From positions 42,480-106,479 of the forward strand of contig VMDM01000010.1 in NCBI GenBank assembly GCA_008080815.1: a stretch of DNA of 64,000 bases, written 5' to 3'. Shown here in pieces: positions 1 to 64,000 of this stretch (position 1 is the first letter of the stretch; every line of letters starts with the position of its first letter). The notes beneath the pieces were generated by a model. It searched no databases and was not told where the DNA came from. It saw only the letters and a program-made list of their open reading frames with translations. A program made the translations under genes and the position numbers. The DNA comes from Candidatus Nitrosopumilus sp. GTDB lineage: Archaea > Thermoproteota > Nitrososphaeria > Nitrososphaerales > Nitrosopumilaceae.

Positions 1-455
1 TTCTATTTTACAAAAAACCGATTAAGTCACTAGGTGGTAAAATTGGCATCATTACTGCAGGTACCTCAGATATCGGAGTTGCTGAAGAATCAAGACTAGT
101 ATGCACATCAATGAATTGTAAATGTATTACTAGTTATGATGTTGGAGTTGCAGGAATTCAACGAATATTTCCAATTTTAAAAAACATGGTCAAAGAGGAT
201 GTAGACTGTATAATTGTGGCAGCTGGAATGGAAGGAGCATTAGCTACTCTGGTTTCAACATTGGTAGATATTCCAATAATTGGAATTCCTACTTCAGTAG
301 GATACGGATATGGTGAAAAAGGAATTGCTGCATTAGCTTCTATGCTTCAGAGTTGCTCTTTGGGATTATCTGTGGTAAATATTGATAATGGAATTGCTGC
401 AGGTAGCATTGCGGCAAATATAGCAAATAGAGCAATTAACAAAAATTTAGACTAG
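1..455 (+). CDS. larB: LarB-like nickel-pincer cofactor carboxylase (5' end missing)
   Basis: The reading frame enters from outside the window and ends at a TAG at 453-455. The visible part carries the core of the AIR carboxylase/LarB family: [11 protein letters not shown] near the left edge, then [36 protein letters not shown] and [11 protein letters not shown]. LarB carboxylates and hydrolyses nicotinic acid adenine dinucleotide in nickel-pincer cofactor synthesis. It differs from the related PurE by the [11 protein letters not shown] and NIDNG segments. A distant LarA-like gene lies at 37.5-38.6 kb. LarC and LarE are not in the window. The family call is firm, but which enzyme uses the cofactor here is inferred. 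Confidence 0.85.
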
Positions 456-491
456 AATAATGATTTTAATTCAAACTCAACTCGCAAATCA

Positions 492-498
492 TATATAA
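492..498 (+). promoter_or_regulatory. TATA box of the radical SAM gene
   Basis: TATATAA lies about 26 nt before the TTG at 522. This is the spacing of a leaderless archaeal transcript and supports that TTG as the start. Confidence 0.5.
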
Positions 499-521
499 GA
501 TAATTTAAGGACTTCATTTAG

Positions 522-2102
522 TTGTCTGGAAAACGCGTTGTATTAACTGCAGATAGAAGTTTAATGACAAATTATAGAGGTAATTTTCTTTATGGGTTTA
601 TTGCCTGTGGACCATATGAGGTCTTACCAGAATGGGTTTTTGACAAGGTTTTCTGTCCATCTGTGGAAACAGACCCAGTTACTGGAGAAGCCAAAGTAGC
701 ACAAATTGGATTAAGAAGAATTGAAAGTTCATTGATTCAAGGAGGTTACAAGAGAGAGGACGTATTTATCGGACATCCAGATATGTTACACAAATCAATT
801 GGTCCAGATACCAAAGTAGTTGGAATAAATGTAATGGACCCTTTAGGAATGGCTCCAGTTACAACCACAATGTCACCTGAAAAACTATCCTATGTAGCAA
901 TGAAATTTAAAAAAATGTGTGCAAGTATAATTCAATTAAAAAAGAAATATGATTTCAAAGTTGTTGTTGGCGGAAATGGTGCATGGGAGTTAGCAAAATC
1001 AGACAGAATGAAAATCCATGGTATCGATACAGTAGTTGTTGGTGAAGCAGATGAATTGGCAGTAGATTTGTTTCAAGATTTGGAAAAGAATGATGCACCA
1101 GAACTAATGCATTGCTTTGTAAGAAACCTTGAGAATATTCCAATTATTGAAGGACCATCAATTAATTCACTGATTGAGGCAATGAGAGGTTGTGGTAGAG
1201 GATGTGATTTTTGTGATGTAAATAAAAGATCAAAGAAAGATTTACCAATTGACAGATTAAAACATGAAGCAAAAATTAACTTAGATTATGGATTTGATTC
1301 AATTTGGTTACATTCCGATGAGATGTTACTTTATGGATGTGATAACAGAGATTTTGTTCCAAACAGAGATGCAATTACAGATTTGTGGAAATCACTAAAA
1401 GGTTTAGGTGCAAACTTTATTGGAACAACACATATGACATTTTCTGCAGTTGCAGCAGATCCAACTTTAATGGAACAAATTTCTAGAATTAATGGTCAAG
1501 ATAAATCAGGCAGATGGCTTGCCACAAATCTTGGAATTGAAACAGTTGCTCCAGATATGGTTAAGAAACATCTTGGAGTCAAAACCAGACCATTCTCTAC
1601 AGAAGAATGGGGAAGTGTTGTCAGAGAAGGTGCAAAAATTCTTAATGACAATCATTGGTTCCCAGCAGCAACCATCATTATTGGATGGCCAGATGAAACC
1701 CCAGATGATATTCAATATACAATTGATATGATGAGTGACTTTAGAGCAATGGACTTTAGAGGATTAGTTGCACCATTATTGTATCAGGACTTTAGTGAGA
1801 AAAATTCAATGCACTTTGGAAATCTTAACGAGGCACAGTTTACACTATTTTGGAAATGTTGGGAAAATAATCTAAGAGTGATTAATGATATCATTCCTAT
1901 CATTTTAAGAAATAAAACCTATGGACCACCAATGAAAGTTTTCATGTATGGAATTTTGAAGGCAGGTACATGGGCAATAATGAGATATCTAACTGGTTTA
2001 TGCAAAGATCTGTTCAATGGCAGAACACCAGATCAAATTATTGACAAATATGCCAGAAGTAGATCTGTTACTGCACCTAAAATTCAAACAAAGAAATTAT
2101 AG
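522..2102 (+). CDS. B12-binding-type radical SAM protein, possible GDGT ring synthase-like
   Basis: A 526-residue radical SAM enzyme. The [4Fe-4S] motif CxxxCxxC is at C224, C228 and C231 (MRGCGRGCDFCDVNKR). The first 200 residues have the layout of a cobalamin-binding Rossmann domain (KVVGINVMDPLG, KVVVGGNGAWEL, TVVVGEADE). The radical SAM barrel is followed by a C-terminal extension. Size and architecture fit archaeal B12-type radical SAM enzymes, the group that includes the GDGT cyclopentane-ring synthases GrsA/GrsB. Nitrosopumilus lipids contain such rings, so this is a plausible but unproven assignment. Start is TTG 522, supported by the TATA box. The 3' end overlaps the convergent gene by 6 nt. 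Confidence 0.75.
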   Translation: MSGKRVVLTADRSLMTNYRGNFLYGFIACGPYEVLPEWVFDKVFCPSVETDPVTGEAKVAQIGLRRIESSLIQGGYKREDVFIGHPDMLHKSIGPDTKVVGINVMDPLGMAPVTTTMSPEKLSYVAMKFKKMCASIIQLKKKYDFKVVVGGNGAWELAKSDRMKIHGIDTVVVGEADELAVDLFQDLEKNDAPELMHCFVRNLENIPIIEGPSINSLIEAMRGCGRGCDFCDVNKRSKKDLPIDRLKHEAKINLDYGFDSIWLHSDEMLLYGCDNRDFVPNRDAITDLWKSLKGLGANFIGTTHMTFSAVAADPTLMEQISRINGQDKSGRWLATNLGIETVAPDMVKKHLGVKTRPFSTEEWGSVVREGAKILNDNHWFPAATIIIGWPDETPDDIQYTIDMMSDFRAMDFRGLVAPLLYQDFSEKNSMHFGNLNEAQFTLFWKCWENNLRVINDIIPIILRNKTYGPPMKVFMYGILKAGTWAIMRYLTGLCKDLFNGRTPDQIIDKYARSRSVTAPKIQTKKL

Positions 2103-2420
2103 ATTTTTTAGTGCTTCATCAGCAATTGTATTTCTCTTGGGAGTAATTGAAATGAAATATGCTTTATCAGCTCTTTCAATACTTTCAACTTTTTTGTATG
2201 ATTTTGAAAATACATCAAATTCATAAATTCCTGGTTCCAGAGAACCCTTTGCATACAGCATAAGATATGTTTCTCCAGTTGAAGGACTAAGAGGAATAAA
2301 AGACATGACAAAATCTTTGTATGAATTTATCGGCATTGTGTTCTTCATAGGAGGTGCTGCTGAAGCTAAATACATAAAGAAATCTTCTACAGATTCAAAC
2401 TCTTCGTATTCAATATGCAT
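2097..2420 (-). CDS. Conserved-looking hypothetical protein, 107 aa
   Basis: A small acidic soluble protein that I do not recognise. It starts MHIEYEEFESVEDFFMYLAS and has a central stretch (GETYLMLYAKGSLEPGIYEF) that reads like a short beta-sandwich, with no cysteines, signal peptide or membrane segment. It overlaps the radical SAM gene by 6 nt at the 3' end and is transcribed towards it. Upstream is the divergent-free gap before the CFI-box gene, which is transcribed in the same direction. Codon use matches its neighbours. Real gene likely because it fills the gap exactly; function unknown. Confidence 0.6.
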   Translation of the reverse strand: MHIEYEEFESVEDFFMYLASAAPPMKNTMPINSYKDFVMSFIPLSPSTGETYLMLYAKGSLEPGIYEFDVFSKSYKKVESIERADKAYFISITPKRNTIADEALKNL

Positions 2421-2465
2421 AATTTATTAAAATTATTTACAGTATAATAAGTTAGAGAAAAAATA

Positions 2466-3449
<984 letters not shown>

Positions 3450-3600
3450 GTACAACAAAACTCATGCGTGTGAGTATTTATGTATTAAATCAAACAAAAA
3501 TTGACTTTTTCATGCTACAAGAGTAACATATTTTGACCAAATTTTGCCATAAAACCTTTGAATTTTTTTCAAATATGGATTGTTTTTAACAATGGAATTT

Positions 3601-3606
3601 GAGGAG
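3601..3606 (+). promoter_or_regulatory. Shine-Dalgarno GAGGAG for the CDF gene
   Basis: GAGGAG sits 5 nt before ATG 3612. It fixes the start and shows this gene has a leader, unlike the many leaderless genes around it. Confidence 0.65.
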
Positions 3607-3611
3607 AATTT

Positions 3612-4967
3612 ATGCTAACCAGCAGAAGTAAAGTTTTACAAATTTCTCTCATTTCCATATTTTCCGCATTTATTGTAGAAATGGTATTTGGATTATTATC
3701 AAATAGTTTAGCACTCATCACAGACAGTATCCATGCATTGTTAGATTGTGTTGTCACAATGGTTTTACTACTTGCCGCACGAATGGCAATAAAACCTCCA
3801 GATGCAGAGCACACTTACGGTCATGGAAAAATTGAATCATTAGGAGGATTGATTGGAGGAATTGCAATCTTTCTAATTGCTTGTTTTTTCATCTATGAGT
3901 CAATTAACAGAATTCAAAGTCCACCACCAGACATACTTCCAGGCATGTATGCAATTATTGGTGGAGGATATACAATTGGAATTGATGTTTTTAGAATTAT
4001 CATTTTAAGAAAATCGATTGTTAAAATTGGAGGGACTACTTTAAAAGCTGATTTCTATCATGCGTTTTTGGATTTAGGTTCAACTCTTGTTGCAATTATT
4101 GGAATAATTATTGTTACATATGGATTCTATTATGGAGACTTTATTGCAGCATTAATTTTAGGAATTCTTCTAGTTGGACTCAGTATAAAATTAATTTACA
4201 AAACTGCACAAGATCTTACAGATATTATTGCACCAAATCTTGTAAATGAAGTAAGAGATATTGTCAATTCAACAAATGGAGTGATTAGTGCTGATTCAAT
4301 TTTAATGAGGAAATCAGGTGATACGATTTTTGCAGACATAACAATTTCATTAAGAGCAGATACAAGTTTTGATAAAGCACATGAGATCAGTAACAAAGTA
4401 GAAGATAACATAAAAAATAAAATTTCAGACTCTAAAATTACAATACATTTTGAGCCAAACTGGAAAGATGTTCCATTAGATTCAAAGATTCTAGATATTG
4501 TAAAAAACTTGGACGGTGTCAAGGGTGTCCACAACATAGGTACACATAAGACAAAAAACAAAACATTTGCAAATTTACATGTAATGGTAGACAGAAAAAT
4601 TGATTTAAAGACAGCTCATGAAATTTCAGATAAAATTGAAAAAGTTATTCACGATAAGATTCCCGAAATTGAACACTCTACTATTCATTTAGAACCATTT
4701 ATAGAAATTCCAAAAAAGTTCAATTCTGAGAACAAAAAAACTGAAGAAAAAATTAATGAGATTTTAATCAAATATAATCAAATTAAAAAAATTGGGAGAA
4801 TTATCTCTTTGAATTTTGAAAATATTCAAAAAATTGATATTGATTGTTCTTTTGATGGGAATTTATCAATTGAAACTGTTCATGATTTGACATCAGAAAT
4901 AGAACAATTGATTAGAAATGAAATTACTAATGCAGTAATTACAATTCATCCTGAACCAGCTAGATGA
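3612..4967 (+). CDS. CDF cation efflux transporter with three dimerisation repeats
   Basis: 451 residues. Six membrane segments occupy about the first 200 residues. Metal-site motifs are HALLD (H/D pair of TM2) and the later HAFLD (TM5), with the loop AEHTYGHGKIE typical of cation diffusion facilitators that export Zn2+, Fe2+ or Mn2+. The C-terminal half holds three tandem copies of the cytoplasmic dimerisation fold, each with an AHEISxKxE or VHDLTSEIE helix and a closing TIHFEP / TIHLEP / TIHPEP strand; one copy is usual. A Shine-Dalgarno precedes ATG 3612. It overlaps the convergent ZIP gene by 8 nt. Metal specificity cannot be read from the sequence. Confidence 0.9.
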   Translation: MLTSRSKVLQISLISIFSAFIVEMVFGLLSNSLALITDSIHALLDCVVTMVLLLAARMAIKPPDAEHTYGHGKIESLGGLIGGIAIFLIACFFIYESINRIQSPPPDILPGMYAIIGGGYTIGIDVFRIIILRKSIVKIGGTTLKADFYHAFLDLGSTLVAIIGIIIVTYGFYYGDFIAALILGILLVGLSIKLIYKTAQDLTDIIAPNLVNEVRDIVNSTNGVISADSILMRKSGDTIFADITISLRADTSFDKAHEISNKVEDNIKNKISDSKITIHFEPNWKDVPLDSKILDIVKNLDGVKGVHNIGTHKTKNKTFANLHVMVDRKIDLKTAHEISDKIEKVIHDKIPEIEHSTIHLEPFIEIPKKFNSENKKTEEKINEILIKYNQIKKIGRIISLNFENIQKIDIDCSFDGNLSIETVHDLTSEIEQLIRNEITNAVITIHPEPAR

Positions 4968-6135
4968 CAATACTGGTAATGTACATAATGAAAATTCCAA
5001 CAATGAATCCTGAAATTATTGATGCGTTTGAAAGTGTCTTTTGGTTTTCATCATAAATCCATTTTAACAACACTACCAAAACCTGAAAAATTGCTCCTGC
5101 TCCAATTGCTAGAAAAATTATGATTGAGAAAGGAGAATATTGAAATCCTCCAATCCAAGTTCCAAAAATTGCAGGAACACCTGCAATAAGACCCAAACAA
5201 AATAGCATTCCAATCATCATTTTTCCTCGGGACATAAGCGAGGCAATTGCAATTCCTTCGGTAGTGTTATGTAATGCAAATCCAACAATTAGAAATGAAG
5301 TAAAGGCAATTGAGCCCAAACCCACTGAAGCCCCAATAGCCAAACCTTCACCAAAATTGTGTAATCCAATTCCAATGGAAATCATCAATGCTACAGCAAC
5401 ATTTCTAGAAAGAGTGGTTTTTGTAGAGTTTTTTGCAAGTTTATCTCCAGCATAATATAACCCAAGAAAAGAGAGTGCAATTACTGTAAAAATTAAAAGA
5501 TTACCATTAAAAATTTGAGATAGATTTTCATTAGAAATCTCAATTGCTTCATCAATTGCATCAATTGCTAAAAATAGTAACAAACCTGCAGTTAATGCTA
5601 AAAAGAAATGAAAACTTTGTTTTTTAATTTTTTTAATAAATGGATACCATAACAGCCCAATCATAACGGGGATCACTCCAACATAAATTCCAATTATGGC
5701 AAATAACAAAGCATTATCCGTATTAAATGAAATTTCATAGGTTGCAGATTCAATAATTTTTTCAAATCTCAGTCCATCATCAAGAGTAATTCCTATTGAA
5801 TATGGTTCAGAGACATTCCATTCATAAGGAATTCTGACAGTGGCTGTCTCAAATCTTTGAAGATAACCATCAGGTTCCACCGCTGCAGGTTGAATTCGGT
5901 CATTAACATCAGCCATGACAATTGTAACTGGCATAGGACCGGTATTTCTTACAACTGCCTGAATTTCTGAATCAATAAAGATGACTTTTTCAATTGAAAT
6001 TTCAGGTAACGGAACTCCTAATTCAAGCATTTCAGATCCAGGTCCGAAGATAAAAGACACCATTAAGATTACAAATACAAATGGGATTAATCCACTTAGA
6101 ATAATTTTTTTTCTAGATGTTGTGTTATTTTCCAA
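4960..6135 (-). CDS. ZIP-family metal permease with an extra N-terminal extracytoplasmic domain
   Basis: 391 residues. An N-terminal membrane anchor (SGLIPFVFVILMVSFIF) is followed by about 120 residues of predicted extracytoplasmic beta domain (VVRNTGPMPVTIVMADVND), then eight membrane segments with the two ZIP signatures HNFGEGLAIG and HNTTEGIAIA. ZIP proteins import divalent metals. The gene begins 2 nt after the multicopper oxidase stop, so the two are co-transcribed. A ZIP beside a periplasmic copper oxidase is known from marine ammonia-oxidising archaea and has been read as copper or iron handling; the substrate here is inferred. Confidence 0.88.
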   Translation of the reverse strand: MENNTTSRKKIILSGLIPFVFVILMVSFIFGPGSEMLELGVPLPEISIEKVIFIDSEIQAVVRNTGPMPVTIVMADVNDRIQPAAVEPDGYLQRFETATVRIPYEWNVSEPYSIGITLDDGLRFEKIIESATYEISFNTDNALLFAIIGIYVGVIPVMIGLLWYPFIKKIKKQSFHFFLALTAGLLLFLAIDAIDEAIEISNENLSQIFNGNLLIFTVIALSFLGLYYAGDKLAKNSTKTTLSRNVAVALMISIGIGLHNFGEGLAIGASVGLGSIAFTSFLIVGFALHNTTEGIAIASLMSRGKMMIGMLFCLGLIAGVPAIFGTWIGGFQYSPFSIIIFLAIGAGAIFQVLVVLLKWIYDENQKTLSNASIISGFIVGIFIMYITSIVI

Positions 6136-6137
6136 AA

Positions 6138-7172
6138 TTATTCTTCTCCGTTAGGATTATCATTTACCAAAAATACGCCAACCCAACCTTTTTCTGAAAA
6201 TTCTACCTTATGAGCATGAAAAAGATACTTGCCAGGAAAATCATATTCAAATTCCATTATTCCTCGTTCAGTTTGTGAAAAAGTAATCATGTCGGTAAAA
6301 AATGATGGAACTAAATCAGTACCTGTAGGATAATACTTGAATAAATTTCCATGAAGATGAAAATTATTGATTGGATCAAACTCGACCATATTTACAACAT
6401 AAATTCGAATTAATTCATTTGTGTTAATTTGAATTGGATGGTGTTGATAATAAAATGGAATTGTGTTTGCAGCATATAGATTATTTTCAGTATCAAAATC
6501 AGTATCAAATCCATTTAGTACCATTACCATTTCATCAGCTTTTTCTCGACCTTCTTTTGGATCTACAATGAAAACACCATAAAGTCCATGAATGATGTGT
6601 TCCTCTAATGGCATTACATGACAATGATAAGGATGAACACCCACAGGTCCTGCCTCAAATTCATAAACAAATTTTCCACCATTGCCACCTACAGGCTCAA
6701 AAACTCCATCCATCCCAGCTGGATGAGTACCATGAAAATGAATCGTATGTTCTTTTGAACCATTATTGATGAATTGTATTCTAACAATATCTCCTTCAGT
6801 TGCTCTAATAGTAGGTCCCGGAACTGTGCCGTTAAAAGTCCAAACATTGTAAAAAATTCCAGGAGAAATTTCTTGAATTTTATTATCCTCAGCAATAATT
6901 GTGTAATCTCTTATTGTTTTTCCTTCAGAATTTACTGAAATTTTTCCATATTCAAAATTTCTTAGAAATTCATCAGGATCAAATTCAACTTCAGATACAG
7001 AATAAATTGGATCTAAAATTTGGCCACTAGTCTCAATAATTGCTCCAGAGTGAGTTTGGAAAACTTTACGCTCGGTTTGTGCTTCTAAAAAATTAGGTGA
7101 AAGAAAAATCACTCCCATTATGAGACTTAGAGATAATATGACCAACATAGAGGTTGAACGTGATAAAATCAA
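6138..7172 (-). CDS. Exported two-domain multicopper oxidase (nitrite reductase-like fold)
   Basis: 344 residues with a signal peptide (MLVILSLSLIMGVIFLSP). Cupredoxin domain 1 has HFHG (H145, H147) and HPYHCHVMPLEEH, with C184 as type 1 copper ligand. Domain 2 has HLHG (H272, H274) and FHAHK (H319, H321) but no cysteine, so type 1 copper is expected only in domain 1, the arrangement called type C two-domain oxidase. It works outside the membrane, coupling substrate oxidation to O2 reduction. Candidate roles are Cu(I)/Fe(II) oxidation for the adjacent ZIP permease or nitrogen redox chemistry. Start is TTG 7172, with an AT box at 7197-7206. Confidence 0.9.
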   Translation of the reverse strand: MILSRSTSMLVILSLSLIMGVIFLSPNFLEAQTERKVFQTHSGAIIETSGQILDPIYSVSEVEFDPDEFLRNFEYGKISVNSEGKTIRDYTIIAEDNKIQEISPGIFYNVWTFNGTVPGPTIRATEGDIVRIQFINNGSKEHTIHFHGTHPAGMDGVFEPVGGNGGKFVYEFEAGPVGVHPYHCHVMPLEEHIIHGLYGVFIVDPKEGREKADEMVMVLNGFDTDFDTENNLYAANTIPFYYQHHPIQINTNELIRIYVVNMVEFDPINNFHLHGNLFKYYPTGTDLVPSFFTDMITFSQTERGIMEFEYDFPGKYLFHAHKVEFSEKGWVGVFLVNDNPNGEE

Positions 7173-7196
7173 TACACGGGAAATCCTATTTTGATA

Positions 7197-7206
7197 ATTT
7201 AAATTT
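7197..7206 (-). promoter_or_regulatory. TATA box of the MCO-ZIP operon
   Basis: AATTTAAATT about 28 nt before TTG 7172 on the minus strand, consistent with a leaderless operon mRNA. Confidence 0.4.
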
Positions 7207-7213
7207 AACCTAA

Positions 7214-7246
7214 GCTAACTTTTTTAGTCCATACTAACTTTCTAAA
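7214..7246. promoter_or_regulatory. Imperfect direct repeat between divergent promoters (operator candidate)
   Basis: GCTAACTTTTTTAG at 7214-7227 and ACTAACTTTCTAAA at 7233-7246 share the CTAACTTT core with a 19 nt period. They lie between the MCO-ZIP promoter and the TATA-like ATTTAAAC (7255-7262) of the plus-strand gene. Only the repeat is seen; regulator binding is inferred. Confidence 0.3.
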
Positions 7247-7284
7247 AAAATTAGATTTAAACACCAGACATTAATTGTAGAAAC

Positions 7285-7785
7285 ATGGAAAAAGCAGGAA
7301 TTGTTTTGGTGATTTCCATTTCACTAATAATCATAGGAATGGTTTTGATAGTTTTGGGAAACGATGTGATTTTAGAAGATGTAATTCAGGATAATGGTCT
7401 AGTAAACTCTGAAAAAGAGTTGATAATTACCAGTAATTTGGATGCAGAGAAATATCAACTAGGTGTTTATGCAATTCAAATTCCAAAGTTTGAAGACAAA
7501 TTATTTTTCTTTAAAGTAGTTGATCCATCAGATAATCAAATTATTTCAAAAAGCCTTCAACAAGAGACTACTGAAGAGGAGTTTGAAATAAAAATTTCAG
7601 GAGATTACAAATTAATAGTTTCTAGCAATTCAGATGATGAGACTCAAATTTTTGCAGCTATTGGACCAATGCCCGACCCTGCCAAGAAATCTCTAAGTTT
7701 TATCTCAGTATATCTTTTGATCACTGGAATGATCTTGTTGGTAATAGCAGCAGTATTGAGAATTAAGAGAAAAAAATCAGTTTAG
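7285..7785 (+). CDS. Two-TM membrane protein with extracytoplasmic domain, unknown function
   Basis: 166 residues. TM1 is at about residues 5-27 (IVLVISISLIIIGMVLIVLG). Residues 30-130 form a predicted extracytoplasmic beta domain (YQLGVYAIQI, FEIKISGDYKLIVSS). TM2 is at about 138-158, followed by the basic tail RIKRKKSV. This topology, with an emp24/GOLD-like sandwich between two anchors, recurs in thaumarchaeal genomes, but I cannot name a family. It is divergent from the MCO-ZIP operon and shares its intergenic region. ATTTAAAC at 7255-7262 gives a leaderless start at ATG 7285. The last 9 nt overlap the convergent winged-helix gene. Confidence 0.65.
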   Translation: MEKAGIVLVISISLIIIGMVLIVLGNDVILEDVIQDNGLVNSEKELIITSNLDAEKYQLGVYAIQIPKFEDKLFFFKVVDPSDNQIISKSLQQETTEEEFEIKISGDYKLIVSSNSDDETQIFAAIGPMPDPAKKSLSFISVYLLITGMILLVIAAVLRIKRKKSV

Positions 7786-8088
7786 ATAAGTATCGAGTTT
7801 TTCTAATCCAGATACGGCAGCATCAAAATTTTGATTATCTTCCACAATTGTTGTGAGTTTTTCTGCATTTGCAGATAGAATTGATTTTTCACCATTAGTT
7901 TGTTTTTTGACAAAATCATGTTCAATCAGATATGACAATCTTTCAATTACTTCGACTTCGGAAATGGAAGTTTCGTTGGCCAAAAATGAGCATTGTTTTT
8001 CTCCATCTTCTAAATGTGCGAGAATTGATGATGTAATGGGATCAAACATGCAATCTATGATTTTTTCCCGATCATAAGATGTACTCAT
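7777..8088 (-). CDS. Small winged-helix (ArsR-like) DNA-binding protein
   Basis: 103 residues. Residues 10-70 fit a winged helix-turn-helix: DPITSSILAHLEDGEKQCSF, then NETSISEVEVIERLSYLIEH as recognition helix region, and a short wing (VKKQTNGEKSIL). The C-terminal helix (AVSGLEKLDTYLN) could mediate dimerisation. No metal-binding cysteine pair is present beyond single residues. It sits next to metal-transport and membrane genes and could regulate them, but nothing in the sequence proves this. ATG 8088 is preceded by an AT-rich TATA-like stretch around 8110-8120. Function as a regulator is inferred from fold only. Confidence 0.65.
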   Translation of the reverse strand: MSTSYDREKIIDCMFDPITSSILAHLEDGEKQCSFLANETSISEVEVIERLSYLIEHDFVKKQTNGEKSILSANAEKLTTIVEDNQNFDAAVSGLEKLDTYLN

Positions 8089-8139
8089 GAATAAAGTGAA
8101 TTGATATTGATTTTTAAAACTTTAGAATTTTGCTTAAAA

Positions 8140-8147
8140 TTTAAAAT
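8140..8147 (+). promoter_or_regulatory. TATA box of the 50-aa cysteine-rich gene
   Basis: TTTAAAAT centred about 25 nt before ATG 8169, consistent with leaderless transcription of the small gene. Confidence 0.4.
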
Positions 8148-8168
8148 CAGTGTTTATCTTTTGAAAAT

Positions 8169-8321
8169 ATGCAAAAACTATGCCATAATGATCCCAATGG
8201 TAAAGGAGAACATTGTTTTTGCATTGAAATTGACGGTAAAACAGGCGTCAAAAAATGTTGCCAATGTAATCAATGGAATGTTGAAGGTAATGATTGGACA
8301 AGTATTGAAGACTTTAGATAA
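8169..8321 (+). CDS. 50-aa cysteine-rich protein, probable zinc or Fe-S binder
   Basis: A short ORF, ATG 8169 to TAA 8319-8321, coding for 50 residues with six cysteines and two histidines. Seen motifs are MQKLCHND, GEHCFCIEIDG and VKKCCQCNQW, that is CxC and CCxxC pairs, followed by an acidic tail ending SIEDFR. A TATA-like TTTAAAAT lies 25 nt upstream. A longer overlapping ORF in another frame (8101-8349) lacks any sensible motif and no promoter fits it. The spacing of the pairs suggests one zinc site. I know of no named family; the gene is real with moderate confidence. Confidence 0.6.
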   Translation: MQKLCHNDPNGKGEHCFCIEIDGKTGVKKCCQCNQWNVEGNDWTSIEDFR

Positions 8322-8379
8322 GTCGCTAGGAATTTTTGTTCGGAATTGAAAAAATCCCATTAAATCATCTCTAGCATGG

Positions 8380-8387
8380 TTTTTATC
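8380..8387 (+). promoter_or_regulatory. TATA box of the S13-S4 operon
   Basis: TTTTTATC, inside GCATGGTTTTTAT, lies about 29 nt before TTG 8413. The same 13-mer occurs before rpoN (14448-14460). Confidence 0.45.
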
Positions 8388-8412
8388 GGGGTTTCTAAGA
8401 ATTTTTGAATAC

Positions 8413-8964
8413 TTGAGTACGCAAGAATATAGACATATTGTGAGAATTTTGGGAAATGATATCCCAGGTGAGAGAAAGATGGTAGTAGGTCTCACTCAAA
8501 TTAAGGGAATTGGATTTAACTTTGCAACATCTATTTTGGATATTTTGAAAATCAATCCTAACTCAAACATCGGTAATCTCACAGACGATAATGTACAGGC
8601 AATTGAGAAAATAATTTCTGATCCTCTAGGTTCCAACATTCCAAGATGGTTCATTAATAGAAGAAAAGATTTTGAAACAGGCAAGGATTTGCATTTACTT
8701 ACTTCAGATATTCCATTTACATTAAGAAATGATATTGAACGTGAAAGAGTTACTGCCAGTTGGAGAGGTTATCGTCATCTCAGTGGATTAAAAGTAAGAG
8801 GACAAAGAACAAGAGTTGCAGGAAGAAAAGGTGGAGCAGTAGGTGTTGCAAAAGGTGGAATGGCAGCACCTGCAAAGAAATCATCATCAGATGGTCCAGC
8901 AGCTCCAGTTGCACCAGCAGCTCCATCAGCAGCACCTAAACCAGCAGAAGGAGAAAAAAAATAG
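8413..8964 (+). CDS. rps13: 30S ribosomal protein S13 with Ala/Pro-rich tail
   Basis: 183 residues. The S13 fold starts at once after the start codon ([20 protein letters not shown]), followed by the helix-hairpin-helix segment [12 protein letters not shown] and the rRNA-binding C-terminal region [18 protein letters not shown]13 sits in the head of the small subunit and contacts S19 and tRNA. Residues from about 150 on form a low-complexity Ala/Pro/Lys tail ([17 protein letters not shown]) beyond the ordinary archaeal length. Start is TTG 8413. S4 follows 9 nt later, as in the archaeal S13-S4-S11 block, but S11 is not next here. Confidence 0.96.
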
Positions 8965-8968
8965 GTGA
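8964..8968 (+). promoter_or_regulatory. Shine-Dalgarno GGTGA for S4
   Basis: GGTGA partly overlaps the S13 stop and lies 5 nt before ATG 8974, as expected for an internal operon gene. Confidence 0.6.
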
Positions 8969-8973
8969 ATTAG

Positions 8974-9549
8974 ATGGGAGATCCAAAATATCCTCGTAGA
9001 GTTTGGAGAAAACCAAAGAGACCACTCAATTATGATTTGAAAATGGAAGAGTTGAAAACACTCGGAACATTTGGTTTGAGAACTAAAAGAGAATTATGGA
9101 AAGCACATACAGAATTGTCTAGAGTTAGACATCAAGCAAGATCACTACTTGCATTGAGACAAGAAGTAAGAGCAGAAAAAGAACCAATATTACTAAAATC
9201 ACTAAATAGAATTGGGTTAATTTCAGGAGATGCAACATTAGATGATGTCTTGAACTTAACTGCAAATGATTTACTTTCAAGAAGATTACAAACAATAGTT
9301 TCAAATAAATTCAATTTCAAAACACCATACCAAGCAAGACAAGCAGTGATTCATGGACATATCATGATTGGAGATAGAAGAGTGAATATTCCATCATATG
9401 TTGTCACAACCGACGAAGAAAATCTAGTAAAGTTTTCACCTGAATCAAAAATTCCAGCAATGTTAGAGAAATCAAAAGATAGTCAAGAAAAAGTAGAAGT
9501 TACTGAAAGTGCTGAGGCTACTGAAAGTGCTGAGGCTACTGAAAATTAA
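8974..9549 (+). CDS. rps4: 30S ribosomal protein S4 with short acidic repeat tail
   Basis: 191 residues. Begins MGDPKYPRRVWRKPKRPLNY, as in archaeal S4 (eukaryotic uS4). The S4 RNA-binding domain is at about residues 105-160 (SRRLQTIV, YQARQAVIHGHIMIGDRRVNIPSY). S4 nucleates small-subunit assembly at the 16S five-way junction. The tail after about residue 165 is acidic and ends in two TESAEA units encoded by an 18-nt tandem repeat. In operon with S13 (9 nt gap). The next gene is glmS, so S11 and rpoD of the usual alpha-type operon are elsewhere. Confidence 0.96.
   Translation: MGDPKYPRRVWRKPKRPLNYDLKMEELKTLGTFGLRTKRELWKAHTELSRVRHQARSLLALRQEVRAEKEPILLKSLNRIGLISGDATLDDVLNLTANDLLSRRLQTIVSNKFNFKTPYQARQAVIHGHIMIGDRRVNIPSYVVTTDEENLVKFSPESKIPAMLEKSKDSQEKVEVTESAEATESAEATEN
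9502..9543 (+). repeat. 18-nt tandem repeat at the 3' end of rps4
   Basis: ACTGAAAGTGCTGAGGCT occurs at 9502-9519 and again at 9520-9537, followed by a partial ACTGAA. It codes TESAEA twice in the acidic tail of S4. Confidence 0.9.
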
Positions 9550-9598
9550 TTAAAATAACAATAAATTTATCAACTGATTTTATCGAATAGAAAAAGTC

Positions 9599-11356
9599 AT
9601 GTGTTCAATAATAGGATATCTCGGAGATGAGACGGCATCTCAAATTATTGTTAAGGCACTCAAAAGGATGGAATATCGAGGTTATGATAGTGTTGGAGTA
9701 GCCACAGAAGTTGAAAATAAAATTGAATTAAAAAAAGGAGTTGGAAAAGTAAGTGAAGTAAATTCCAAGGTTCAATTAGATTCTCTACCAGGAAAAATAG
9801 GGATTGGACATACTAGATGGGCCACACACGGTAAAGTAACTGATTCTAATGCCCATCCTCATCCTAGCAATTCAAAAAAAATTGCCATTGTACATAATGG
9901 AATAATTGAAAATTTTACAGAATTAAAAGAAGATTTAATCAAGCAAGGGTACAATTTTAGCAGCGATACGGATAGTGAAGTAATTGCAAACCTATTGCAA
10001 AAAAATTATGAAATTTCAAATAATGTTAAAGAATCAATGATGAGAACTACATCACAATTAAAAGGACATTTTGCATTTGTTGCGATGTTTGATAATGGAG
10101 AATTAGCGGCTGCAAAATTCCATGAACCATTAATTTTGGGATTGGGAAAAAATGACTATTTTTTGACTAGTGATGTTTTAGGATTTATTGAATTTACAGA
10201 TAATGCGATTTATCTTGAAAATGGAACATTTGTTATTTTAGAAAAAAACAAATTTGAAATTTTTGATTTTGAAGGTAAAAAAATAAAGAATGAGATCACA
10301 AAGGTATCAAAAGAGTTTGCTGATTCATACAAAGGCGATTATGCACATTTTACATTAAAAGAAATTTTTGAACAACCTTCCACAATTTTAAAATCAAGTG
10401 AAAAATTTGATGAGGAAATTACCAAAATAGCAAAATTCCTCAATACAGATAAATCAATTTACATTACAGGGAGTGGTTCAAGTTATAATTCTGCATTAAT
10501 AGCTAAACAAATCTTTTCAAAATATGGAAAAATTAAGATGGAGCCAATAATTTCTAGTGAATTACAATTTTCTCCAGACAGTATTGACGATAATTCAATT
10601 TTGATTGCAATTTCACAAAGTGGTGAAAGTGCTGATGTTTTAGATGCAGTAAAAATTGCAAAAGAAAAAAATTGCAAAATTTTTTCAATAGTTAATTTAT
10701 CAACATCTACGTTAGTAAGAGAATCAGATATTTCAGTGGGAATGAATTGTGGTCCGGAGATTGGAGTTGCAGCCACTAAAAGCTTTACATCACAATTAGT
10801 AATTTTAAATAAAATATTACAGAAATCGGTTATTGATTACCAAATAAATTTTAAAAAAATTTCAGACAATATATCAGAAATTTTAGAAAATACAAAACAA
10901 ATCCAAAAAATTGCATCAGAATTAAAAGATATTTCAGATATCTACGTGCTTGGTAGAGGGCTTAATTTTCCAATAGCCTCAGAAGCGGCATTAAAACTCA
11001 AAGAATTGACATACATTCATGCAGAGGGAATTCCAGGAGGAGAGTTAAAACATGGTCCACTTGCGCTAATGGATTCAAATGTTTATGTAATTATTATCAA
11101 TCCTAGTGATTCTACTTACACAGATACTCTAACCAGTGCTAGAGAAATTAAAGCTAGAGGTGCAAAAATTATTGGGATTTCAGATATTCAAAGTGATATC
11201 TATGATCATTGGATACAGATTCCAAAAACTGATGAAGTATCATATCCAATTACCGAAATAATTCCCATCCAGTTATTAGCATATTATGCTGCTGTTGAAA
11301 AGGAAACAGATCCTGATTATCCTAGAAATCTTGCAAAATCAGTTACTGTGAAATAA
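9599..11356 (+). CDS. glmS: Glutamine--fructose-6-phosphate aminotransferase (isomerizing)
   Basis: 585 residues. The N-terminal Ntn-type glutaminase begins MCSIIGYLGD, with Cys2 as nucleophile after Met removal, and continues YRGYDSVGVA and GHTRWATHG. Two SIS domains follow from about residue 270, with ITGSGSSYNSALIAKQ, ISQSGESADVLDA and the C-terminal DPDYPRNLAKSVTVK lysine segment. The enzyme makes glucosamine 6-phosphate, first step to UDP-GlcNAc for glycoprotein and S-layer glycans. Length and motifs are complete. ATG 9599 is enforced by the catalytic Cys2. It overlaps the convergent cobT gene by 14 nt. Confidence 0.97.
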   Translation: MCSIIGYLGDETASQIIVKALKRMEYRGYDSVGVATEVENKIELKKGVGKVSEVNSKVQLDSLPGKIGIGHTRWATHGKVTDSNAHPHPSNSKKIAIVHNGIIENFTELKEDLIKQGYNFSSDTDSEVIANLLQKNYEISNNVKESMMRTTSQLKGHFAFVAMFDNGELAAAKFHEPLILGLGKNDYFLTSDVLGFIEFTDNAIYLENGTFVILEKNKFEIFDFEGKKIKNEITKVSKEFADSYKGDYAHFTLKEIFEQPSTILKSSEKFDEEITKIAKFLNTDKSIYITGSGSSYNSALIAKQIFSKYGKIKMEPIISSELQFSPDSIDDNSILIAISQSGESADVLDAVKIAKEKNCKIFSIVNLSTSTLVRESDISVGMNCGPEIGVAATKSFTSQLVILNKILQKSVIDYQINFKKISDNISEILENTKQIQKIASELKDISDIYVLGRGLNFPIASEAALKLKELTYIHAEGIPGGELKHGPLALMDSNVYVIIINPSDSTYTDTLTSAREIKARGAKIIGISDIQSDIYDHWIQIPKTDEVSYPITEIIPIQLLAYYAAVEKETDPDYPRNLAKSVTVK

Positions 11357-12407
11357 AAAATCGCTGGTATTGATTTTCAAGTAATTGTAAAAATTTCTCT
11401 TTGTTAATTGATGATTTAACAGTGGAGGCGATTGCAGTACCGCCGGCTCCCACTCCCTCTTTACCATATCCTTCTGAATAGGCTTTAAGACCATCAAATT
11501 TTGAATTTTCTAAATCAAGATCAATCGAGATTAGTGGAATATCTCCAATTTCAGAAATTATTTTTGGTAGATTTGCACTTGAATCATTTGTTACATAAGA
11601 TGTTGTTCCAATTGCAGTATTATCTTCATTGAATCCTATTTTTGATGCAAATGCAAGAACTGCAGCCATTTGAGTTCCTCCACACAACATTACTTTAGAA
11701 ACACTTGACGCTGCACTAAGCATTCCTGCAACAAAAGGAATCATAGGATCACCTACTTTCCCTATTATTGAATATGGGTGTTCAGAATCAATTCTTTTTA
11801 ATGCAGATTCAACAATTTTTTCTTTTAATTCTCGTGGGTTATTTGGCATTGATGAGCTTACGTTTGCATCATAACCAAAAGCCCTTAATGCAGCAAGAGC
11901 AGTTGTAGTTCCACCAGGAATACTCTCCCCAATCAACAGACAGTCAGTCAATGATGATAAAGTCATACCCAAAATTCTCCCATATTCAACAGCATGAGTG
12001 ACAATAGAATCGCTCAGCGCATTTTGATGTTCAATGTTGTTACCAGAGGGTAAGCCGGACTCAATAAAAGGTAATTTTGGAGTAATGTTACTTCCCGCAT
12101 TTATTGTCATATGAGGAATGCTAGAACTTTCTAAGGCAGTTTTGGTAATTATTGCAGGTGTTGGTTTTCCGTCAGGAGTCATGGGTATTTGTTCAATAGT
12201 TTTACAATTTCCATAGTAAAGAAATTCCGCATCTGCAGGAGGTGTAAATTTCATTGATTCTGAATTTGGTCCAGCAATAGTAATCCCAGGAATTTCACAT
12301 GTTTTTGTATATGACATTACAAATGCAAACAAAGTTTTATCGTTCTTAATGGAGTCTAAAAAATTATTTGCTCTTTGTTTATCGCCAAAGATATCAAAAT
12401 TGTTCAT
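11343..12407 (-). CDS. cobT: Archaeal CobT-like NaMN:base phosphoribosyltransferase (UPF0284)
   Basis: 354 residues. The opening TLFAFVMSYTKTCEIPGITIAGPN, then PPADAEFLYYG, the glycine-rich CLLIGESIPGGTTTALA and VMLCGGTQMAAVLAFA, match the archaeal branch of nicotinate-nucleotide phosphoribosyltransferases. These activate the lower base (5,6-dimethylbenzimidazole or another) for cobalamin nucleotide-loop assembly. Ammonia-oxidising archaea are cobalamin producers, which fits. The gene is the last of a minus-strand group nnrE-MBL-cobT, 1 nt after the MBL stop codon region, and overlaps glmS by 14 nt tail to tail. The lower base used is not evident from sequence. Confidence 0.85.
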   Translation of the reverse strand: MNNFDIFGDKQRANNFLDSIKNDKTLFAFVMSYTKTCEIPGITIAGPNSESMKFTPPADAEFLYYGNCKTIEQIPMTPDGKPTPAIITKTALESSSIPHMTINAGSNITPKLPFIESGLPSGNNIEHQNALSDSIVTHAVEYGRILGMTLSSLTDCLLIGESIPGGTTTALAALRAFGYDANVSSSMPNNPRELKEKIVESALKRIDSEHPYSIIGKVGDPMIPFVAGMLSAASSVSKVMLCGGTQMAAVLAFASKIGFNEDNTAIGTTSYVTNDSSANLPKIISEIGDIPLISIDLDLENSKFDGLKAYSEGYGKEGVGAGGTAIASTVKSSINKEKFLQLLENQYQRFFISQ

Positions 12408-12408
12408 C

Positions 12409-13017
12409 TTATCTCATCATTTCAAGAAATTGTTCTTCAGTTCTTTTTTGCATTACAAAGTTGGTAAGTTTCTCTTTTCCGATGGTAGATGTTTCTGTTG
12501 AACCATAATTGTGTCCTGGATACATTATTAATTCATCATCTAATTTGTAGATAACATCAAAGAGGCTGTGAAATAATTCTTTTGGGTCACCTCCAGGCAA
12601 ATCTATTCTTCCACAATTTCCAACAAACAATGTATCGCCTGAAAATATTTTTCCATCTCCCAATAGGCAAATACTATCTTTGGAGTGTCCAGGAGTATGA
12701 AGAACTTTGAGTTTAGAAGAACCAAATTCAATGAAATCACCATCTTTAACTGAGATGTCATGTTTCAAATCAGATAATTCATGTTGTATGATAGGAGCCT
12801 TTGTTGATTCACTCATGGATTCATTTCCAATTGTATGGTCAAAATGATGATGAGTATTTACAATATATTTTATTTTTAGATTATTTTCTTTGATGATTAA
12901 TTCTAATTCAATTAAATCCCAAGAAGGATCAATTATTATTGATTGAGATGTTTCTTCATCAACTACAATATAGGTAAAATTTTGCATGTTACCAACTGCA
13001 ACTTGAAAAACTTTCAA
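12409..13017 (-). CDS. MBL-fold hydrolase, glyoxalase II / persulfide dioxygenase type
   Basis: 202 residues. Metallo-beta-lactamase motifs are complete: THHHFDHTIGN (HxHxDH-type site), LHTPGHSKDSICL, FSGDTLFVGNCGRIDLPGG and MYPGHNYGS. The FVGNCGRIDLPGG segment resembles the GRTDFQGG-type loop of glyoxalase II and ETHE1-like proteins, which hydrolyse acyl-thioesters or oxidise persulfides. The substrate cannot be decided. It overlaps nnrE by 4 nt and is followed after 1 nt by cobT, so the three are probably one transcript. NnrE and an MBL hydrolase both suggest metabolite repair. Confidence 0.85.
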   Translation of the reverse strand: MKVFQVAVGNMQNFTYIVVDEETSQSIIIDPSWDLIELELIIKENNLKIKYIVNTHHHFDHTIGNESMSESTKAPIIQHELSDLKHDISVKDGDFIEFGSSKLKVLHTPGHSKDSICLLGDGKIFSGDTLFVGNCGRIDLPGGDPKELFHSLFDVIYKLDDELIMYPGHNYGSTETSTIGKEKLTNFVMQKRTEEQFLEMMR

Positions 13018-13673
13018 AGTATTCCAATCTCCGCTTCTGGAGGAATGCCTATTTTTTCATCAAATAATTCTCCAGTAAGATCTTTTCTTGTAGGGATTCC
13101 TCTCTTCATCTTATGAAAAGTTACAGTCATGTTAGATTTTACACAACTATTTGCAATTTCACCCGTGTCAGGATTCATTCCAGATGGAACATCAACAGAA
13201 AATTTGAAACAATCAGATTCATTAATGAATTTTATAGCACTTGCATAAGGTTCACGAATATCATTTTTTATTCCGGTTCCTAGAATTGCATCTATAATTA
13301 TATCAGGATTAAAGTCGTATGAAGGATTAGAACCAGATATCAATTTTACAGAGGGCATTTTTTCAAGTAGAGTCCAATTCCAAGTACTTTCTTCAGTTTT
13401 TATTTTTTCAGGCTCACCCAATAATACAACAGTTACATCACTGCCATAGCCTGCAAGATGTCTTGCCATAACTAAACCATCACCACCATTATTACCCATA
13501 CCAACAAAAATCAGAATTTTTTTTGATTCAATATTTTCAAATTTTGTTATCAATCTTCTAACAGAAGCTGCACCAGCATTTTCCATCATGAATTTTTTTA
13601 AAAAACCCATTTCATGACCTTTGTTTTCAATATTGTACATTTGTTCAACAGATATTTCCATAAATTGTAACAT
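13014..13673 (-). CDS. nnrE: NAD(P)H-hydrate epimerase (YjeF N-terminal domain)
   Basis: 219 residues, a stand-alone YjeF_N domain. The signature GMGNNGGDGLVMARHLAG (residues about 57-74) and the later IIDAILGTGIKNDIREPY and SVDVPSGMNPDTGE are all present. It interconverts the S and R hydrates of NAD(P)H so that the dehydratase (NnrD) can repair them. NnrD is fused in many archaea but absent here, so it should be encoded elsewhere. First gene of the nnrE-MBL-cobT group. The start at ATG 13673 is uncertain: another in-frame methionine (MEISVEQMY) lies four codons later. Confidence 0.9.
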   Translation of the reverse strand: MLQFMEISVEQMYNIENKGHEMGFLKKFMMENAGAASVRRLITKFENIESKKILIFVGMGNNGGDGLVMARHLAGYGSDVTVVLLGEPEKIKTEESTWNWTLLEKMPSVKLISGSNPSYDFNPDIIIDAILGTGIKNDIREPYASAIKFINESDCFKFSVDVPSGMNPDTGEIANSCVKSNMTVTFHKMKRGIPTRKDLTGELFDEKIGIPPEAEIGIL

Positions 13674-13731
13674 AATATGTCCAAAATAAGAGCTTTGGCA
13701 AACGACTTTATCCTAGTTTTGAACGATTACA

Positions 13732-14340
13732 TTGTTGAATGAAGTTAAAAAATCATTAAATGATATTTCTAAAAAACTTGTTAAGATTCAGGATGCAAGA
13801 GAATTTTTGCTGAAAAATTCAAGAGAAGTCATAGTTTTGTGTAGTAAAGCAATCATTCTTGCTCATAGTGGGAAAAATGATGAAGCAAAAAAAATTCTAA
13901 AAAATGCGGAAAATTTACTTAAAAAATACCGAACTAAATTATCTCCAGAAATTTCCAGATATCTAATAACTGCAGAACAAGAATTTGTTGAGGCATCTTG
14001 CTTTATTTCAATAATTGAAAAAAAACCAATTCCATCTGAAAAGAAAATGAATGTTATGTCTGAATCATATGTTTTGGGTTTAATGGATTGCATTGGAGAA
14101 TTGAAAAGAACCGTGTTTGATAAAATTAGAGTAGGACAAGTAGATGAAGCAATTAGAATTTTTGAAATTATGGAAGAGTTATACATGAATCTTTATCCAT
14201 TTTCGCTTTATGATAAAGTAGTAAAAGAAGCTAGGAAAAAGATGGATGTTGCCCGAATTTTAGTTGAAGATGTAAGAGTGTCAATTACTGAAGAAAAACG
14301 AAGATCTGAACTTTTAAGGACAATTGAAAAATTAAAGTAA
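13732..14340 (+). CDS. Translin-family RNA/DNA-binding protein
   Basis: 202 residues, nearly all alpha-helical. The middle SPEISRYLITAEQEFVEASC and the later SYVLGLMDCIGELKRTVFD plus GQVDEAIRIFEIMEELYMNL follow the translin helix pattern (the GLxDxxGELxR motif is the family hallmark). Archaeal translins form octameric shells and bind or cut single-stranded RNA. No partner gene is adjacent. It starts at TTG 13732 or TTG 13735; a TATA-like CTTTATCC lies at about 13705-13712. The gene stands alone, divergent from nnrE and convergent with tRNA-Leu. Confidence 0.85.
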   Translation: MLNEVKKSLNDISKKLVKIQDAREFLLKNSREVIVLCSKAIILAHSGKNDEAKKILKNAENLLKKYRTKLSPEISRYLITAEQEFVEASCFISIIEKKPIPSEKKMNVMSESYVLGLMDCIGELKRTVFDKIRVGQVDEAIRIFEIMEELYMNLYPFSLYDKVVKEARKKMDVARILVEDVRVSITEEKRRSELLRTIEKLK

Positions 14341-14348
14341 TTTTGTAT

Positions 14349-14432
14349 GCGGGTGATGGGATTTGAACCCATGAACTCCTAAGAGACTAGCCCCTCAAGC
14401 TAGCGCCTTTGACCAGGCTGGGCGACACCCGC
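14349..14432 (-). tRNA. tRNA-Leu (GAG)
   Basis: 84 nt on the minus strand. The 7-bp acceptor GCGGGTG/CACCCGC, anticodon arm with loop TTGAGGG (anticodon GAG), a long class II variable arm and the GGTTCAAATCC T-loop are all seen. No 3' CCA is encoded and no intron is present. Its TATA box is the shared element at 14453-14462. Confidence 0.97.
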
Positions 14433-14452
14433 AAAAAAATTTTCTTGCATGG

Positions 14453-14462
14453 TTTTTATAAT
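14453..14462. promoter_or_regulatory. Shared bidirectional TATA box for tRNA-Leu and rpoN
   Basis: TTTTTATAAT reads as a TATA box on both strands. On minus it is about 25 nt before tRNA-Leu (14432); on plus about 25 nt before ATG 14483 of rpoN. The 51-nt gap leaves little room for two separate promoters. Confidence 0.5.
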
Positions 14463-14482
14463 CCTTGATTAGTTTTTTTCAT

Positions 14483-14719
14483 ATGTTAATTCCTGTAAGA
14501 TGTTTTACATGCGGTAACTTGATTGCTGACAAATTTGACGATTATCAAAATAAAATTAAGGCAGGAGAAGATCCAGAAAAATCTCTGGATGCTGTAGGAA
14601 TTGAACGATACTGTTGTAGAAGAATGTTATTGACAACTGTTGAAACAATCCAACAAGTAATTCCATTTTATGAAGCAATTCAGAGAAGAAAACAAGAAGT
14701 TCAATCTGAGTTAGACTAA
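14483..14719 (+). CDS. rpoN: RNA polymerase subunit N (Rpb10)
   Basis: 78 residues starting MLIPVRCFTCGNLIADK. Zinc ligands are C7, C10, C44 and C45 (CFTC and RYCCRR), the standard Rpb10 site. It stabilises the RpoD/RpoL assembly platform of archaeal RNA polymerase. ATG 14483 is chosen over an in-frame TTG at 14465 because all Rpb10 proteins begin at this MIxPVRC motif and because the TATA box at 14453-14462 leaves no room for a longer product. First gene of a long operon; enolase begins 1 nt after its stop. Confidence 0.97.
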   Translation: MLIPVRCFTCGNLIADKFDDYQNKIKAGEDPEKSLDAVGIERYCCRRMLLTTVETIQQVIPFYEAIQRRKQEVQSELD

Positions 14720-14720
14720 T

Positions 14721-15959
14721 TTGGCCAAAATTTCTTCTATTGAAGGACGTATCTTATACAATAGTCGTGGCAGTAAAACAATTGAAGTTGACATAATTTC
14801 TGATGAAAAATTTCTTGGTAGAGTGTGCGCTCCATCAGGTGCTAGTGTTGGAAAATATGAAGCAGTTAGTTTTAAAAATGGAAAACCAGAAGAGAGTTTG
14901 AAAATACTAAAAGAAAATTCCTCAAAATTTATTGGGTTAGAATCATCAGATTTAGAAACAATTCATAAAACACTAAATGAATTAGATCAAACTAATAACT
15001 ACTCAGGAATAGGAGGAGCATTAGCTTTTGCAGTAACCATTGCGGCAGTGGAATCAGCTTCAAAAGCTGAAAGTAGACCTTTATTTTCAATTTTATCAAA
15101 TGAAAAATCATTCAAGTTTCCATTTCCTCTTGGCAATATTTTGGGTGGTGGTGCACATGCAGGACCAGGCACACCAGATATCCAAGAAATTCTAATTTGT
15201 GCCAATGGTTCAAAAACAATTGAAGATGCAATTGCAACAAATCTTTCAGTGCATAAAGAATTAAGAAAAGTTTTGGAAAAAGAAGATCCAAATTTTACAA
15301 ATGGTAGAGGAGATGAAGGTGGTTGGGCGCCAAAATTAGAAAATCATAAGGCTTTAGAGTTGTCTGCAAAAGCAATAGAAAATTTAGGTTATACATTAGG
15401 TAAAGAAGTTTCGTTAGGTGTTGACTTTGCATCATCAACTCAATGGAATGAGGAGAAGAAAAAATACATTTACGACAGAGCAGGATTTGAAAATTCATCA
15501 GAAGAACAAATTGATTTTGCATCAGAGATAATTGACAAATACAAATTGATTTATGCAGAAGATGCGGTCCATGAGGAAGCTTTTGAAGACATGTCTGAAT
15601 TGACAGCAAAATTTCCCAATACTTTGATTACAGGAGATGATCTCACAGTTACAAACAAGAACATACTTCAAAAAGCAATTAATTCAAAATCATGTAACGC
15701 TGCAATTTTAAAAGTCAACCAAGCAGGAAGTTTATTTGATGCACTAGAATTTGCAGAATTAGCTAATCAAAATCATATAAGATTAATCACATCTCATAGA
15801 TCTGGTGAATCTACAGATTCCCAAATTTCTCATATAGGATTAGCTACCAAATCTAAAATGCTCAAAGTAGGCATTGTAGGAGGCGAAAGAGTAGCAAAAC
15901 TAAACGAACTTTTACGTTTAACAGAGCATGATTTAATATGCGGTATGGCAGAGTTGTAA
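14721..15959 (+). CDS. eno: Enolase
   Basis: 412 residues. Motifs are SRGSKTIEVD (active-site loop), GGGAHAGPGTPDIQEILIC, GRGDEGGWAP, VDFASSTQW (Mg ligand region), YAEDAVHEE, ITGDDLTVTN, ILKVNQAGS (catalytic Lys) and SHRSGESTDSQISH. It interconverts 2-phosphoglycerate and phosphoenolpyruvate, here mainly in the gluconeogenic direction. It starts at TTG 14721, 1 nt after rpoN. The rpoN-eno-rps2-mvk order is a widely conserved archaeal gene string. The C-terminus (GMAEL) is slightly short but complete. Confidence 0.97.
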   Translation: MAKISSIEGRILYNSRGSKTIEVDIISDEKFLGRVCAPSGASVGKYEAVSFKNGKPEESLKILKENSSKFIGLESSDLETIHKTLNELDQTNNYSGIGGALAFAVTIAAVESASKAESRPLFSILSNEKSFKFPFPLGNILGGGAHAGPGTPDIQEILICANGSKTIEDAIATNLSVHKELRKVLEKEDPNFTNGRGDEGGWAPKLENHKALELSAKAIENLGYTLGKEVSLGVDFASSTQWNEEKKKYIYDRAGFENSSEEQIDFASEIIDKYKLIYAEDAVHEEAFEDMSELTAKFPNTLITGDDLTVTNKNILQKAINSKSCNAAILKVNQAGSLFDALEFAELANQNHIRLITSHRSGESTDSQISHIGLATKSKMLKVGIVGGERVAKLNELLRLTEHDLICGMAEL

Positions 15960-15966
15960 AATCGGC

Positions 15967-16590
15967 ATGAGTCAACAAACTGAAGCATCAGACATTAAAA
16001 AGAAAGTCCTAGCCACAGGAATTAGAGTAGGAACACAAGTTAAGACCACATTTATGAAACCATTCATCACTAAAGCTAGTCCAGAGGGTCTTTACATGTT
16101 AGATCTAGACATCACATTAGATCGTATCAAAACAGCTGCTAAATTCATCAATAGATTAGGTGCTGAAAATTTAATCGTCTGTTCTGGAAGACAATATGCT
16201 GAAACGCCTGTTGAAAAGTTTTGTGAGGAATTAGGTGCAAAACCTCTGTTAGGCAGATTTATGCCAGGTACATTAACTAATCCATCATTACCATATTACA
16301 TTGAACCAAAAATTGTTTTAATTTCTGATCCACAAATTGATGAACAAGCAATTATCGAAGCAACTAATGCAGGTATTCCTGTTATCGGAATTTCAAATAC
16401 AGATAACCTAACAACAAATGTAGATCTTGTCATTCCTGCAAATAACAGAGGAAGAAAAGCTTTAGCAACAGTATATTGGTTATTAGTTCGTCAAGTGCTT
16501 ATAGAGAGAGGACAACTAAAAGAAGAAGATTCAATGACTAGTGACATTGATGATTATGAAACAAAACTAAGCGATGATGAAATCGAATAA
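15967..16590 (+). CDS. rps2: 30S ribosomal protein S2
   Basis: 207 residues. Archaeal-type uS2 with GIRVGTQVKTTFMKPFI, GLYMLDLDITLDRIKTAAKF, CSGRQYAETPVEKFCEE, GRFMPGTLTNPSLPYYIEP and the C-terminal NRGRKALATVYWLLVRQ. It binds between the head and body of the small subunit, near S5 and S8. The acidic C-terminal tail (DDYETKLSDDEIE) is typical of archaea. It follows enolase by 7 nt and precedes mvk, within the rpoN-eno-rps2-mvk string. ATG 15967 is the only sensible start. Confidence 0.97.
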   Translation: MSQQTEASDIKKKVLATGIRVGTQVKTTFMKPFITKASPEGLYMLDLDITLDRIKTAAKFINRLGAENLIVCSGRQYAETPVEKFCEELGAKPLLGRFMPGTLTNPSLPYYIEPKIVLISDPQIDEQAIIEATNAGIPVIGISNTDNLTTNVDLVIPANNRGRKALATVYWLLVRQVLIERGQLKEEDSMTSDIDDYETKLSDDEIE

Positions 16591-16615
16591 ATAATTCGGA
16601 AATAATATTTACTTA

Positions 16616-17557
16616 TTGCAATCAATAGCTTCTGCACCAGGCAAAGTGATTTTGTTTGGAGAACATTTTGTAGTATACGGAGTAAAAGCAATCCTAGCCA
16701 CAATTAACAAAAGAGTTACAGTTACTACTGAATTTATTGACGATGAAGTTGTAATTATCGAATCAGATATTGGCAGATTAGAAATTAAATCAGGAACAAA
16801 AATTGATGAAATTCAATCTCCATTAAAACCATTTTACCACATTGCAAATTTTTTCTTAAAAGATTCAGATAAAGGTTTAAAGATCAAAATTCAGTCAGAT
16901 ATTCCAGTTGGTGTAGGACTAGGTTCATCTTCAGCATGTTGTGTTGCAGCATCAGCTTCAATTTCAAAATTATTTAATGAAAATAATATTGAAAAAATTT
17001 TAGAATTAGCAATTGATGCTGAGAGAACAATATATGCAAATACATCAGGAGCAGATTGCACAGCAATCATTCATGGAGGAGTAATGGTTTATGATAGAAA
17101 GGCAGGATTTGAAAGAATAGAAAGTGTACCAGATATTGATTTAGTCATTATTAATTCAAAAATAGAGCATTCAACTGAAATCATTGTAGATAAAGTTCAA
17201 AAATTTAAAAAATTGAATGAATCAAGTTTTAAAAAATTATGTTCTGATGAAGAGAAATTGATTTTTGATGCACTAGAATTGTTGAAAAATAATAAAATTC
17301 AAGAATTAGGTAAAATTGTAAAGATAAATCACGCCTATTTAAAAAAAATTGGAGTATCCAATACAAAATTAGAATCAATCGTAGATTTGGCTAATCGAAT
17401 TTCTTATGGAGCAAAGATCACCGGAGCAGGAGGAGGAGGTTGCATATATTCCATAATCGATAAAGCAAATGAAAAACAAATTATTCAAGAATTTAAAGAA
17501 AATAATTACGAATGTTTTCCAGTAAAGATTGAATCTAAAGGGCTCAACACTTTATAA
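16616..17557 (+). CDS. mvk: Mevalonate kinase (GHMP family)
   Basis: 313 residues. GHMP motifs are complete: SAPGKVILFGEHFVVYG (motif 1), VGVGLGSSSACCVAASAS (ATP loop) and AKITGAGGGGCIYSII (motif 3). The conserved Asp of the active site lies in TSGADCTAIIHGG. It phosphorylates mevalonate, the first kinase step towards isopentenyl phosphate for archaeal ether lipids. Start is TTG 16616, giving MQSIASAPGKV as expected for archaeal MVK. It is followed 22 nt later by ipk, so both kinases flanking the decarboxylation step are here; phosphomevalonate-handling enzymes are elsewhere. Confidence 0.96.
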   Translation: MQSIASAPGKVILFGEHFVVYGVKAILATINKRVTVTTEFIDDEVVIIESDIGRLEIKSGTKIDEIQSPLKPFYHIANFFLKDSDKGLKIKIQSDIPVGVGLGSSSACCVAASASISKLFNENNIEKILELAIDAERTIYANTSGADCTAIIHGGVMVYDRKAGFERIESVPDIDLVIINSKIEHSTEIIVDKVQKFKKLNESSFKKLCSDEEKLIFDALELLKNNKIQELGKIVKINHAYLKKIGVSNTKLESIVDLANRISYGAKITGAGGGGCIYSIIDKANEKQIIQEFKENNYECFPVKIESKGLNTL

Positions 17558-17579
17558 CTAAAACATAACGCAAAAAATT

Positions 17580-18332
17580 ATGATATTAATTAAATTGGGT
17601 GGTTCAATAATCACAAACAAGGAAAAACCCCTATCCCCAAGAAAAACAACAATTGAAAAAATATCTAAAAATTTAAGAAAAATATCTGAACCAATTATTG
17701 TTGTTCATGGTGGAGGCTCTTATGGACACTATTGGTCCGTAAAATACGATATGCACACAAAAGAAAAAAAATATGATGCAAATGGTGTTTCAATTGTAAA
17801 AAACTCGATGATAGATTTGAATAAATTAATTTTAAATTCATTTCAGTCTAATAAACTGAATCCATATTGTTTACCACCGACGGATTTTATGATGGGTAAT
17901 AAACCAATTATTAAAAAAATTAAAGAGATTAAGAAAATTGCACAGTCTGAATTAACACCAGTTACTTATGGTGATGCATTATGGTTTGGATCTAATAAAA
18001 CATACATTTTATCAGGAGACAAAATAATGACACATCTCGCAAAAATCTTGAAACCAAGATTATGTATTTTTGCATTAAATGAGGATGGATTGTATTCAGA
18101 TCTCAAGTCAAAAAAATTAATCAAAGTCATAGACAATCAAAAAGTGAAAATTTCAGAAAATAAAATGGATGTGACTGGAGGTATGACAAGAAAAGTAGAA
18201 GAAGCTAAGAAAATTTCAAATTTCGGAGTCAATGTGTTTTTTGTAAACGGGAATAAACCAGAAAGAATTGTGAAAGCGGTTAAAAATAGGGAGTTTCAAG
18301 GCACGTTGTTTAGAGGTAAAAAAAATGGTTGA
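17580..18332 (+). CDS. ipk: Isopentenyl phosphate kinase
   Basis: 250 residues of the amino-acid kinase fold. Seen motifs: MILIKLGGSIITNKEKPLSP, IVVHGGGSYGHYWSVKY (with the catalytic His of IPK that separates it from glutamate or uridylate kinases), TYGDALWFGS, ILSGDKIMTHLAK and DVTGGMTRKVEEA. It phosphorylates isopentenyl phosphate to isopentenyl diphosphate, the last step of the archaeal mevalonate branch. It overlaps idi by 8 nt (18325-18332). Complete in length and motifs. Confidence 0.96.
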   Translation: MILIKLGGSIITNKEKPLSPRKTTIEKISKNLRKISEPIIVVHGGGSYGHYWSVKYDMHTKEKKYDANGVSIVKNSMIDLNKLILNSFQSNKLNPYCLPPTDFMMGNKPIIKKIKEIKKIAQSELTPVTYGDALWFGSNKTYILSGDKIMTHLAKILKPRLCIFALNEDGLYSDLKSKKLIKVIDNQKVKISENKMDVTGGMTRKVEEAKKISNFGVNVFFVNGNKPERIVKAVKNREFQGTLFRGKKNG

Positions 18333-18975
18333 AGAATTTGTAATTTTAGTTGATTCAAATGACAAACCAATTGGTAGAGAAGAAAAAGTGAAATGTCATC
18401 TTCCCAATGGAAAATTACACAGAGCATTTACAGCACTAATTTTTGACAATGATGGAAATTTAATGCTCACAAAAAGGGCTAAAGAAAAAATGCTTTGGCC
18501 AGGAGATTGGGACGGTACATTTGCAAGCCACCCAAGAGAATCAGAGACATATGTTTCATCAGCAGAAAGAAGAATGCCAGAAGAACTTGGCATAGAAAGC
18601 AAAGTAGATTATCTTAACAAATTTGAATATCACGTGTCATACAAGGACATCGGTTCTGAAAATGAAGTTTGCGGAACTTTGATGGGCATTATTGATCATA
18701 CAACTGAGGTCAAAAAAATTGAAGGTGAGATTGATGAAATAAAGTGGATTTCATCAAAGAAATTACAAGAAGAAATGAAAAATACTCCAGAGATTTTTTG
18801 TCCATGGATGTTGATTGCACTAGTATTGTTAGATAAATCTAAAAAAGAAACTTTAGAAAAATATCAAAAAACATTATTTAGTTGGATTAATGATGAGATG
18901 AAAGAAAATCTTCTAGAAGCAATTTCAAAACATCTTCCCGATAATCAATGGAGGTTAGTTAATGAAACAATCTAA
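18325..18975 (+). CDS. idi: Isopentenyl-diphosphate delta-isomerase, type I (Nudix)
   Basis: 216 residues. Nudix-fold type I IDI with KLHRAFTALIFDNDGNLML, TKRAKEKMLWPGDWDGTFASHP (metal-binding His) and ETYVSSAERRMPEELGIES (Nudix box; active-site Glu region). Most archaea use the flavin-dependent type II enzyme, whereas thaumarchaea carry type I. It converts IPP to DMAPP, the primer for prenyl synthases. Where type I enzymes usually have the catalytic cysteine, the sequence reads SHP rather than CHP; a C is present later (EVCGTL). ATG 18325 is preceded by GAGGT at 18313-18317 and overlaps ipk by 8 nt. Confidence 0.93.
   Translation: MVEEFVILVDSNDKPIGREEKVKCHLPNGKLHRAFTALIFDNDGNLMLTKRAKEKMLWPGDWDGTFASHPRESETYVSSAERRMPEELGIESKVDYLNKFEYHVSYKDIGSENEVCGTLMGIIDHTTEVKKIEGEIDEIKWISSKKLQEEMKNTPEIFCPWMLIALVLLDKSKKETLEKYQKTLFSWINDEMKENLLEAISKHLPDNQWRLVNETI
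18950..18955 (+). promoter_or_regulatory. Shine-Dalgarno GGAGGT for idsA
   Basis: A full GGAGGT lies inside the end of idi, 6 nt before ATG 18962. It supports that start over later methionines (MEKNANK) and suggests efficient re-initiation. Confidence 0.65.
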
Positions 18976-19942
18976 AACAATGGAAAAAAATGCCAATAAA
19001 GTAAATAAATTTCTTAATTCAAAATTGAAGGGCAATCCCAAGAAACTTTATGATGCTGCAGGTCACCTAATCGTAAATGGAGGTAAAAGACTCAGACCAT
19101 TTATGGTGATGAAAAGTTGTGAGATTCTAGGTGGAAATGCATCTAATGCAATGTATCCTGCAAGTGCAGTAGAAATGGTGCATAATTTTACTTTAGTACA
19201 TGATGACATTATGGACAATGATGAAATGAGACATGGAGTACCAACTGTACACAAGAAATTTGGTATGCCGATTGCAATTTTAGCTGGAGACGTATTATTT
19301 TCAAAGGCTTTTCAAATTATTTCAAATTCAAATTTACCTCCAAAAGAAATATCTGAGTTAGTTTCTAGATTATCCAAAGCATGTGTTGAAGTTTGTGAAG
19401 GTCAATTATTAGACATCAAAATGGCAGAAGAAAAGAGAATCCCAACAAAAAGAGAATACATTACAATGATAGGAAAAAAGACTGCTGCTCTGTTTGATGT
19501 TTCATGTGCAATGGGTGCGATTTCTGCCAAGAAATCTGCAAAAGATGTAAAGAATTTATCTGAATTTGGGAAAAACCTGGGAATTGCATTTCAAATTACT
19601 GATGATTTAATCGGAGTTATGGGAGATCCAAAAATTACTAAAAAACCAGTAGGTAATGATTTAAGAGAAGGTAAAAAATCACTTCCAATTTTAATGGCAA
19701 TTAGTCAATCAACTGGAAAGGATAGGAAAATAATACTGAAAGCTTTTGGAAATCCAAAAATTACTAAAAATGAACTAGAAGAAGCTGTAAATATTATACG
19801 TAAATTAGGAATTGAAGATAAGGTTAGAACACAAGCTCTAGCATATGCCTCAAAAGCAGAAAAATCATTATTCACATATTCTGGAAAAGCAAAAAATGAA
19901 CTCTTATCATTACTAGAGTTTGTTGTCAAAAGAAGTGTCTAA
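18962..19942 (+). CDS. idsA: Polyprenyl (geranylgeranyl) diphosphate synthase 1
   Basis: 326 residues. First Asp-rich motif VHDDIMDNDEMRHG with GGKRLRPFMV before it, second motif FQITDDLIGVMGDPK, and KPVGNDLREGKKSLP after it. It condenses DMAPP/IPP to C15-C20 prenyl diphosphate for archaeal lipid cores. The residues before the first DDxxD (MVHNFTLVHDD) lack a bulky aromatic immediately upstream, which fits a C20 product, but chain length needs experiment. It overlaps idi by 14 nt. A second, shorter prenyl synthase is at 40.3 kb. Confidence 0.95.
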   Translation: MKQSKTMEKNANKVNKFLNSKLKGNPKKLYDAAGHLIVNGGKRLRPFMVMKSCEILGGNASNAMYPASAVEMVHNFTLVHDDIMDNDEMRHGVPTVHKKFGMPIAILAGDVLFSKAFQIISNSNLPPKEISELVSRLSKACVEVCEGQLLDIKMAEEKRIPTKREYITMIGKKTAALFDVSCAMGAISAKKSAKDVKNLSEFGKNLGIAFQITDDLIGVMGDPKITKKPVGNDLREGKKSLPILMAISQSTGKDRKIILKAFGNPKITKNELEEAVNIIRKLGIEDKVRTQALAYASKAEKSLFTYSGKAKNELLSLLEFVVKRSV

Positions 19943-19957
19943 TAATTACGAGTCATC

Positions 19958-21670
19958 ATGGATGAAAATTTAAGAAAAGAAATTAGAAAAATGGCATTAC
20001 AAAATGCATATGAGCATGGAGGCCAGACCAGGGATAAAATAATTCTAGGTAAAATTTTAGGAGTTAAAGCAGAGTTAAGAAATCAGATTAAAGACATTTC
20101 ACCAATAATTACAGAAATAGTGGACAGTGTTAATGGATTAGATTCAGAATTACAAAAAAAAGAGATAGAAAATGAATTTCCAGAAATTTTAATCCCCAAA
20201 GAAAAAATTGAGGAACGTGAAGGACTTCCAGAATTAAAGAATGCCATTCAAGGAAAAGTAGTAACACGATTTCCACCTGAACCAAATGGTTATCCACATA
20301 TTGGACATGCAAAAGCTGCAATAATTAATTCAGAATATGCCAAGATGTATGGAGGTAAATTCATTCTTAGAATGGACGATACCAATCCGGAAGCTGAAAG
20401 AATGGAGTATCATGCAGCAATAAAAGTGGGCCTAGAATGGTTAGGAATAAAATTTGATCAAGTTAAAAGTACATCAGACGATATGAAAATTTTTTATGAA
20501 AAAGCAATTGAATTGATTGATTCTGATAGAGCTTACATCTGTACATGTAAGAGAGAAGACATTAGTAAAAATCGAAGAGAAAGAATTGCTTGTAAATGTA
20601 GTAAAAAAGATATCAAAGATAATCAAAAAAATTGGGAAAAAATGAGGGAGAAATTCAAACCAGGAGAAGCTATTGTACGATTTAGAGGAAATATGGAAGA
20701 TGATAATGCAGTTATGCGAGATCCAGTATTGCTAAGAATAATTGAAGAAAAACACTACACTCAAGGCGATAAATATAGAATTTGGCCTAGTTATGATTTC
20801 GCGGTTGCAATTGAAGATAGTATTGATGGAGTAACACATGCATTTCGTTCAAAAGAATTTGAATTAAGAAGAGAATTAATTGATGCATTGTTAGATGCAT
20901 TAAAAATGAGAAAACCCGACCAGGGATTTTTTTCACGACTAGAATTTAAGGGAATGCCAATATCAAAAAGAATAATCAAACCCCTCATTGAGGAAGGTAA
21001 GGTTTCATGGTATGATGATCCAAGATTGCCAACATTGGAAGCATTGAGAAGAAGAGGTATCAGACCAGAAGCTATTAGAAAATTCATTATGTCTTTAGGA
21101 TTAACTAAAGCCAATACACTTGCACCATTTGATTCACTTGAAGCTTTCAATAGAAAAATTGTAGATTCAGAAAGCATACGATTATTCATGGTTGCAAATC
21201 CTAAAAAATTAGTAATCAAAAATCTAACAAAAAAATCTGTAGAAATTTCTAATCATCCAGTAATCGACATGGGAAAAAGAACTATAGAAATTGACGAAAA
21301 TTTTTACATTTCAAGCGATGATCTGAAAGAAAATCCAATTGGTACAAAATTAAGGCTATTAGGAATAGGAAATATTTCAATTATTGAAAATAATTCAGAA
21401 GTTATTGCAGAATATATTGGAGATGAGGACCAATCTGAAATTCCAAAAATTCAGTGGGTACCAATACAAAATGCACATAAAATCAAAATGATAATTCCAG
21501 ATATTCTTTTCAATGAAAATGAAGAATTTAATGAAGACAGTTTGAAAGAAATTGACGTTTATACAGAGCCATATTATTTGGAATTAAAGGATGGAGATAT
21601 GATTCAATTTGTTAGATTTGGTTACTGTAGAAAAGACGCTCAAACCCAAGCAATATTTACACACAAGTGA
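19958..21670 (+). CDS. gltX: Glutamyl-tRNA synthetase, archaeal type
   Basis: 570 residues. Class I synthetase signatures: FPPEPNGYPHIGHAKAA (HIGH) and KGMPISKRIIKPL (KMSKS equivalent MPISKR). The archaeal-type beta-barrel anticodon domain follows (from about residue 380), not the bacterial helical one. A cysteine-rich insert (YICTCKREDI, RIACKCSKKD) could bind zinc. It charges tRNA-Glu; in archaea lacking GlnRS it may also misacylate tRNA-Gln for amidation by GatDE. ATG 19958 is 15 nt after idsA. tRNA-Glu and the tRNA-dependent haem gene hemA also lie in this window. Confidence 0.96.
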   Translation: MDENLRKEIRKMALQNAYEHGGQTRDKIILGKILGVKAELRNQIKDISPIITEIVDSVNGLDSELQKKEIENEFPEILIPKEKIEEREGLPELKNAIQGKVVTRFPPEPNGYPHIGHAKAAIINSEYAKMYGGKFILRMDDTNPEAERMEYHAAIKVGLEWLGIKFDQVKSTSDDMKIFYEKAIELIDSDRAYICTCKREDISKNRRERIACKCSKKDIKDNQKNWEKMREKFKPGEAIVRFRGNMEDDNAVMRDPVLLRIIEEKHYTQGDKYRIWPSYDFAVAIEDSIDGVTHAFRSKEFELRRELIDALLDALKMRKPDQGFFSRLEFKGMPISKRIIKPLIEEGKVSWYDDPRLPTLEALRRRGIRPEAIRKFIMSLGLTKANTLAPFDSLEAFNRKIVDSESIRLFMVANPKKLVIKNLTKKSVEISNHPVIDMGKRTIEIDENFYISSDDLKENPIGTKLRLLGIGNISIIENNSEVIAEYIGDEDQSEIPKIQWVPIQNAHKIKMIIPDILFNENEEFNEDSLKEIDVYTEPYYLELKDGDMIQFVRFGYCRKDAQTQAIFTHK

Positions 21671-21676
21671 TATTTT

Positions 21677-22546
21677 ATGAAAATTGCACGAATAATAAAA
21701 GGAAATAATGAGACATATGGATTTGTAAAAGATAACAAGATTTCAACAAAAGATGAGATTACATATCTCACTGGAGTCCCAATCCCATACAATATCAAAG
21801 ATTTTCTATTTGATGGATGGTATGATGAGATAAAAGATAAAATTGAAAAACTTCCATATGAAGAGGAATTATCAAATTTCAAATTACTTGCACCTATTCC
21901 AAACCCAAACAAAATCATATGTCTAGCATTCAATTATGTTGATCATGCAAAAGAACAGGGATTAACTGCACCTGAAGATCCAGCATTAGTAATTAAACCG
22001 AGAACCGCTTTAAATCACACTAAAGGTGAAATCAAATGCCCGGATTTTGTTACTCAATTAGACTACGAAGTTGAATTGGCGTTAATAATTGGTAAAGATT
22101 GCAAAAATGTGAAACCAGAAGAAGCTATGGATGCAATTTTTGGATATATGATAATGAATGATGTTTCAGCAAGAGATATTCAAAATAAAGATAAACAATT
22201 CACCAGAGGTAAGGGTTTTGATACATTTGCCCCATGTGGACCATGGATTACCACCAAAGATGAAATTATGAACCCACAAAATCTTAAACTCACTACAAAG
22301 GTAAATGGAGATTATAGACAAAATTCCAACACAGATAACATGTTTATTAAAATTCCACAAATCATATCAAAAATTTCAAAGGTTATGACTTTAGAAAAAG
22401 GGGACATCATATCAACGGGTACACCTGCAGGAGTTATGTTAAACAAACCTAATGCAGTTTACTTGAAAGATGGTGATGTAATAGAAATGGAAATTGAAGG
22501 ATTGGGTAAATTAGAAAATATTATTAAATTTACAAAATCAGAATAA
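21677..22546 (+). CDS. Fumarylacetoacetate hydrolase family protein
   Basis: 289 residues. Short N-terminal domain, then the FAH C-terminal fold with ICLAFNYVDHAKEQG, KPRTALNHTKGEIKCP, LDYEVELALIIGKDCKNV (metal Glu pair), GYMIMNDVSARDIQ and GDIISTGTPAGV. The family splits C-C bonds in acylpyruvates or decarboxylates oxaloacetate (FAHD1-like). The substrate cannot be told from sequence. It follows gltX by 6 nt and probably ends the rpoN-to-gltX operon. The last 9 nt overlap the convergent acetyltransferase gene. Confidence 0.9.
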   Translation: MKIARIIKGNNETYGFVKDNKISTKDEITYLTGVPIPYNIKDFLFDGWYDEIKDKIEKLPYEEELSNFKLLAPIPNPNKIICLAFNYVDHAKEQGLTAPEDPALVIKPRTALNHTKGEIKCPDFVTQLDYEVELALIIGKDCKNVKPEEAMDAIFGYMIMNDVSARDIQNKDKQFTRGKGFDTFAPCGPWITTKDEIMNPQNLKLTTKVNGDYRQNSNTDNMFIKIPQIISKISKVMTLEKGDIISTGTPAGVMLNKPNAVYLKDGDVIEMEIEGLGKLENIIKFTKSE

Positions 22547-23317
22547 TTTTTTCTTCATATGATTAAATTCTAATTTCAAATCTAGTTCCTTTTCAGATAA
22601 CAATTTTTCTGGACTGAGAACTTGTATTCGTTCAATATGATTTTCAGATGCATAATTTTGAATGTAAGATAAAATGTTATCTGTACAAATTTTATCAGAG
22701 CCATAAATGGTAACTAGAATTGTTTTTTCAAAGTGTTTAGAATGAGTTATAATTCCAATTGAGAGATTATTTCCAATTTTAGATTCAACAATTTGATTTT
22801 TTTTATTTAGTTCTAATATGATTTTGTTAGTTAGTGGAAACCATCTCCATGAATCAATGTAAAATGGAAATTGTGATTTGTTCAAGTGATCAATAAAATT
22901 TATTTTAAAATTTGAATTTTGTTTGGGTTCTAATGTATAAAAATTCCATTGACAGTTAATTTTGTATCCTAGTGATTTGACTAGATTCATGGAGGGCATA
23001 TTTTGAACATCAATTAGCATGTAAGAGAATTTGACACTATTTCGTTTGGAGATTTTTTCAATCTTTGAGATTAAATGAGTAGCAATTTTTTGGTGTCTGA
23101 AATTTTTATCAACTCTAATTCCCTCAATCCATACTAGTGAATTGTAAAAATAGGCATGAATTAATCCGACGGGGTTAATTCTTTCAAAGATTAGTAAATA
23201 GCCCTCTTTATACCAAAAATTCCAAACTTGTTCAATATAATCACCCCAAGGAAATGTATTCTTACAAAAGTCTAAGACACGAGCTTTGTCAGACAATTTT
23301 GCAAATCTTATTTGCAT
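22538..23317 (-). CDS. GNAT-family acetyltransferase with C-terminal extension
   Basis: 259 residues. The N-terminal 140 residues form a GNAT domain: MQIRFAKLSDKARVLDFC, IEGIRVDKNFRHQKIATHLI (acetyl-CoA motif A, here RHQKIA rather than RGxGxG/A) and MPSMNLVKSLGYKINCQW. The C-terminal about 110 residues (YIDSWRWFPLTNKIILELN onward) are probably a second, degenerate GNAT-like half. This layout is known from thaumarchaeal N-acetyltransferases of unknown substrate. It overlaps the FAH gene by 9 nt tail to tail and is divergent from the Rieske gene. Confidence 0.8.
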   Translation of the reverse strand: MQIRFAKLSDKARVLDFCKNTFPWGDYIEQVWNFWYKEGYLLIFERINPVGLIHAYFYNSLVWIEGIRVDKNFRHQKIATHLISKIEKISKRNSVKFSYMLIDVQNMPSMNLVKSLGYKINCQWNFYTLEPKQNSNFKINFIDHLNKSQFPFYIDSWRWFPLTNKIILELNKKNQIVESKIGNNLSIGIITHSKHFEKTILVTIYGSDKICTDNILSYIQNYASENHIERIQVLSPEKLLSEKELDLKLEFNHMKKKLF

Positions 23318-23354
23318 AAGTTAAAATTTTAAGGAATAGACAATAAAAATTAAC

Positions 23355-23663
23355 ATGGGAAAGATCATAGCAGCCAAAGTATCAGAAATTCCTCCTGGAA
23401 AGATGATCAAAGTAACAATTGATGGTCGAGATATTCTAGTTGCAAATATTGATGGAGAGTTTTTTGCAACTGATGATTCATGTACTCATTCAGGAGCAAG
23501 TCTATCAGAAGGTAAACTTGATGAATGTAAAATTACATGTGGTTGGCATGCAGCAGAATTTGATTGTAAAACTGGAAAAATGTTAAAATTTCCGGTAAAA
23601 TTAAGAGATTTAACTTCATACAAGATTTCTATTGAATCAGAAAATATTTTTGTGGAGATGTAA
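23355..23663 (+). CDS. Rieske [2Fe-2S] ferredoxin
   Basis: 102 residues, soluble, no signal peptide or membrane anchor. The cluster ligands are C43-x-H45 in CTHSGASLSEG and C62-xx-H65 in CGWHAAEFD. This is a Rieske-type ferredoxin like those serving ring-hydroxylating oxygenases or NirD-like partners. No oxygenase is adjacent. It stands divergent from the acetyltransferase gene and is followed by the UPF0147 gene, which has its own AT-rich promoter. It could act as a cytoplasmic single-electron carrier. The partner is unknown. Confidence 0.93.
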   Translation: MGKIIAAKVSEIPPGKMIKVTIDGRDILVANIDGEFFATDDSCTHSGASLSEGKLDECKITCGWHAAEFDCKTGKMLKFPVKLRDLTSYKISIESENIFVEM

Positions 23664-23693
23664 CTATATACCTGTATAAGTTAAGTGATTAAT

Positions 23694-23963
23694 ATGGCTG
23701 ATGAAAAACAAAATAAAGAATCATTGAAGGAAGCACTAGATACTCTTAATCAAATTGTATCTAGTAACTCTACTCCAAAAACTATTAAAAAATCAATTAG
23801 TGATTTGATAAATGATTTGAATGATGAAGAATATTCTTTATCTGTCAGAGCAGCTAATACAATTAGTTTACTTGACGACGTAACACAAGATCCAAATTTA
23901 CCATCTTATGTCAGAACACAATTATGGCAAGCAGTTTCAAAACTTGAAAGTATTAGAGAATAA
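23694..23963 (+). CDS. UPF0147 family protein
   Basis: 89 residues from ATG 23694. All-helical: LKEALDTLNQIVSSNSTPKT, then KSISDLINDLNDEEYSLSVR and TQDPNLPSYVRTQLWQAVSKLE. The last segment is the hallmark of the archaeal UPF0147 family, whose role is not established. An in-frame GTG lies three codons upstream (23685). ATG is preferred because TATATA-like bases lie at about 23666-23672, giving a leaderless spacing. Single copy; the following methyltransferase-like gene begins 13 nt after its stop. Confidence 0.88.
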   Translation: MADEKQNKESLKEALDTLNQIVSSNSTPKTIKKSISDLINDLNDEEYSLSVRAANTISLLDDVTQDPNLPSYVRTQLWQAVSKLESIRE

Positions 23964-23976
23964 AGATTGAGATATT

Positions 23977-24738
23977 TTGAATATTGATGAATATTTACAA
24001 AAACTTCCCAGAAATATTTTAGATGGAGAGGATGCCAATCTCTCAGAAAAATCATATAGAACAATCTTTAATTTAGTTAATTTGAAACCCAGTGATATTT
24101 TTTATCATTTGGGTAGTGGTGATGGATTAGGAGTTAAAATTGCAAAAAGAGATTACAACGTAAAAAAATCTATTGGAATAGATTACAACGTAAAAAAAAT
24201 TAATTTGGCAGAAAAAGAAGCATCTCAAGAAAATATTGTTACAGAATTTATTCATCAAGATATCTTAGATGCAGATATTTCTGATGCAACGGTGATTTTG
24301 TTTTGGTTTACTGATGAACAAGTAATAAAAAAAATGAAAGTGAAATTTTCCAATCTAAAGGAGGGAACAAGGATCATTACAATATGGGGACCACTTCCAG
24401 AAACGATTCCAGAAAAAGTAGATTTCCCCTACATCATCAATACAATACCTTTCAAAAAGGCCAATAATATTCAGGAACAGTTATTATCAATTTTTAAAGT
24501 TAAATGTGTGGATTTTGTTACAGCATGGGAGTTTGCTGAAAGATATACCAAGGCTTTAGGAACGCCAGAGGTAAAAAATGATAGATTTTTAACAATTATT
24601 CAAACTTTGACAATTTGGATTAATGCAAAAAAATTGGGTGTAACATGTGGAGAAGGAATTCCGGAATCAATTAGTACATACATTAAATTAATGAAAATGA
24701 ATTTTGATATTGATTTTGAACCATTGTTAAATGATTAA
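23977..24738 (+). CDS. SAM-dependent methyltransferase-like protein
   Basis: 253 residues. The Rossmann methyltransferase motif I appears as SDIFYHLGSGDGLGVKIAKR, followed by the acidic motif II end SIGIDYNVKKINLA and FIHQDILDADISDATVILFW. This is close to DOT1/class I methyltransferases with an uncharacterised C-terminal about 100 residues (TIPFKKANNIQEQ onward). Start TTG 23977 is supported only by frame. An internal 18-nt direct repeat makes the residues DYNVKK occur twice, 10 residues apart. Target is unknown. Confidence 0.75.
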   Translation: MNIDEYLQKLPRNILDGEDANLSEKSYRTIFNLVNLKPSDIFYHLGSGDGLGVKIAKRDYNVKKSIGIDYNVKKINLAEKEASQENIVTEFIHQDILDADISDATVILFWFTDEQVIKKMKVKFSNLKEGTRIITIWGPLPETIPEKVDFPYIINTIPFKKANNIQEQLLSIFKVKCVDFVTAWEFAERYTKALGTPEVKNDRFLTIIQTLTIWINAKKLGVTCGEGIPESISTYIKLMKMNFDIDFEPLLND

Positions 24739-24752
24739 CTGTAAGCCTTTTA

Positions 24753-24760
24753 TTTTATAA
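24753..24760 (+). promoter_or_regulatory. TATA box of the 115-aa gene
   Basis: TTTTATAA about 20 nt before ATG 24776, consistent with leaderless transcription. Confidence 0.4.
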
Positions 24761-24775
24761 ACTAGTTAATTTCTT

Positions 24776-25123
24776 ATGGAAGAAAGATTACACCTTAATG
24801 TTTCTGCTATAGATTATGATAAAACATCCAAAGCTCTTACAAAACAACTATCTTTACTTGAAGAGATGGTTCATAGTGAAGAAGATTTTGTTATGACAGA
24901 TTCTGAATTTGCATTCGGATGGCATTTTTTTGTTCTTAGTGTGAATAAAACACTAATTCAAAAATTAGCAGAAATGCTAGGTCCAGATTTTGATAAATTA
25001 AAGGGAAAAAATATGGAAAAAAAATTCATTTCTTGGTTAACAAAAAACCTGGAAGGAAAATCGCCTAGATTCAAACTAGCTCTAAAAGAAGAAATGGAAT
25101 CCAGTAAATTTGGAATTTTTTAA
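24776..25123 (+). CDS. Hypothetical protein, 115 aa
   Basis: A small helical protein (LSLLEEMVHSEEDFVM, FGWHFFVLSVNKTLIQKLAEML, KNMEKKFISWLTKNLEG) with no cysteine, signal peptide or transmembrane span. I do not recognise a family. It has its own TATA-like box (24753-24760) and is followed by the convergent tRNA-His. The pattern of charged helices with a basic C-terminal half suggests a soluble protein-binding or nucleic-acid-binding role, but this is a guess. Coding bias resembles neighbouring genes, so it is likely real. Confidence 0.65.
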   Translation: MEERLHLNVSAIDYDKTSKALTKQLSLLEEMVHSEEDFVMTDSEFAFGWHFFVLSVNKTLIQKLAEMLGPDFDKLKGKNMEKKFISWLTKNLEGKSPRFKLALKEEMESSKFGIF

Positions 25124-25150
25124 TAAAAAAAATTAATAAAATAAAATGTA

Positions 25151-25223
25151 GGCCCTCGAGGGGAATCGAACTCCTGTCCGAGGATCCACAATCCTCTATA
25201 CTAACCACTGTACTACGAGGGCC
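25151..25223 (-). tRNA. tRNA-His (GTG) with encoded G-1
   Basis: 73 nt on the minus strand. Anticodon loop TTGTGGA gives GTG. The acceptor starts with G-1 (25223) followed by GCCCTCG, and G-1 faces C73 (25151), the archaeal/bacterial identity pair for HisRS. T-arm GAGTTCGATTCC is intact. No intron and no encoded CCA. Confidence 0.97.
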
Positions 25224-25318
25224 ACAAAAAATTAATGAAAAGTTCCGCTAATAATCTTTGATTTTTATTAAAAAATTCCAACTGTAGATTTATTACTTAC
25301 CAACAAGTTTTTGAAAAT

Positions 25319-25399
25319 ATGAGATTATGGTGGATTGCCATGGCTGCATCGATAGGCATAATTTACTACGGTGCAATGTACCTGTTACCATACAAATAG
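25319..25399 (+). CDS. Candidate 26-aa single-span membrane microprotein
   Basis: ATG 25319 to TAG 25397-25399. The product is MRLWWIAMAASIGIIYYG followed by AMYLLPYK: a two-tryptophan start, one hydrophobic span of about 20 residues and a lysine end. A TATA-like ATTTATTAC lies about 27 nt upstream. It fills the gap between tRNA-His and corA. Small-subunit-like spans of this size occur in respiratory complexes, but there is no direct evidence for a partner. It may be chance. Confidence 0.4.
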   Translation: MRLWWIAMAASIGIIYYGAMYLLPYK

Positions 25400-25466
25400 A
25401 AAATTTTTGAAAAAATCTTTCAATTATCGATCGCTTTAAATTTGTTGCAAATGTCCACATTTCGAC

Positions 25467-26489
25467 ATGAAAAGAGCATTAATTCCAAATAGATTACGTT
25501 CAAATAGAAAAAATGTCGAGATTGCTGTTGAAAATAAGATTGAGACAATTAATGCTGAAAAATTTGTTTGGATAGATTTACAAAATCCAGATAGGAGTGA
25601 TGTAGAAAAACTAGCAGAAAAGTACAATTTTAATGAATTGAATATTGAAGACTGTTTAACAAAATTTGAACTTCCTAAACTTGATAGTTATGATAATCAT
25701 TTCTTTGTAATTTTACAATTTCCACCTCTTTCACAAAAAGTTGGAATTTCAAAAAATAGTCAATTATCAATTTTTGTTGGTAAGGATTTCCTAGTAACAG
25801 TTCATCAAGGAGATCTAAAACCACTAGTGGATTTAGTTGATATCTGCAAGTCAGAATCAGATATTCAAAGACGAAATAGAATTTTAAAAAGATCATCTGT
25901 ACTGTTGCTTCATGAGATCATTGATGTTCTAGTTGATGATCTTCAACATATTTCAAGGAAAATCATTGCCAATTTAGATGAAATTGAGGATAGAGTTTTT
26001 GATGAAACTAAACCAGTTGCCAGAAGTATTGCTTTGTTAAGAAGAGAGATTAATAGATTAAGAAGAATCGCAAATCCTCTAAAGAAATTTGTTGCCGAAA
26101 TAACAAAAAATGTTCAGAGATTTTCTAGTGAAGATGATGGTGAAATATCACTATATTTTGATGATGTAATTGATCACATTGATAAAGTGATTGAAACACT
26201 TGAGGAATCAAGAGAGACAATGGAAATCTACAAAGATACAGATTTTGTACTTAGTACGGAAAAAACCAACAAGGTGCTGGCTGTTTTAACTATCATATTT
26301 ACACTAGCAATTCCTGCAACAGTTATTGGAACTTTTTATGGAATGAATGTTGAACTGCCAGGAGGAATTGATAATTCAGCATCAATATTAGGTCCATTTA
26401 CTACGTTCATAATTGTGATTATAGCTTCCTCAATTTCTGCAATCATGATGTTTGCCTATTTTAAGAGACACGGATGGATCAATAATTAG
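25467..26489 (+). CDS. corA: CorA-family magnesium/divalent metal transporter
   Basis: 340 residues. The large cytoplasmic alpha/beta domain (KFVWIDLQNPDRSDVEKLAE, FVILQFPPL) leads into the long stalk helix, and two membrane segments lie at the C-terminus. The channel signature GMN is in GTFYGMNVELPGG, after TM1 (LAVLTIIFTLAIPATVIG). The homopentamer imports Mg2+ (or Co2+/Ni2+). The C-terminal cytoplasmic end is short and basic (YFKRHGWINN), as usual. TATA-like TTTAAATT about 30 nt upstream fits ATG 25467. Complete and typical. Confidence 0.95.
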   Translation: MKRALIPNRLRSNRKNVEIAVENKIETINAEKFVWIDLQNPDRSDVEKLAEKYNFNELNIEDCLTKFELPKLDSYDNHFFVILQFPPLSQKVGISKNSQLSIFVGKDFLVTVHQGDLKPLVDLVDICKSESDIQRRNRILKRSSVLLLHEIIDVLVDDLQHISRKIIANLDEIEDRVFDETKPVARSIALLRREINRLRRIANPLKKFVAEITKNVQRFSSEDDGEISLYFDDVIDHIDKVIETLEESRETMEIYKDTDFVLSTEKTNKVLAVLTIIFTLAIPATVIGTFYGMNVELPGGIDNSASILGPFTTFIIVIIASSISAIMMFAYFKRHGWINN

Positions 26490-26568
26490 AAAATACAAAT
26501 TGAAAATTTTTTCAACTTTTTCACATATTAATCAGCTTAGATAAATATGAGAAGATACAACCTAGTTT

Positions 26569-26838
26569 ATGGGTAAAATTAGAATTAGAACTGGTAGGGG
26601 AACCGGTACTATGGAAGTGGATGATAATCCAGCAAAATGGTCTGGTGACGAATACAGAAAGATTCAAGCAGCAAGAAAAGAAGCTGCAGGAAATACCATG
26701 GTTCACACTGGTAGAGGAACAGGTTCTAGAAGACTAAAAGATATTCCTGAACCAAAAAGTAGACCTTCTACAGAAGGAAAAACAAGAATTACCGGTAGAG
26801 GAACAGGTTCTAGAAAAAGTTCCAATAAGGGTTCTTAA
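26569..26838 (+). CDS. Basic TGRGTG-repeat protein, 89 aa
   Basis: 89 residues, rich in Gly, Arg, Lys, Thr and Ser. The hexapeptide TGRGTG occurs three times (residues 8-13, 47-52 and 75-80), in RTGRGTGTM, HTGRGTGSRRL and ITGRGTGSRKS. The regions between copies differ, so this is not a recent tandem expansion at DNA level. No known domain. The composition suggests an intrinsically disordered nucleic-acid or phosphate binder. A TATA-like TAGATAAATA stands at about 26535-26545. It is convergent with the transaldolase gene. Confidence 0.7.
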   Translation: MGKIRIRTGRGTGTMEVDDNPAKWSGDEYRKIQAARKEAAGNTMVHTGRGTGSRRLKDIPEPKSRPSTEGKTRITGRGTGSRKSSNKGS

Positions 26839-26865
26839 AAGAGCCTGAACTCATTTTTATAATTT

Positions 26866-27531
26866 TTATATTTTTGAATCGGGATTTGAGGATTTTAGTT
26901 TCTCCCAATCATTTAGGAAGTTATCTAGTCCAATTGTTGTTAAAGGATGACCCAACATTTTATCCAAAACTCCTGGAGGTAATGTGACAACATCTGCTCC
27001 AATTTTTGCTGCATCTACCACATGCATTGGATGACGAACACTTGCAACTAGAATTTGAGTTCCAAAATCATAATTTGAAAAAATCTCTTTAATTTCTCGA
27101 ATGAGGTTCATTCCGTCTTGTCCAATATCGTCTAATCTTCCAATAAATGGACTGACATATTTTGCACCCGATTTGGCTGCAAGAAGAGCTTGATTAGATG
27201 AAAATACTAGAGTGACATTTACAGGAATTCCTTCAGATGATAAAGATTTACAAGCTTTAAGACCGTCAGGAGTCATTGGAACTTTAACTACAACATTACT
27301 TCCAAATTCTCTTAATCTTTTTCCTTCTTCAATCATTCCAGAAAAATCCGTACTGACAACTTCGAGACTCACATCACCTTTGATAATTTTTGTAATTTCT
27401 TTCATTGCAGATTTTGGGTCACCGCCTTCTTTTGACATTAATGATGGATTAGTTGTGATTCCATCAAGTAAACCCATATCATTGAATTTTTTTATAGATT
27501 CTAAATTAGCGGTATCTAGAAAAATTTTCAA
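26866..27531 (-). CDS. tal: Transaldolase (short TalC/FSA-type)
   Basis: 221 residues of the short transaldolase family. MKIFLDTANLESIKKF, LDGITTNPSLMSKEG, the Schiff-base lysine K83 in VVVKVPMTPDGLKAC, NVTLVFSSNQALLAA, PFIGRLDDIG and the C-terminal DVVTLPPGVLDKMLGHPLT are all present. It transfers dihydroxyacetone units between sugar phosphates (or acts as fructose-6-phosphate aldolase; the two are not separable here). Third gene of the pentose phosphate operon, overlapping tktB by 4 nt. This gives transketolase, epimerase and transaldolase in one transcript. Confidence 0.94.
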   Translation of the reverse strand: MKIFLDTANLESIKKFNDMGLLDGITTNPSLMSKEGGDPKSAMKEITKIIKGDVSLEVVSTDFSGMIEEGKRLREFGSNVVVKVPMTPDGLKACKSLSSEGIPVNVTLVFSSNQALLAAKSGAKYVSPFIGRLDDIGQDGMNLIREIKEIFSNYDFGTQILVASVRHPMHVVDAAKIGADVVTLPPGVLDKMLGHPLTTIGLDNFLNDWEKLKSSNPDSKI

Positions 27532-28502
27532 ATTTTTTTACCTCGAATATCCTTAACTTGTTTTACTATATTAAATGATGTTATACCATGTTTTTCAAGT
27601 AATAGAGGAATTTCATTATCGCGTGCAGATTCACCAAACATATCTTGAGCACCAATTCTTTTAACTGGAACAGCATAAGATTCCGAAACAGATTCAGCCA
27701 CAGCTGAACCTAAACCACCTATGATGTTATGTTCTTCAGTAGTCACAATACATCCAGTTTCTCTTGCAGCTTTTTCAAGAATTTCATTATCTATAGGCTT
27801 GATAGAAAACATATCAATTACTCTACAAGAGATTCCTTCATTTTGTAATTGTTCTGCAGCTTCTAAAGCCATCCTCACAGTTATTCCACAAGAGACAATG
27901 GTGCAATCATTTCCATCTCGTAAAGTAATTCCTTGTCCCTCTTTGAATTCTTGAGATGTTTCGTGAACTAATGGAGTAGCTGATCTAGCCATTCTCATAT
28001 AATATGGACCATAATTGGAAGCCATTAAATCAGTTAATTTTGAAACTGAAACCGTATCTGATGGAATGAAAACATGAAAATTTGGAATTACTCTCATTAT
28101 TGCAATATCTTCAATTTGTTGATGCGAACCTCCATCAGGACCGACAGATAATCCACCATGCGAAACTACTAACTTTACATTTAGTCCCTTATTTCCATTG
28201 GGTGATGGATATGCAATATTATTTCTAATTTGATCAACTGCTCTACCGGGCAGAAAAATTGCATAAGTACTTGCAAATGGTATTTTTCCTGAAATAGCTA
28301 ATCCTGCAGAGATTGTAACTAAATTGGCTTCAGCAATTCCAACATTAAAGAATCTATTAGGAAACTCTTTTCCAAAACCAGAGGTCTTTAAAGAATCAGT
28401 TGTATCGGCTCCCAGAACTACAACATTGGGATTTTCATGTCCAATTCTGATTAGTGATTTAGAATATTCAGATCTCATATCAGTAAATACTGGTTCATTC
28501 AA
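27528..28502 (-). CDS. tktB: Transketolase C-terminal subunit
   Basis: 324 residues, the pyrimidine-binding plus C-terminal domains of a split transketolase. DTTDSLKTSGFGKEFPNRFFNVGIAEANLVTISAGL (Glu of the ThDP site is in GIAEAN), HGGLSVGPDGGSHQQIED, and the C-terminal Rossmann half RVIDMFSIKPIDNEIL, VTTEEHNIIGGLGSAVAE are clear. It pairs with the product of the upstream gene. It overlaps that gene by 4 nt and the transaldolase gene by 4 nt, so all three are translationally coupled. Split transketolases are usual in archaea. Confidence 0.94.
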   Translation of the reverse strand: MNEPVFTDMRSEYSKSLIRIGHENPNVVVLGADTTDSLKTSGFGKEFPNRFFNVGIAEANLVTISAGLAISGKIPFASTYAIFLPGRAVDQIRNNIAYPSPNGNKGLNVKLVVSHGGLSVGPDGGSHQQIEDIAIMRVIPNFHVFIPSDTVSVSKLTDLMASNYGPYYMRMARSATPLVHETSQEFKEGQGITLRDGNDCTIVSCGITVRMALEAAEQLQNEGISCRVIDMFSIKPIDNEILEKAARETGCIVTTEEHNIIGGLGSAVAESVSESYAVPVKRIGAQDMFGESARDNEIPLLLEKHGITSFNIVKQVKDIRGKKI

Positions 28503-30166
28503 AGATATCCACGCTCCATTGCGATTTTTTGAATTTCTTTTTGTTTTTCTCCAATCACATGTAGATTAATCCATTTTTTTACTAAATCCTGACCACCCAA
28601 TTTATGAGCCTTATCAAGTAAAGCACCACGTCTAGAAATTAAAATTTCATTTCTAAAATCTCTAATGGCTGCACGAACATCATCCTGACCAATTATTGCC
28701 CCACCACCAACAAAGGCTCTAGCCCCATCATTGAAAATTGAACCAATATTTTGAAGATTTACACCGCCATCAGCTTCAATGTAACCCGAAAAATTATTTT
28801 GCTCTAAAATTACATTTAGTCGGGACATTTTTTCATGAGTAGATTCAATATATTGTTGACCTGATTTTCCAGGAACAACAGACATTACAATCAATTGATC
28901 AATTGATGGAATAAATGGGATAAACCATTCAGGTAACTCAGTATCAGGATTTATAGCAAAACCTACGCCAATCTGATTTTGTTTTAGAGTATCATGAATC
29001 TCTCCAAAACTTGAAGCGTTAGTAACCTCTGCATGAACAGTAATCATGTCACTTCCGGCATCAATGTAATTTTGTAAATATTTTTGAGGTTCATTAATCA
29101 TAAGATGTGTATCAAACGGAATTATTGTTAATGGTCGGAGTTCTTTAATTTTATTGAAATCAAAAGTTTTGTTTGGAACAAATTGTCCATCCATAACATC
29201 AAGATGAATGTAATCAGCTCTTCCATTTACACAACGCTTGATTTCATTCTCTAAATTGGACATATCTCCTGCAATTATGGATGGAGAAATCATGAATTGT
29301 GAATTTAATTCATCAAAAATAATTGGAACAATATCAGTATCAGGTGCTTTTCCATGCCATGCAGGGTTATCTTCCATATGTTCTACAGATTTACCTTTGA
29401 TAGTTCTAGAAATAATTATGGTTGGAACTCCTTTTGTATTATTTGCCTTTCTTATCGCTGCATCGATTTGTTCAATTCGGTGACCATCGATTTCTAAAAC
29501 ATTCCATCCAAATGATCTCCATTTATCTCCTGTTTTCCATCTTGATGCATCTTTCCACATCTCTGAAAGGTTTTCAGAATCTAATTTTTTATCAAGAGGC
29601 ATTATCTTTTCAGTGTAAGAGTCTTGTTGAATGAAATTTCGGTCTAAAAATACAGTCAAATTATCAACCTTGTATTTTGATGCAGTCATTGCAGCTTCCC
29701 AAATTTGACCTTCATCAGATTCCCCATCCCCAATAATTGTGTAAACATGAAAATTTTTTGAATCAATTTTTGCAGATAGTGCAATCCCAATTGAATATGA
29801 TAATCCAGTACCTAAAGAACCACCACAAAATTCCACTCCAGGGCATTTTAGATCTGGATGACCTTGAAGTTTACTACCAAATTTTCTCAATGTATCTAAT
29901 TCAGTTTCTGGAAAATAACCTGCTACAGCCATGTTTGAAAATAATCCTGGTGATGCATGTCCTTTTGATAAAACTAAACGATCACGTTCATCCCATTGTG
30001 GATTTTTTGGATCATATCTAAGATGATTATAAAATAAACACCCAAGAATTTCTGCCATAGAGAAAGAACCTCCTGGATGTCCTGAACCAGCTAAATTTGT
30101 AGAACGAATTACTAATTTTCTTGATTTTAGAATGTTTTTTTTAATTTGATAATAATTTAGTCCCAC
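28499..30166 (-). CDS. Fusion: transketolase N-terminal subunit + ribulose-phosphate 3-epimerase
   Basis: 555 residues in one uninterrupted frame. Residues 1-287 are the ThDP-binding transketolase subunit: GSGHPGGSFSMAEILG, RDRLVLSKGHASPGL, GDGESDEGQIWEAAM and DRNFIQQD (Mg/ThDP site). Residues 291-509 are a full ribulose-5-phosphate 3-epimerase barrel: ISPSIIAGD, HLDVMDG (H321, D323), FDTHLMI (H354), EADGGVN (D466) and GGGAIIG, so all four metal ligands are present. Residues 510-555 are an extra helical tail. The separate C-terminal transketolase subunit and transaldolase follow. The fusion and the tail are unusual; both enzymes look active. Confidence 0.93.
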   Translation of the reverse strand: MGLNYYQIKKNILKSRKLVIRSTNLAGSGHPGGSFSMAEILGCLFYNHLRYDPKNPQWDERDRLVLSKGHASPGLFSNMAVAGYFPETELDTLRKFGSKLQGHPDLKCPGVEFCGGSLGTGLSYSIGIALSAKIDSKNFHVYTIIGDGESDEGQIWEAAMTASKYKVDNLTVFLDRNFIQQDSYTEKIMPLDKKLDSENLSEMWKDASRWKTGDKWRSFGWNVLEIDGHRIEQIDAAIRKANNTKGVPTIIISRTIKGKSVEHMEDNPAWHGKAPDTDIVPIIFDELNSQFMISPSIIAGDMSNLENEIKRCVNGRADYIHLDVMDGQFVPNKTFDFNKIKELRPLTIIPFDTHLMINEPQKYLQNYIDAGSDMITVHAEVTNASSFGEIHDTLKQNQIGVGFAINPDTELPEWFIPFIPSIDQLIVMSVVPGKSGQQYIESTHEKMSRLNVILEQNNFSGYIEADGGVNLQNIGSIFNDGARAFVGGGAIIGQDDVRAAIRDFRNEILISRRGALLDKAHKLGGQDLVKKWINLHVIGEKQKEIQKIAMERGYL

Positions 30167-30295
30167 TTTGTAAACATCTCATAAATTTAATAAAAATCTA
30201 CTTGGAAATTCTGAAAAAATGAAGGATTCAGAAGTAATGTTTTTGATGATTTACAATAGTTTAATTACACCATAGATAAGCGAGATTAGAACAAA

Positions 30296-30637
30296 ATGTC
30301 ATTTGATACAGATAGAGAAATGCACACTACAACATGTGGAGACTGTGGAAATGAATGCCAAGTACCATTTGAGCCTAAAGAAGGCAGACCGGTGTATTGC
30401 AGAGAGTGCTATCCAAACCACAAACCAGCTAGACGTTCAGACAGATTTGGCGGTAGCGGTGGCTTTGGTAGACCAAGATTTGGCGGTGGCAGATTTGGTG
30501 GAAGAAGTTCAAGACCACGAGAGATGCATGATGCAACATGTGGAGACTGTGGAAATGAATGCCAAGTACCATTTCAGCCTAAAGAAGGCAGACCGGTGTA
30601 TTGCAGAGAGTGCTATCCAAACCATAGAGAAAATTAA
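30296..30637 (+). CDS. Duplicated CxxC-type zinc-ribbon protein with Gly/Arg-rich linker
   Basis: 113 residues. Two nearly identical zinc ribbons of about 30 residues, each CGDCGNEC followed by VPFEPKEGRPVYCRECYPNH (CxxCxxxC plus CxxC; the second has VPFQPKEG), are joined by a linker rich in Gly, Arg and Phe (GGFGRPRFGGGRFGGRSSRP). The module matches the CxxC-x17-CxxC family seen in bacteria and archaea beside cold-shock or helicase-type proteins. The RGG-like linker suggests RNA binding, so this may be a cold-shock or RNA-chaperone type protein. The DNA copies differ at a single base over 89 nt. Confidence 0.8.
   Translation: MSFDTDREMHTTTCGDCGNECQVPFEPKEGRPVYCRECYPNHKPARRSDRFGGSGGFGRPRFGGGRFGGRSSRPREMHDATCGDCGNECQVPFQPKEGRPVYCRECYPNHREN
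30332..30624 (+). repeat. Near-identical 89-nt direct repeats inside the zinc-ribbon gene
   Basis: 30332-30420 and 30536-30624 (204-nt period) are identical except 30371 G versus 30575 C, which changes Glu to Gln. Even third-codon positions agree, so the copies are recent or kept alike by gene conversion. Confidence 0.95.
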
Positions 30638-30683
30638 CATTTTTCAATTTAAGATATTTAGGTTGAATTAAGTTACATAAAAT

Positions 30684-31058
30684 ATGGATATAACTAATTT
30701 TTTTCCAATTGTTGTTTTTGATAATCAGTGTTACCTTTGCATAAAATTTGCCAAAATTGTAAATTATTTTGGAAGAGGAAAATTTACGATGATAGGTCAT
30801 TATACGCCACAAGGTGAAGAAATTAGAAAAAAATTAGATAATTCAGCATTGGAAATGTTCTGGTTGATTGACAAAAAAACTGCATATGGAGGAAGAGCAG
30901 GACTTTTACCATTAATAAAAATAATTTTTTCAAGAAGGAAAAAACAAACTGAGAATTTCCAAATAGATGATTTTTGTAATCAAGAATGTAAAACAGTGAA
31001 AGCTGTTTTTGTAAGATCTACCAGTCTTTTGACAAATAGTAAAATTATAAAAATTTAG
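30684..31058 (+). CDS. DCC-family thiol-disulfide oxidoreductase-like protein
   Basis: 124 residues. The start FFPIVVFDNQCYLCIKFAKIV carries the DxxCxxC motif of the DUF393/DCC1 family (usually VLFDGxCxLC), with a thioredoxin-like strand before it. The middle EMFWLIDKKTAYGGRAGLLPL fits the family's second conserved block. Near the end there is a further CNQEC pair. It would reduce or isomerise disulfides in the cytoplasm. No signal peptide. Not operonic with pepA (44 nt gap with its own AT-rich box). Function beyond the family is unknown. Confidence 0.75.
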   Translation: MDITNFFPIVVFDNQCYLCIKFAKIVNYFGRGKFTMIGHYTPQGEEIRKKLDNSALEMFWLIDKKTAYGGRAGLLPLIKIIFSRRKKQTENFQIDDFCNQECKTVKAVFVRSTSLLTNSKIIKI

Positions 31059-31102
31059 ATTAACTTAGAAATCTAAATATGTAATTAAGAAAAATTATTA
31101 TC

Positions 31103-32566
31103 ATGAATATTACAATTGAAGAATCTTATAAAAAAACAGAGATGTTATGTTTCTTTTTAGAGGAAAATTCAATAAAAATTAATTCAAATCAAAAATTTAA
31201 TTTAGAAATTTCAAATGCTGTTAGTCAAGCTGTTAAAGATAATGGTGGGAAATTAGGAAAAATTTCTTTGGTTAACATATCAGAAAAAAGTCTAATTCAG
31301 AGAATTTTAATAGCCGGTATAGGAAAAAAGGAAAATTTATCAGATGAAATTTTTAGAGAGGTTTCTGGAAGAATTGCTATTAAAGCAAAAGACCTTAAAC
31401 TAGAAAATTTTTCTATTCAGCATCCTTCAAATTATCCTAATGAATCAATTTCAAAAATTGTCGAAGGTGTAAAAATTTCATCATACAAGTTTGACAAATT
31501 TAAATCAAAAAAAGAAACCTCACGGATTAATTTAACAATTATTGCCCCAAAAAACAAAAAAAATATTGAGAAAATTCATCAGGCAGAGATTATCTCAGAA
31601 GGTGTCATTTTTGCTAAAGACATATCTAATTTACCACCCAATGAGTGTGTTCCAGAAACATTAGCAAAATTTGCTTCAAATATTTCAAAAAATAAAATGA
31701 AATGTAAAATTTTCAAGAAAAGTGAACTTAAGCAGAAAGGTTTTGGTGGAATTACAGCAGTTGGTCAAGGAAGTAAAAATGAACCAAGATTGATAATCAT
31801 GGAACATTTGAAAGGTTCCAAAAAAGACAAACCTATTGTTTTAGTTGGGAAAGCAGTAACTTTCGATACAGGAGGTATTTCATTAAAACCTGGAGATAAA
31901 ATGGATGAAATGAAATTTGACAAGTGTGGTGGATGTACAGTATTAGGTATTATGAAAGCAGTTTCAGAGTTAAAGTTACCAATTAATGTAATCGGAATAG
32001 TTCCATCTGTTGAAAATATGCCAGGTGGAGAATCATATAGACCGGGAGACATAATCAAATTATACAATGGAAAAACTGCAGAAATTTTGAATACGGATGC
32101 TGAAGGAAGATTAATTTTAGCTGATGCAATAGCCTATGGTGAAAAACATTATTCCCCAAAAGCAATAATTGATTTTGCAACATTGACTGGAGCATGTATT
32201 ATTGCATTGGGAACAAATGTTGCAGCAGTGATTTCCAATAATGAAGATTTAACAAAAAAAATGATTGAATCATCAAAAACTACATCAGAACAAATCTGGG
32301 AGTTACCACTAAATCAAGACTATATGGATATGATAAATTCAGATGTGGCAGATATGAAAAATGTTGGGATAGGAAGGGCGGCAGGAACCATAACTGCGGC
32401 AGCATTCTTAAAAAATGCAGTTGAAAAAACACCATGGTTGCATTTGGATATTGCAGGAGTAGCTTGGACTCAAATCGCCACAAAAGAGAAATCATATAAT
32501 CCAAAAGGTGCAACAGGTTTTGGAGTTAGACTAGTTTTAGATTATTTACAGAAATTAAAAAATTAG
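31103..32566 (+). CDS. pepA: Leucyl aminopeptidase (M17, PepA)
   Basis: 487 residues. The C-terminal catalytic domain is complete: VLVGKAVTFDTGGISLKPG (Lys and Asp ligands), EMKFDKCGGCTVLG, NVIGIVPSVENMPGGESYRPGD, and the M17 signature NTDAEGRLILADAI (Asp and Glu ligands). The N-terminal domain is weaker conserved, as usual. It removes N-terminal amino acids, working as a hexamer with two metals per site. The last 4 nt overlap the convergent 42-aa zinc-finger gene. ATG 31103 fits family length. Confidence 0.95.
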   Translation: MNITIEESYKKTEMLCFFLEENSIKINSNQKFNLEISNAVSQAVKDNGGKLGKISLVNISEKSLIQRILIAGIGKKENLSDEIFREVSGRIAIKAKDLKLENFSIQHPSNYPNESISKIVEGVKISSYKFDKFKSKKETSRINLTIIAPKNKKNIEKIHQAEIISEGVIFAKDISNLPPNECVPETLAKFASNISKNKMKCKIFKKSELKQKGFGGITAVGQGSKNEPRLIIMEHLKGSKKDKPIVLVGKAVTFDTGGISLKPGDKMDEMKFDKCGGCTVLGIMKAVSELKLPINVIGIVPSVENMPGGESYRPGDIIKLYNGKTAEILNTDAEGRLILADAIAYGEKHYSPKAIIDFATLTGACIIALGTNVAAVISNNEDLTKKMIESSKTTSEQIWELPLNQDYMDMINSDVADMKNVGIGRAAGTITAAAFLKNAVEKTPWLHLDIAGVAWTQIATKEKSYNPKGATGFGVRLVLDYLQKLKN

Positions 32567-32691
32567 TAACCGCGGCTATTCCTATCAGGAGTTCCGACAT
32601 TAGGATTTCTCCAACCATGTTTTTCCATCATATGATTTAACAAACGAATGTCATTATCACAATTTTCTCCACAAATACTACATTTTTGCAT
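32563..32691 (-). CDS. 42-aa C2H2-like zinc-finger protein
   Basis: Short minus-strand ORF from ATG 32691 to TAA. The sequence MQKCSICGENCDNDIRLL then NHMMEKHG gives C4-xx-C7 and H20-xxxx-H25, a C2H2 zinc-finger spacing (C-x2-C-x12-H-x4-H) with an extra C11. The rest (WRNPNVGTPDRNSRGY) is basic and probably flexible. Many archaea have stand-alone zinc-finger microproteins of this type, some binding DNA. It overlaps the pepA stop by 4 nt. Confidence 0.7.
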   Translation of the reverse strand: MQKCSICGENCDNDIRLLNHMMEKHGWRNPNVGTPDRNSRGY

Positions 32692-32740
32692 TTATTTTCA
32701 AAAATACTCATAGATTACTTAATAAAAAATTAATTGAAAA

Positions 32741-32857
32741 ATGCCAGCACCGTTGATTCCCAAGAGCTCTCGCATCTTAGTACCACAACAGCGACGTCAG
32801 GTTTGACTTCCAAGTTCGGAAAGGGATTGGGTCGCACCCTAACGCTATGGCCGGCTT
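32741..32857 (-). rRNA. rrf: 5S ribosomal RNA
   Basis: About 117 nt on the minus strand. The 5' end GCCGGCCATAGCG pairs with the 3' end GTGCTGGC, and the universal loop region CCGAACTTGGAAGT and the GCGACCCAATCCC segment are present. It stands alone, away from 16S and 23S, as is common in thaumarchaea. End positions are approximate by 1-3 nt. Confidence 0.95.
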
Positions 32858-32920
32858 AAAAAATATCCCAATATTCTCAATTATTAACCTAACGGCAATC
32901 ACGACATAGTTCAAAATAGG

Positions 32921-32926
32921 TATAAA
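32921..32926 (+). promoter_or_regulatory. TATA box of RLI
   Basis: TATAAA about 27 nt before ATG 32950, giving a leaderless start. Confidence 0.5.
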
Positions 32927-32949
32927 ACAAAGAAAACATTCGATTACCT

Positions 32950-34737
32950 ATGACTCACCGAGTTGCCGTATTGGACCATGAGTTATGCCAACCCAGAAAA
33001 TGTGGTTTAGAATGTATCAAATATTGTCCAGTCAATAAATCAGGTGCAGATTGTATTGTAATTAACGAGGAAACAAAGAAAGCTCAGATTGACGAGAATA
33101 TTTGCAATGGTTGTGGAATTTGTGTTAAAGTTTGTCCGTTTGATGCAATTACAATTGTGAATTTGGCAAGTGAAATTGCAGTTGATAAAATTCATCAGTA
33201 TGGACCAAATTCGTTTAGACTGTACAAATTACCTACTCCCAAAAAGGGCGAGGTCGTCGGATTGTTAGGAAGAAATGGAATGGGAAAAAGTACAGTTGTC
33301 AATATATTATCTGGAAATTTAAAACCTAATTTAGGAAAATATGAAGAACCACCAGAGTGGGATGAAATTTTCAAATATTATAGCGGTACAGAATTAAAAC
33401 AACATTTTGAAAAAATTGAACAAAAGCAAATTAGAGCTTCAATAAAACCACAACAAGTTCATCATGTGGCACAAGCATTTAGGGGAACAGGAAAAGAATT
33501 AATTGAAAAATACGATGAAAGAGGAGTTTCAAGAGAATTAATTAAAGAATTGGGATTGGAAAATTCACTTGAACATGATTTAAATGAATTAAGCGGTGGG
33601 GAATTACAAAGAATTGCAGTAGCGGTAGCAGCTTCTAAAGATGCAGAATTTTATTTCTTTGATGAACCATCGTCTTACAATGATGTGTTCCAAAGAACTG
33701 GAGTTGCCAGAGTTATTCAAAGTTTAGCAAAGATCGGAAAGAGTGTGATGGTTGTTGAACATGATTTGACTTTACTTGATTTTCTAAGTGACTACATAGA
33801 AGTACTATATGGTGAACCATCAGCATATGGTATTGTATCAAATATTCTATCTACTAAAGTTGGCATCAATGTATTTCTTGATGGCTATCTTCCAACTGAA
33901 AATGTTAGATTTAGAGATAAGAAATTTTCATTTGATGTCTCTTCATCATCAACAGAAATCTTTCAAGAGGGTAGCGAAGTAATCAAATATCCAAAATTAG
34001 AAAAGAAATTTTCCAATTTTACAGTCTCAATAGACTCAGGACAAGTCAGAAAAGGTGAAGTTTTAGGAATAATGGGTGCAAATGCACTTGGTAAAACTAC
34101 GATGATGAAAATGATTGCAGGTGTAGAAAAACCAGACTCTGGAGAAATAGATAAAAAAATAAAAATTGCATACAAACCACAATATCTTCAAAATGATTAT
34201 GATGTAGAAGTAATTTCTGTGCTAGACAAAGCTAATGGAAATGACATTGAGGGCAGTATGGAAGAAGAACAAATTTTGGATCCCTTAAAAATTAAAAAAT
34301 TATACAACAAATCCATCAAAAATTTGTCTGGAGGAGAGTTACAAAAGGTTGCAGTTGCTTCATGTCTTTTACAAAAAGTTGATGTGTATGCTTTAGATGA
34401 ACCATCTGCATTTTTAGATGTTGAAGATAGAATAGCAGTAGCAAAATTCTTGCAAAAATTTGTTCGCTCATTTGGAAAATCTGCAATAATTATTGATCAT
34501 GATTTACAGTTAATGGATTTAGTTTCAGATACAATGGTAATTTTTGAAGGAGAATCAGGTTTACATGGGAAAGCTACATCACCATTAGAGAAATCTCAAG
34601 CAATGAACAGATTCCTAAAATCATTAGACATGTCATTTAGAAGAGATGAAAAGAGTCTTAGGCCAAGAGTGAACAAATTAGAAAGTAGGTTGGATAAAGA
34701 TCAAAAAACATCTGGAAATTTTTACTATAAACATTGA
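32950..34737 (+). CDS. rli1: ABCE1/RLI ribosome-recycling ATPase
   Basis: 595 residues. N-terminal double [4Fe-4S] ferredoxin domain (C13, C18, C22, C26 and ICNGCGICVKVCPFDAI), then two ABC domains. NBD1 has Walker A GLLGRNGMGKSTVV, signature LSGGELQRIAVA and DEPSSYNDV; NBD2 has GANALGKTTMMK, LSGGELQKVAVA and DEPSAFLDVEDRIAV. It splits terminated ribosomes with aRF1/aPelota. NBD1 reads DEPSSYNDVFQR instead of the common DEPSSYLDVKQR, a mild change after Walker B. Leaderless start at ATG 32950. The trm5-like gene overlaps by 4 nt. Confidence 0.96.
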   Translation: MTHRVAVLDHELCQPRKCGLECIKYCPVNKSGADCIVINEETKKAQIDENICNGCGICVKVCPFDAITIVNLASEIAVDKIHQYGPNSFRLYKLPTPKKGEVVGLLGRNGMGKSTVVNILSGNLKPNLGKYEEPPEWDEIFKYYSGTELKQHFEKIEQKQIRASIKPQQVHHVAQAFRGTGKELIEKYDERGVSRELIKELGLENSLEHDLNELSGGELQRIAVAVAASKDAEFYFFDEPSSYNDVFQRTGVARVIQSLAKIGKSVMVVEHDLTLLDFLSDYIEVLYGEPSAYGIVSNILSTKVGINVFLDGYLPTENVRFRDKKFSFDVSSSSTEIFQEGSEVIKYPKLEKKFSNFTVSIDSGQVRKGEVLGIMGANALGKTTMMKMIAGVEKPDSGEIDKKIKIAYKPQYLQNDYDVEVISVLDKANGNDIEGSMEEEQILDPLKIKKLYNKSIKNLSGGELQKVAVASCLLQKVDVYALDEPSAFLDVEDRIAVAKFLQKFVRSFGKSAIIIDHDLQLMDLVSDTMVIFEGESGLHGKATSPLEKSQAMNRFLKSLDMSFRRDEKSLRPRVNKLESRLDKDQKTSGNFYYKH

Positions 34738-35570
34738 CACGAATGTTAAAAAAAGCACTAGAATCAGTGCTAACATTAGAAGAAAGTGAAGAATTGATTT
34801 CAGCATTTGATCAGATTGGAGATATAATCATAGTAAGAATTCCTGATTCATTAATATCCAAAAAAAAATTGATTGGTCAGACATTGCTTGATGAGGTAAA
34901 AATTGCAAGGAGTGTTTTTTATCAGTCATCTCCAGTGAATGGGGATTTTAGAACAAGAAATTTGGAAATTTTAGCTGGAGAAGATAACACAGTTACAACT
35001 TACAAAGAATTTGGTTGCAAGTTTTTAGTTGATGTTGAAAATGCATTTTTTTCACCCAGATTATCTACAGAAAGAGAAAGAATTGCAGGTTTAATCAAAG
35101 ATGGAGAAATAATTAACAATATGTTTGCAGGAGTAGGAATGTTTTCAATTACTGCTGCTAAAAAAAAGAAATGTACTGTATATAGTCTAGATATTAATCC
35201 AACAGCATCCTCTCTTTGTGAAAGAAATATTGAATTAAATAAATTGAAAGGGAATGTAATTTCTATTAATGGTGATTCCTCAAAAATTGTTAATGAGCAA
35301 TTAATTGATTTAGCAGATAGAACATTGATGTTACTGCCAGAGAGGTCTGATGAGTTTTTAGACGATGCGATAAAATCTACAAAAGATGGAGGAATAATTC
35401 ATTATTATGCACATATTCATGCTGATAAAAAAAGTGATGCTGGAAAATTGACAGAAGAACATTATCTTAAAGTAACTCCAGTAAAATCAGAAATTCTTAA
35501 TTCGAAAATTGTTAGACCTGTAGGTCCAAGATTCTATCAAACAGTTGTAGATGTTAAAATATCAAAATAA
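34734..35570 (+). CDS. Trm5-like tRNA (guanine-N1/wyosine) methyltransferase
   Basis: 278 residues. Trm5/Taw-type class I methyltransferase: IGDIIIVRIPDSL and FYQSSPVNGDFRTRNLEIL (substrate domain), FFSPRLSTERERIAGLI, then SAM motif NNMFAGVGMFSITAA and the acidic YSLDINPTASSLCERNIELN. The family's NLP-type motif is here MLLPERS. Archaeal enzymes methylate G37 of tRNA or act in wyosine synthesis; which applies is open. The start TTGA overlaps the RLI stop (34734-34737), so translation of both is coupled. An alternative start is ATG 34743. Confidence 0.85.
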   Translation: MTRMLKKALESVLTLEESEELISAFDQIGDIIIVRIPDSLISKKKLIGQTLLDEVKIARSVFYQSSPVNGDFRTRNLEILAGEDNTVTTYKEFGCKFLVDVENAFFSPRLSTERERIAGLIKDGEIINNMFAGVGMFSITAAKKKKCTVYSLDINPTASSLCERNIELNKLKGNVISINGDSSKIVNEQLIDLADRTLMLLPERSDEFLDDAIKSTKDGGIIHYYAHIHADKKSDAGKLTEEHYLKVTPVKSEILNSKIVRPVGPRFYQTVVDVKISK

Positions 35571-35795
35571 CTATTCATCAGATGTAATCGATGCAGGTGA
35601 AGGTTTTGTAGTTGCCATCACATATCCAATCCAAGCAATAACACCCAAAATTCCTCCAGCAATCATCAAGACAGATAATTGTAGAACTATTGGACTCCAT
35701 TCAGAGAGCATTAGTAGGTACGCATAAAGAAAAAAGCCACCTATACACATAACGAAAATAGCAATTCCCATGCCCTTACGTTTGTCCATGGGCAA
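35571..35795 (-). CDS. Small two-TM membrane protein
   Basis: 74 residues with a basic start (MPMDKRKGMG), TM1 GIAIFVMCIGGFFLYAYLLM, a short loop (SEWSPIV) and TM2 LSVLMIAGGILGVIAWIGYV, then a polar tail. No recognised family. Its stop codon abuts the stop of trm5 (35570/35571). It lies downstream of and co-directional with the RimI gene region (21 nt gap), so it could be its promoter-proximal or distal neighbour. Function unknown. Confidence 0.65.
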   Translation of the reverse strand: MPMDKRKGMGIAIFVMCIGGFFLYAYLLMLSEWSPIVLQLSVLMIAGGILGVIAWIGYVMATTKPSPASITSDE

Positions 35796-35816
35796 AAATT
35801 TTTTTTGAGTTATTTA

Positions 35817-36323
35817 TTAGTTTGAACTATTCAATTCAATAGCCATGAGATACGCATCTTCACCATCACGATAGTATGCATTCAGTTGCTGTCTAATTAC
35901 AAAACCAAGTTTTTCGTATAATCTTACAGCTTCAATATTACTACATCTTACTTCAAGATAAAATTCATCACAATTTCTTATTTTAACTCCATTGATTGAT
36001 TCCTCAACTAATGCTTTTCCAATTCCTCTTTTTCTAAACTCTTCAAGAACAGCTACAGATACAACATGGCCTTTTTTTACAAAACCCAATTTTTTAAAAT
36101 TTGAAAATCCATACTCTGTTTTACACATAATATAACCAACATATTTACCTGAAATTTCAGCTACAATAAAGGCCTCAGGAAGTTCAGCTAACAAACTTTC
36201 ATAGAAATAATCAGAATAATGTTCAGGTAGTGTTTTTAGATTAATTTCCATGACAGAAATCAGATCAGATGGCTCTGCTCTTCTAAGATTACAATCTCCT
36301 AATTGTCTAAGAATAACCTGCAT
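35817..36323 (-). CDS. rimI: N-terminal protein acetyltransferase (RimI/ARD1 type)
   Basis: 168 residues, a complete GNAT domain: NLRRAEPSDLISVMEINLK, FIVAEISGKYVGYIMCK, VSVAVLEEFRKRGIGKALVEE (acetyl-CoA motif with RKRGIG) and FYLEVRCSNIEAVRLYEKLGF. This follows archaeal Ard1/NatA-like enzymes that acetylate the N-terminus of proteins. It is upstream of the small membrane protein and divergent from the site-2 protease gene. The start at ATG 36323 gives an extra 10 residues before the fold begins, as in other archaeal proteins. Confidence 0.92.
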   Translation of the reverse strand: MQVILRQLGDCNLRRAEPSDLISVMEINLKTLPEHYSDYFYESLLAELPEAFIVAEISGKYVGYIMCKTEYGFSNFKKLGFVKKGHVVSVAVLEEFRKRGIGKALVEESINGVKIRNCDEFYLEVRCSNIEAVRLYEKLGFVIRQQLNAYYRDGEDAYLMAIELNSSN

Positions 36324-36397
36324 ATTGAATTAAAAATAGATTTAGTATTTAATTTTAAACCAAAAGACCATTTATTAGAGAAAACATACTAAATTTT

Positions 36398-37504
36398 GTG
36401 AAAGATTTTTCTGAAGAAGAAATAATTTTTGAAGTAAATTCCATTTTTAATGTAAAAAATTTTGAAAAGAAAGAATTTGCATTAGAATTTGAATTTGACG
36501 ATATTGAATTTAAAAATAAATTTGAAACCCTAGCAAGAAATATGGAGGGCGCACAGTATGTATGCAAATTAGAATCTAGGTATGATAGAAAGTACGTCAT
36601 TATTCAAAAATTTACTCAAAATTCTCAGAGAAAATGGATGGCATCATCATGGACACCTAGAATTCTTTTTGTCATAGTAGTATCCTTTGTAATGATTGAT
36701 GGATATTATAGAACATCTGGAACCAACTCAATCATCAATATTGGTGAGCCATTACAAATGGCTGCAGTATACACGTTATCATTATTAGGAATTTTAGGAG
36801 TGCATGAACTTGGTCATATTATAGCTGCCAAGGCACATAAATTGAAAACAACATGGCCTTTCTTCATTCCAGGATTACCAGTAATTGGAATTCCAACATT
36901 TGGTGCATTCATCCAATCTAGAGGTCTAACAATTAATCGAGAAATATTATTTGATGTGGCAATTGCAGGACCAATTGCAGGATTAGTTATTGCCATAATT
37001 GTTTCAATTTATGGTGCATATACTGCCCCAGTTATAGAACCAGAACTGGCATCGGAGTTATTTGCAAATGCAAAATTAGTTGAATGGGATCAAGGTGAAC
37101 CGCTATTCATGACACTCAGTTTAGCAATGTTTGGAAAAGGAGAAGGTGCAAATGAAGTCATAATGACACCCATCATGTTTGCAGGATGGATTGGTTTTCT
37201 TATCACGTTCTTGAATCTTTTACCAGCATGGCAATTAGATGGTGGACATATGGCAAGAACAATTCTTGGTGTTAAACTTCATAGATATGCAACATATGGC
37301 AGCATGGCAATTTTGGTTTTGTTAAATTATTGGTTGATGGCAATTCTGATTCTTGTAATGAGTTCTAGAAATCCTAGTGCGATGCCTCTGGACGATATTT
37401 CTCCATTATCAAGAAATAGAAAACTAGCATATATTGGAATTATTGGATTAGCAGTTCTTTGTGCACCATTACCATCAAGTTTCTTACCAAACTTCTTACC
37501 GTAG
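36398..37504 (+). CDS. Site-2 protease (M50) with N-terminal cytoplasmic domain
   Basis: 368 residues. About 80 residues of soluble N-terminal domain precede the membrane part. Zinc motif HELGH (residues 136-140, ILGVHELGHIIAAKAH) and the third ligand in LPAWQLDGGHMART are both present, with FIPGLPVIGIPTFGAFIQ between. The family cuts membrane-embedded helices, usually of anti-sigma or regulatory factors; the archaeal substrate is unknown. Start is GTG 36398. The tail is convergent with the LarA-like gene (9 nt overlap). Confidence 0.92.
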   Translation: MKDFSEEEIIFEVNSIFNVKNFEKKEFALEFEFDDIEFKNKFETLARNMEGAQYVCKLESRYDRKYVIIQKFTQNSQRKWMASSWTPRILFVIVVSFVMIDGYYRTSGTNSIINIGEPLQMAAVYTLSLLGILGVHELGHIIAAKAHKLKTTWPFFIPGLPVIGIPTFGAFIQSRGLTINREILFDVAIAGPIAGLVIAIIVSIYGAYTAPVIEPELASELFANAKLVEWDQGEPLFMTLSLAMFGKGEGANEVIMTPIMFAGWIGFLITFLNLLPAWQLDGGHMARTILGVKLHRYATYGSMAILVLLNYWLMAILILVMSSRNPSAMPLDDISPLSRNRKLAYIGIIGLAVLCAPLPSSFLPNFLP

Positions 37505-38578
37505 TAACATCCTAGCCCCATCGGTAACAACAGAAACTTTCTGTTTCACACCCTGCGTTTTTAAAATATAATCTAAAGAATATTTTATTCCTTGCAATGG
37601 AATAAGATTCAATTTTTTCAAATAAAATTCAGGTAAAATTGAAACAAGTCCTATCTGAAAATTTTTCTGTAACTCAGATAGATATAGTAGATTTTCCATT
37701 CCATCCTCATACTGTGTGGGATTTTTTAATTGTTCAATTGTTAGTCGGTCTTCAACAAATTTTTGAATTGCGTTTGATCCTAATCCACTTTTACACTCTG
37801 CAACTAAGATTGCCAAACCATCTTTTCTAATACAATTTGAAGAATTCCATAAAGAAGATAGGGATTTATTCAATGTATCATTGCTGGCATCTTTTCCAGT
37901 ACTGATAATCATAGTTTTTTGTGATTCAATGTCTTTTATTGATGAGGATTCAAGAATTTTTGTCATCGATGTGGTCTCAGTGGGATGACCAATTTGAAAA
38001 TCAATTATCCCATTTGAATTTGCAACTATATCAATTGCTTGGATATCAAAATTATTACAGAATTTTTTAGATTCGTTAAAACTCTCAGGATATTGTCCAG
38101 GTACCGGAAGATTACCCATTCTTTTTGCATATGCATTCAACATTGAATCAGAGCCAAATTTTTTTATCAATCTCGTTGAAACAGTCTCATATCCAAAGAG
38201 TCCATCAAATTCTAATTCTCCAAGAAAAACAAGATTTGTATTTGATAACTGTGAATTATCAAATTCATTAATCGAACTACCTTCAGGTAATTGTGATTTT
38301 ACTTGATTCAGTATCTTTTTCTCAGTTAGGATTTTTGGTATAGGTTTTGATTTTTGTTCACATAGGTTAAACATCGAAGAGATAATTTTTTGAACAGATT
38401 TTGAATTATGCAAAACCACTAATTCCATAGGTTTTGAAAAATCTATAGAATTCAACTTTTCATTTATTTGAGAATCATCAAGGATTTTTGAATCAGAATC
38501 AATTTTATTTTCTAAATTTTCTGCACGTATATCTAAAACAACATCAGTGATCCCGTAATTCAACCAAATTTCAGGCAT
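37496..38578 (-). CDS. Divergent LarA-like (DUF2088) protein
   Basis: 360 residues. The opening PEIWLNYGITDVVLDI and the C-terminal half, with LAILVAECKSGLGSNAIQKF, QIGLVSILPEF and KVSVVTDGARML, track the LarA lactate-racemase family, including the ILVAECxxGxGS block. In contrast, the usual N-terminal D-TRP-type motif reads VVLHNSKSVQKII, and I could not place the His/Lys residues that bind and use the nickel pincer. It may be a non-canonical or regulatory member. ATG 38578 is chosen over a TTG six codons upstream because ATTTATTT at about 38602-38609 fits a leaderless start. Overlaps the S2P gene by 9 nt. Confidence 0.6.
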   Translation of the reverse strand: MPEIWLNYGITDVVLDIRAENLENKIDSDSKILDDSQINEKLNSIDFSKPMELVVLHNSKSVQKIISSMFNLCEQKSKPIPKILTEKKILNQVKSQLPEGSSINEFDNSQLSNTNLVFLGELEFDGLFGYETVSTRLIKKFGSDSMLNAYAKRMGNLPVPGQYPESFNESKKFCNNFDIQAIDIVANSNGIIDFQIGHPTETTSMTKILESSSIKDIESQKTMIISTGKDASNDTLNKSLSSLWNSSNCIRKDGLAILVAECKSGLGSNAIQKFVEDRLTIEQLKNPTQYEDGMENLLYLSELQKNFQIGLVSILPEFYLKKLNLIPLQGIKYSLDYILKTQGVKQKVSVVTDGARMLLR

Positions 38579-38628
38579 AATTAACACATAATACAAACCA
38601 AAATAAATCCACTGTAGTTAACTTGATT

Positions 38629-39237
38629 ATGGAATTTACAAAAGAATTTGCGATATTCTTATTCAAAAATGAAATAATAAAGTTTGGAGATTTTACGTTA
38701 GCGAGTGGAAAAAAGAGCCCATATTATGTTGATTTACGATTAGTTGCAAGCTTTCCCCAAGAATTTAGAAAAATGGTGAAATACCTTGAAAATATGATAG
38801 TTGATAATATCGGTTTGGAGAAATTTGACTCATTTGTTTCTGTTCCAACTGGTGGACTAGTAATAGCATCAGCTCTCTCATTGGAGACAGTCAAACCACT
38901 GATCTACGTTAGAAGTAAGCCAAAAGACTATGGAACTTCAAAATCAATTGAAGGAAAAATTTTTGATGGAATGAAAGTTGTCATGATTGATGATGTAGCA
39001 ACTACAGGTGGTTCAGTGATTAATGCAATACAATCACTAAGAGATTCCAAAATCATAGTGAATGAGGTATTTGTTATAGTAAATAGATTAGAAGGTGCAA
39101 ATGAAGCATTAGAGGAATTAAATATTAAGACACATTCTATTTTAGATATTTTTCAAATTACTGAGATTCTGGTAAATGAAAAACTAATTGAAAAAGAAAT
39201 TTTAGAGAAAGTTAAAAATCAAATTGATAACAAATAG
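38629..39237 (+). CDS. pyrE: Orotate phosphoribosyltransferase
   Basis: 202 residues from ATG 38629 (a TTG lies two codons upstream). MEFTKEFAIFLFKNEIIKFG, TLASGKKSPYYVDLRLVASF, SVPTGGLVIASALSL, YVRSKPKDYGTSKSIEG (catalytic loop) and the PRPP motif VVMIDDVATTGGSVINAIQ are present. It makes orotidine 5'-phosphate in pyrimidine synthesis. The gene is divergent from the LarA-like gene. Its stop (39235-39237) directly abuts the 3' end of a candidate box C/D sRNA on the opposite strand. Confidence 0.96.
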   Translation: MEFTKEFAIFLFKNEIIKFGDFTLASGKKSPYYVDLRLVASFPQEFRKMVKYLENMIVDNIGLEKFDSFVSVPTGGLVIASALSLETVKPLIYVRSKPKDYGTSKSIEGKIFDGMKVVMIDDVATTGGSVINAIQSLRDSKIIVNEVFVIVNRLEGANEALEELNIKTHSILDIFQITEILVNEKLIEKEILEKVKNQIDNK

Positions 39238-39300
39238 GGCAGCTCAGACAAATGCCTTCCAATCATTATTCAGATATAACTCTGATTCTTCATTGCAGCC
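39238..39300 (-). ncRNA. Candidate box C/D sRNA (2'-O-methylation guide)
   Basis: 63 nt on the minus strand. Order: stem GGCTGC, box C ATGAAGA (39287-39293; consensus ATGATGA), 13-nt guide (39274-39286), box D' CTGA (39270-39273), 3 nt, box C' ATGATTG (39260-39266), 12-nt guide (39248-39259), box D CTGA (39244-39247), stem GCTGCC. GGCTGC/GCTGCC pair with one U-U mismatch. Guide lengths of 12-13 nt fit the archaeal double K-turn ruler. A TATA-like TTTTTAATTTAAC (about 39319-39331) is at promoter distance. Targets not identified. Confidence 0.6.
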
Positions 39301-39318
39301 AGTAGAGTTTGATTGACG

Positions 39319-39331
39319 TTAAATTAAAAAC
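39319..39331 (-). promoter_or_regulatory. TATA-like box of the sRNA candidate
   Basis: TTTTTAATTTAAC on the minus strand, 20-30 nt before the sRNA 5' end (39300). It lies between tRNA-Met and the sRNA. Confidence 0.35.
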
Positions 39332-39344
39332 TAATTGAAAAATA

Positions 39345-39418
39345 TGGGCCCGAAGGGCTTCGATCCCTTGACTCACCGGTTATGAGCCGGTTACTCTACC
39401 AAGCTGAGTTACGGGCCC
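39345..39418 (-). tRNA. tRNA with CAT anticodon (probably elongator Met)
   Basis: 74 nt on the minus strand. Acceptor GGGCCCG/CGGGCCC, anticodon loop CTCATAA (anticodon CAT), A73 discriminator. It lacks the initiator features at the acceptor (no A1-U72-type pair). Elongator Met and the Ile2 tRNA (modified CAT) are hard to separate without comparing full sets; Met is favoured. No intron, no encoded CCA. Confidence 0.9.
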
Positions 39419-39458
39419 TAGAATTTTCACTTTAATTGAGGTATAAAATGTTGTCAGA

Positions 39459-40109
39459 TTAGCAGTATTTTTCAAAACAACTATCTAACAATAGATTTTG
39501 AGCCGAAATTGATTTGTCTGCAACTTCAATTAATTTATCATTTGCTGATGAATTTTGAATTATTTTTCTCCATGAAGCAGCATGTCTAATGTCAGCTTCT
39601 GTATGAAGTTTAAAGTATTCAGTTGCCTCTTCACTAGTCATTCCATAAAATTGTGCAAGACCATCTAATTTTGTTTGACTGATTTTTGGAATTTCTTTTT
39701 CAAATGCATACATTGCACATGAACCACTTTCAAAATCAGACATTAACTCATTCAAATCAGAAACAGCTTGTTGTGTTTTAGGAAGACCTGAATATGACAT
39801 CAATTCATTCTCAGAAATTCCTAATTCAGATGCAAAAGAAATCCATGGGCGAATATGTTCTGATTCCTCTTGTTGATTTTCTGTTAATTCTTTAACAAAT
39901 TCATCAGGTGATTGTTCAATAATTGGAGTCATAAATGTAGGAACCTGTTTCACTAGTTGAAAATACTCTTTAGAATATCCAGCAAGGGCTTCTTTGGTTA
40001 ATTTTCCATCAGACCAAGTCTGATAAAAAGGGTGTTTTAGTAGACTTCTCTCCTCAATCATTTGATCAATTTTTTTAATTAAATCCATAAAGATAGCCTT
40101 ATTTGCCAA
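39459..40109 (-). CDS. CADD/TenA-like haem-oxygenase-fold diiron protein
   Basis: 216 residues, all helical, TenA/PqqC/CADD fold. KHPFYQTWSDGKLTKEAL and YSKEYFQLVKQVPTFM match the CADD-type opening. Candidate metal ligands are in QQEESEHIRPW (E82, H85), CAMYAFEKEIP (E137) and YFKLHTEADIRHA (H169, D173, H176), the diiron-oxidase pattern. CADD-type enzymes supply p-aminobenzoate in some bacteria by self-sacrificing tyrosine chemistry; archaea need PABA for methanopterin-type cofactors, so this role is a reasonable but unproven guess. Start TTG 40109 or ATG 40088. Convergent with nothing; beside two tRNAs. Confidence 0.75.
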   Translation of the reverse strand: MANKAIFMDLIKKIDQMIEERSLLKHPFYQTWSDGKLTKEALAGYSKEYFQLVKQVPTFMTPIIEQSPDEFVKELTENQQEESEHIRPWISFASELGISENELMSYSGLPKTQQAVSDLNELMSDFESGSCAMYAFEKEIPKISQTKLDGLAQFYGMTSEEATEYFKLHTEADIRHAASWRKIIQNSSANDKLIEVADKSISAQNLLLDSCFEKYC

Positions 40110-40166
40110 TAAAAAAATCTTTGTTGTTCCAAAAGATTTTATTTAAAATTAAATGATTCACTTTAA

Positions 40167-40242
40167 GTTCCAGTGGTGTAGTCCGGTCAAGCATACTGCC
40201 CTTTCAAGGCAGTGATCCCGGGTTCAAATCCCGGCTGGAGCA
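40167..40242 (+). tRNA. tRNA-Glu (TTC)
   Basis: 76 nt on the plus strand. Acceptor GTTCCAG/CTGGAGC (one T-G pair), D-arm GTGTAGTCCGGTCAAGCAT, anticodon loop CTTTCAA (TTC), T-arm CCGGGTTCAAATCCCGG, A73. This tRNA is also the substrate of the HemA-type reductase at 60.4-61.4 kb. No intron or encoded CCA. Confidence 0.97.
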
Positions 40243-40306
40243 GACATTTTTTTACATTTTCGCCAAGATTTAATTAGTAATGGAAAAAAATTTTGGATAG
40301 ACTATT

Positions 40307-41158
40307 TTGGATAGAAAGAATTTAGAGATTAATCCATTATCAGAAAAATATTCAGAATATATAGATAAGATCAATTTAGCTTTGGAAAAAGAGCTAGATC
40401 TGTATTCAGAATCAGAGTTTATTGAGCCTTTAAAATATTCCCTAGAGGGAGGGAAAAGAATCAGACCCATCATACTTTCATTAGCTGCCGAAAGTGTTGG
40501 AAAAATTGATGATAATGCATTAGCAGCAGCATGTGCTGTTGAATTTTTGCATATGGAATCCATCATACATGATGATATAATTGATAACGAAACAATGAGA
40601 AGACAAAAGGAACCATTTCACATCAAATATGGTTACAACACAAGTGTTCTAACTGGGGATTTCGTGCTGGGTCTAATTTTATCAGTTTGTTCAAGATTGA
40701 ATAATCCAAGAATAACAAAGGATTTAGCTACAACTGCAATGCTGATGAGTGAAGGTGAAATGATTGAAAATAGGCTTGAAACTAGCGAAGATATCACATT
40801 TGATGATTATCTCAAAGTAATTGAATACAAAACGGCAACAGCATTTGAAGTAGCTGCTAGGGCAGGAGCAATCATTGCTAATGGTAGTGAAGAAGAGATT
40901 GAAGCATTAACTCAATATGGAAAAAATATTGGAATTGCATATCAGATTAGAGATGATTTACTTGATTGGAAAAATGAAGACAAATTGTTTAATATTTTAA
41001 TTAAAAAAAGTGCAGACCCAAGAGATGTTTTTAATAAAATGGAAGACTTGTTGAAAGAGTTTTCAGCACAAGCAAGAGCGGGTTTACGTAAAATTCATGA
41101 AAGTGATGCAAAAAACAACTTGGATAATTTAATTAATTTTACTTCATTTAAGGCATAG
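40307..41158 (+). CDS. Polyprenyl diphosphate synthase 2
   Basis: 283 residues, a second prenyl synthase. LEGGKRIRPIILSLAAES, first Asp-rich motif SIIHDDIIDNETMRRQK, QIRDDLLDWKNEDK as the second. It is shorter and clearly diverged from the idsA product. Residues before the first motif (EFLHMESIIHDD) and the shorter C-terminus suggest a different product length or partner (for example a short-chain C10-C15 or the small subunit of a heteromer). Its 3' end overlaps nuoN by 11 nt, convergent. It follows tRNA-Glu; TTG 40307 start. Confidence 0.92.
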   Translation: MDRKNLEINPLSEKYSEYIDKINLALEKELDLYSESEFIEPLKYSLEGGKRIRPIILSLAAESVGKIDDNALAAACAVEFLHMESIIHDDIIDNETMRRQKEPFHIKYGYNTSVLTGDFVLGLILSVCSRLNNPRITKDLATTAMLMSEGEMIENRLETSEDITFDDYLKVIEYKTATAFEVAARAGAIIANGSEEEIEALTQYGKNIGIAYQIRDDLLDWKNEDKLFNILIKKSADPRDVFNKMEDLLKEFSAQARAGLRKIHESDAKNNLDNLINFTSFKA

Positions 41159-42644
41159 TTCCAACACTTAATGCTGGAGTTGCAAATTCAACAAATTGAA
41201 TTAATGGTTCTGGATATACACCGAATCCTACAAGGAAGATTATTGAGAAAATCATCACAGCAACAATTGATTTTGGTTCTTTAACACGTTTTTCAGTTTC
41301 TCCTTCAAAGTACATTTTTCTTGTAATCCAACCATAATATGCCAAAGATAACGCACTGTTTAGAACTCCAGCAATTGCTAACCATGGAGCCCACCACAAA
41401 GCTGAACTTGCATCTAAAGCGCTACCAAATAACATCAATTTACTCCAAAAACCAGATAGTGGAGGGACACCAGCAAGAGCAAATAGTGAAATAATCATTC
41501 CTAATGCAGTGATAGGCATTTTTCTTCCAAGTCCAGCTAATTTGTCAATATGAGTTACTGCTAAAGTTGTTACAATTCCAGCAATTGCAATGAAAGCAGC
41601 GCCTTTCATTACAGCATGATTGAATATTTGATACAATGAACCTTGTAAACCAAGTGAACTGTGTGGAGCTACTGCTAAACCAATTAGAATGTAGCCAGCA
41701 TGAGCAATACTGGAATAAGCAAGCATTCTAGAAAGATTCTTTTGCATAATTGCAGCAACATTGCCTACAGTCATAGTCATTACAGCAATAATTCCTAATG
41801 CAAGTGTCCAATCCAGATTAAGTACAACCATTCCAAGAATAATTATTCTGATGGATGCTGCAAATCCTGCTTTTTTGGTTGCAGCAGCTAGTAATGCAGT
41901 AACTGGTGATGGGGCTCCTTCATAAGTATCAGGTAACCATTGATGGAATGGAACCAAACCCATCTTGAATCCAAATCCAGCAATAAACAATCCCACAGAT
42001 AATAATCCTAATGGTAATAGAGATGGATCTAATGTCGAATATCCTTCTATTACTTCGCCAATATTTGTAGAACCAGTTAAACCATATGAAATTGAAATTC
42101 CATAAACGATTATTGCTGATGATAGTGCTCCAAAGAGGAAATATTTGAGAGCTGCTTCATTAGAAGTTGGATTCTTTTTCATGAATCCTACTAAAATGTA
42201 AGTTGGAATACTCATTAATTCCCATGCAACAAACAACATTACCAAATCAGTAGAATATGCAACTAGGACCATTCCGATTGTTGCAAGTAAAATTAGTGAA
42301 TAGTATACTGCAGGAGAATTTTGCTTTCTCATATAATTAAAAGAACCAACAGTCGTAAACAATGCAACAATTAACATTGCAATTGCAAAGAATCCTCCAA
42401 AGGCATCATTTACCAAAACATCTTCAGAAAATAATGCAGACGATGCGACATTGTTATTTAGAAATTCATAACCAACATATGCCATAGATGCAATTAATGC
42501 TGCAAAAGCAATTACGGCATAGAAAGAATTGGAACCTTTCTCTTTTCTTACAACACTGATTATTGGTAAAATTATACCAACAGTTCCAAGAATTGCTATT
42601 AGGACTAGTGGTGTGGAAGTAATTTCTAACATTTCATTTTTCAC
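41148..42644 (-). CDS. nuoN: Complex I subunit NuoN
   Basis: 498 residues, about 14 membrane segments. Antiporter-like subunit with the conserved VAWELMSIPTYILVGFM (TM5 Glu), SNEAALKYFLFGALSSA (Lys), GFGFKMGLVPFHQWLPDTYEG and ATKKAGFAA. It carries one proton channel of complex I. Last gene of the nuo operon; its GTG start at 42644 directly follows the nuoL stop. The tail overlaps the second prenyl synthase gene by 11 nt on the other strand. Confidence 0.96.
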   Translation of the reverse strand: MKNEMLEITSTPLVLIAILGTVGIILPIISVVRKEKGSNSFYAVIAFAALIASMAYVGYEFLNNNVASSALFSEDVLVNDAFGGFFAIAMLIVALFTTVGSFNYMRKQNSPAVYYSLILLATIGMVLVAYSTDLVMLFVAWELMSIPTYILVGFMKKNPTSNEAALKYFLFGALSSAIIVYGISISYGLTGSTNIGEVIEGYSTLDPSLLPLGLLSVGLFIAGFGFKMGLVPFHQWLPDTYEGAPSPVTALLAAATKKAGFAASIRIIILGMVVLNLDWTLALGIIAVMTMTVGNVAAIMQKNLSRMLAYSSIAHAGYILIGLAVAPHSSLGLQGSLYQIFNHAVMKGAAFIAIAGIVTTLAVTHIDKLAGLGRKMPITALGMIISLFALAGVPPLSGFWSKLMLFGSALDASSALWWAPWLAIAGVLNSALSLAYYGWITRKMYFEGETEKRVKEPKSIVAVMIFSIIFLVGFGVYPEPLIQFVEFATPALSVGTMP

Positions 42645-44726
42645 CTACATCAACAATATCAAGACTACGAAAAGTAATCCTGCTCCAAATACAAATAGAT
42701 ATGATTGTGAAACACCAGTTTGAGTTCCTTGTACAACACGAGCACTCCAACCAACTGCTTTTTGTAATCCATCATTCATTCCGTAATCAATAGCTGTCTT
42801 TTCAAAGTATCTGAATACACCTCTTGCCAACCATAATGGTGCTACAACAAAACACCAATAGACAATTGCGTTCAGATACCATCTGTTTAAGATAACTTTG
42901 TGAATTGAGTAAAAGAAAATATTTGAATTTACAAATCTTACAGGATCAACCCATCTACCAATGTAAAAGACATATCCTAGACCAATTCCAATCGAGAATG
43001 CAATAAGAGATGAGCCCAATGCTACAGGGTTTAGACCTTGTAGGAATTCTGGTAGAATGGATGATTCATCTAATTTTGCATGTTCTGAATGAATTCCAAA
43101 TGAATGTGAGAGATATTCTTCAAACAAGTGGTGTAAGCCTTCTTCCGTAGATAAACCGATTAAACCAATTCCAATTGTTAATACAGCAAGAATTCCGTAT
43201 GGAACCCACATAGATAATGATGCCTCATGAATATGATGACCCTCAGATTCCATCTTTTCAATATGTTTACTCTTGTTACCAAAGAATACCATTCCAATCA
43301 TTCTGGTGGTATAAAATGCAGTAATCACTGCTGCTAAAACTGCGATTCCATATAGAGGCATTGCCCATTCACTTCCAGATTCAAAAACTGCTGCAAAGAC
43401 TGCATCTTTACTCCAAAATCCTGTAGTGATAAATGGCGCACCCATTAATCCTAGACCTGCAGCCCACATGAATGCATAAGTCTTTTTCATTTGTTTTCTC
43501 AATCCACCCATATCAGTCATAAATCTAGAACCAACTACATGGAGCAACGAACCTGCTGCCATGAATAATGAAGCTTTAAACATTGCATGAGAGATTAAGT
43601 GGAAAAATCCTGCAGTATAACCATCAACATATTGGTGAGATAATCCTGCTACACCCATTGCCAACATCATATAACCAATTTGTGAACCTGTTGAGTATGC
43701 CAAAACTTTCTTAATTTCAGGATTAACCATTCCCTGAGTTGCAAGTAATAGTGCAGTAATTGCACCAATCCATGCAACAATTTCAAAGAATTGATCTGCA
43801 AGAATGCCTGCAGCACCTAATGCAAATACAATTGGTCCAATTCTTGCAACAAGGAATACTCCTGCCTTGACCATCGTAGCTGCGTGAATTAATGCAGATA
43901 CTGCTGTTGGTCCAGTCATTGCTTCTAGTAACCATTCATTTAATGGGAATTGTGCAGATTTACCAATTGCTCCTCCGAAAAGTAAGACAAATGCAGGAAC
44001 AAGTAATCCTTGAGCACTCATTGCTACTGCCCAGTCTGTATCACCCATTAATTCTCTAAATCCAAATGTTCCTGCAAAGAGGAAAATTAAGAGCATACCA
44101 GCAATCATCATTACATCACCTACTTTGGTCATGATGAATGCCTTCATTCCTGCGTGTGTTGGAGCATAGTAATCAAGTAAACCTAAAACTGTACGTCCTT
44201 CAGTTCCAACATGATCTTTCTTTTTGTCACGATACCAGAAACTGATTAAGGCATATGATGCTAAACCTACTCCTTCCCATCCAAAGAATACTTGGAGTAA
44301 GTTATCAGATAAAACTATAATTTGCATTGAACCGATGAAGAACATCATCCAGAACCAGAATCTAGTGATATCTTTGTCACCTTTCATGTAACCCGTACTG
44401 TAAATCATAATCAAGAAACTAATCCAACCAACAACATTTGCCATGATTACAGAAATTGGATCAGCTAAGACACCACCCTTAAGACCTATAGCTTCAATCC
44501 ACATTACTTGATCATGAATCTCATGAGCTTCAAGTGCCATTGGTAGAAGAGATGCTGCAGATAATGCACTCATTAATGCAAAACCAACTGCTACATAACC
44601 TGTAATATTTTTAGAAATTTTTCCAATTCCTGGCATTATTAATGCTGCAGCAAATGGTAAAATCCAAACTAACCATGCACTGAGAGCACTTGCTTCAAAT
44701 GGTAATCCAACAGATTCTGTAGCCAT
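42645..44726 (-). CDS. nuoL: Complex I subunit NuoL
   Basis: 693 residues. Largest antiporter-like subunit, with FFGWEGVGLASYALISFWYR, YYAPTHAGMKAFIMTKVGDV, GKSAQFPLNEWLLEAMTGPTAV and HAATMVKAGVF. The C-terminal lateral helix region extends past residue 600 (WLARGVFRYFEKTAID), with a final membrane anchor (YLFVFGAGLLFVVLILLM). It holds the piston-like helix HL and a proton channel. In order nuoM-nuoL-nuoN, not the bacterial L-M-N. nuoM ends 3 nt before its start. Confidence 0.96.
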   Translation of the reverse strand: MATESVGLPFEASALSAWLVWILPFAAALIMPGIGKISKNITGYVAVGFALMSALSAASLLPMALEAHEIHDQVMWIEAIGLKGGVLADPISVIMANVVGWISFLIMIYSTGYMKGDKDITRFWFWMMFFIGSMQIIVLSDNLLQVFFGWEGVGLASYALISFWYRDKKKDHVGTEGRTVLGLLDYYAPTHAGMKAFIMTKVGDVMMIAGMLLIFLFAGTFGFRELMGDTDWAVAMSAQGLLVPAFVLLFGGAIGKSAQFPLNEWLLEAMTGPTAVSALIHAATMVKAGVFLVARIGPIVFALGAAGILADQFFEIVAWIGAITALLLATQGMVNPEIKKVLAYSTGSQIGYMMLAMGVAGLSHQYVDGYTAGFFHLISHAMFKASLFMAAGSLLHVVGSRFMTDMGGLRKQMKKTYAFMWAAGLGLMGAPFITTGFWSKDAVFAAVFESGSEWAMPLYGIAVLAAVITAFYTTRMIGMVFFGNKSKHIEKMESEGHHIHEASLSMWVPYGILAVLTIGIGLIGLSTEEGLHHLFEEYLSHSFGIHSEHAKLDESSILPEFLQGLNPVALGSSLIAFSIGIGLGYVFYIGRWVDPVRFVNSNIFFYSIHKVILNRWYLNAIVYWCFVVAPLWLARGVFRYFEKTAIDYGMNDGLQKAVGWSARVVQGTQTGVSQSYLFVFGAGLLFVVLILLM

Positions 44727-44729
44727 AGT

Positions 44730-46283
44730 CTAAACTCCTAAAACTCCATTCATGTAAGGAAGAATTGTTTTCAAGAATATGTCTGGATAAATTCCGACAA
44801 CTATTGAAAATCCAGCTAGTACCATCATTGGAGCAGTCATATACCAACTACCTTCTTTGACATTTTCCAAATGTTCTGGAGTTTTTCCAAAGAAGACTCG
44901 TTTAAGCATCCATAACATATAGGACATTGTTAATGCAGTTGCAACTAATCCCAAGCCAAATGTTACAGCTCTTAATGTAGAACCATCTTCAATTGCAGTT
45001 TCTAAAGCACCATAAAATAGAATCCATTCGCCCATAAATCCACTAGTTGGAGGAACGCCCATAATTGTTAAAGCTCCAATAACGGCACATGTTGCAGTAA
45101 TTGGCATTTTTCCTGCCAATCCACCTAATTTGGAAATACTTCTTGTTCCAACTTTAACAATTATCACACCAGCCATCATGAAGAGAATACCTTTACCAAT
45201 TCCGTGAGTAATGTACATCATTTCTGCACCAGCTAATCCAAAAACGGATGCAGAACCAATTCCAAATAGAAGATAACCCATTTGACTGATACTAGAGTAT
45301 GCCAGTAATCGTTTTAGATCATCTTGCATTAGAGCCATGGCTCCACCATAAATCATTGTAACTAGACCCCATACATGGAACCAAATAGCTAAATCAGAAA
45401 ATGTTGCAGGTAAAAATTCGACTATTAATCTGAAAAGTCCATATGCTCCAATTCCAATCATGGCAGGAGAAAGCAAAGCACTGATAGGTGTTGGAGCAGA
45501 ACCATGAACCCATGGTAACCAAACATGATACAAAAATACCGCTAGTTTAACTCCCAGACCAACAGAAATTGCAACCGCAGAGATGAAAACAATATCTGAA
45601 GGAATTTCAGATTCTTTTATGTCAGCAAAATCAAAACTTCCTAAGGTAAGACCAATCATCAAAAATCCTAATAGTAAAACAACTGCACCAGCATGTGTCC
45701 AAAATAGGAACATTAAACCAATCTTTCTTCTTGGACCATCTCCCCAAATTGCTACCAAAAAGAAACCAGGAATCAGCATTACTTCAAAGAAAATATAAAA
45801 CTCAATCAGATTTGTAGAAAGAACTGTTCCAAGCATTCCCATTGCAAAAACCAAATAGAGTGCAAAGTAAAGTCCTGCTTTAGCATTTACGTAATTTGAA
45901 AGTGATGAAGATTCAACAACTGATGATTGTCCACCTTTAGATGCATTGATTTTTTGCTCTTCTTCAAATTGTTCATGAAACTTGTGAATCATGTATGGTT
46001 TTGAATAAAGTGCAAGAATTGTCGATAGTACATAGATAATTATTGCAAATGGTGATGCAAGTCCATCCATTAAGAATCCAAATTCACCAAATTGTTCAGT
46101 CCATGGATAATGCTCCTCAGTTGTACCAGTTAATGCAGCGTTAATTACAAGAATGGTAGTGTAGAGCAATATTGCAAAGGTAAACCACATTGCAGGTGTG
46201 GGACCAGCCTTTCTACCTAGTATGTATGCAATAGGTGATAATAGTAATGGCAGGAAAACAGCCTGTAATAATGCATATTCCAT
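44730..46283 (-). CDS. nuoM: Complex I subunit NuoM
   Basis: 517 residues, about 14 membrane segments. Antiporter-like, with IEFYIFFEVMLIPGFFLVAIW (TM5 Glu), GVKLAVFLYHVWLPWVHGSAPTP, and SISQMGYLLFGIGSAS. A short cytoplasmic or external loop (EEQKINASKGGQSSVVESSSL) is an insert not typical of bacterial NuoM. It precedes nuoL, and its start overlaps the nuoK stop by 1 nt. Confidence 0.95.
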   Translation of the reverse strand: MEYALLQAVFLPLLLSPIAYILGRKAGPTPAMWFTFAILLYTTILVINAALTGTTEEHYPWTEQFGEFGFLMDGLASPFAIIIYVLSTILALYSKPYMIHKFHEQFEEEQKINASKGGQSSVVESSSLSNYVNAKAGLYFALYLVFAMGMLGTVLSTNLIEFYIFFEVMLIPGFFLVAIWGDGPRRKIGLMFLFWTHAGAVVLLLGFLMIGLTLGSFDFADIKESEIPSDIVFISAVAISVGLGVKLAVFLYHVWLPWVHGSAPTPISALLSPAMIGIGAYGLFRLIVEFLPATFSDLAIWFHVWGLVTMIYGGAMALMQDDLKRLLAYSSISQMGYLLFGIGSASVFGLAGAEMMYITHGIGKGILFMMAGVIIVKVGTRSISKLGGLAGKMPITATCAVIGALTIMGVPPTSGFMGEWILFYGALETAIEDGSTLRAVTFGLGLVATALTMSYMLWMLKRVFFGKTPEHLENVKEGSWYMTAPMMVLAGFSIVVGIYPDIFLKTILPYMNGVLGV

Positions 46284-46597
46284 TATCCTTTCAAACTCCT
46301 GAAATCAGCAATATCCACATTTTGATACATGCGATATGCTACAATGATTAATGATAATCCTACAGCGACTTCAGCTGCGGCAATTGCAATTGAGAACAAT
46401 GCAAGTGTTTGACCTCCACTATGTGGCAGAAATCTTCCAAATGCAACTAGATTAAGATTTGCAGCATTGATTATAATTTCAACTGCAAACAACATTCTGA
46501 TGAAATTACGTTTTACAGCTAAACCGTAAATTCCAATGCCCAATAAGGCAACAGATACGAGAGTGAAATCAACTAGTTCGTTGGTCATTCTCCACAT
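46283..46597 (-). CDS. nuoK: Complex I subunit NuoK
   Basis: 104 residues, three membrane segments. VSVALLGIGIYGLAVKRNFIRML, EIIINAANLNLVAFG (with the conserved Glu of TM2) and IAIAAAEVAVGLSLIIVAYRM (Glu of TM3) mark NuoK. ATG 46597 overlaps nuoJ by 29 nt; a second ATG at 46588 (MTNELVDF) overlaps less and is equally likely. Forms part of the proton-conducting membrane arm. Confidence 0.93.
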   Translation of the reverse strand: MWRMTNELVDFTLVSVALLGIGIYGLAVKRNFIRMLFAVEIIINAANLNLVAFGRFLPHSGGQTLALFSIAIAAAEVAVGLSLIIVAYRMYQNVDIADFRSLKG

Positions 46598-47081
46598 CCT
46601 CTCTCTTTGCTAAAACTAATGCACCAGTAACAGAACCAGCTAAAATTAATGCCATCAAAATTAATGCAGGCCAGTAATATGTTACAAAGTCAATACCAAT
46701 GTCTCTGAAATTTACTGCTGGTTCATCAGTAGTAATTGTTTTAATTCCAGAGTCTAAAAAGACTGCACCCAATGCAACCATTGTTACAAGCATCAAAGCT
46801 AATCCAGCATATTTTCTTCTACTATCTTCAACTTTTTTGAAAATTAGTTCTCTTTTTACTAACATGACAGTAAATAGAATCAAGACAGCAATTGAACCGA
46901 CATAAACGGCCAATTGGAATAATGCAACAAATGGAGAATCAAGTAGGAAAAAGAATCCAGCAATTCCACCCAGAGTTCCCATTAATGCGATTGAACCATA
47001 AATTAATGATCTTAGTTCAAGTGCAGCAATTGCAGAACCAATTGTGATTACAGATAATGCCAAGAAAACTGCATCAGCCAT
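46569..47081 (-). CDS. nuoJ: Complex I subunit NuoJ
   Basis: 170 residues from ATG 47081 (a GTG three codons upstream is possible). Five membrane segments: VFLALSVITIGSAIAALELR, SIALMGTLGGIAGFFFLL, FQLAVYVGSIAVLILFTVML (with the conserved Tyr-Val-Gly-Ser/Ala bulge of TM3), LALMLVTMVALGAVF and the last one, WPALILMALILAGSVTGALV. The start overlaps nuoI. The VGSIAVLILF bulge is the functional hallmark of NuoJ. Confidence 0.93.
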   Translation of the reverse strand: MADAVFLALSVITIGSAIAALELRSLIYGSIALMGTLGGIAGFFFLLDSPFVALFQLAVYVGSIAVLILFTVMLVKRELIFKKVEDSRRKYAGLALMLVTMVALGAVFLDSGIKTITTDEPAVNFRDIGIDFVTYYWPALILMALILAGSVTGALVLAKREDVENDQRTS

Positions 47082-47571
47082 GAGTTGCACCTCTATCAGT
47101 AATTTGAATTTCTGAATCTTGTGAAACGTAAGGTTTGACAGCTAATTGGGCAGGAGTATAGATTAATCCTTCTTTTGTAAATGATGAAAGTTCATAATCA
47201 TTTGTCATGTATAATGCATAAAATGGACATGCATCAACACATAATCCACAAAAAACACATTTTCCATAATCAATTTGTGGCATGATAGATTTTTTATTTT
47301 GTTTTTGATTATCAGGTACTTTGACCATAGCGATTGCCTCAGCAACACCCTCACATGCTATAGAACATAACTGGCAACCAGTACAATGATCATGGAATAG
47401 CATATGCCTTCCCTTTAATCCTGCAATACCTACTCCAGTAGAAGGATCAAATTGATAACCATCTCCTACAAACTTGAGTTTTTCTTCAGGGTAACGTAGA
47501 GTAAATCTTTTGATAGCAAGATGTTTGATACCAGAATTTAATGCACGAATTATTCCTGTTGCAGTTCCCAT
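47074..47571 (-). CDS. nuoI: Complex I subunit NuoI (two [4Fe-4S])
   Basis: 165 residues. Two [4Fe-4S] sets: CTGCQLCSIACEG and CVFCGLCVDACPF. The first set ends in ACE where most NuoI have CP; the four cysteines are kept. The N-terminal amphipathic part (AIKRFTLRYPEEKLKFVGDG) anchors it at the membrane, and the C-terminus is extended (SFTKEGLIYTPAQLA onward). It links the electron input to the N2 cluster of NuoB. Overlaps nuoH by 1 nt and nuoJ by 8 nt. Confidence 0.95.
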   Translation of the reverse strand: MGTATGIIRALNSGIKHLAIKRFTLRYPEEKLKFVGDGYQFDPSTGVGIAGLKGRHMLFHDHCTGCQLCSIACEGVAEAIAMVKVPDNQKQNKKSIMPQIDYGKCVFCGLCVDACPFYALYMTNDYELSSFTKEGLIYTPAQLAVKPYVSQDSEIQITDRGATHG

Positions 47572-48872
47572 TATTGTAAACCTCCTGGTCCTAACACTCC
47601 AGCGTAAAGCAAACCTAGAGCAATAAAGATGTTAACGAAAGCTAATCCAATTAATTTTGTCCAACCCAAACTCAATAGCATATCAATTCTAATTCTTGGG
47701 AAAACACCTCTTGGAAGTAAGATAAAGAAGATAACTCCAACAGTCTTAATTACAAACCAGAGTGTGCCGTTTAACATTGCCTGATCAAATAAAGGCAAAC
47801 CTGGGAACTTTGCAGTTACTGGACCAAGTACAATTCCCTCAGTTAAAATTTCTTCAGGGAATGGAGGGACAATCATTGGACCATTCCAACCACCTAAGAA
47901 CAAGACAACAAATAATGCGGCAAATGCATATAATTTCAAGTAGGTTCCTAGTTGAACAAGACCGTACATCATTCCTGAAAATTCTGTAAGCCAACCTGCT
48001 ACAATCTCACTTTCTGCTTCAGGAAGATCAAATGGGATTCTTTCTAGCTCAGCAAGCATTGTAATGAAGAAAACAATTGCACCTACTGGAAGGAAGACTA
48101 TCCATGGGAAGAATGATTGACTAGCTGAAATTTCAGAGAGATTTAAGGTTCCAGTAACAATAACTACTCCAAGAAGAGATAAAATCAATGGAATTTCAAA
48201 TGAAACCATTTGGAATAAAGCTCTAATTCCTCCAATGAATGGGAATTTACTGTTTGCTGACCAAGCAGATAAGATAGTAATAATTGGGAAAAATCCAATA
48301 ATTGCAAAAACACCTAGTAAACCAAGATCTACATCAGCTACAACCCAACCACCAGGAGCAACTGGAATTAGTGCGACAAATGCTGCGGCAGTTGCGACAA
48401 AAATTACTGGAGCAGCCCAGAAAATCGGTTTATCAGCTTTTGCAGGAATTATGATTTCTTTTGAGATTAGTTTTAGACCATCGCCTGCCAACTGAAGAAT
48501 ACCTTCAATTTTTCCACAGTAAAATGGTCCCACTCTTAATTGTAATTTGGCCAACATTTTTCTTTCAACAAAAATTGTTCCAGCTGCCAATAATGCTGCA
48601 AAACCGAATCCTGGAAAAACCATTACTCTAAACATATCAGTTGCCATGAATGCTTTGACAATAGGCAGACTTCTCGAAGGATCTGCTAACCATGTAAGAG
48701 CTAAAAATGGAGTTAGTAATTCGCCATTAATTACAGGCATTTCAATGTAGAAGAGAACTACTTGGATAAGGGGAAGTCCCACTAATGAAACTAAAAGTAA
48801 AGCCCAAAACGCATTATCAAATAGTGATTTAATAAATTCACTAAGTTTGAATTTTGGTGCTAAAACAGACAT
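47571..48872 (-). CDS. nuoH: Complex I subunit NuoH
   Basis: 433 residues, longer than the roughly 320-350 usual in bacteria owing to extra N-terminal helices (residues 1-70). Core motifs are VERKMLAKLQLRVGPFYCGK, DGLKLISKEIIIPAKADKP, SFEIPLILSLLGVV and ERIPFDLPEAESEIVAGW (the quinone-chamber Glu/Arg loop). The last helices match NuoH. It forms the quinone access channel. Starts directly after nuoD. Confidence 0.95.
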   Translation of the reverse strand: MSVLAPKFKLSEFIKSLFDNAFWALLLVSLVGLPLIQVVLFYIEMPVINGELLTPFLALTWLADPSRSLPIVKAFMATDMFRVMVFPGFGFAALLAAGTIFVERKMLAKLQLRVGPFYCGKIEGILQLAGDGLKLISKEIIIPAKADKPIFWAAPVIFVATAAAFVALIPVAPGGWVVADVDLGLLGVFAIIGFFPIITILSAWSANSKFPFIGGIRALFQMVSFEIPLILSLLGVVIVTGTLNLSEISASQSFFPWIVFLPVGAIVFFITMLAELERIPFDLPEAESEIVAGWLTEFSGMMYGLVQLGTYLKLYAFAALFVVLFLGGWNGPMIVPPFPEEILTEGIVLGPVTAKFPGLPLFDQAMLNGTLWFVIKTVGVIFFILLPRGVFPRIRIDMLLSLGWTKLIGLAFVNIFIALGLLYAGVLGPGGLQ

Positions 48873-50009
48873 CTATCTATCTGCCTCCACTGGCCAATAA
48901 TTTAAACTCCAATAAACTGATGGCATGTTACCTAATTTTTCACCTTTGAGTAAGTATGGTAAAGCAATTAGATTTCTAAATGAACCTACACTCATCTTAA
49001 CTCTATAAGGTTCTGTTTTTCCATCTGAAACAATGTAACATCCAAGTGAACCTCTTCCAGATTCTACTCTCTTGTAAACAGTTTCAGGACCTTTAGTTTT
49101 AGGATTAGGTTTTAGTTTTGTTCTAACAGAACCAGACTTTGGCATTTTTTGCAAAGCCTGTCTAATTATGTTGCAACTTTCCATCATATCTAACCATGGG
49201 ACTTTGGATCTTGCATAGGAATCACCTTCTTTCATTACATTGGTATGTACATCAAGCTCTTCGTATACATCGTATGGTTCTTTAATTCTTAAATCATAAT
49301 CAACTCCACTTGCACGCAAAACAGAACCAGTTGTACCTAGTCTAATTGCATCTTGTTTAGATAAAACTCCAGTATCTTTTGTTCTAGAAATTAAAATTGG
49401 ATTGTCATAGAAAACTGCTGCATATTCTTTGATTCGTTTTTCAAAATAGTTTACTTGTCTTAAGCATGCATCTTCAAAGTTTGCAGGGAGGTCATTTCTT
49501 ACTCCACCAGGAACAAAGTGTGCATGTGTTACTCTAGCTCCAGACATTTTTTCCATCAAATCAATTAGTAATTCACGATCACCTGCAGGCCACATAAACA
49601 TAGTAGAGTGTCCAAGGAAAATTCCATAAATTGCCAACCAATATTGAGTGTAAATACAACGATTCAATTCAGAAGCGATAACTCTAACATATTTTGCTCT
49701 TTCAGGAACTTCAATTCCCAAAATTTCTTCAGCTCCTAACACATATGGATACAACACATTACATGAATCATGAATTACTGGTCTTTCTAGATGGGGAATG
49801 TTAGTGATATAATTTCTATATTCAGCCATTTTTTCTTCGCCTCTGTGAACATATCCAGGATCCGGATCACATGCAACAATGTAATCACCATCAATTTGAA
49901 CAACTATTCTCATGTGACCTGAACCGGGATGTTGCGGTCCAACATTGAGAGTCATTATTCTCTCATCTACTTTCTGTAATGCTAATCCGGGTGGTAATTC
50001 TGCAGTCAT
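48873..50009 (-). CDS. nuoD: Complex I subunit NuoD (49 kDa)
   Basis: 378 residues. MTLNVGPQHPGSGHMRIVVQ (quinone-site His), PDPGYVHRGEEKMAEYRNY, THAHFVPGGVRNDLP, and the C-terminal VESGRGSLGCYIVSDGK motif are present. It shapes the quinone pocket near N2 together with NuoB. The nickel-binding cysteines of related hydrogenases are absent, as expected of complex I. The gene is separate from nuoC by 1 nt. Confidence 0.96.
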   Translation of the reverse strand: MTAELPPGLALQKVDERIMTLNVGPQHPGSGHMRIVVQIDGDYIVACDPDPGYVHRGEEKMAEYRNYITNIPHLERPVIHDSCNVLYPYVLGAEEILGIEVPERAKYVRVIASELNRCIYTQYWLAIYGIFLGHSTMFMWPAGDRELLIDLMEKMSGARVTHAHFVPGGVRNDLPANFEDACLRQVNYFEKRIKEYAAVFYDNPILISRTKDTGVLSKQDAIRLGTTGSVLRASGVDYDLRIKEPYDVYEELDVHTNVMKEGDSYARSKVPWLDMMESCNIIRQALQKMPKSGSVRTKLKPNPKTKGPETVYKRVESGRGSLGCYIVSDGKTEPYRVKMSVGSFRNLIALPYLLKGEKLGNMPSVYWSLNYWPVEADR

Positions 50010-50010
50010 T

Positions 50011-50580
50011 TTATCTACCTTTTATTGCAAAGTCCTTTCTTAGTGGTGGGAGATCTGCCCAATCTTCTGGGAGTAACAATCTTCTATTATCTGGATGACC
50101 ATCAAAATATACACCTAACATTTCAAAAACTTCTCTTTCATGAAATTCAACACTGTAAAAAATATCTCTAAGAGTTGGCAATCTAGTTCCATCCTTTCCA
50201 GGAATTGGAATATCTTCTCTAGGAGCTCTTGTTGCCAAAGTCAAAACCTGATTTGCCAATGAATTATCAGTGTATGAACCAATATGATAAACAACCTCAA
50301 TCTCTTTATCATCAGGAAAATCTACGCCCGTGACAGATTCAACATGATCAAAATTCATTTCATCGCGAATAAATTCTGCTACATCATGAACATCCTCTTT
50401 CTTTACATCAACTCTAACTCGATTCTCTTTAACAAATGCAATAGATGTTTTCTCACCAAACTTTGAAGTTAATTTTTCAGATAATCCTTTTTCCAAAGCA
50501 GGTAATTCAATTACTTCCTCCTGTTTTGCAACAGATTTTTCAGTAGTTTCTGGTGTTGGTTTTTCTGTTTCTTCACTCAT
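50011..50580 (-). CDS. nuoC: Complex I subunit NuoC (30 kDa)
   Basis: 189 residues. The N-terminal 40 residues are low-complexity acidic/Lys (PTPETTEKSVAKQEEV). The NuoC core follows: FDHVESVTGVDFPDDKEIEV, VLTLATRAPREDIPIPG and SVEFHEREVFEMLGVYFDGHPDNRRLLLPEDW. Its start overlaps the nuoB stop by 1 nt. No NuoC-D fusion, unlike some bacteria. Confidence 0.95.
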   Translation of the reverse strand: MSEETEKPTPETTEKSVAKQEEVIELPALEKGLSEKLTSKFGEKTSIAFVKENRVRVDVKKEDVHDVAEFIRDEMNFDHVESVTGVDFPDDKEIEVVYHIGSYTDNSLANQVLTLATRAPREDIPIPGKDGTRLPTLRDIFYSVEFHEREVFEMLGVYFDGHPDNRRLLLPEDWADLPPLRKDFAIKGR

Positions 50581-51116
50581 TATACAAACTTCCTAGCCTT
50601 CATTCTCTTGATTTTTTCTTGTAACAAAATACATCCCTGGATGAGAGTTTCTGGTCTAGGTGGACAACCTGGAACATAGACATCAACAGGAATTACTCCG
50701 TCAATTCCTGGAAGTACATTGTATGAATCAAAGTACAAACCTCCAGTAATTGCACAAGCTCCCATAGCGATAACATATTTTGGTTCTGGCATTTGATCAT
50801 AAACTAATCTAAGTCTTGGTGCCATTTTTCTAGTAATTGTTCCTTGAACGACAACAAGATCACATTGTCTTAAGGAACCAAATGCTTCAATGATTCCAAA
50901 TCGTTCTACATCATATCTTGGACTTGATGCGGCACCAAATTCAACACTGCAACATGCTGTTTCAATGTGTACAGGCCAGAGAGACCAAATTCTACCCCAG
51001 TTGATAGCGTATCCCAGTGGTTTATCAATTGCTTTTTCTAAAATATCACCCAGTTTACCAACAAACACGTTAGCATTTTCAGGGGTTACTAGATCCTTAA
51101 GCAATCTTATCTCCAA
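50580..51116 (-). CDS. nuoB: Complex I subunit NuoB (N2 cluster)
   Basis: 178 residues. N2 ligands are in ETACCSVEFGAASSPRYDVE (adjacent CC), VIAMGACAITGGLY and VYVPGCPPRPETLIQG. The segment ERFGIIEAFGSLRQCDLVVV is conserved. It transfers electrons to quinone. The start is 28 nt after nuoA, the largest gap in the operon; no terminator is evident there. Confidence 0.96.
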   Translation of the reverse strand: MEIRLLKDLVTPENANVFVGKLGDILEKAIDKPLGYAINWGRIWSLWPVHIETACCSVEFGAASSPRYDVERFGIIEAFGSLRQCDLVVVQGTITRKMAPRLRLVYDQMPEPKYVIAMGACAITGGLYFDSYNVLPGIDGVIPVDVYVPGCPPRPETLIQGCILLQEKIKRMKARKFV

Positions 51117-51144
51117 CCTCCGTTATTACAATTGATATAAAAAA

Positions 51145-51519
51145 CTACCAAATTCTTTTCCTCCCTGATTGATACAAAGCAAATGCCATTGCACCAAACA
51201 TGATTGCCAAAAATCCCATCATGGGTAATGTTGCACTTTTTGGTAATTCTAGTAAAGAGCTACCCCAAGCATATAAGAAAATAGCCATCACATCAAAAAC
51301 GACAAACATCAAAATGAATGGATAATACTGCATCATGAAATGAGTTCTTCCTTCACCAGATGGAACTTGACCACATTCCATTGGCAAAAATTTTACAGGA
51401 TTACTTTTTTTTCGAGGTGATACCATACGAGATATCAATAAAGCTGGCGCCATAGCCGCAATTCCAAAGGCAAACATCAATACTATAGTACTGTAATTGC
51501 CCGCTAATTCCCCGACCAA
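51145..51519 (-). CDS. nuoA: Complex I subunit NuoA
   Basis: 124 residues, three membrane segments. KSNPVKFLPMECGQVPSGEG is the NuoA hallmark loop, with the conserved Glu-Cys-Gly, and PFILMFVVFDVMAIFLYAW the second helix. First gene of the operon. The start is TTG 51519 with a TATA-like AATATACAAAAA at about 51541-51552. The complex has NuoA, B, C, D, H, I, J, K, L, M, N; NuoE, F and G are absent, so electron input is probably ferredoxin or another donor rather than NADH. Confidence 0.93.
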   Translation of the reverse strand: MVGELAGNYSTIVLMFAFGIAAMAPALLISRMVSPRKKSNPVKFLPMECGQVPSGEGRTHFMMQYYPFILMFVVFDVMAIFLYAWGSSLLELPKSATLPMMGFLAIMFGAMAFALYQSGRKRIW

Positions 51520-51601
51520 TTTAGCTTTTCACCCTGATTTTTGTATATTAAGGTATGTTTCAATACGGATCATTTTTTTGAAAAAATCAATTCTAAAGTA
51601 C

Positions 51602-51609
51602 TTTATATG
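51602..51609 (+). promoter_or_regulatory. TATA box of the peroxiredoxin gene
   Basis: TTTATATG about 24 nt before ATG 51629. A TTG at 51620 would be too close, so ATG 51629 is preferred. Confidence 0.45.
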
Positions 51610-51628
51610 ACATCGGTTATTGGCGATC

Positions 51629-52093
51629 ATGACATTAAATGTTGGAGATCTAGCACCAAATTTTGAACTTCCAGATACCGATCTTAAACTAAGAAAATTG
51701 GATGAATTTAAAGATAAAAAAGTCGTTTTGACATTCATTGTTGCTGCAAGCTCTCCTGTTTGTGAAACAGAATTATGTGTGTTTAGAGATTCATGGCAAG
51801 AAATTGCAGATATGGGCGCACATGTAGTAGCAATTAGTAATGATGGACCATTTGCAAACAAAGCATTTTCAGAAAAACATCATTTCAATTTCCCACTATT
51901 AGGCGACTATACCAGTAAAACAATCAAAGATTATGATGTGTTAATGAAAGATCTTTTACACATTAAGGATTACAATGCAGCAAAACGTTCAGTTTTTGTA
52001 ATTATGGAAGATGGAAAGATTGGTTACAAATGGGTTTCTGAAGATCCATTAAAAGAACCAAATTATGACGAGATAAAAAATTTCTTAAAATAA
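51629..52093 (+). CDS. BCP/PrxQ-type peroxiredoxin
   Basis: 154 residues. Thioredoxin-fold peroxidase: MTLNVGDLAPNFELPDTDLK, then the active-site region AASSPVCETELCVFRDSWQE with the C-x4-C pair of atypical two-Cys PrxQ/BCP enzymes. The usual P-x-x-x-T/S-x-x-C motif reads SSPVC here. It reduces H2O2 or organic peroxides with thioredoxin-type donors. It stands between the divergent nuo operon and the convergent carboxylase operon, a sensible place for oxidative protection. A TTG 9 nt upstream of ATG 51629 is the alternative start. Confidence 0.9.
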   Translation: MTLNVGDLAPNFELPDTDLKLRKLDEFKDKKVVLTFIVAASSPVCETELCVFRDSWQEIADMGAHVVAISNDGPFANKAFSEKHHFNFPLLGDYTSKTIKDYDVLMKDLLHIKDYNAAKRSVFVIMEDGKIGYKWVSEDPLKEPNYDEIKNFLK

Positions 52094-52098
52094 AAATT

Positions 52099-52611
52099 CT
52101 ATTCTAAATCTGCAATTATATCGCCTTTTGCAACAGTTGCAGTTGGTTTGATTTTTAGATTTTTAACAACACCATCTTTGTGTGCCTTTACAGCAACTTG
52201 CATTTTCATTGATTCCAAGGTACAAACAACATCTCCTTTCTTAACTGAATCACCTTCATTGACAGCAATAGATACTACTTTTCCAGGAATTTGACTCTTT
52301 AATGCTGTTTGAACTCCACCAGAGCCAACACCACCAGAATTTTTGTAAACAATTTTATCAAAATGAGTATTCATGTTTAAGGTAATTGGAACATTGTCAA
52401 TAACCATATTCATTTCATTTGTGAGAGTTGAAAGATATTTTGCTTTATGATATTTTTGATCCAAAATAAATTCAATTCCTTTTGAATCCATTGTTAAAAT
52501 TCTTAGTTGATGTTCTCTGTCATCAATTTTAATCACATAATCATTATTTCCATTATTCTCGATAATTTTTCCATCAAAATTTTTCTCAATATCAGAAATC
52601 TTGTAATCCAT
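52099..52611 (-). CDS. Biotin carboxyl carrier protein of acetyl/propionyl-CoA carboxylase
   Basis: 170 residues. The C-terminal biotinyl domain carries CTLESMKMQVAV, with the biotinylated Lys in ESMKM (usually EAMKM); the QIPGKVVSIAVNEGDSVKKGD lead-in is standard. The N-terminal 90 residues (DREHQLRILTMDSKGIEFIL) form the linker/BT-like domain seen in acyl-CoA carboxylases. It carries the carboxyl group between the two enzyme subunits. Third gene of the pccB-accC-BCCP operon. Confidence 0.95.
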   Translation of the reverse strand: MDYKISDIEKNFDGKIIENNGNNDYVIKIDDREHQLRILTMDSKGIEFILDQKYHKAKYLSTLTNEMNMVIDNVPITLNMNTHFDKIVYKNSGGVGSGGVQTALKSQIPGKVVSIAVNEGDSVKKGDVVCTLESMKMQVAVKAHKDGVVKNLKIKPTATVAKGDIIADLE

Positions 52612-52616
52612 TTTTA

Positions 52617-54113
52617 TCAGTCCAATTTATTTTTCCAGTTACTATTTGATGTTTCATTAGTTTGAGTTCGGTTCTTGAAGAATTCAGAATGAATAATTGC
52701 TGCTGCTACTGCTGCTTCGCTTTTTTCAACTTTTTCAGTTTTTAGGTCTTCAGTTAATTTTTCAATCATATCGTATCGTTTTAGAAAGTCTGTAGATAGA
52801 TTTCCACTTTTATATTCTTCAGAATTTAGAATGGTCTTGTATAATGGAATTGAAGTTTCAACACCTTGAATATAGAAATCATTTAGAGCAGTAAGCATTT
52901 TAGTTCTTGATTCATCAAATGTTGGCCCCCAGGTACAGAGTTTTGCCATCAATGAGTCATAAAATGGGGAAACAGTACAACCAGGATATAGATAAGTATC
53001 ACATCGTACATTAGGACCACTAGGAATTGTCACATCAGGGACTGGACCAGTTGATGGGGCAAAATCCAAAAAGGTATCTTCAGCATTGATTCTACATTCG
53101 ATTGCATATCCATTCATTTTTAGATCACTTTGTTTGAATGGTAATGTTTCACCATTAGCAATATCAAGTTGTAATTTTACAAAGTCTAAACCAGAGACCA
53201 TTTCAGAAATTGGGTGTTCTACTTGCAATCTAGCATTAATTTCAATGAAATAAAACTCACCATCATCAGAACGTAAGAATTCTGCGGTTCCGAGATTGGT
53301 ATAATCTACAGCCTCTGCTGCTTTTACAACCAATTCTCCAACTCTATCTCGAGTTTCTTGATCAACTACTGGAGAAGGAGTCTGTTCAATTAATTTTTGA
53401 TTTCTTCTTTGAATTGAGCATTCTCTTTCAAAAATATGAACAGCATTTCCATGTTTATCTCTACACATTTGATACTCAATATGTCTGGTTTTTTCTAAGA
53501 ATTTTTCAACAATAATTGCAGACTTTCCAACAGCTGAAATTGATTCACTTGTTACAGTTTCAAAACCTTCCTTCAATTCTTTATCATTAGTTACAAGTCG
53601 GATTCCTCTTCCACCTCCACCATAAACAGATTTCAAAAGTACTGGATACTTAATCTCGTTTGCAATCTTCAAGGCTTCTTCTACATCTTTAACTAAACCA
53701 GGACTGCCAGGAACTGTAGGTACTTGAGCTTTAAGCATAGCATCCTTACATCTCATTTTATCACCACATAGATTCATTGAATCTGCAGATGGTCCAATGA
53801 AATTAATTTTATTTTTTTCACATAATCTTGCAAAGTCATCATTTTCAGATAAGAAACCATATCCAGGGTGTACAGCATCGGCACCTGAGGATAACATTAC
53901 TTCCAGTATTTTTTCTTGATTTAGATATGATTTTGCAGGAGCAGCTTCACCAATATGATATGCTTCAGTTGCTTTTTTGACATGTAATGAATTGTAATCT
54001 TCATCAGAATAAACTGCTACAGTTTTAATTCCTAATGCAGTACATGTCCTGATAACACGTAAAGCAATTTCTCCTCTGTTTGCAATAAGAACTTTCTCAA
54101 TCATTTTAATCAC
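52617..54113 (-). CDS. accC: Biotin carboxylase subunit
   Basis: 498 residues. EKVLIANRGEIALRVIRTC, VHPGYGFLSENDDFA, VPTVPGSPG, LLKSVYGGGGRGIRLV (ATP grasp loop), RECSIQRRNQKLIEQTPSP, EFYFIEINARLQVEHPISEMV and YAIECRINAED are all in place. It fixes bicarbonate onto biotin with ATP. Together with its partners it forms the acetyl/propionyl-CoA carboxylase of the thaumarchaeal 3-hydroxypropionate/4-hydroxybutyrate cycle. It overlaps pccB by 4 nt and is followed by the BCCP gene. The start GTG/ATG codons overlap the pccB stop. Confidence 0.96.
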   Translation of the reverse strand: MIKMIEKVLIANRGEIALRVIRTCTALGIKTVAVYSDEDYNSLHVKKATEAYHIGEAAPAKSYLNQEKILEVMLSSGADAVHPGYGFLSENDDFARLCEKNKINFIGPSADSMNLCGDKMRCKDAMLKAQVPTVPGSPGLVKDVEEALKIANEIKYPVLLKSVYGGGGRGIRLVTNDKELKEGFETVTSESISAVGKSAIIVEKFLEKTRHIEYQMCRDKHGNAVHIFERECSIQRRNQKLIEQTPSPVVDQETRDRVGELVVKAAEAVDYTNLGTAEFLRSDDGEFYFIEINARLQVEHPISEMVSGLDFVKLQLDIANGETLPFKQSDLKMNGYAIECRINAEDTFLDFAPSTGPVPDVTIPSGPNVRCDTYLYPGCTVSPFYDSLMAKLCTWGPTFDESRTKMLTALNDFYIQGVETSIPLYKTILNSEEYKSGNLSTDFLKRYDMIEKLTEDLKTEKVEKSEAAVAAAIIHSEFFKNRTQTNETSNSNWKNKLD

Positions 54114-55657
54114 AAATTGATGTTTCCATGTTTTCTAGGAAGTTGTTTTTCCCTTTTGTTTGCAAGCATTTTAAGAGCTTTAATTAACATTGGACGGGTT
54201 TCGGCTGGATTAATTACATTATCAACAGTACCATGAGAAGCTGCAACATATGGGTTCTCAAATTTTTCAGTAAACTCAGCCATTAGTTTTTTCTTTAGTC
54301 CCTCCGGATCATCTGATGAATCTAATTCTTTTCTATTCATAATTTTAACAGCTGCCTCTCCACCCAAAACTGCACATCTGGCAGTTGGCCATGCATAATT
54401 GATATCAGTTCTAAGATTTTTACTTCCCATTGCAATGTATGCTCCACCATAAGCCTTACCTATTACTAGAGTGATTCGTGGAACAGTTGCCTCACAATAT
54501 GCGTAAAGCAATTTGCTTCCATGTCTAATAATTCCATTATGTTCTTGATTAGAACCTGGCATATATCCGGGAGTATCAACAAGAGTGACAATTGGGATGT
54601 TAAATGCATCACAGAATCGAATGAAGCGAGCTGCTTTGTTTGAAGAATCAATATCTAATGCTCCAGCTAGATGCATTGGATTATTTGCAACAATGCCAAC
54701 AACTTGCCCATCCATTCTTGCATATCCTACAACAATATTTGGAGCAAATAATTCATGAACTTCAAAGAATTCATGATTATCAACAATAGAATTGATTATC
54801 TCTTTCATATCATATGGTTGAAGAGGATTTTCTGGAATTACATTAATTAAATTATTATCTAATCGGTTAGGGTCATCATCATTTTTTATTTTTGATGGTT
54901 CTTCAGAATTATTTTGAGGAAGATAAGAAATTAATTTTTTAATATTGTCCATACATTCGTATTCATTTTGAGCCACAAAATGTGCTACACCACTTTTTGA
55001 ACCATGAGTCATTGCACCACCAAGATCTTCAAATGATATTTCCTCACCTAGTACAGTCTTTACAACATCAGGACCAGTAACAAACATGGTTCCTGCCTTT
55101 TCAACCATTACTACAAAGTCAGTCATTGCAGGAGAATATACAGAACCTCCGGCAGAAGGTCCAATGCTGGCAGTAATTTGAGGAATAACACCAGAAGCTA
55201 GTTGATTATGATAAAATATGTCAGCAAATCCATCTAGACTCATAATCCCTTCTTGAATTCGGGCACCACCAGAATCCATAATTCCAATAATGGGACAACC
55301 GGTTCTAACTGCATGATCCATTAATTTTGTAATCTTTTTAGCTCCCATCTGGCTCAAAGTGCCACCTAAAACAGTAAAATCATATGCAAAGACAAAGATT
55401 TGACGACCAGAAACTGTTCCATATCCGCCAACTACACCATCAGTGAAAAATTTCTTTTTCTGCATATCATATTCATGATAGTGATGAGTTACCATGGGAT
55501 CAATTTCAGTAAAGGAACCTTCATCTAAAAGTAGAGAAATTCTTTCACGAGCAGTTAATTTTCCTTTTTCATGTTGTGCTTTGATGCGTTCATCACCACC
55601 ACCCTGTTGTGAAATATGTGATTTTTTTGAAAAATTTTCGATCTTTTCTGAATGCAT
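54110..55657 (-). CDS. pccB: Acyl-CoA carboxyltransferase subunit (acetyl/propionyl-CoA)
   Basis: 515 residues from ATG 55657 (TTG 55660 is adjacent). Both crotonase-like halves are present: TARERISLLLDEGSFTEID, GGTLSQMGAKKITKLMDHA and IMDSGGARIQEGIMSLDGF in the first; NPMHLAGALDIDSSNKAARF and VTLVDTPGYMPGSNQEHNG with YAYCEATVPRITLVIGKAYGG in the second. It transfers the carboxyl group to acetyl-CoA or propionyl-CoA. A TATA-like TAAATTAATATATG at 55678-55691 gives a leaderless start. First gene of the operon. Confidence 0.96.
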   Translation of the reverse strand: MHSEKIENFSKKSHISQQGGGDERIKAQHEKGKLTARERISLLLDEGSFTEIDPMVTHHYHEYDMQKKKFFTDGVVGGYGTVSGRQIFVFAYDFTVLGGTLSQMGAKKITKLMDHAVRTGCPIIGIMDSGGARIQEGIMSLDGFADIFYHNQLASGVIPQITASIGPSAGGSVYSPAMTDFVVMVEKAGTMFVTGPDVVKTVLGEEISFEDLGGAMTHGSKSGVAHFVAQNEYECMDNIKKLISYLPQNNSEEPSKIKNDDDPNRLDNNLINVIPENPLQPYDMKEIINSIVDNHEFFEVHELFAPNIVVGYARMDGQVVGIVANNPMHLAGALDIDSSNKAARFIRFCDAFNIPIVTLVDTPGYMPGSNQEHNGIIRHGSKLLYAYCEATVPRITLVIGKAYGGAYIAMGSKNLRTDINYAWPTARCAVLGGEAAVKIMNRKELDSSDDPEGLKKKLMAEFTEKFENPYVAASHGTVDNVINPAETRPMLIKALKMLANKREKQLPRKHGNINL

Positions 55658-55677
55658 CAAGAACTAAATATCGATTT

Positions 55678-55691
55678 CATATATTAATTTA
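55678..55691 (-). promoter_or_regulatory. TATA box of the carboxylase operon
   Basis: TAAATTAATATATG on the minus strand, about 27 nt before ATG 55657. Confidence 0.45.
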
Positions 55692-55730
55692 GATAGATCT
55701 TACCAATTTTATGAAATTTTAAAAAAAATA

Positions 55731-56045
55731 TTAAGATGAATTAAAAAAGTGGAATTTTTTACCCATAGATTGTTGAAAATTTTCAAATGCCTGATTCGAT
55801 TCGATACAAGACTTGCAAATACATGTTTGGGACACATTTTCAATATCACAACTTTCAAGAAACTCACAATTGGTGCATCCTGCAGGTTTTCCACAAACTC
55901 CACAAATTAGTTCATTTGTTGCAGAGCATTTTTCATGTTTTACGCCATTTCCTTTGGACCACAAACCAAATTCGTTAATCTCAATTTTTTGATTACATAC
56001 AATGCAAGTACCAGGAAATTTCATAGAGATTTTAATCCAACTCAT
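55731..56045 (-). CDS. Multi-CxxC zinc-ribbon protein, 104 aa
   Basis: 104 residues with about 12 cysteines: TCIVCNQKIEINEFGLW, KHEKCSATNELICGVCGKPAGCTNCEFLES, then TCICKSCIE. The pairs could bind two or three zinc ions. No family recognised. It begins where rfcL ends (4 nt overlap) and is co-directional, so it may be translated from the rfcL message. The end FENFQQSMGKKFHFFNSS is hydrophobic-aromatic. The role is unknown; a replication or DNA-binding accessory role would be a guess from context. Confidence 0.65.
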   Translation of the reverse strand: MSWIKISMKFPGTCIVCNQKIEINEFGLWSKGNGVKHEKCSATNELICGVCGKPAGCTNCEFLESCDIENVSQTCICKSCIESNQAFENFQQSMGKKFHFFNSS

Positions 56046-57211
56046 TTCAAATTTTCAATCTCCTTTTCAACAATTTCCCCATACATTTCTGTGAATTCAA
56101 AGTTTAACGACTTGTTTTTAATACACTGTAACATGTAAGGCATACACAGTGTAACAAAAGAGCTTGAAGACAAATGTAATTTTTGTGCCATGAAGGATGA
56201 GAAAGATTTGATTTTTGCACCATCCCATCTTATTCTGTTAAGAGTTGGCCAGGATAGATTGTATTGATTATATCTAATATTGAGTTCAGTTTGATAGAGT
56301 TTCAAAAGAATGTCATTAAGGTAACGTAATAAACGCCAATTTTGTGTTTTGATAATTTTTCCATAAAGCATATCAGCTTCAGAAATAATTTGCAACTTTT
56401 CAGATAAAATTTGAGAATCCAAATTACTGGTGATTATACTAGAGTAAAATGCATTAATTTTTTCTCTAGGATCAATTTGCATAGAGTACAAAATCAATCT
56501 AGCTTCATCCAAGGTTTTTGATTTAAAAAATGAATTAATTCCATTTTCCACATCAATTTTTTCAGTTGTCATTTCTGTTGGAGGATTGAATCCAGTTACG
56601 AAAGACTGAGCAAGATTAATGAGTGAACGAATATCTCCTTTAGATTTTTCCAAAATTTTAATTAATGAACCAGGACTAATCTTTGAATTTTCTTTTTTCA
56701 GAATATTTTGTATGTAAATTCGTAACAGTCTTGGAGGAATTTTTTTAAAATGTATAGTTTTGACTGCTTTTTTTAGGGATTTCATTTTATCTGAATCATC
56801 ATAATTGGCAGCTAGAATTATTGGAACACTTGGCTCTTTCAGAATATCAACTAGGGCAGATAAACCACCAAAATCACTTCTTCCATGAATTCCATCTACT
56901 TCATCAACAAAAATCATTGGGGTTCCTAGAACACTCACATTTGACAATACGGGATTTAGAATTTCATTGATACGAGATTTACTGCGCACATCACTAGCAT
57001 TCAATCCAATCATATCATATCCAAATTGTTTTGAAACCAAAAATGCCATAGTAGTTTTTCCAATACCCGGAGGGCCAACCATCAAAAGGGGTTTGGAACC
57101 TTTTTTCCATTTTGAGAACCAGTTAATGATTTCTGAACGAGATTCTTCGTTTCCAATCATATCAGAAATTTTCTGAGGTCGGTATTTTTCAGACCACATC
57201 AATTTGATCAC
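56042..57211 (-). CDS. rfcL: Replication factor C large subunit
   Basis: 389 residues. EKYRPQKISDMIGNEESR, Walker A GPPGIGKTTMAFLVSK, Walker B PMIFVDEVDGIHGRSDFGGL and the RFC signature region PSVPIILAANYDDSDKMKS are clear. It loads the PCNA sliding clamp together with RfcS. Start: GTG 57211 overlaps the upstream stop as GTGA; ATG 57199 (MWSEKYRP) is the family-typical alternative. The C-terminus lacks the PCNA-binding PIP motif I can recognise (it ends EKEIENLK). The small subunit is not here. Confidence 0.95.
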   Translation of the reverse strand: MIKLMWSEKYRPQKISDMIGNEESRSEIINWFSKWKKGSKPLLMVGPPGIGKTTMAFLVSKQFGYDMIGLNASDVRSKSRINEILNPVLSNVSVLGTPMIFVDEVDGIHGRSDFGGLSALVDILKEPSVPIILAANYDDSDKMKSLKKAVKTIHFKKIPPRLLRIYIQNILKKENSKISPGSLIKILEKSKGDIRSLINLAQSFVTGFNPPTEMTTEKIDVENGINSFFKSKTLDEARLILYSMQIDPREKINAFYSSIITSNLDSQILSEKLQIISEADMLYGKIIKTQNWRLLRYLNDILLKLYQTELNIRYNQYNLSWPTLNRIRWDGAKIKSFSSFMAQKLHLSSSSFVTLCMPYMLQCIKNKSLNFEFTEMYGEIVEKEIENLK

Positions 57212-58335
57212 TTTCTAGGAAGATTATTGTTCAAATCTGACCAGATATTTGCATCTTGTAATCTCTTATACCAAAATTGATTATAATGCTCCACAGTAAG
57301 AAATAGAAATTCTAAAAATTTTGTATGTGAAAAATTATCAGGTAGTTTTTCTAGAGCGTCTCTTGCTTCACTCAAATAAGATTCACTATGTTTCATTGTT
57401 TCTTCAAATCCTAGTTTTGCATCATTCATTTTTAGTGAATAGAATAATGGCCAAGAAGGAATTTTTGCAGCTTTATCCCTAATACTATCTTCAATTTCAT
57501 TTCCACATCCAACAGATTCAGCAGCTTTTGCCATTCCGGTGTAAAAAATATCAGCTAAAGGTGCGCGATTTAAGGCCATGTTCCTACCAGCAGTTCCCAT
57601 AACCGAACGATATTTTTTGTAGCTTTCAATTAATTCTTGTTCAGTAATTTCTGTGGGTTTATCTTTTAACTTTGTATCAAGATATTGACCAATTCTTGCT
57701 TGTTTGAAACCCTCTTCAAATTCTTTGAGTACATCTTCACCCCCTTTTGAAATTTTTTCTCTAGCAAGTTTCAAAATATACGGATTCATTAATTTGTAAT
57801 CGTCTAAATATTCCAAGTCTTCATCTTTATCTACAATTCTATCCATTGGTTCACTAAGATCAATTGCTATAATGTGACCATCAACAATATCTTCTCTCAT
57901 TGTGGAATTTTTATCATCTTTGAAATAATCAGTAGAAGCATCAAAAAGACCATTAAAAACAGGAAATGTCATTTTTACAAAATTAGAATTTAAAATTCTA
58001 AGTACTCTGTCATGTAATATATCAAAATCTTGTAGTTTGGACTTTATAGGCTCAATTTCAGATGCCTTCAAAATGATTTCCGTGGAACCTACTTCTTCTG
58101 CAAATTCCTGTTGTGTAGTATTAGGAGATTGATCATTATTGATTTGTTCAAATAGATTTTTTGCAAATCTTTGAGCAAATTTTGGAAAAGCATCTTCAGC
58201 TTCCTCTTTGTAGTGATTAAATAATTTGAATCCCTGAGATTTGAATAAACCCTGTTTGATGATTTGTTTTCCAGGCTTTGTTCCCATCAAAGCACTTTTA
58301 CTAAAAACTGATTCGTCTTTTCCACTCACAACCAA
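57208..58335 (-). CDS. Unknown protein, 375 aa, coupled to rfcL
   Basis: 375 residues, soluble, mixed helical, no signal peptide, no membrane span. Segments such as FPVFNGLFDASTDYF, KLAREKISKGGEDVLKEF, YRSVMGTAGRNMALNRA and YSLKMNDAKLGFEETMKHSE do not match a family I know. It precedes rfcL and overlaps it by 4 nt (GTGA), so expression is coupled to clamp-loader synthesis. Length and codon use argue for a real conserved gene. A thaumarchaeal-specific accessory to replication is possible but not shown. Start is ATG/GTG near 58335. Confidence 0.7.
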   Translation of the reverse strand: MVVSGKDESVFSKSALMGTKPGKQIIKQGLFKSQGFKLFNHYKEEAEDAFPKFAQRFAKNLFEQINNDQSPNTTQQEFAEEVGSTEIILKASEIEPIKSKLQDFDILHDRVLRILNSNFVKMTFPVFNGLFDASTDYFKDDKNSTMREDIVDGHIIAIDLSEPMDRIVDKDEDLEYLDDYKLMNPYILKLAREKISKGGEDVLKEFEEGFKQARIGQYLDTKLKDKPTEITEQELIESYKKYRSVMGTAGRNMALNRAPLADIFYTGMAKAAESVGCGNEIEDSIRDKAAKIPSWPLFYSLKMNDAKLGFEETMKHSESYLSEARDALEKLPDNFSHTKFLEFLFLTVEHYNQFWYKRLQDANIWSDLNNNLPRK

Positions 58336-58383
58336 AATTCAATGTGTTGTTATTTATGCTTTCAAAACAAAAATTTTCTTCAC

Positions 58384-58391
58384 TTAAATTA
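58384..58391 (+). promoter_or_regulatory. TATA box of the IMPase/FBPase gene
   Basis: TTAAATTA about 25 nt before ATG 58412, consistent with a leaderless mRNA. Confidence 0.4.
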
Positions 58392-58411
58392 CGAATCAAG
58401 TATTCTTTGTT

Positions 58412-59209
58412 ATGGAAATAATTGAAATTCTTCGAGAAGTATCAAATCGAATTTATGAAAATGTAAAAGATTTAGCAGGAACAGAAAATGCTGGTGGAGA
58501 TTTTGGAAGAGGAGCAGGTGGAGATATTTCAAGGAACATAGACATTATTGCAGAAAAAACAGTAATTGACTTCCTAAAAGAAATTGATTTTCCATGTATA
58601 ATTTTGGGTGAAGAGTGTGGAAGAATCGAATTATCTAATGAACCAAAAGGCTATGTGATCATGGATGCAATTGATGGTTCTGCAAATGCTGTAAGAGGTG
58701 TTCCATTTTTTTGTAGTTCTCTTGCATTTGCAAAAGAAAACAAACTAAGTTCAATTACTGATGGCGTAATCACAAATTTATCTAACGGAGATATGTATTG
58801 GGCCTCCAAAAATAAAGGCTCTTTTTTGAACAGCCAAGAAATACATGTTAATTGTGAGAAACCAATTTACAAAATTGTTGGTGTCAATGTTTCTGGTGCT
58901 TCAAAGGAACTTATGGAAAAACTATACCCAATTTTAGAAAATCATAATCATATCAGACATTTTGGTGCTAATGCATTAGAGATGGCATTATTTTCAAGAG
59001 GTTTACTTGATATCTATATTGATTTAAGAAAAAAGATAAGAATTCAAGATATTGCTGCAGGGTATTTGATTGTCAAGGAAGCAGGTGGATTACTTTTAGA
59101 TGAAAAATTGGAACCATTAGATGCAGATTTAAGTTATGATACCAGAGTATCATTTATTGCTGCAGCAAATGAAAAAATTCTACAAGAAATTATGTCAGAG
59201 ATTAATTAA
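58412..59209 (+). CDS. Inositol monophosphatase / fructose-1,6-bisphosphatase family
   Basis: 265 residues. Metal site LGEECGRIE (Glu), VIMDAIDGSANAVRGVPFFC (DxxDGS motif) and KIRIQDIAAGYLIVKEAGGLL (third site) are present. The N-terminal GGDFGRGAGGDISRNIDIIAE fits archaeal dual IMPase/FBPase proteins. In archaea these dephosphorylate inositol phosphate and/or fructose 1,6-bisphosphate; archaeal type V FBPases are another group. It may serve gluconeogenesis together with enolase and the pentose phosphate operon. A leaderless start fits ATG 58412. Confidence 0.9.
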   Translation: MEIIEILREVSNRIYENVKDLAGTENAGGDFGRGAGGDISRNIDIIAEKTVIDFLKEIDFPCIILGEECGRIELSNEPKGYVIMDAIDGSANAVRGVPFFCSSLAFAKENKLSSITDGVITNLSNGDMYWASKNKGSFLNSQEIHVNCEKPIYKIVGVNVSGASKELMEKLYPILENHNHIRHFGANALEMALFSRGLLDIYIDLRKKIRIQDIAAGYLIVKEAGGLLLDEKLEPLDADLSYDTRVSFIAAANEKILQEIMSEIN

Positions 59210-59303
59210 TGAATAACAGATCTTAATAAAATCAAGAAAAAATTATAAAAATTTGTTAACATTAAAGGAAATATATTTATCCAAAGTAACGAAATAAAAT
59301 TTT

Positions 59304-60146
59304 ATGGTATCTGAGACAAAAGCTAAAGTTGTCTATAGAGAATTATTAAAAGAAGATCTTGTAATTATCAGATTACTACCTGAAACAGGAATGCCAAAAT
59401 ATCATACAGGTCAATTCCTCACTATAGGTGTTCCAATTCCTAGTGAAAAAAAAATTGTAAGAAGAGCATATTCAATTGCTTCGCATGCAGAAAATAGAGA
59501 TTATTTTGAATTTGTAATCAGATGGGTTAGAAAACCTTTACCTGGAAGAGTAACAACCGAATTATTTTACTGTAGTGTAGGTGATACAGTATGGTTAGGA
59601 GATCCTAGTGGTACAGCTTTACAAATTAGTGATGTATTACCAAATGGAAAGAAGGATAATAGAAGAATAATTTGTGTTGGAGGAGGAACAGGAATTGCTC
59701 CATTTGTTGCTTTTGCAAAACATTTTCACGATACAAATGATACAAGAGAAGTTGTGGTCTTGCATGGTGCAAGTTATGTTGATGAATTAAGTTACAAAAG
59801 ATTATTCACTGATATGGAAAATGAAAGTGAAAAAATAGGTAGAGACAAATGGAATTTCAGATACAGAGCCGCAATTAGTAGACCAAAAGAATTTTTCAAT
59901 AGATCATGGAATGGACACGTAGGTAGAGTTGAATCATTCTTTGCACCTGATAAAAAAACAGGGCTTTCACCAGTAGAAGAGATGGTTGGAGAAAAAATCA
60001 CTCCAGAAAATACAATTATCTACATTTGTGGATATCAAGGAACAATAGATGGTGTTTTAGATTCATTGGGACCAAAAGGCTTTGTAACTGAACATGATAA
60101 AAAATCAGATGGAAGTTTTGGTATCAAATACGAATCATATGGTTAG
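59304..60146 (+). CDS. fpr: Ferredoxin-NADP(+) reductase (FNR type)
   Basis: 280 residues. FAD site RRAYSIASHAENRDYFEFVIRW (RxYS with flavin stacking), GDTVWLGDPSGTAL, then the NAD(P) site RIICVGGGTGIAPFVAFAKHF and HGASYVDELSYKR, IYICGYQGTIDGVLDSLG. The C-terminus ends YESYG, as in bacterial Fpr. It exchanges electrons between ferredoxin or flavodoxin and NADP(H). With complex I lacking NuoEFG, such a reductase could connect ferredoxin pools to NADPH. Single gene with a TATA-rich upstream region. Confidence 0.95.
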   Translation: MVSETKAKVVYRELLKEDLVIIRLLPETGMPKYHTGQFLTIGVPIPSEKKIVRRAYSIASHAENRDYFEFVIRWVRKPLPGRVTTELFYCSVGDTVWLGDPSGTALQISDVLPNGKKDNRRIICVGGGTGIAPFVAFAKHFHDTNDTREVVVLHGASYVDELSYKRLFTDMENESEKIGRDKWNFRYRAAISRPKEFFNRSWNGHVGRVESFFAPDKKTGLSPVEEMVGEKITPENTIIYICGYQGTIDGVLDSLGPKGFVTEHDKKSDGSFGIKYESYG

Positions 60147-60171
60147 ACCATAGATAAAAAAATTTGATGAG

Positions 60172-60180
60172 TTTTTATAA
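60172..60180 (+). promoter_or_regulatory. TATA box of the DUF1059 gene
   Basis: TTTTTATAA about 25 nt before ATG 60201. With a preceding G it gives GTTTTTATA, like the boxes at 8380 and 14453. Confidence 0.5.
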
Positions 60181-60200
60181 CCAGTATAATGAGGCAATTT

Positions 60201-60368
60201 ATGACAGTGTTCAAATGCAGCGACTATGGATTTGAATGTGATTTTAAATCTGAGGGTGAAGTTGAACAGGTCATTGAAGAATTTAGAATCCACACTGAAG
60301 AAGAACACGGTATAGAATATTCTAAAGAAGTTATTATGCAAATGTTGTTAAGAAAACAAGGACTCTAA
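60201..60368 (+). CDS. DUF1059 small protein, 55 aa
   Basis: 55 residues, ATG 60201 to TAA 60366-60368. MTVFKCSDYGFECDFKSEGE followed by VIEEFRIHTEEEHGIEY fits the DUF1059 pattern (C-x3-G-x2-C near the start and a later E-H-G-I). The family is small, widespread and uncharacterised. It is transcribed from its own TATA box at leaderless distance, and its last 4 nt overlap the hemA stop (60365). No neighbour gives a clear hint of function. Confidence 0.8.
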   Translation: MTVFKCSDYGFECDFKSEGEVEQVIEEFRIHTEEEHGIEYSKEVIMQMLLRKQGL

Positions 60369-61438
60369 TCGATTTTTTCCATTCTCAATGAAAGAACAGG
60401 TAATTCTTTTTCAATGATTTTTTCAACTGCAGGGACAATATCTTTTCTTGCCTTTGCATTCTCTTCATAAATTTCATCAATTTGGTCTCTAAAGAGTAGT
60501 TTGATTCCAGGAAGTGAAGTAACATCTTCAGCAACAGCTCTTGGTTGAGAAATATCTAAAATCAAGGTTCCTTTCTTTTTATCTTCCATTTTTAATTTAA
60601 TTCGTTCATGATCAATCATGAAATAGTCAGCTGTCGTTGCAACAAAAATTATATCATATTTATCAAAATTTGCAAAAACATCTTCAAAGTTTACTGGAGT
60701 TCCACCAATTACTTTAGAAAAACCTTCAGCCCTATCTATAGTTCTACTTGCTAAATCAAATGGAATATCTTTTTTATTGAGATTTTTTCCAATCATTGCT
60801 GCCAAGACACCAGTTCCTAACAGCAAGATTTTCTTCTTTGCATCGATACCAGCTTTTTCATCAACAATATCTACAGAAATATCACCAAGAGAAATTACAT
60901 CCTTGGAAATACCTGTTGCAGAACGTATTTTTTCAGAAATTCTAATGCTGGTTTCAAATAATTTATTTAAAATCTTTCCAGAATTTCCAGCATTTTTTGA
61001 ACGCTGAAGTGCATCCACAATCTCATCATAGACTTCTTGTTTCCCAACTACAAAAGAATCTACACCGGACGCAAGTCTTAACAAGTGCATATAGACATCA
61101 TTTCCTTTGTAAACTTCAATTGTTTGATCAAAATGATCAATATCGATTTGTTCCAATTCAGACAATGTGACCCATGTATCTTTAATTTTATTCAAGATGA
61201 GACTTTTACCTTCATCTCGTCTTGCATCAGGAGAATCAATTTCTTGTGTATTACTAACTGTGAAAATTTCAACTCTACTAGCAGTTTGAATAATAATGCA
61301 TTCATCAACACCTTCAATTTTTTTAAATTCTTCAGAAGCAGCATTAACATCTTTGAATGAAAACTTTGATAATACATGAATTGGAACATTGTTGAAAGTT
61401 ACACGAGTGTTCATTAAATCAAATTTTACTTTAGCCAT
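60365..61438 (-). CDS. hemA: Glutamyl-tRNA reductase-like protein lacking the usual catalytic cysteine
   Basis: 357 residues. NADPH domain KKILLLGTGVLAAMIGKNL, the conserved ISQPRAVAEDVTSLPGIKLL block and C-terminal dimerisation helices match HemA. The catalytic region reads CIIIQTASRVEIFTV where the family has STCNRxE, so the nucleophilic Cys is replaced by A53; the only Cys in the protein is C47, six residues earlier. The LGExQI motif also reads VGKQEV. It would reduce Glu-tRNA to glutamate-1-semialdehyde, the first step to haem, sirohaem and cobalamin. Downstream of the coiled-coil gene (10 nt gap). No other haem gene adjacent. Confidence 0.88.
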   Translation of the reverse strand: MAKVKFDLMNTRVTFNNVPIHVLSKFSFKDVNAASEEFKKIEGVDECIIIQTASRVEIFTVSNTQEIDSPDARRDEGKSLILNKIKDTWVTLSELEQIDIDHFDQTIEVYKGNDVYMHLLRLASGVDSFVVGKQEVYDEIVDALQRSKNAGNSGKILNKLFETSIRISEKIRSATGISKDVISLGDISVDIVDEKAGIDAKKKILLLGTGVLAAMIGKNLNKKDIPFDLASRTIDRAEGFSKVIGGTPVNFEDVFANFDKYDIIFVATTADYFMIDHERIKLKMEDKKKGTLILDISQPRAVAEDVTSLPGIKLLFRDQIDEIYEENAKARKDIVPAVEKIIEKELPVLSLRMEKID

Positions 61439-61448
61439 TTAATCACCA

Positions 61449-62138
61449 TTAAGATTTAATTTTATCTCTTCCACCTTTAGCGGTTCTAAAAATATTCATT
61501 CCAATGTAATAATTTTCATGTAAAGATTCTAGATAGGTTATTTTATCTTCTGCATCTTTGATTTGTTTTTCAGTTGAATCTGAAGTACCTTTCAATTTTT
61601 CTAATTGAGTTTTTGTTTCATCTAAGAAGGCACCAACACCTCTTTCATAGTTAGATAATCCTTCAAATTCAGGGCTAAGAACATGTTGAGGAATATATCT
61701 AGGAGTTTGATCAGCTGGTGTTTCAGCTTTTGCAGTAAGAGATTCTTGTTGCTCAGATGTTAATACAGGTCTCAAAAAGCGGTCATTCTTGTCCAACCAA
61801 AATTCAGGTTCACCCATTTCTCTTCTAAAAATTTCCTCACCAGCTCTTTTGAATGTATAAGCTGGTGCTTTTGCTGCTTGTGCTTTTACTTCAGCAGCGA
61901 TTGCTTTGTATTCTTCTTCAGCAGCTGCTTCTGCTTCAGCCTTCAATGCAGCAGCCTTTGCTAATGCTTCTTGTGCTGCTTTTGCTGCATCTTCGGCTGC
62001 TTTTGCTGCATCTTCTGCCTTTTTAGATACCAAGTTTTCTTTTTCAGTACTAGTTTCTGATTCTGAAGCATTTTCGGTAGATTCAGTTTCTGAGGTTTTA
62101 GTTTCAATTTCTGCATCTGTTTGTTCTTCAGACATCAA
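61449..62138 (-). CDS. Ala/Glu-rich coiled-coil protein, unknown
   Basis: 229 residues. The N-terminus is Ser/Thr/Glu-rich (TETKTSETESTENASESE-like), followed by an alanine-rich coiled coil of about 70 residues with repeated EDAAKAAEDAAKAAQEAL. The second half is more complex (YTFKRAGEEIFRREMGEPEF, KNDRFLRPVLTSEQQES) and ends with a second coiled coil. No membrane span or signal. It is upstream of hemA by 10 nt and co-directional. No family recognised; such proteins are often scaffolds or stress proteins, but here this is inference. Confidence 0.65.
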   Translation of the reverse strand: MMSEEQTDAEIETKTSETESTENASESETSTEKENLVSKKAEDAAKAAEDAAKAAQEALAKAAALKAEAEAAAEEEYKAIAAEVKAQAAKAPAYTFKRAGEEIFRREMGEPEFWLDKNDRFLRPVLTSEQQESLTAKAETPADQTPRYIPQHVLSPEFEGLSNYERGVGAFLDETKTQLEKLKGTSDSTEKQIKDAEDKITYLESLHENYYIGMNIFRTAKGGRDKIKS

Positions 62139-62241
62139 ATTTTACTAAAATTGCCTGAATTTTAATATTCTTCTATGCAATTTTTTACTTTTTAAAAATA
62201 TCATATAGAAAATTGATCGCTTGATATGATTGAAATATTTG

Positions 62242-62319
62242 TGGCGCCCTTGGCGGGATTTGAACTCGCGTCTCAGCCGTGACAGGGCCGAATTCTAGAC
62301 CGGGCTATACTACAAGGGC
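62242..62319 (-). tRNA. tRNA-Asp (GTC) with encoded CCA
   Basis: 75 nt plus CCA on the minus strand (tRNA body 62245-62319, CCA at 62242-62244). Acceptor GCCCTTG/CAAGGGC, anticodon loop CTGTCAC (GTC), G73. It is the only one of the six tRNAs here whose gene carries the CCA. No intron. It is divergent from tRNA-Lys with a 95-nt gap. Confidence 0.96.
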
Positions 62320-62414
62320 ACAAGTTGTTTGAATCAAATTGCCTGATTAAAAGTTTCTGAAAGAAAGTAATTTTTGTAAAAGACTAAATTATACGCAAAA
62401 ATGATTTTGATAGA

Positions 62415-62488
62415 GGGTCTATAGCGCAGCCAGGTAGCGCACCGGACTTTTAATCCGGTTGTCGTGGGTCCGAATCCCACTAGACCCG
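62415..62488 (+). tRNA. tRNA-Lys (TTT)
   Basis: 74 nt on the plus strand. Acceptor GGGTCTA/TAGACCC, D-arm TAGCGCAGCCAGGTAGCGCA, anticodon loop CTTTTAA (TTT), T-arm GTGGGTCCGAATCCCAC, G73. No intron, no CCA. TATA-like AAATTATAC upstream at about 62386-62394. Confidence 0.97.
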
Positions 62489-62495
62489 CTGAAAT

Positions 62496-63959
62496 TTAAT
62501 TTTCAATTATTAATTTTATTTCAGACGATAATTCTTCCAGAGACGCAGATATCTTATTTTCTCTTTCTAGAATTTTTGTTCGTAACTGATTGATAATATT
62601 AATTCTATTTGAAATCATTCGTTTTTGTTCATCATATCCAGATGAGCCAAAAGAGGTTCTCTCTTTAAGTGAACTTTTTACTGATGAGGTTGAAATAATT
62701 TCCGATACAAGTTTTGAATCAACATTTGTTCCATCTACAGAAAGTTTGATTTCTTTTGAAGATAATTTAGAAATTGGAATTTTAGAATTTGCAGCATATT
62801 GAACCAGAGCTCCTGCAATTTTATGAGTTACTCTAAATGGAATATCTTCTTTGACTAGTCTTTCAGCAATATCTAAAGCAATAAGATTGCTTGATTCCGT
62901 TGTTTTTTTCATCTGTTTTTCATTCACTTTCAACGTTAGCAAAACAGATTTGAAAATAACCAGTGTACTAATGGTGATTTTTGATGTTGACCAAATTGAT
63001 GATTTGATTTGTTGTAAATCTCGTCCATAACCTGAAGCTAGACCTTTAATGGTAGAAAGTATTCCAGTCAAATTTCCAATGACTTCAGCAGTTTTACCAC
63101 GAGTAAGTTCCATTATATCTGGATTTTTTTTCTGAGGCATGACACTGGAAGGAGATGTGAATTCATCTGCTAATTCTATAAATGAAAATTCTGAGGTAGA
63201 CCATAAAACAAAATCTTCAGCCATTTTGCTGATATTAGTCATTAGAATTGACAACATGGCAACATATTCGGCTACAAAGTCTCTAGTACTTGTAGCATCT
63301 AGAGAATTTTCAATAACTGAATCAAATCCAAGTAATTTTGCAGTAAGATGTCTATCAATTGGAATACTTGTACCGCCAACTGGTCCAGCGCCTAATGGAC
63401 TTTGATTAATTCGAGTAAACGTATCAAATAATCTATAAAAATCACGAGTCAATGCATCGGCATGTGAAATAAGATAGTGAGAAAATAATCCAGCTTGGGC
63501 TTGTTGAAGATGTGTGTATAATGGCATTATTGTTTTTTGGTGATTTTTTGCTACAGAGATTAATGATTCAATTGTGTCTATCAAACAATTACAAATTACA
63601 ATTATGTCATCTCTAATTTTCATTCGGATATCTAATACCACTTGATCATTTCGTGAACGTGCAGTATGCATTTTTCCACCACTAGACATTCCAGCATCTT
63701 TTATTACAAGAGATTCAATTAATTCATGAATATCTTCTGCCTGAGAATTTGAATCAAAGTTTTGTTTTTTTAAATTCTCTAGAGAGAGCAAAATCTTTTT
63801 AGCATCATTTTTTGAAATTATTTCTTGTTTGTAAAGCATCAATGTATGAGCTTCACTTCCTAGAATATCATAGAGGGCGATAACATTGTCATCATCAATT
63901 GAGGAAACAAAATTTAATGTGATGTCACTAAGATCATTTCCTAGACGAGAACGATACAT
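62496..63959 (-). CDS. argH: Argininosuccinate lyase
   Basis: 487 residues from ATG 63959 (MYRSRLGNDL). Fumarase/aspartase family with AEDIHELIESLVI, GGKMHTARSRNDQVVLDIR, HLQQAQAGLFSHYL (catalytic His region) and SSVMPQKKNPDIMELTRGK (signature GSSxMPQKKNP). It splits argininosuccinate to arginine and fumarate. A longer in-frame start (63992) exists but would span the TATA box TATATATA at 63981-63988, which sits 25 nt before ATG 63959, so the shorter form is right. Near the window end; partner argG is not seen here. Confidence 0.96.
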   Translation of the reverse strand: MYRSRLGNDLSDITLNFVSSIDDDNVIALYDILGSEAHTLMLYKQEIISKNDAKKILLSLENLKKQNFDSNSQAEDIHELIESLVIKDAGMSSGGKMHTARSRNDQVVLDIRMKIRDDIIVICNCLIDTIESLISVAKNHQKTIMPLYTHLQQAQAGLFSHYLISHADALTRDFYRLFDTFTRINQSPLGAGPVGGTSIPIDRHLTAKLLGFDSVIENSLDATSTRDFVAEYVAMLSILMTNISKMAEDFVLWSTSEFSFIELADEFTSPSSVMPQKKNPDIMELTRGKTAEVIGNLTGILSTIKGLASGYGRDLQQIKSSIWSTSKITISTLVIFKSVLLTLKVNEKQMKKTTESSNLIALDIAERLVKEDIPFRVTHKIAGALVQYAANSKIPISKLSSKEIKLSVDGTNVDSKLVSEIISTSSVKSSLKERTSFGSSGYDEQKRMISNRINIINQLRTKILERENKISASLEELSSEIKLIIEN

Positions 63960-63980
63960 TACCTTAGGTTTTAGAATGGT

Positions 63981-63988
63981 TATATATA
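63981..63988 (-). promoter_or_regulatory. TATA box of argH
   Basis: TATATATA on the minus strand, about 25 nt before ATG 63959. It decides the start of argH. Confidence 0.5.
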
Positions 63989-64000
63989 GCATCGACGCTT

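Follow-up and report, generated by a model that had tools for sequence, protein, structure and literature searches.

The 64,000-nucleotide stretch of Candidatus Nitrosopumilus DNA analysed here (the window) encodes what appears, from comparison with its relatives, to be a protein with the fold of glutamyl-tRNA reductase (GluTR) but without the GluTR active site, tied to a carboxylase-linked partner protein designated c1L. The gene, referred to as hemA2 (60365..61438, minus strand), was delineated by open reading frame and Pfam profiles, and specifies a GluTR paralogue of 357 residues. Matches above the gathering score were obtained with GlutR_N (PF05201; 102.9 bits) and Shikimate_DH (PF01488; 66.4 bits), and the dimerisation domain (GlutR_dimer, PF00745) was absent. 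Indeed, the protein ends approximately 80 residues short of its canonical sister (418 aa), which has PF00745, such that the C-terminal block described in the first-pass annotation as kept is missing. HemA2 scored 194.2 bits against the GluTR equivalog model TIGR01035, which is below the cut-off of 209.55. The short GluTR model NF001909 (length 338), which we take to represent the chlamydial enzyme, resembles the window protein in its shortness and in being without the long C-terminal domain, but the match is weak (40.4 bits against a cut-off of 478).

Residues 51-57 (61268..61288, minus strand), as established by reading of the frame and alignment, are QTASRVE, with Ala53 at the nucleophile position, in agreement with the original claim that the catalytic Cys is missing. 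Reading of the whole protein likewise bore out the claims that Cys47 (61298..61300, minus strand) is its sole Cys and that the LGExQI block is altered, the latter to VGKQEV. According to the available portions of two sources, the GluTR Cys forms a thioester that is then reduced by NADPH, and the third domain makes the dimer (PMC7242693, PMC6399207). Since the catalytic Cys is missing, HemA2 is likely to be unable to reduce Glu-tRNA, and so to provide no heme precursor. A literature search at the level of titles and abstracts found nothing on a Cys-less or second thaumarchaeal GluTR. Sources that name HemA2 use "glutamyl-tRNA reductase", so that the gene counted in heme and B12 models of these archaea may be the wrong one.

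The canonical sister, HemA1, is specified by a second GlutR_N match in the window genome (1.07 Mb, 87% complete), located on contig 7 (L001 1474-2730). The two proteins are 41% identical. HemA1 has a QTCNR motif in addition to PF00745, and its gene is flanked on one side by a Met8-like (siroheme-synthase-like) gene, with NAD_binding_7 above and Sirohm_synth_M below cut-off, and on the other by hemB (PF00490), whereas window HemA2 is without the motif, the domain and this setting. The genome also has hemL (548 bits against a cut-off of 527.3). Since a canonical hemA is present in the same genome, the window gene is a paralogue and not the organism's GluTR. Hence, among the three options offered in the first-pass annotation, that of a paralogue with another function gains support, and the notion of a Cys-less cellular GluTR falls. 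A second hemL-like aminotransferase was noted on contig 27 of the same genome (L191), with a score of 328.9 bits that is below the TIGR00713 cut-off of 527.3.

The extent of active site degeneration was examined by comparing HemA2 with canonical and outgroup HemA proteins, the aligned Methanopyrus kandleri GluTR chain being 1gpj. Identical proteins were merged for the residue counts and a cut copy (L159) was left out. The 67 HemA2 proteins counted at the motif comprise 65 from the alignment plus two genus g128 proteins (L079 and L080) in which the motif (QNAFR, with Ala) was read from the upstream frame; only ATG, GTG and TTG were accepted as starts, hence its position outside the called frames. 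In both g128 genes (L079 1163-2503, L080 3974-5326) there is no ATG, GTG or TTG before the motif, and the frame is open upstream with a CTG at the expected start. The contrast of residues between the two groups was drawn from thinned sets (32 of 67 HemA2 and 33 of 40 others).

Cys53, Asn54 and Glu133 are each present in 41/41 canonical and outgroup proteins and in 0/67 HemA2. Position 53 is occupied instead by Ala (45), Ser (16), Thr (2), Gln (2), His (1) or Gly (1), a spread indicating that the nucleophile has not been replaced by any single other residue. His118, which is also present in 41/41 of the comparison set, is found in 41 of the 67 HemA2 proteins and lost from 26. With further conserved residues of the canonical site also varying, the earlier suggestion that the same reaction proceeds by another route is unlikely. 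Residues Gln51, Arg55, Glu57 and Gly132 are retained, and the QTxxRxE frame and GxG motif, like the two N-terminal domains, are common to HemA2 and GluTR. HemA2 proteins differ further from GluTR in having a 15-residue insertion, and have invariant residues of their own in 67/67 cases, namely Asp71 and Arg73 within the insertion, His102, Asp104, Gln105 and Asp271, the last of which is Pro in 40/41 canonical and outgroup proteins; these indicate that HemA2 is not merely decaying. The NADPH block had been described as kept, and this holds for Gly208 and Gly210, which are invariant in HemA2, but not for Arg232 of the SRT motif, which is Lys, Met or Gln in 30/67. The functional roles attached to positions here (active-site His, Glu recognition, 2'-phosphate Arg) are our assumption.

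HemA2 is under purifying selection, with omega values of 0.046-0.233 in 17 pairs, as compared with 0.034-0.065 in seven HemA1 pairs (eight were tried, one of which gave no dS). GlutR_dimer was detected in nine of the 16 HemA2 proteins scanned, all of them long (413-424 aa), the seven without it being short (356-374 aa); the g128 proteins have the domain. On trees the short proteins fall in some four places, being found in the deep g9 lineage, in g127, in one g10 genome and in the crown that includes the window, and the domain appears to have been lost about four times. Repeated loss of this kind fits a role for HemA2 that does not involve the dimerisation domain.

HemA2 is carried by at least 133 of the 200 Nitrosopumilaceae genomes searched, the remainder having one HemA, fragments or none. 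The HemA2 proteins form a single clade (support 100/100) nested within the HemA1 of the family, beside that of the deep g9 lineage. Monophyly of the family's HemA1 was rejected with a tree of 42 hand-picked rows (p-AU 0.0001, or 0.002 without g5 and g8), and HemA2 would therefore derive from inside Nitrosopumilaceae HemA1. A larger HemA tree was made with 104 rows thinned to 82, five prefixes having been dropped first. In the HemA tree the Nitrosopumilus-named row falls among g1, and the Ca. Nitrosopelagicus-named rows with part of g9, so that g1 would correspond to Nitrosopumilus and that part of g9 to Ca. Nitrosopelagicus. Only some species of genus g2 have HemA2, and these proteins are placed with those of g137/g138 and not where g2 HemA1 falls, which suggests transfer between genera. 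Second hemA copies in archaea outside the family, represented by five proteins (L184-L188) from four of the seven genomes with two or more matches, all keep the Cys (HTCNR, QTCNR or QTCH); thus loss of the Cys is seen in HemA2 only.

The gene 10 nt upstream of hemA2 encodes c1L (61449..62138, minus strand), a 229-residue protein with no Pfam match which, on the evidence of the reading frame and locus comparison, is the long form of a carboxylase-linked small protein. Alignment distinguished a core, from approximately residue 126 to 229 (61452..61763, minus strand), that is shared with short c1 proteins elsewhere in the ammonia-oxidizing archaea, and a segment at residues 103-115, IFRREMGEPEFWL (61794..61832, minus strand), found only in HemA2-linked c1. 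Among the loci fetched, c1L is directly upstream of 68/68 distinct hemA2 genes, mostly within about 20 nt; this count considers all open reading frames, greedy choice of frames having given 32/34 loci. In a set of 200 genomes, which are related, so that a Fisher value cannot be taken at face value, 130 have both HemA2 and c1L, three HemA2 only, one c1L only and 66 neither. The three HemA2-only genomes are at most 60% complete and the c1L-only genome is 68% complete. Presence of c1L was called per genome by how far the match extends N-terminally, and the totals are lower bounds (at least 133 for HemA2 and at least 131 for c1L). Two genomes were excluded, G306 and G328, in which the match is to a low-complexity N-terminus; locus L125, from G306, is without the EPEF segment.

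Elsewhere in the ammonia-oxidizing archaea, families f2 and f3 among them, the c1 core occupies the C-terminal portion of a shorter protein (67-193 residues). This short form, c1S, which has no Pfam match and corresponds in its core to the C-terminal half of c1L, differs from c1L in having neither the IFxR..EPEF segment, which is seen in none of the 20 short proteins aligned, nor an adjoining hemA2. Short c1 is directly upstream of the carboxyltransferase gene of an acyl-CoA carboxylase in 18/20 loci, 16 being recognised by pattern and two (L143 and L149) by reading; of the others, L125 is at a contig end, and at L127 no carboxyltransferase gene was found in the remaining 1.3 kb. Three of the 20 loci (L121, L129 and L154) are from HemA2-bearing g2 genomes, which have short c1 at the carboxylase genes plus c1L at hemA2. 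By virtue of its position, short c1 is a candidate for an unrecognised carboxylase subunit. The g2 long c1 was placed apart from g2 short c1, albeit in a weak tree, and the tree of the c1 core (95 columns) as a whole is poorly resolved and requires at least four changes between long and short; it does not establish a single origin of long c1. A fold search with c1L returned no match at E ≤ 0.001.

The window itself has genes for the carboxyltransferase (PF01039; 54110..55660), biotin carboxylase (52617..54113) and biotin carboxyl carrier protein (52099..52611) subunits of an acyl-CoA carboxylase, all on the minus strand and assigned by profile and locus reading. Some 5-6 kb separate the c1L-hemA2 block from the carboxyltransferase gene in this cluster (52099-55660). 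Neither of two conserved genes neighbouring the carboxylase block, at 57208-58335 (375 aa) and 55731-56045 (104 aa, Cys-rich), matches Pfam. In seven loci from g10, g127, g128 and g136 the gene order is c1L, hemA2, c2 (reversed), carboxyltransferase and biotin carboxylase. Because c1L and the carboxyltransferase gene of the window are about 6 kb apart, the case for a carboxylase link is drawn from relatives, and any part that c1 plays at the carboxylase may have been lost from the long form. The same carboxylase genes occur in relatives without HemA2, which indicates that the pathway can do without it.

The window copy of c2, c2a (59304..60146, plus strand), was identified by Pfam, tree and homology as a 280-residue FNR-like NAD(P)H/FAD flavoprotein, linked to HemA2 and paralogous to an FNR-like gene found throughout the family. 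Among proteins of solved structure, ferredoxin-NADP reductases are closest to c2 in sequence. Over 5 kb, c2 is present in 34/38 hemA2 loci, the loci without it being L009, L072, L073 and L081. In the deep g9 lineage and one g10 genome the c1L-hemA2 pair occupies the site at which a HemA2-less relative has c2. One locus (L091 2225-6048, genome G317) has c2 on both flanks of the pair, and looks like a duplication intermediate. A third full-length FNR-like c2 homologue was noted on contig 44 of the window genome (L181); it has 59% identity and a long branch, and may represent a separate paralogue or belong to a foreign contig.

Structure models were examined also. The c1L-HemA2 pair was modelled with AlphaFold2 as a single chain by reading through the intergenic stops, using 69 alignment rows, the paired rows comprising 29 of 31 in-frame pairs. 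Block means for the HemA2 part were 71-94, except at its start and insertion (44-53), and a fold search with modelled HemA2 ranked the GluTRs of M. kandleri (1gpj) and Arabidopsis first. In the read-through chain the c1L-specific segment was disordered (residues 23-60 with pLDDT below 50; block means 29-42), whereas the same segment reached approximately 51-58 when c1L was modelled alone. The models thus give no support to docking of the segment on HemA2, its confidence being lower in the read-through chain than in c1L alone. This speaks against simple docking, although genuine contacts can escape a model of this kind, built as one chain from a shallow alignment.

The interpretation that we tentatively favour, with rather less than even confidence, is that a former GluTR has been recruited, via c1L, as a nucleotide-binding accessory or sensor of the CO2-fixing acyl-CoA carboxylase. 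A GluTR paralogue has lost its Cys and with it, presumably, GluTR activity; it would probably still bind a dinucleotide, given that the GxG motif is kept while the putative 2'-phosphate Arg is relaxed. HemA2 would contact c1L, c1 would contact the carboxylase, and c2a could serve as redox partner. HemA2 may then affect the carboxylase, which in these organisms would serve CO2 fixation, as a helper or redox sensor. The supporting steps that have been observed are paralogy, loss of the Cys, purifying selection, the pairing with c1L, and the encoding of the c1 core with carboxylase genes elsewhere. If the carboxylase link is true, an enzyme of tetrapyrrole synthesis has been reused to control archaeal CO2 fixation; the HemA2-c1L pair is a concrete and cheap complex with which to test it.

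An unlikely but credible alternative is that HemA2 is, together with c2a, a reductase of some other substrate, with a new active site formed around Arg55, His102, Asp104 and Asp271. The polar residues that are newly invariant in all 67 HemA2 proteins would fit such a site, as would purifying selection. Full-length c2 is present in two or more copies in 5/5 HemA2 genomes as opposed to one copy in 12/13 others, the HemA2-linked copy being the second, and HemA2-linked c2 proteins group together in the c2 tree, the label changing at least three times. However, two deep g9 genomes (G332 and G385) have HemA2 with a single c2 match, no family match indicates a substrate, and the putative Arg for the NADPH 2'-phosphate differs in 30 of the 67 proteins.

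Regulation of an active enzyme is a common fate of inactive paralogues, and HemA2 could in principle bind HemA1, HemL or Glu-tRNA and so throttle tetrapyrrole synthesis. The GluTR fold and the retention of the dimerisation domain in the long proteins (9/16 scanned) would be consistent with such a function. Set against these are the approximately fourfold loss of that domain and the fact that c1L, in 68/68 cases, is what precedes hemA2; moreover, no hem gene was recognised beside hemA2 in the neighbourhoods as read, as distinct from a family-by-family scan for hem genes. Control of the true GluTR is accordingly regarded as distinctly unlikely.

It is improbable that HemA2 is the missing malonyl-CoA or succinyl-CoA reductase, a CoA thioester being a substrate that would need no enzyme Cys. 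Judging from the accessible part of one source, reduction of a thioester intermediate to a semialdehyde is what GluTR normally does (PMC7242693). Sections of two others state, respectively, that in N. maritimus both reductase genes had yet to be identified in 2018 (PMC6038301) and that the same held for its malonyl-CoA reductase gene (PMC6964070); in addition, several genera have hemA2 inside the carboxylase cluster or close to it. Conversely, HemA2 is missing from relatives to which the same cycle is ascribed, the cycle having been inferred, according to the portion available, for all sequenced ammonia-oxidizing archaea (PMC8287830). HemA2-less genomes do not have an extra semialdehyde dehydrogenase as a stand-in, in so far as, across 25 genomes, PF02774 matches numbered two in each and PF00171 matches ranged from 0 to 2 in 12 HemA2 genomes and from 0 to 3 in 13 others. 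A swap for the missing reductase was rejected because these counts are not complementary to HemA2. The more elaborate version, for which we hold out little hope, is of a Cys-free CoA-thioester reductase docked on the carboxylase via c1L, which would reduce malonyl-CoA (or succinyl-CoA further on) in place and would have passed between genera in a block of three genes that includes a flavoprotein of its own. Were this true, HemA2 would be the reductase still missing from the dark CO2-fixation cycle of the ocean.

That HemA2 is still a GluTR, with Cys47 or another group as nucleophile, is very improbable. Cys47 is near to the active site in sequence and is kept in 63 of the 65 HemA2 proteins aligned there, and its takeover of the catalytic function had been put forward in the first-pass annotation. 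However, alignment indicates that it is ancestral, being present in 33/41 canonical and outgroup HemA proteins, all of which have the catalytic Cys, and it is replaced by Val in two HemA2 proteins; Cys47 was consequently rejected as a replacement nucleophile. Variation at Glu133, Asn54 and His118, and the presence of the canonical hemA in the genome, argue in the same direction. Finally, errors in sequencing or assembly and pseudogene decay can be given practically no weight: none of the 67 HemA2 proteins read keeps the Cys, omega is well below 1 in 17/17 HemA2 pairs, and the 120 database matches listed, which include the window protein and range from 69 to 100% identity, agree without exception in having Ala (119) or Gly (1) at the nucleophile position.
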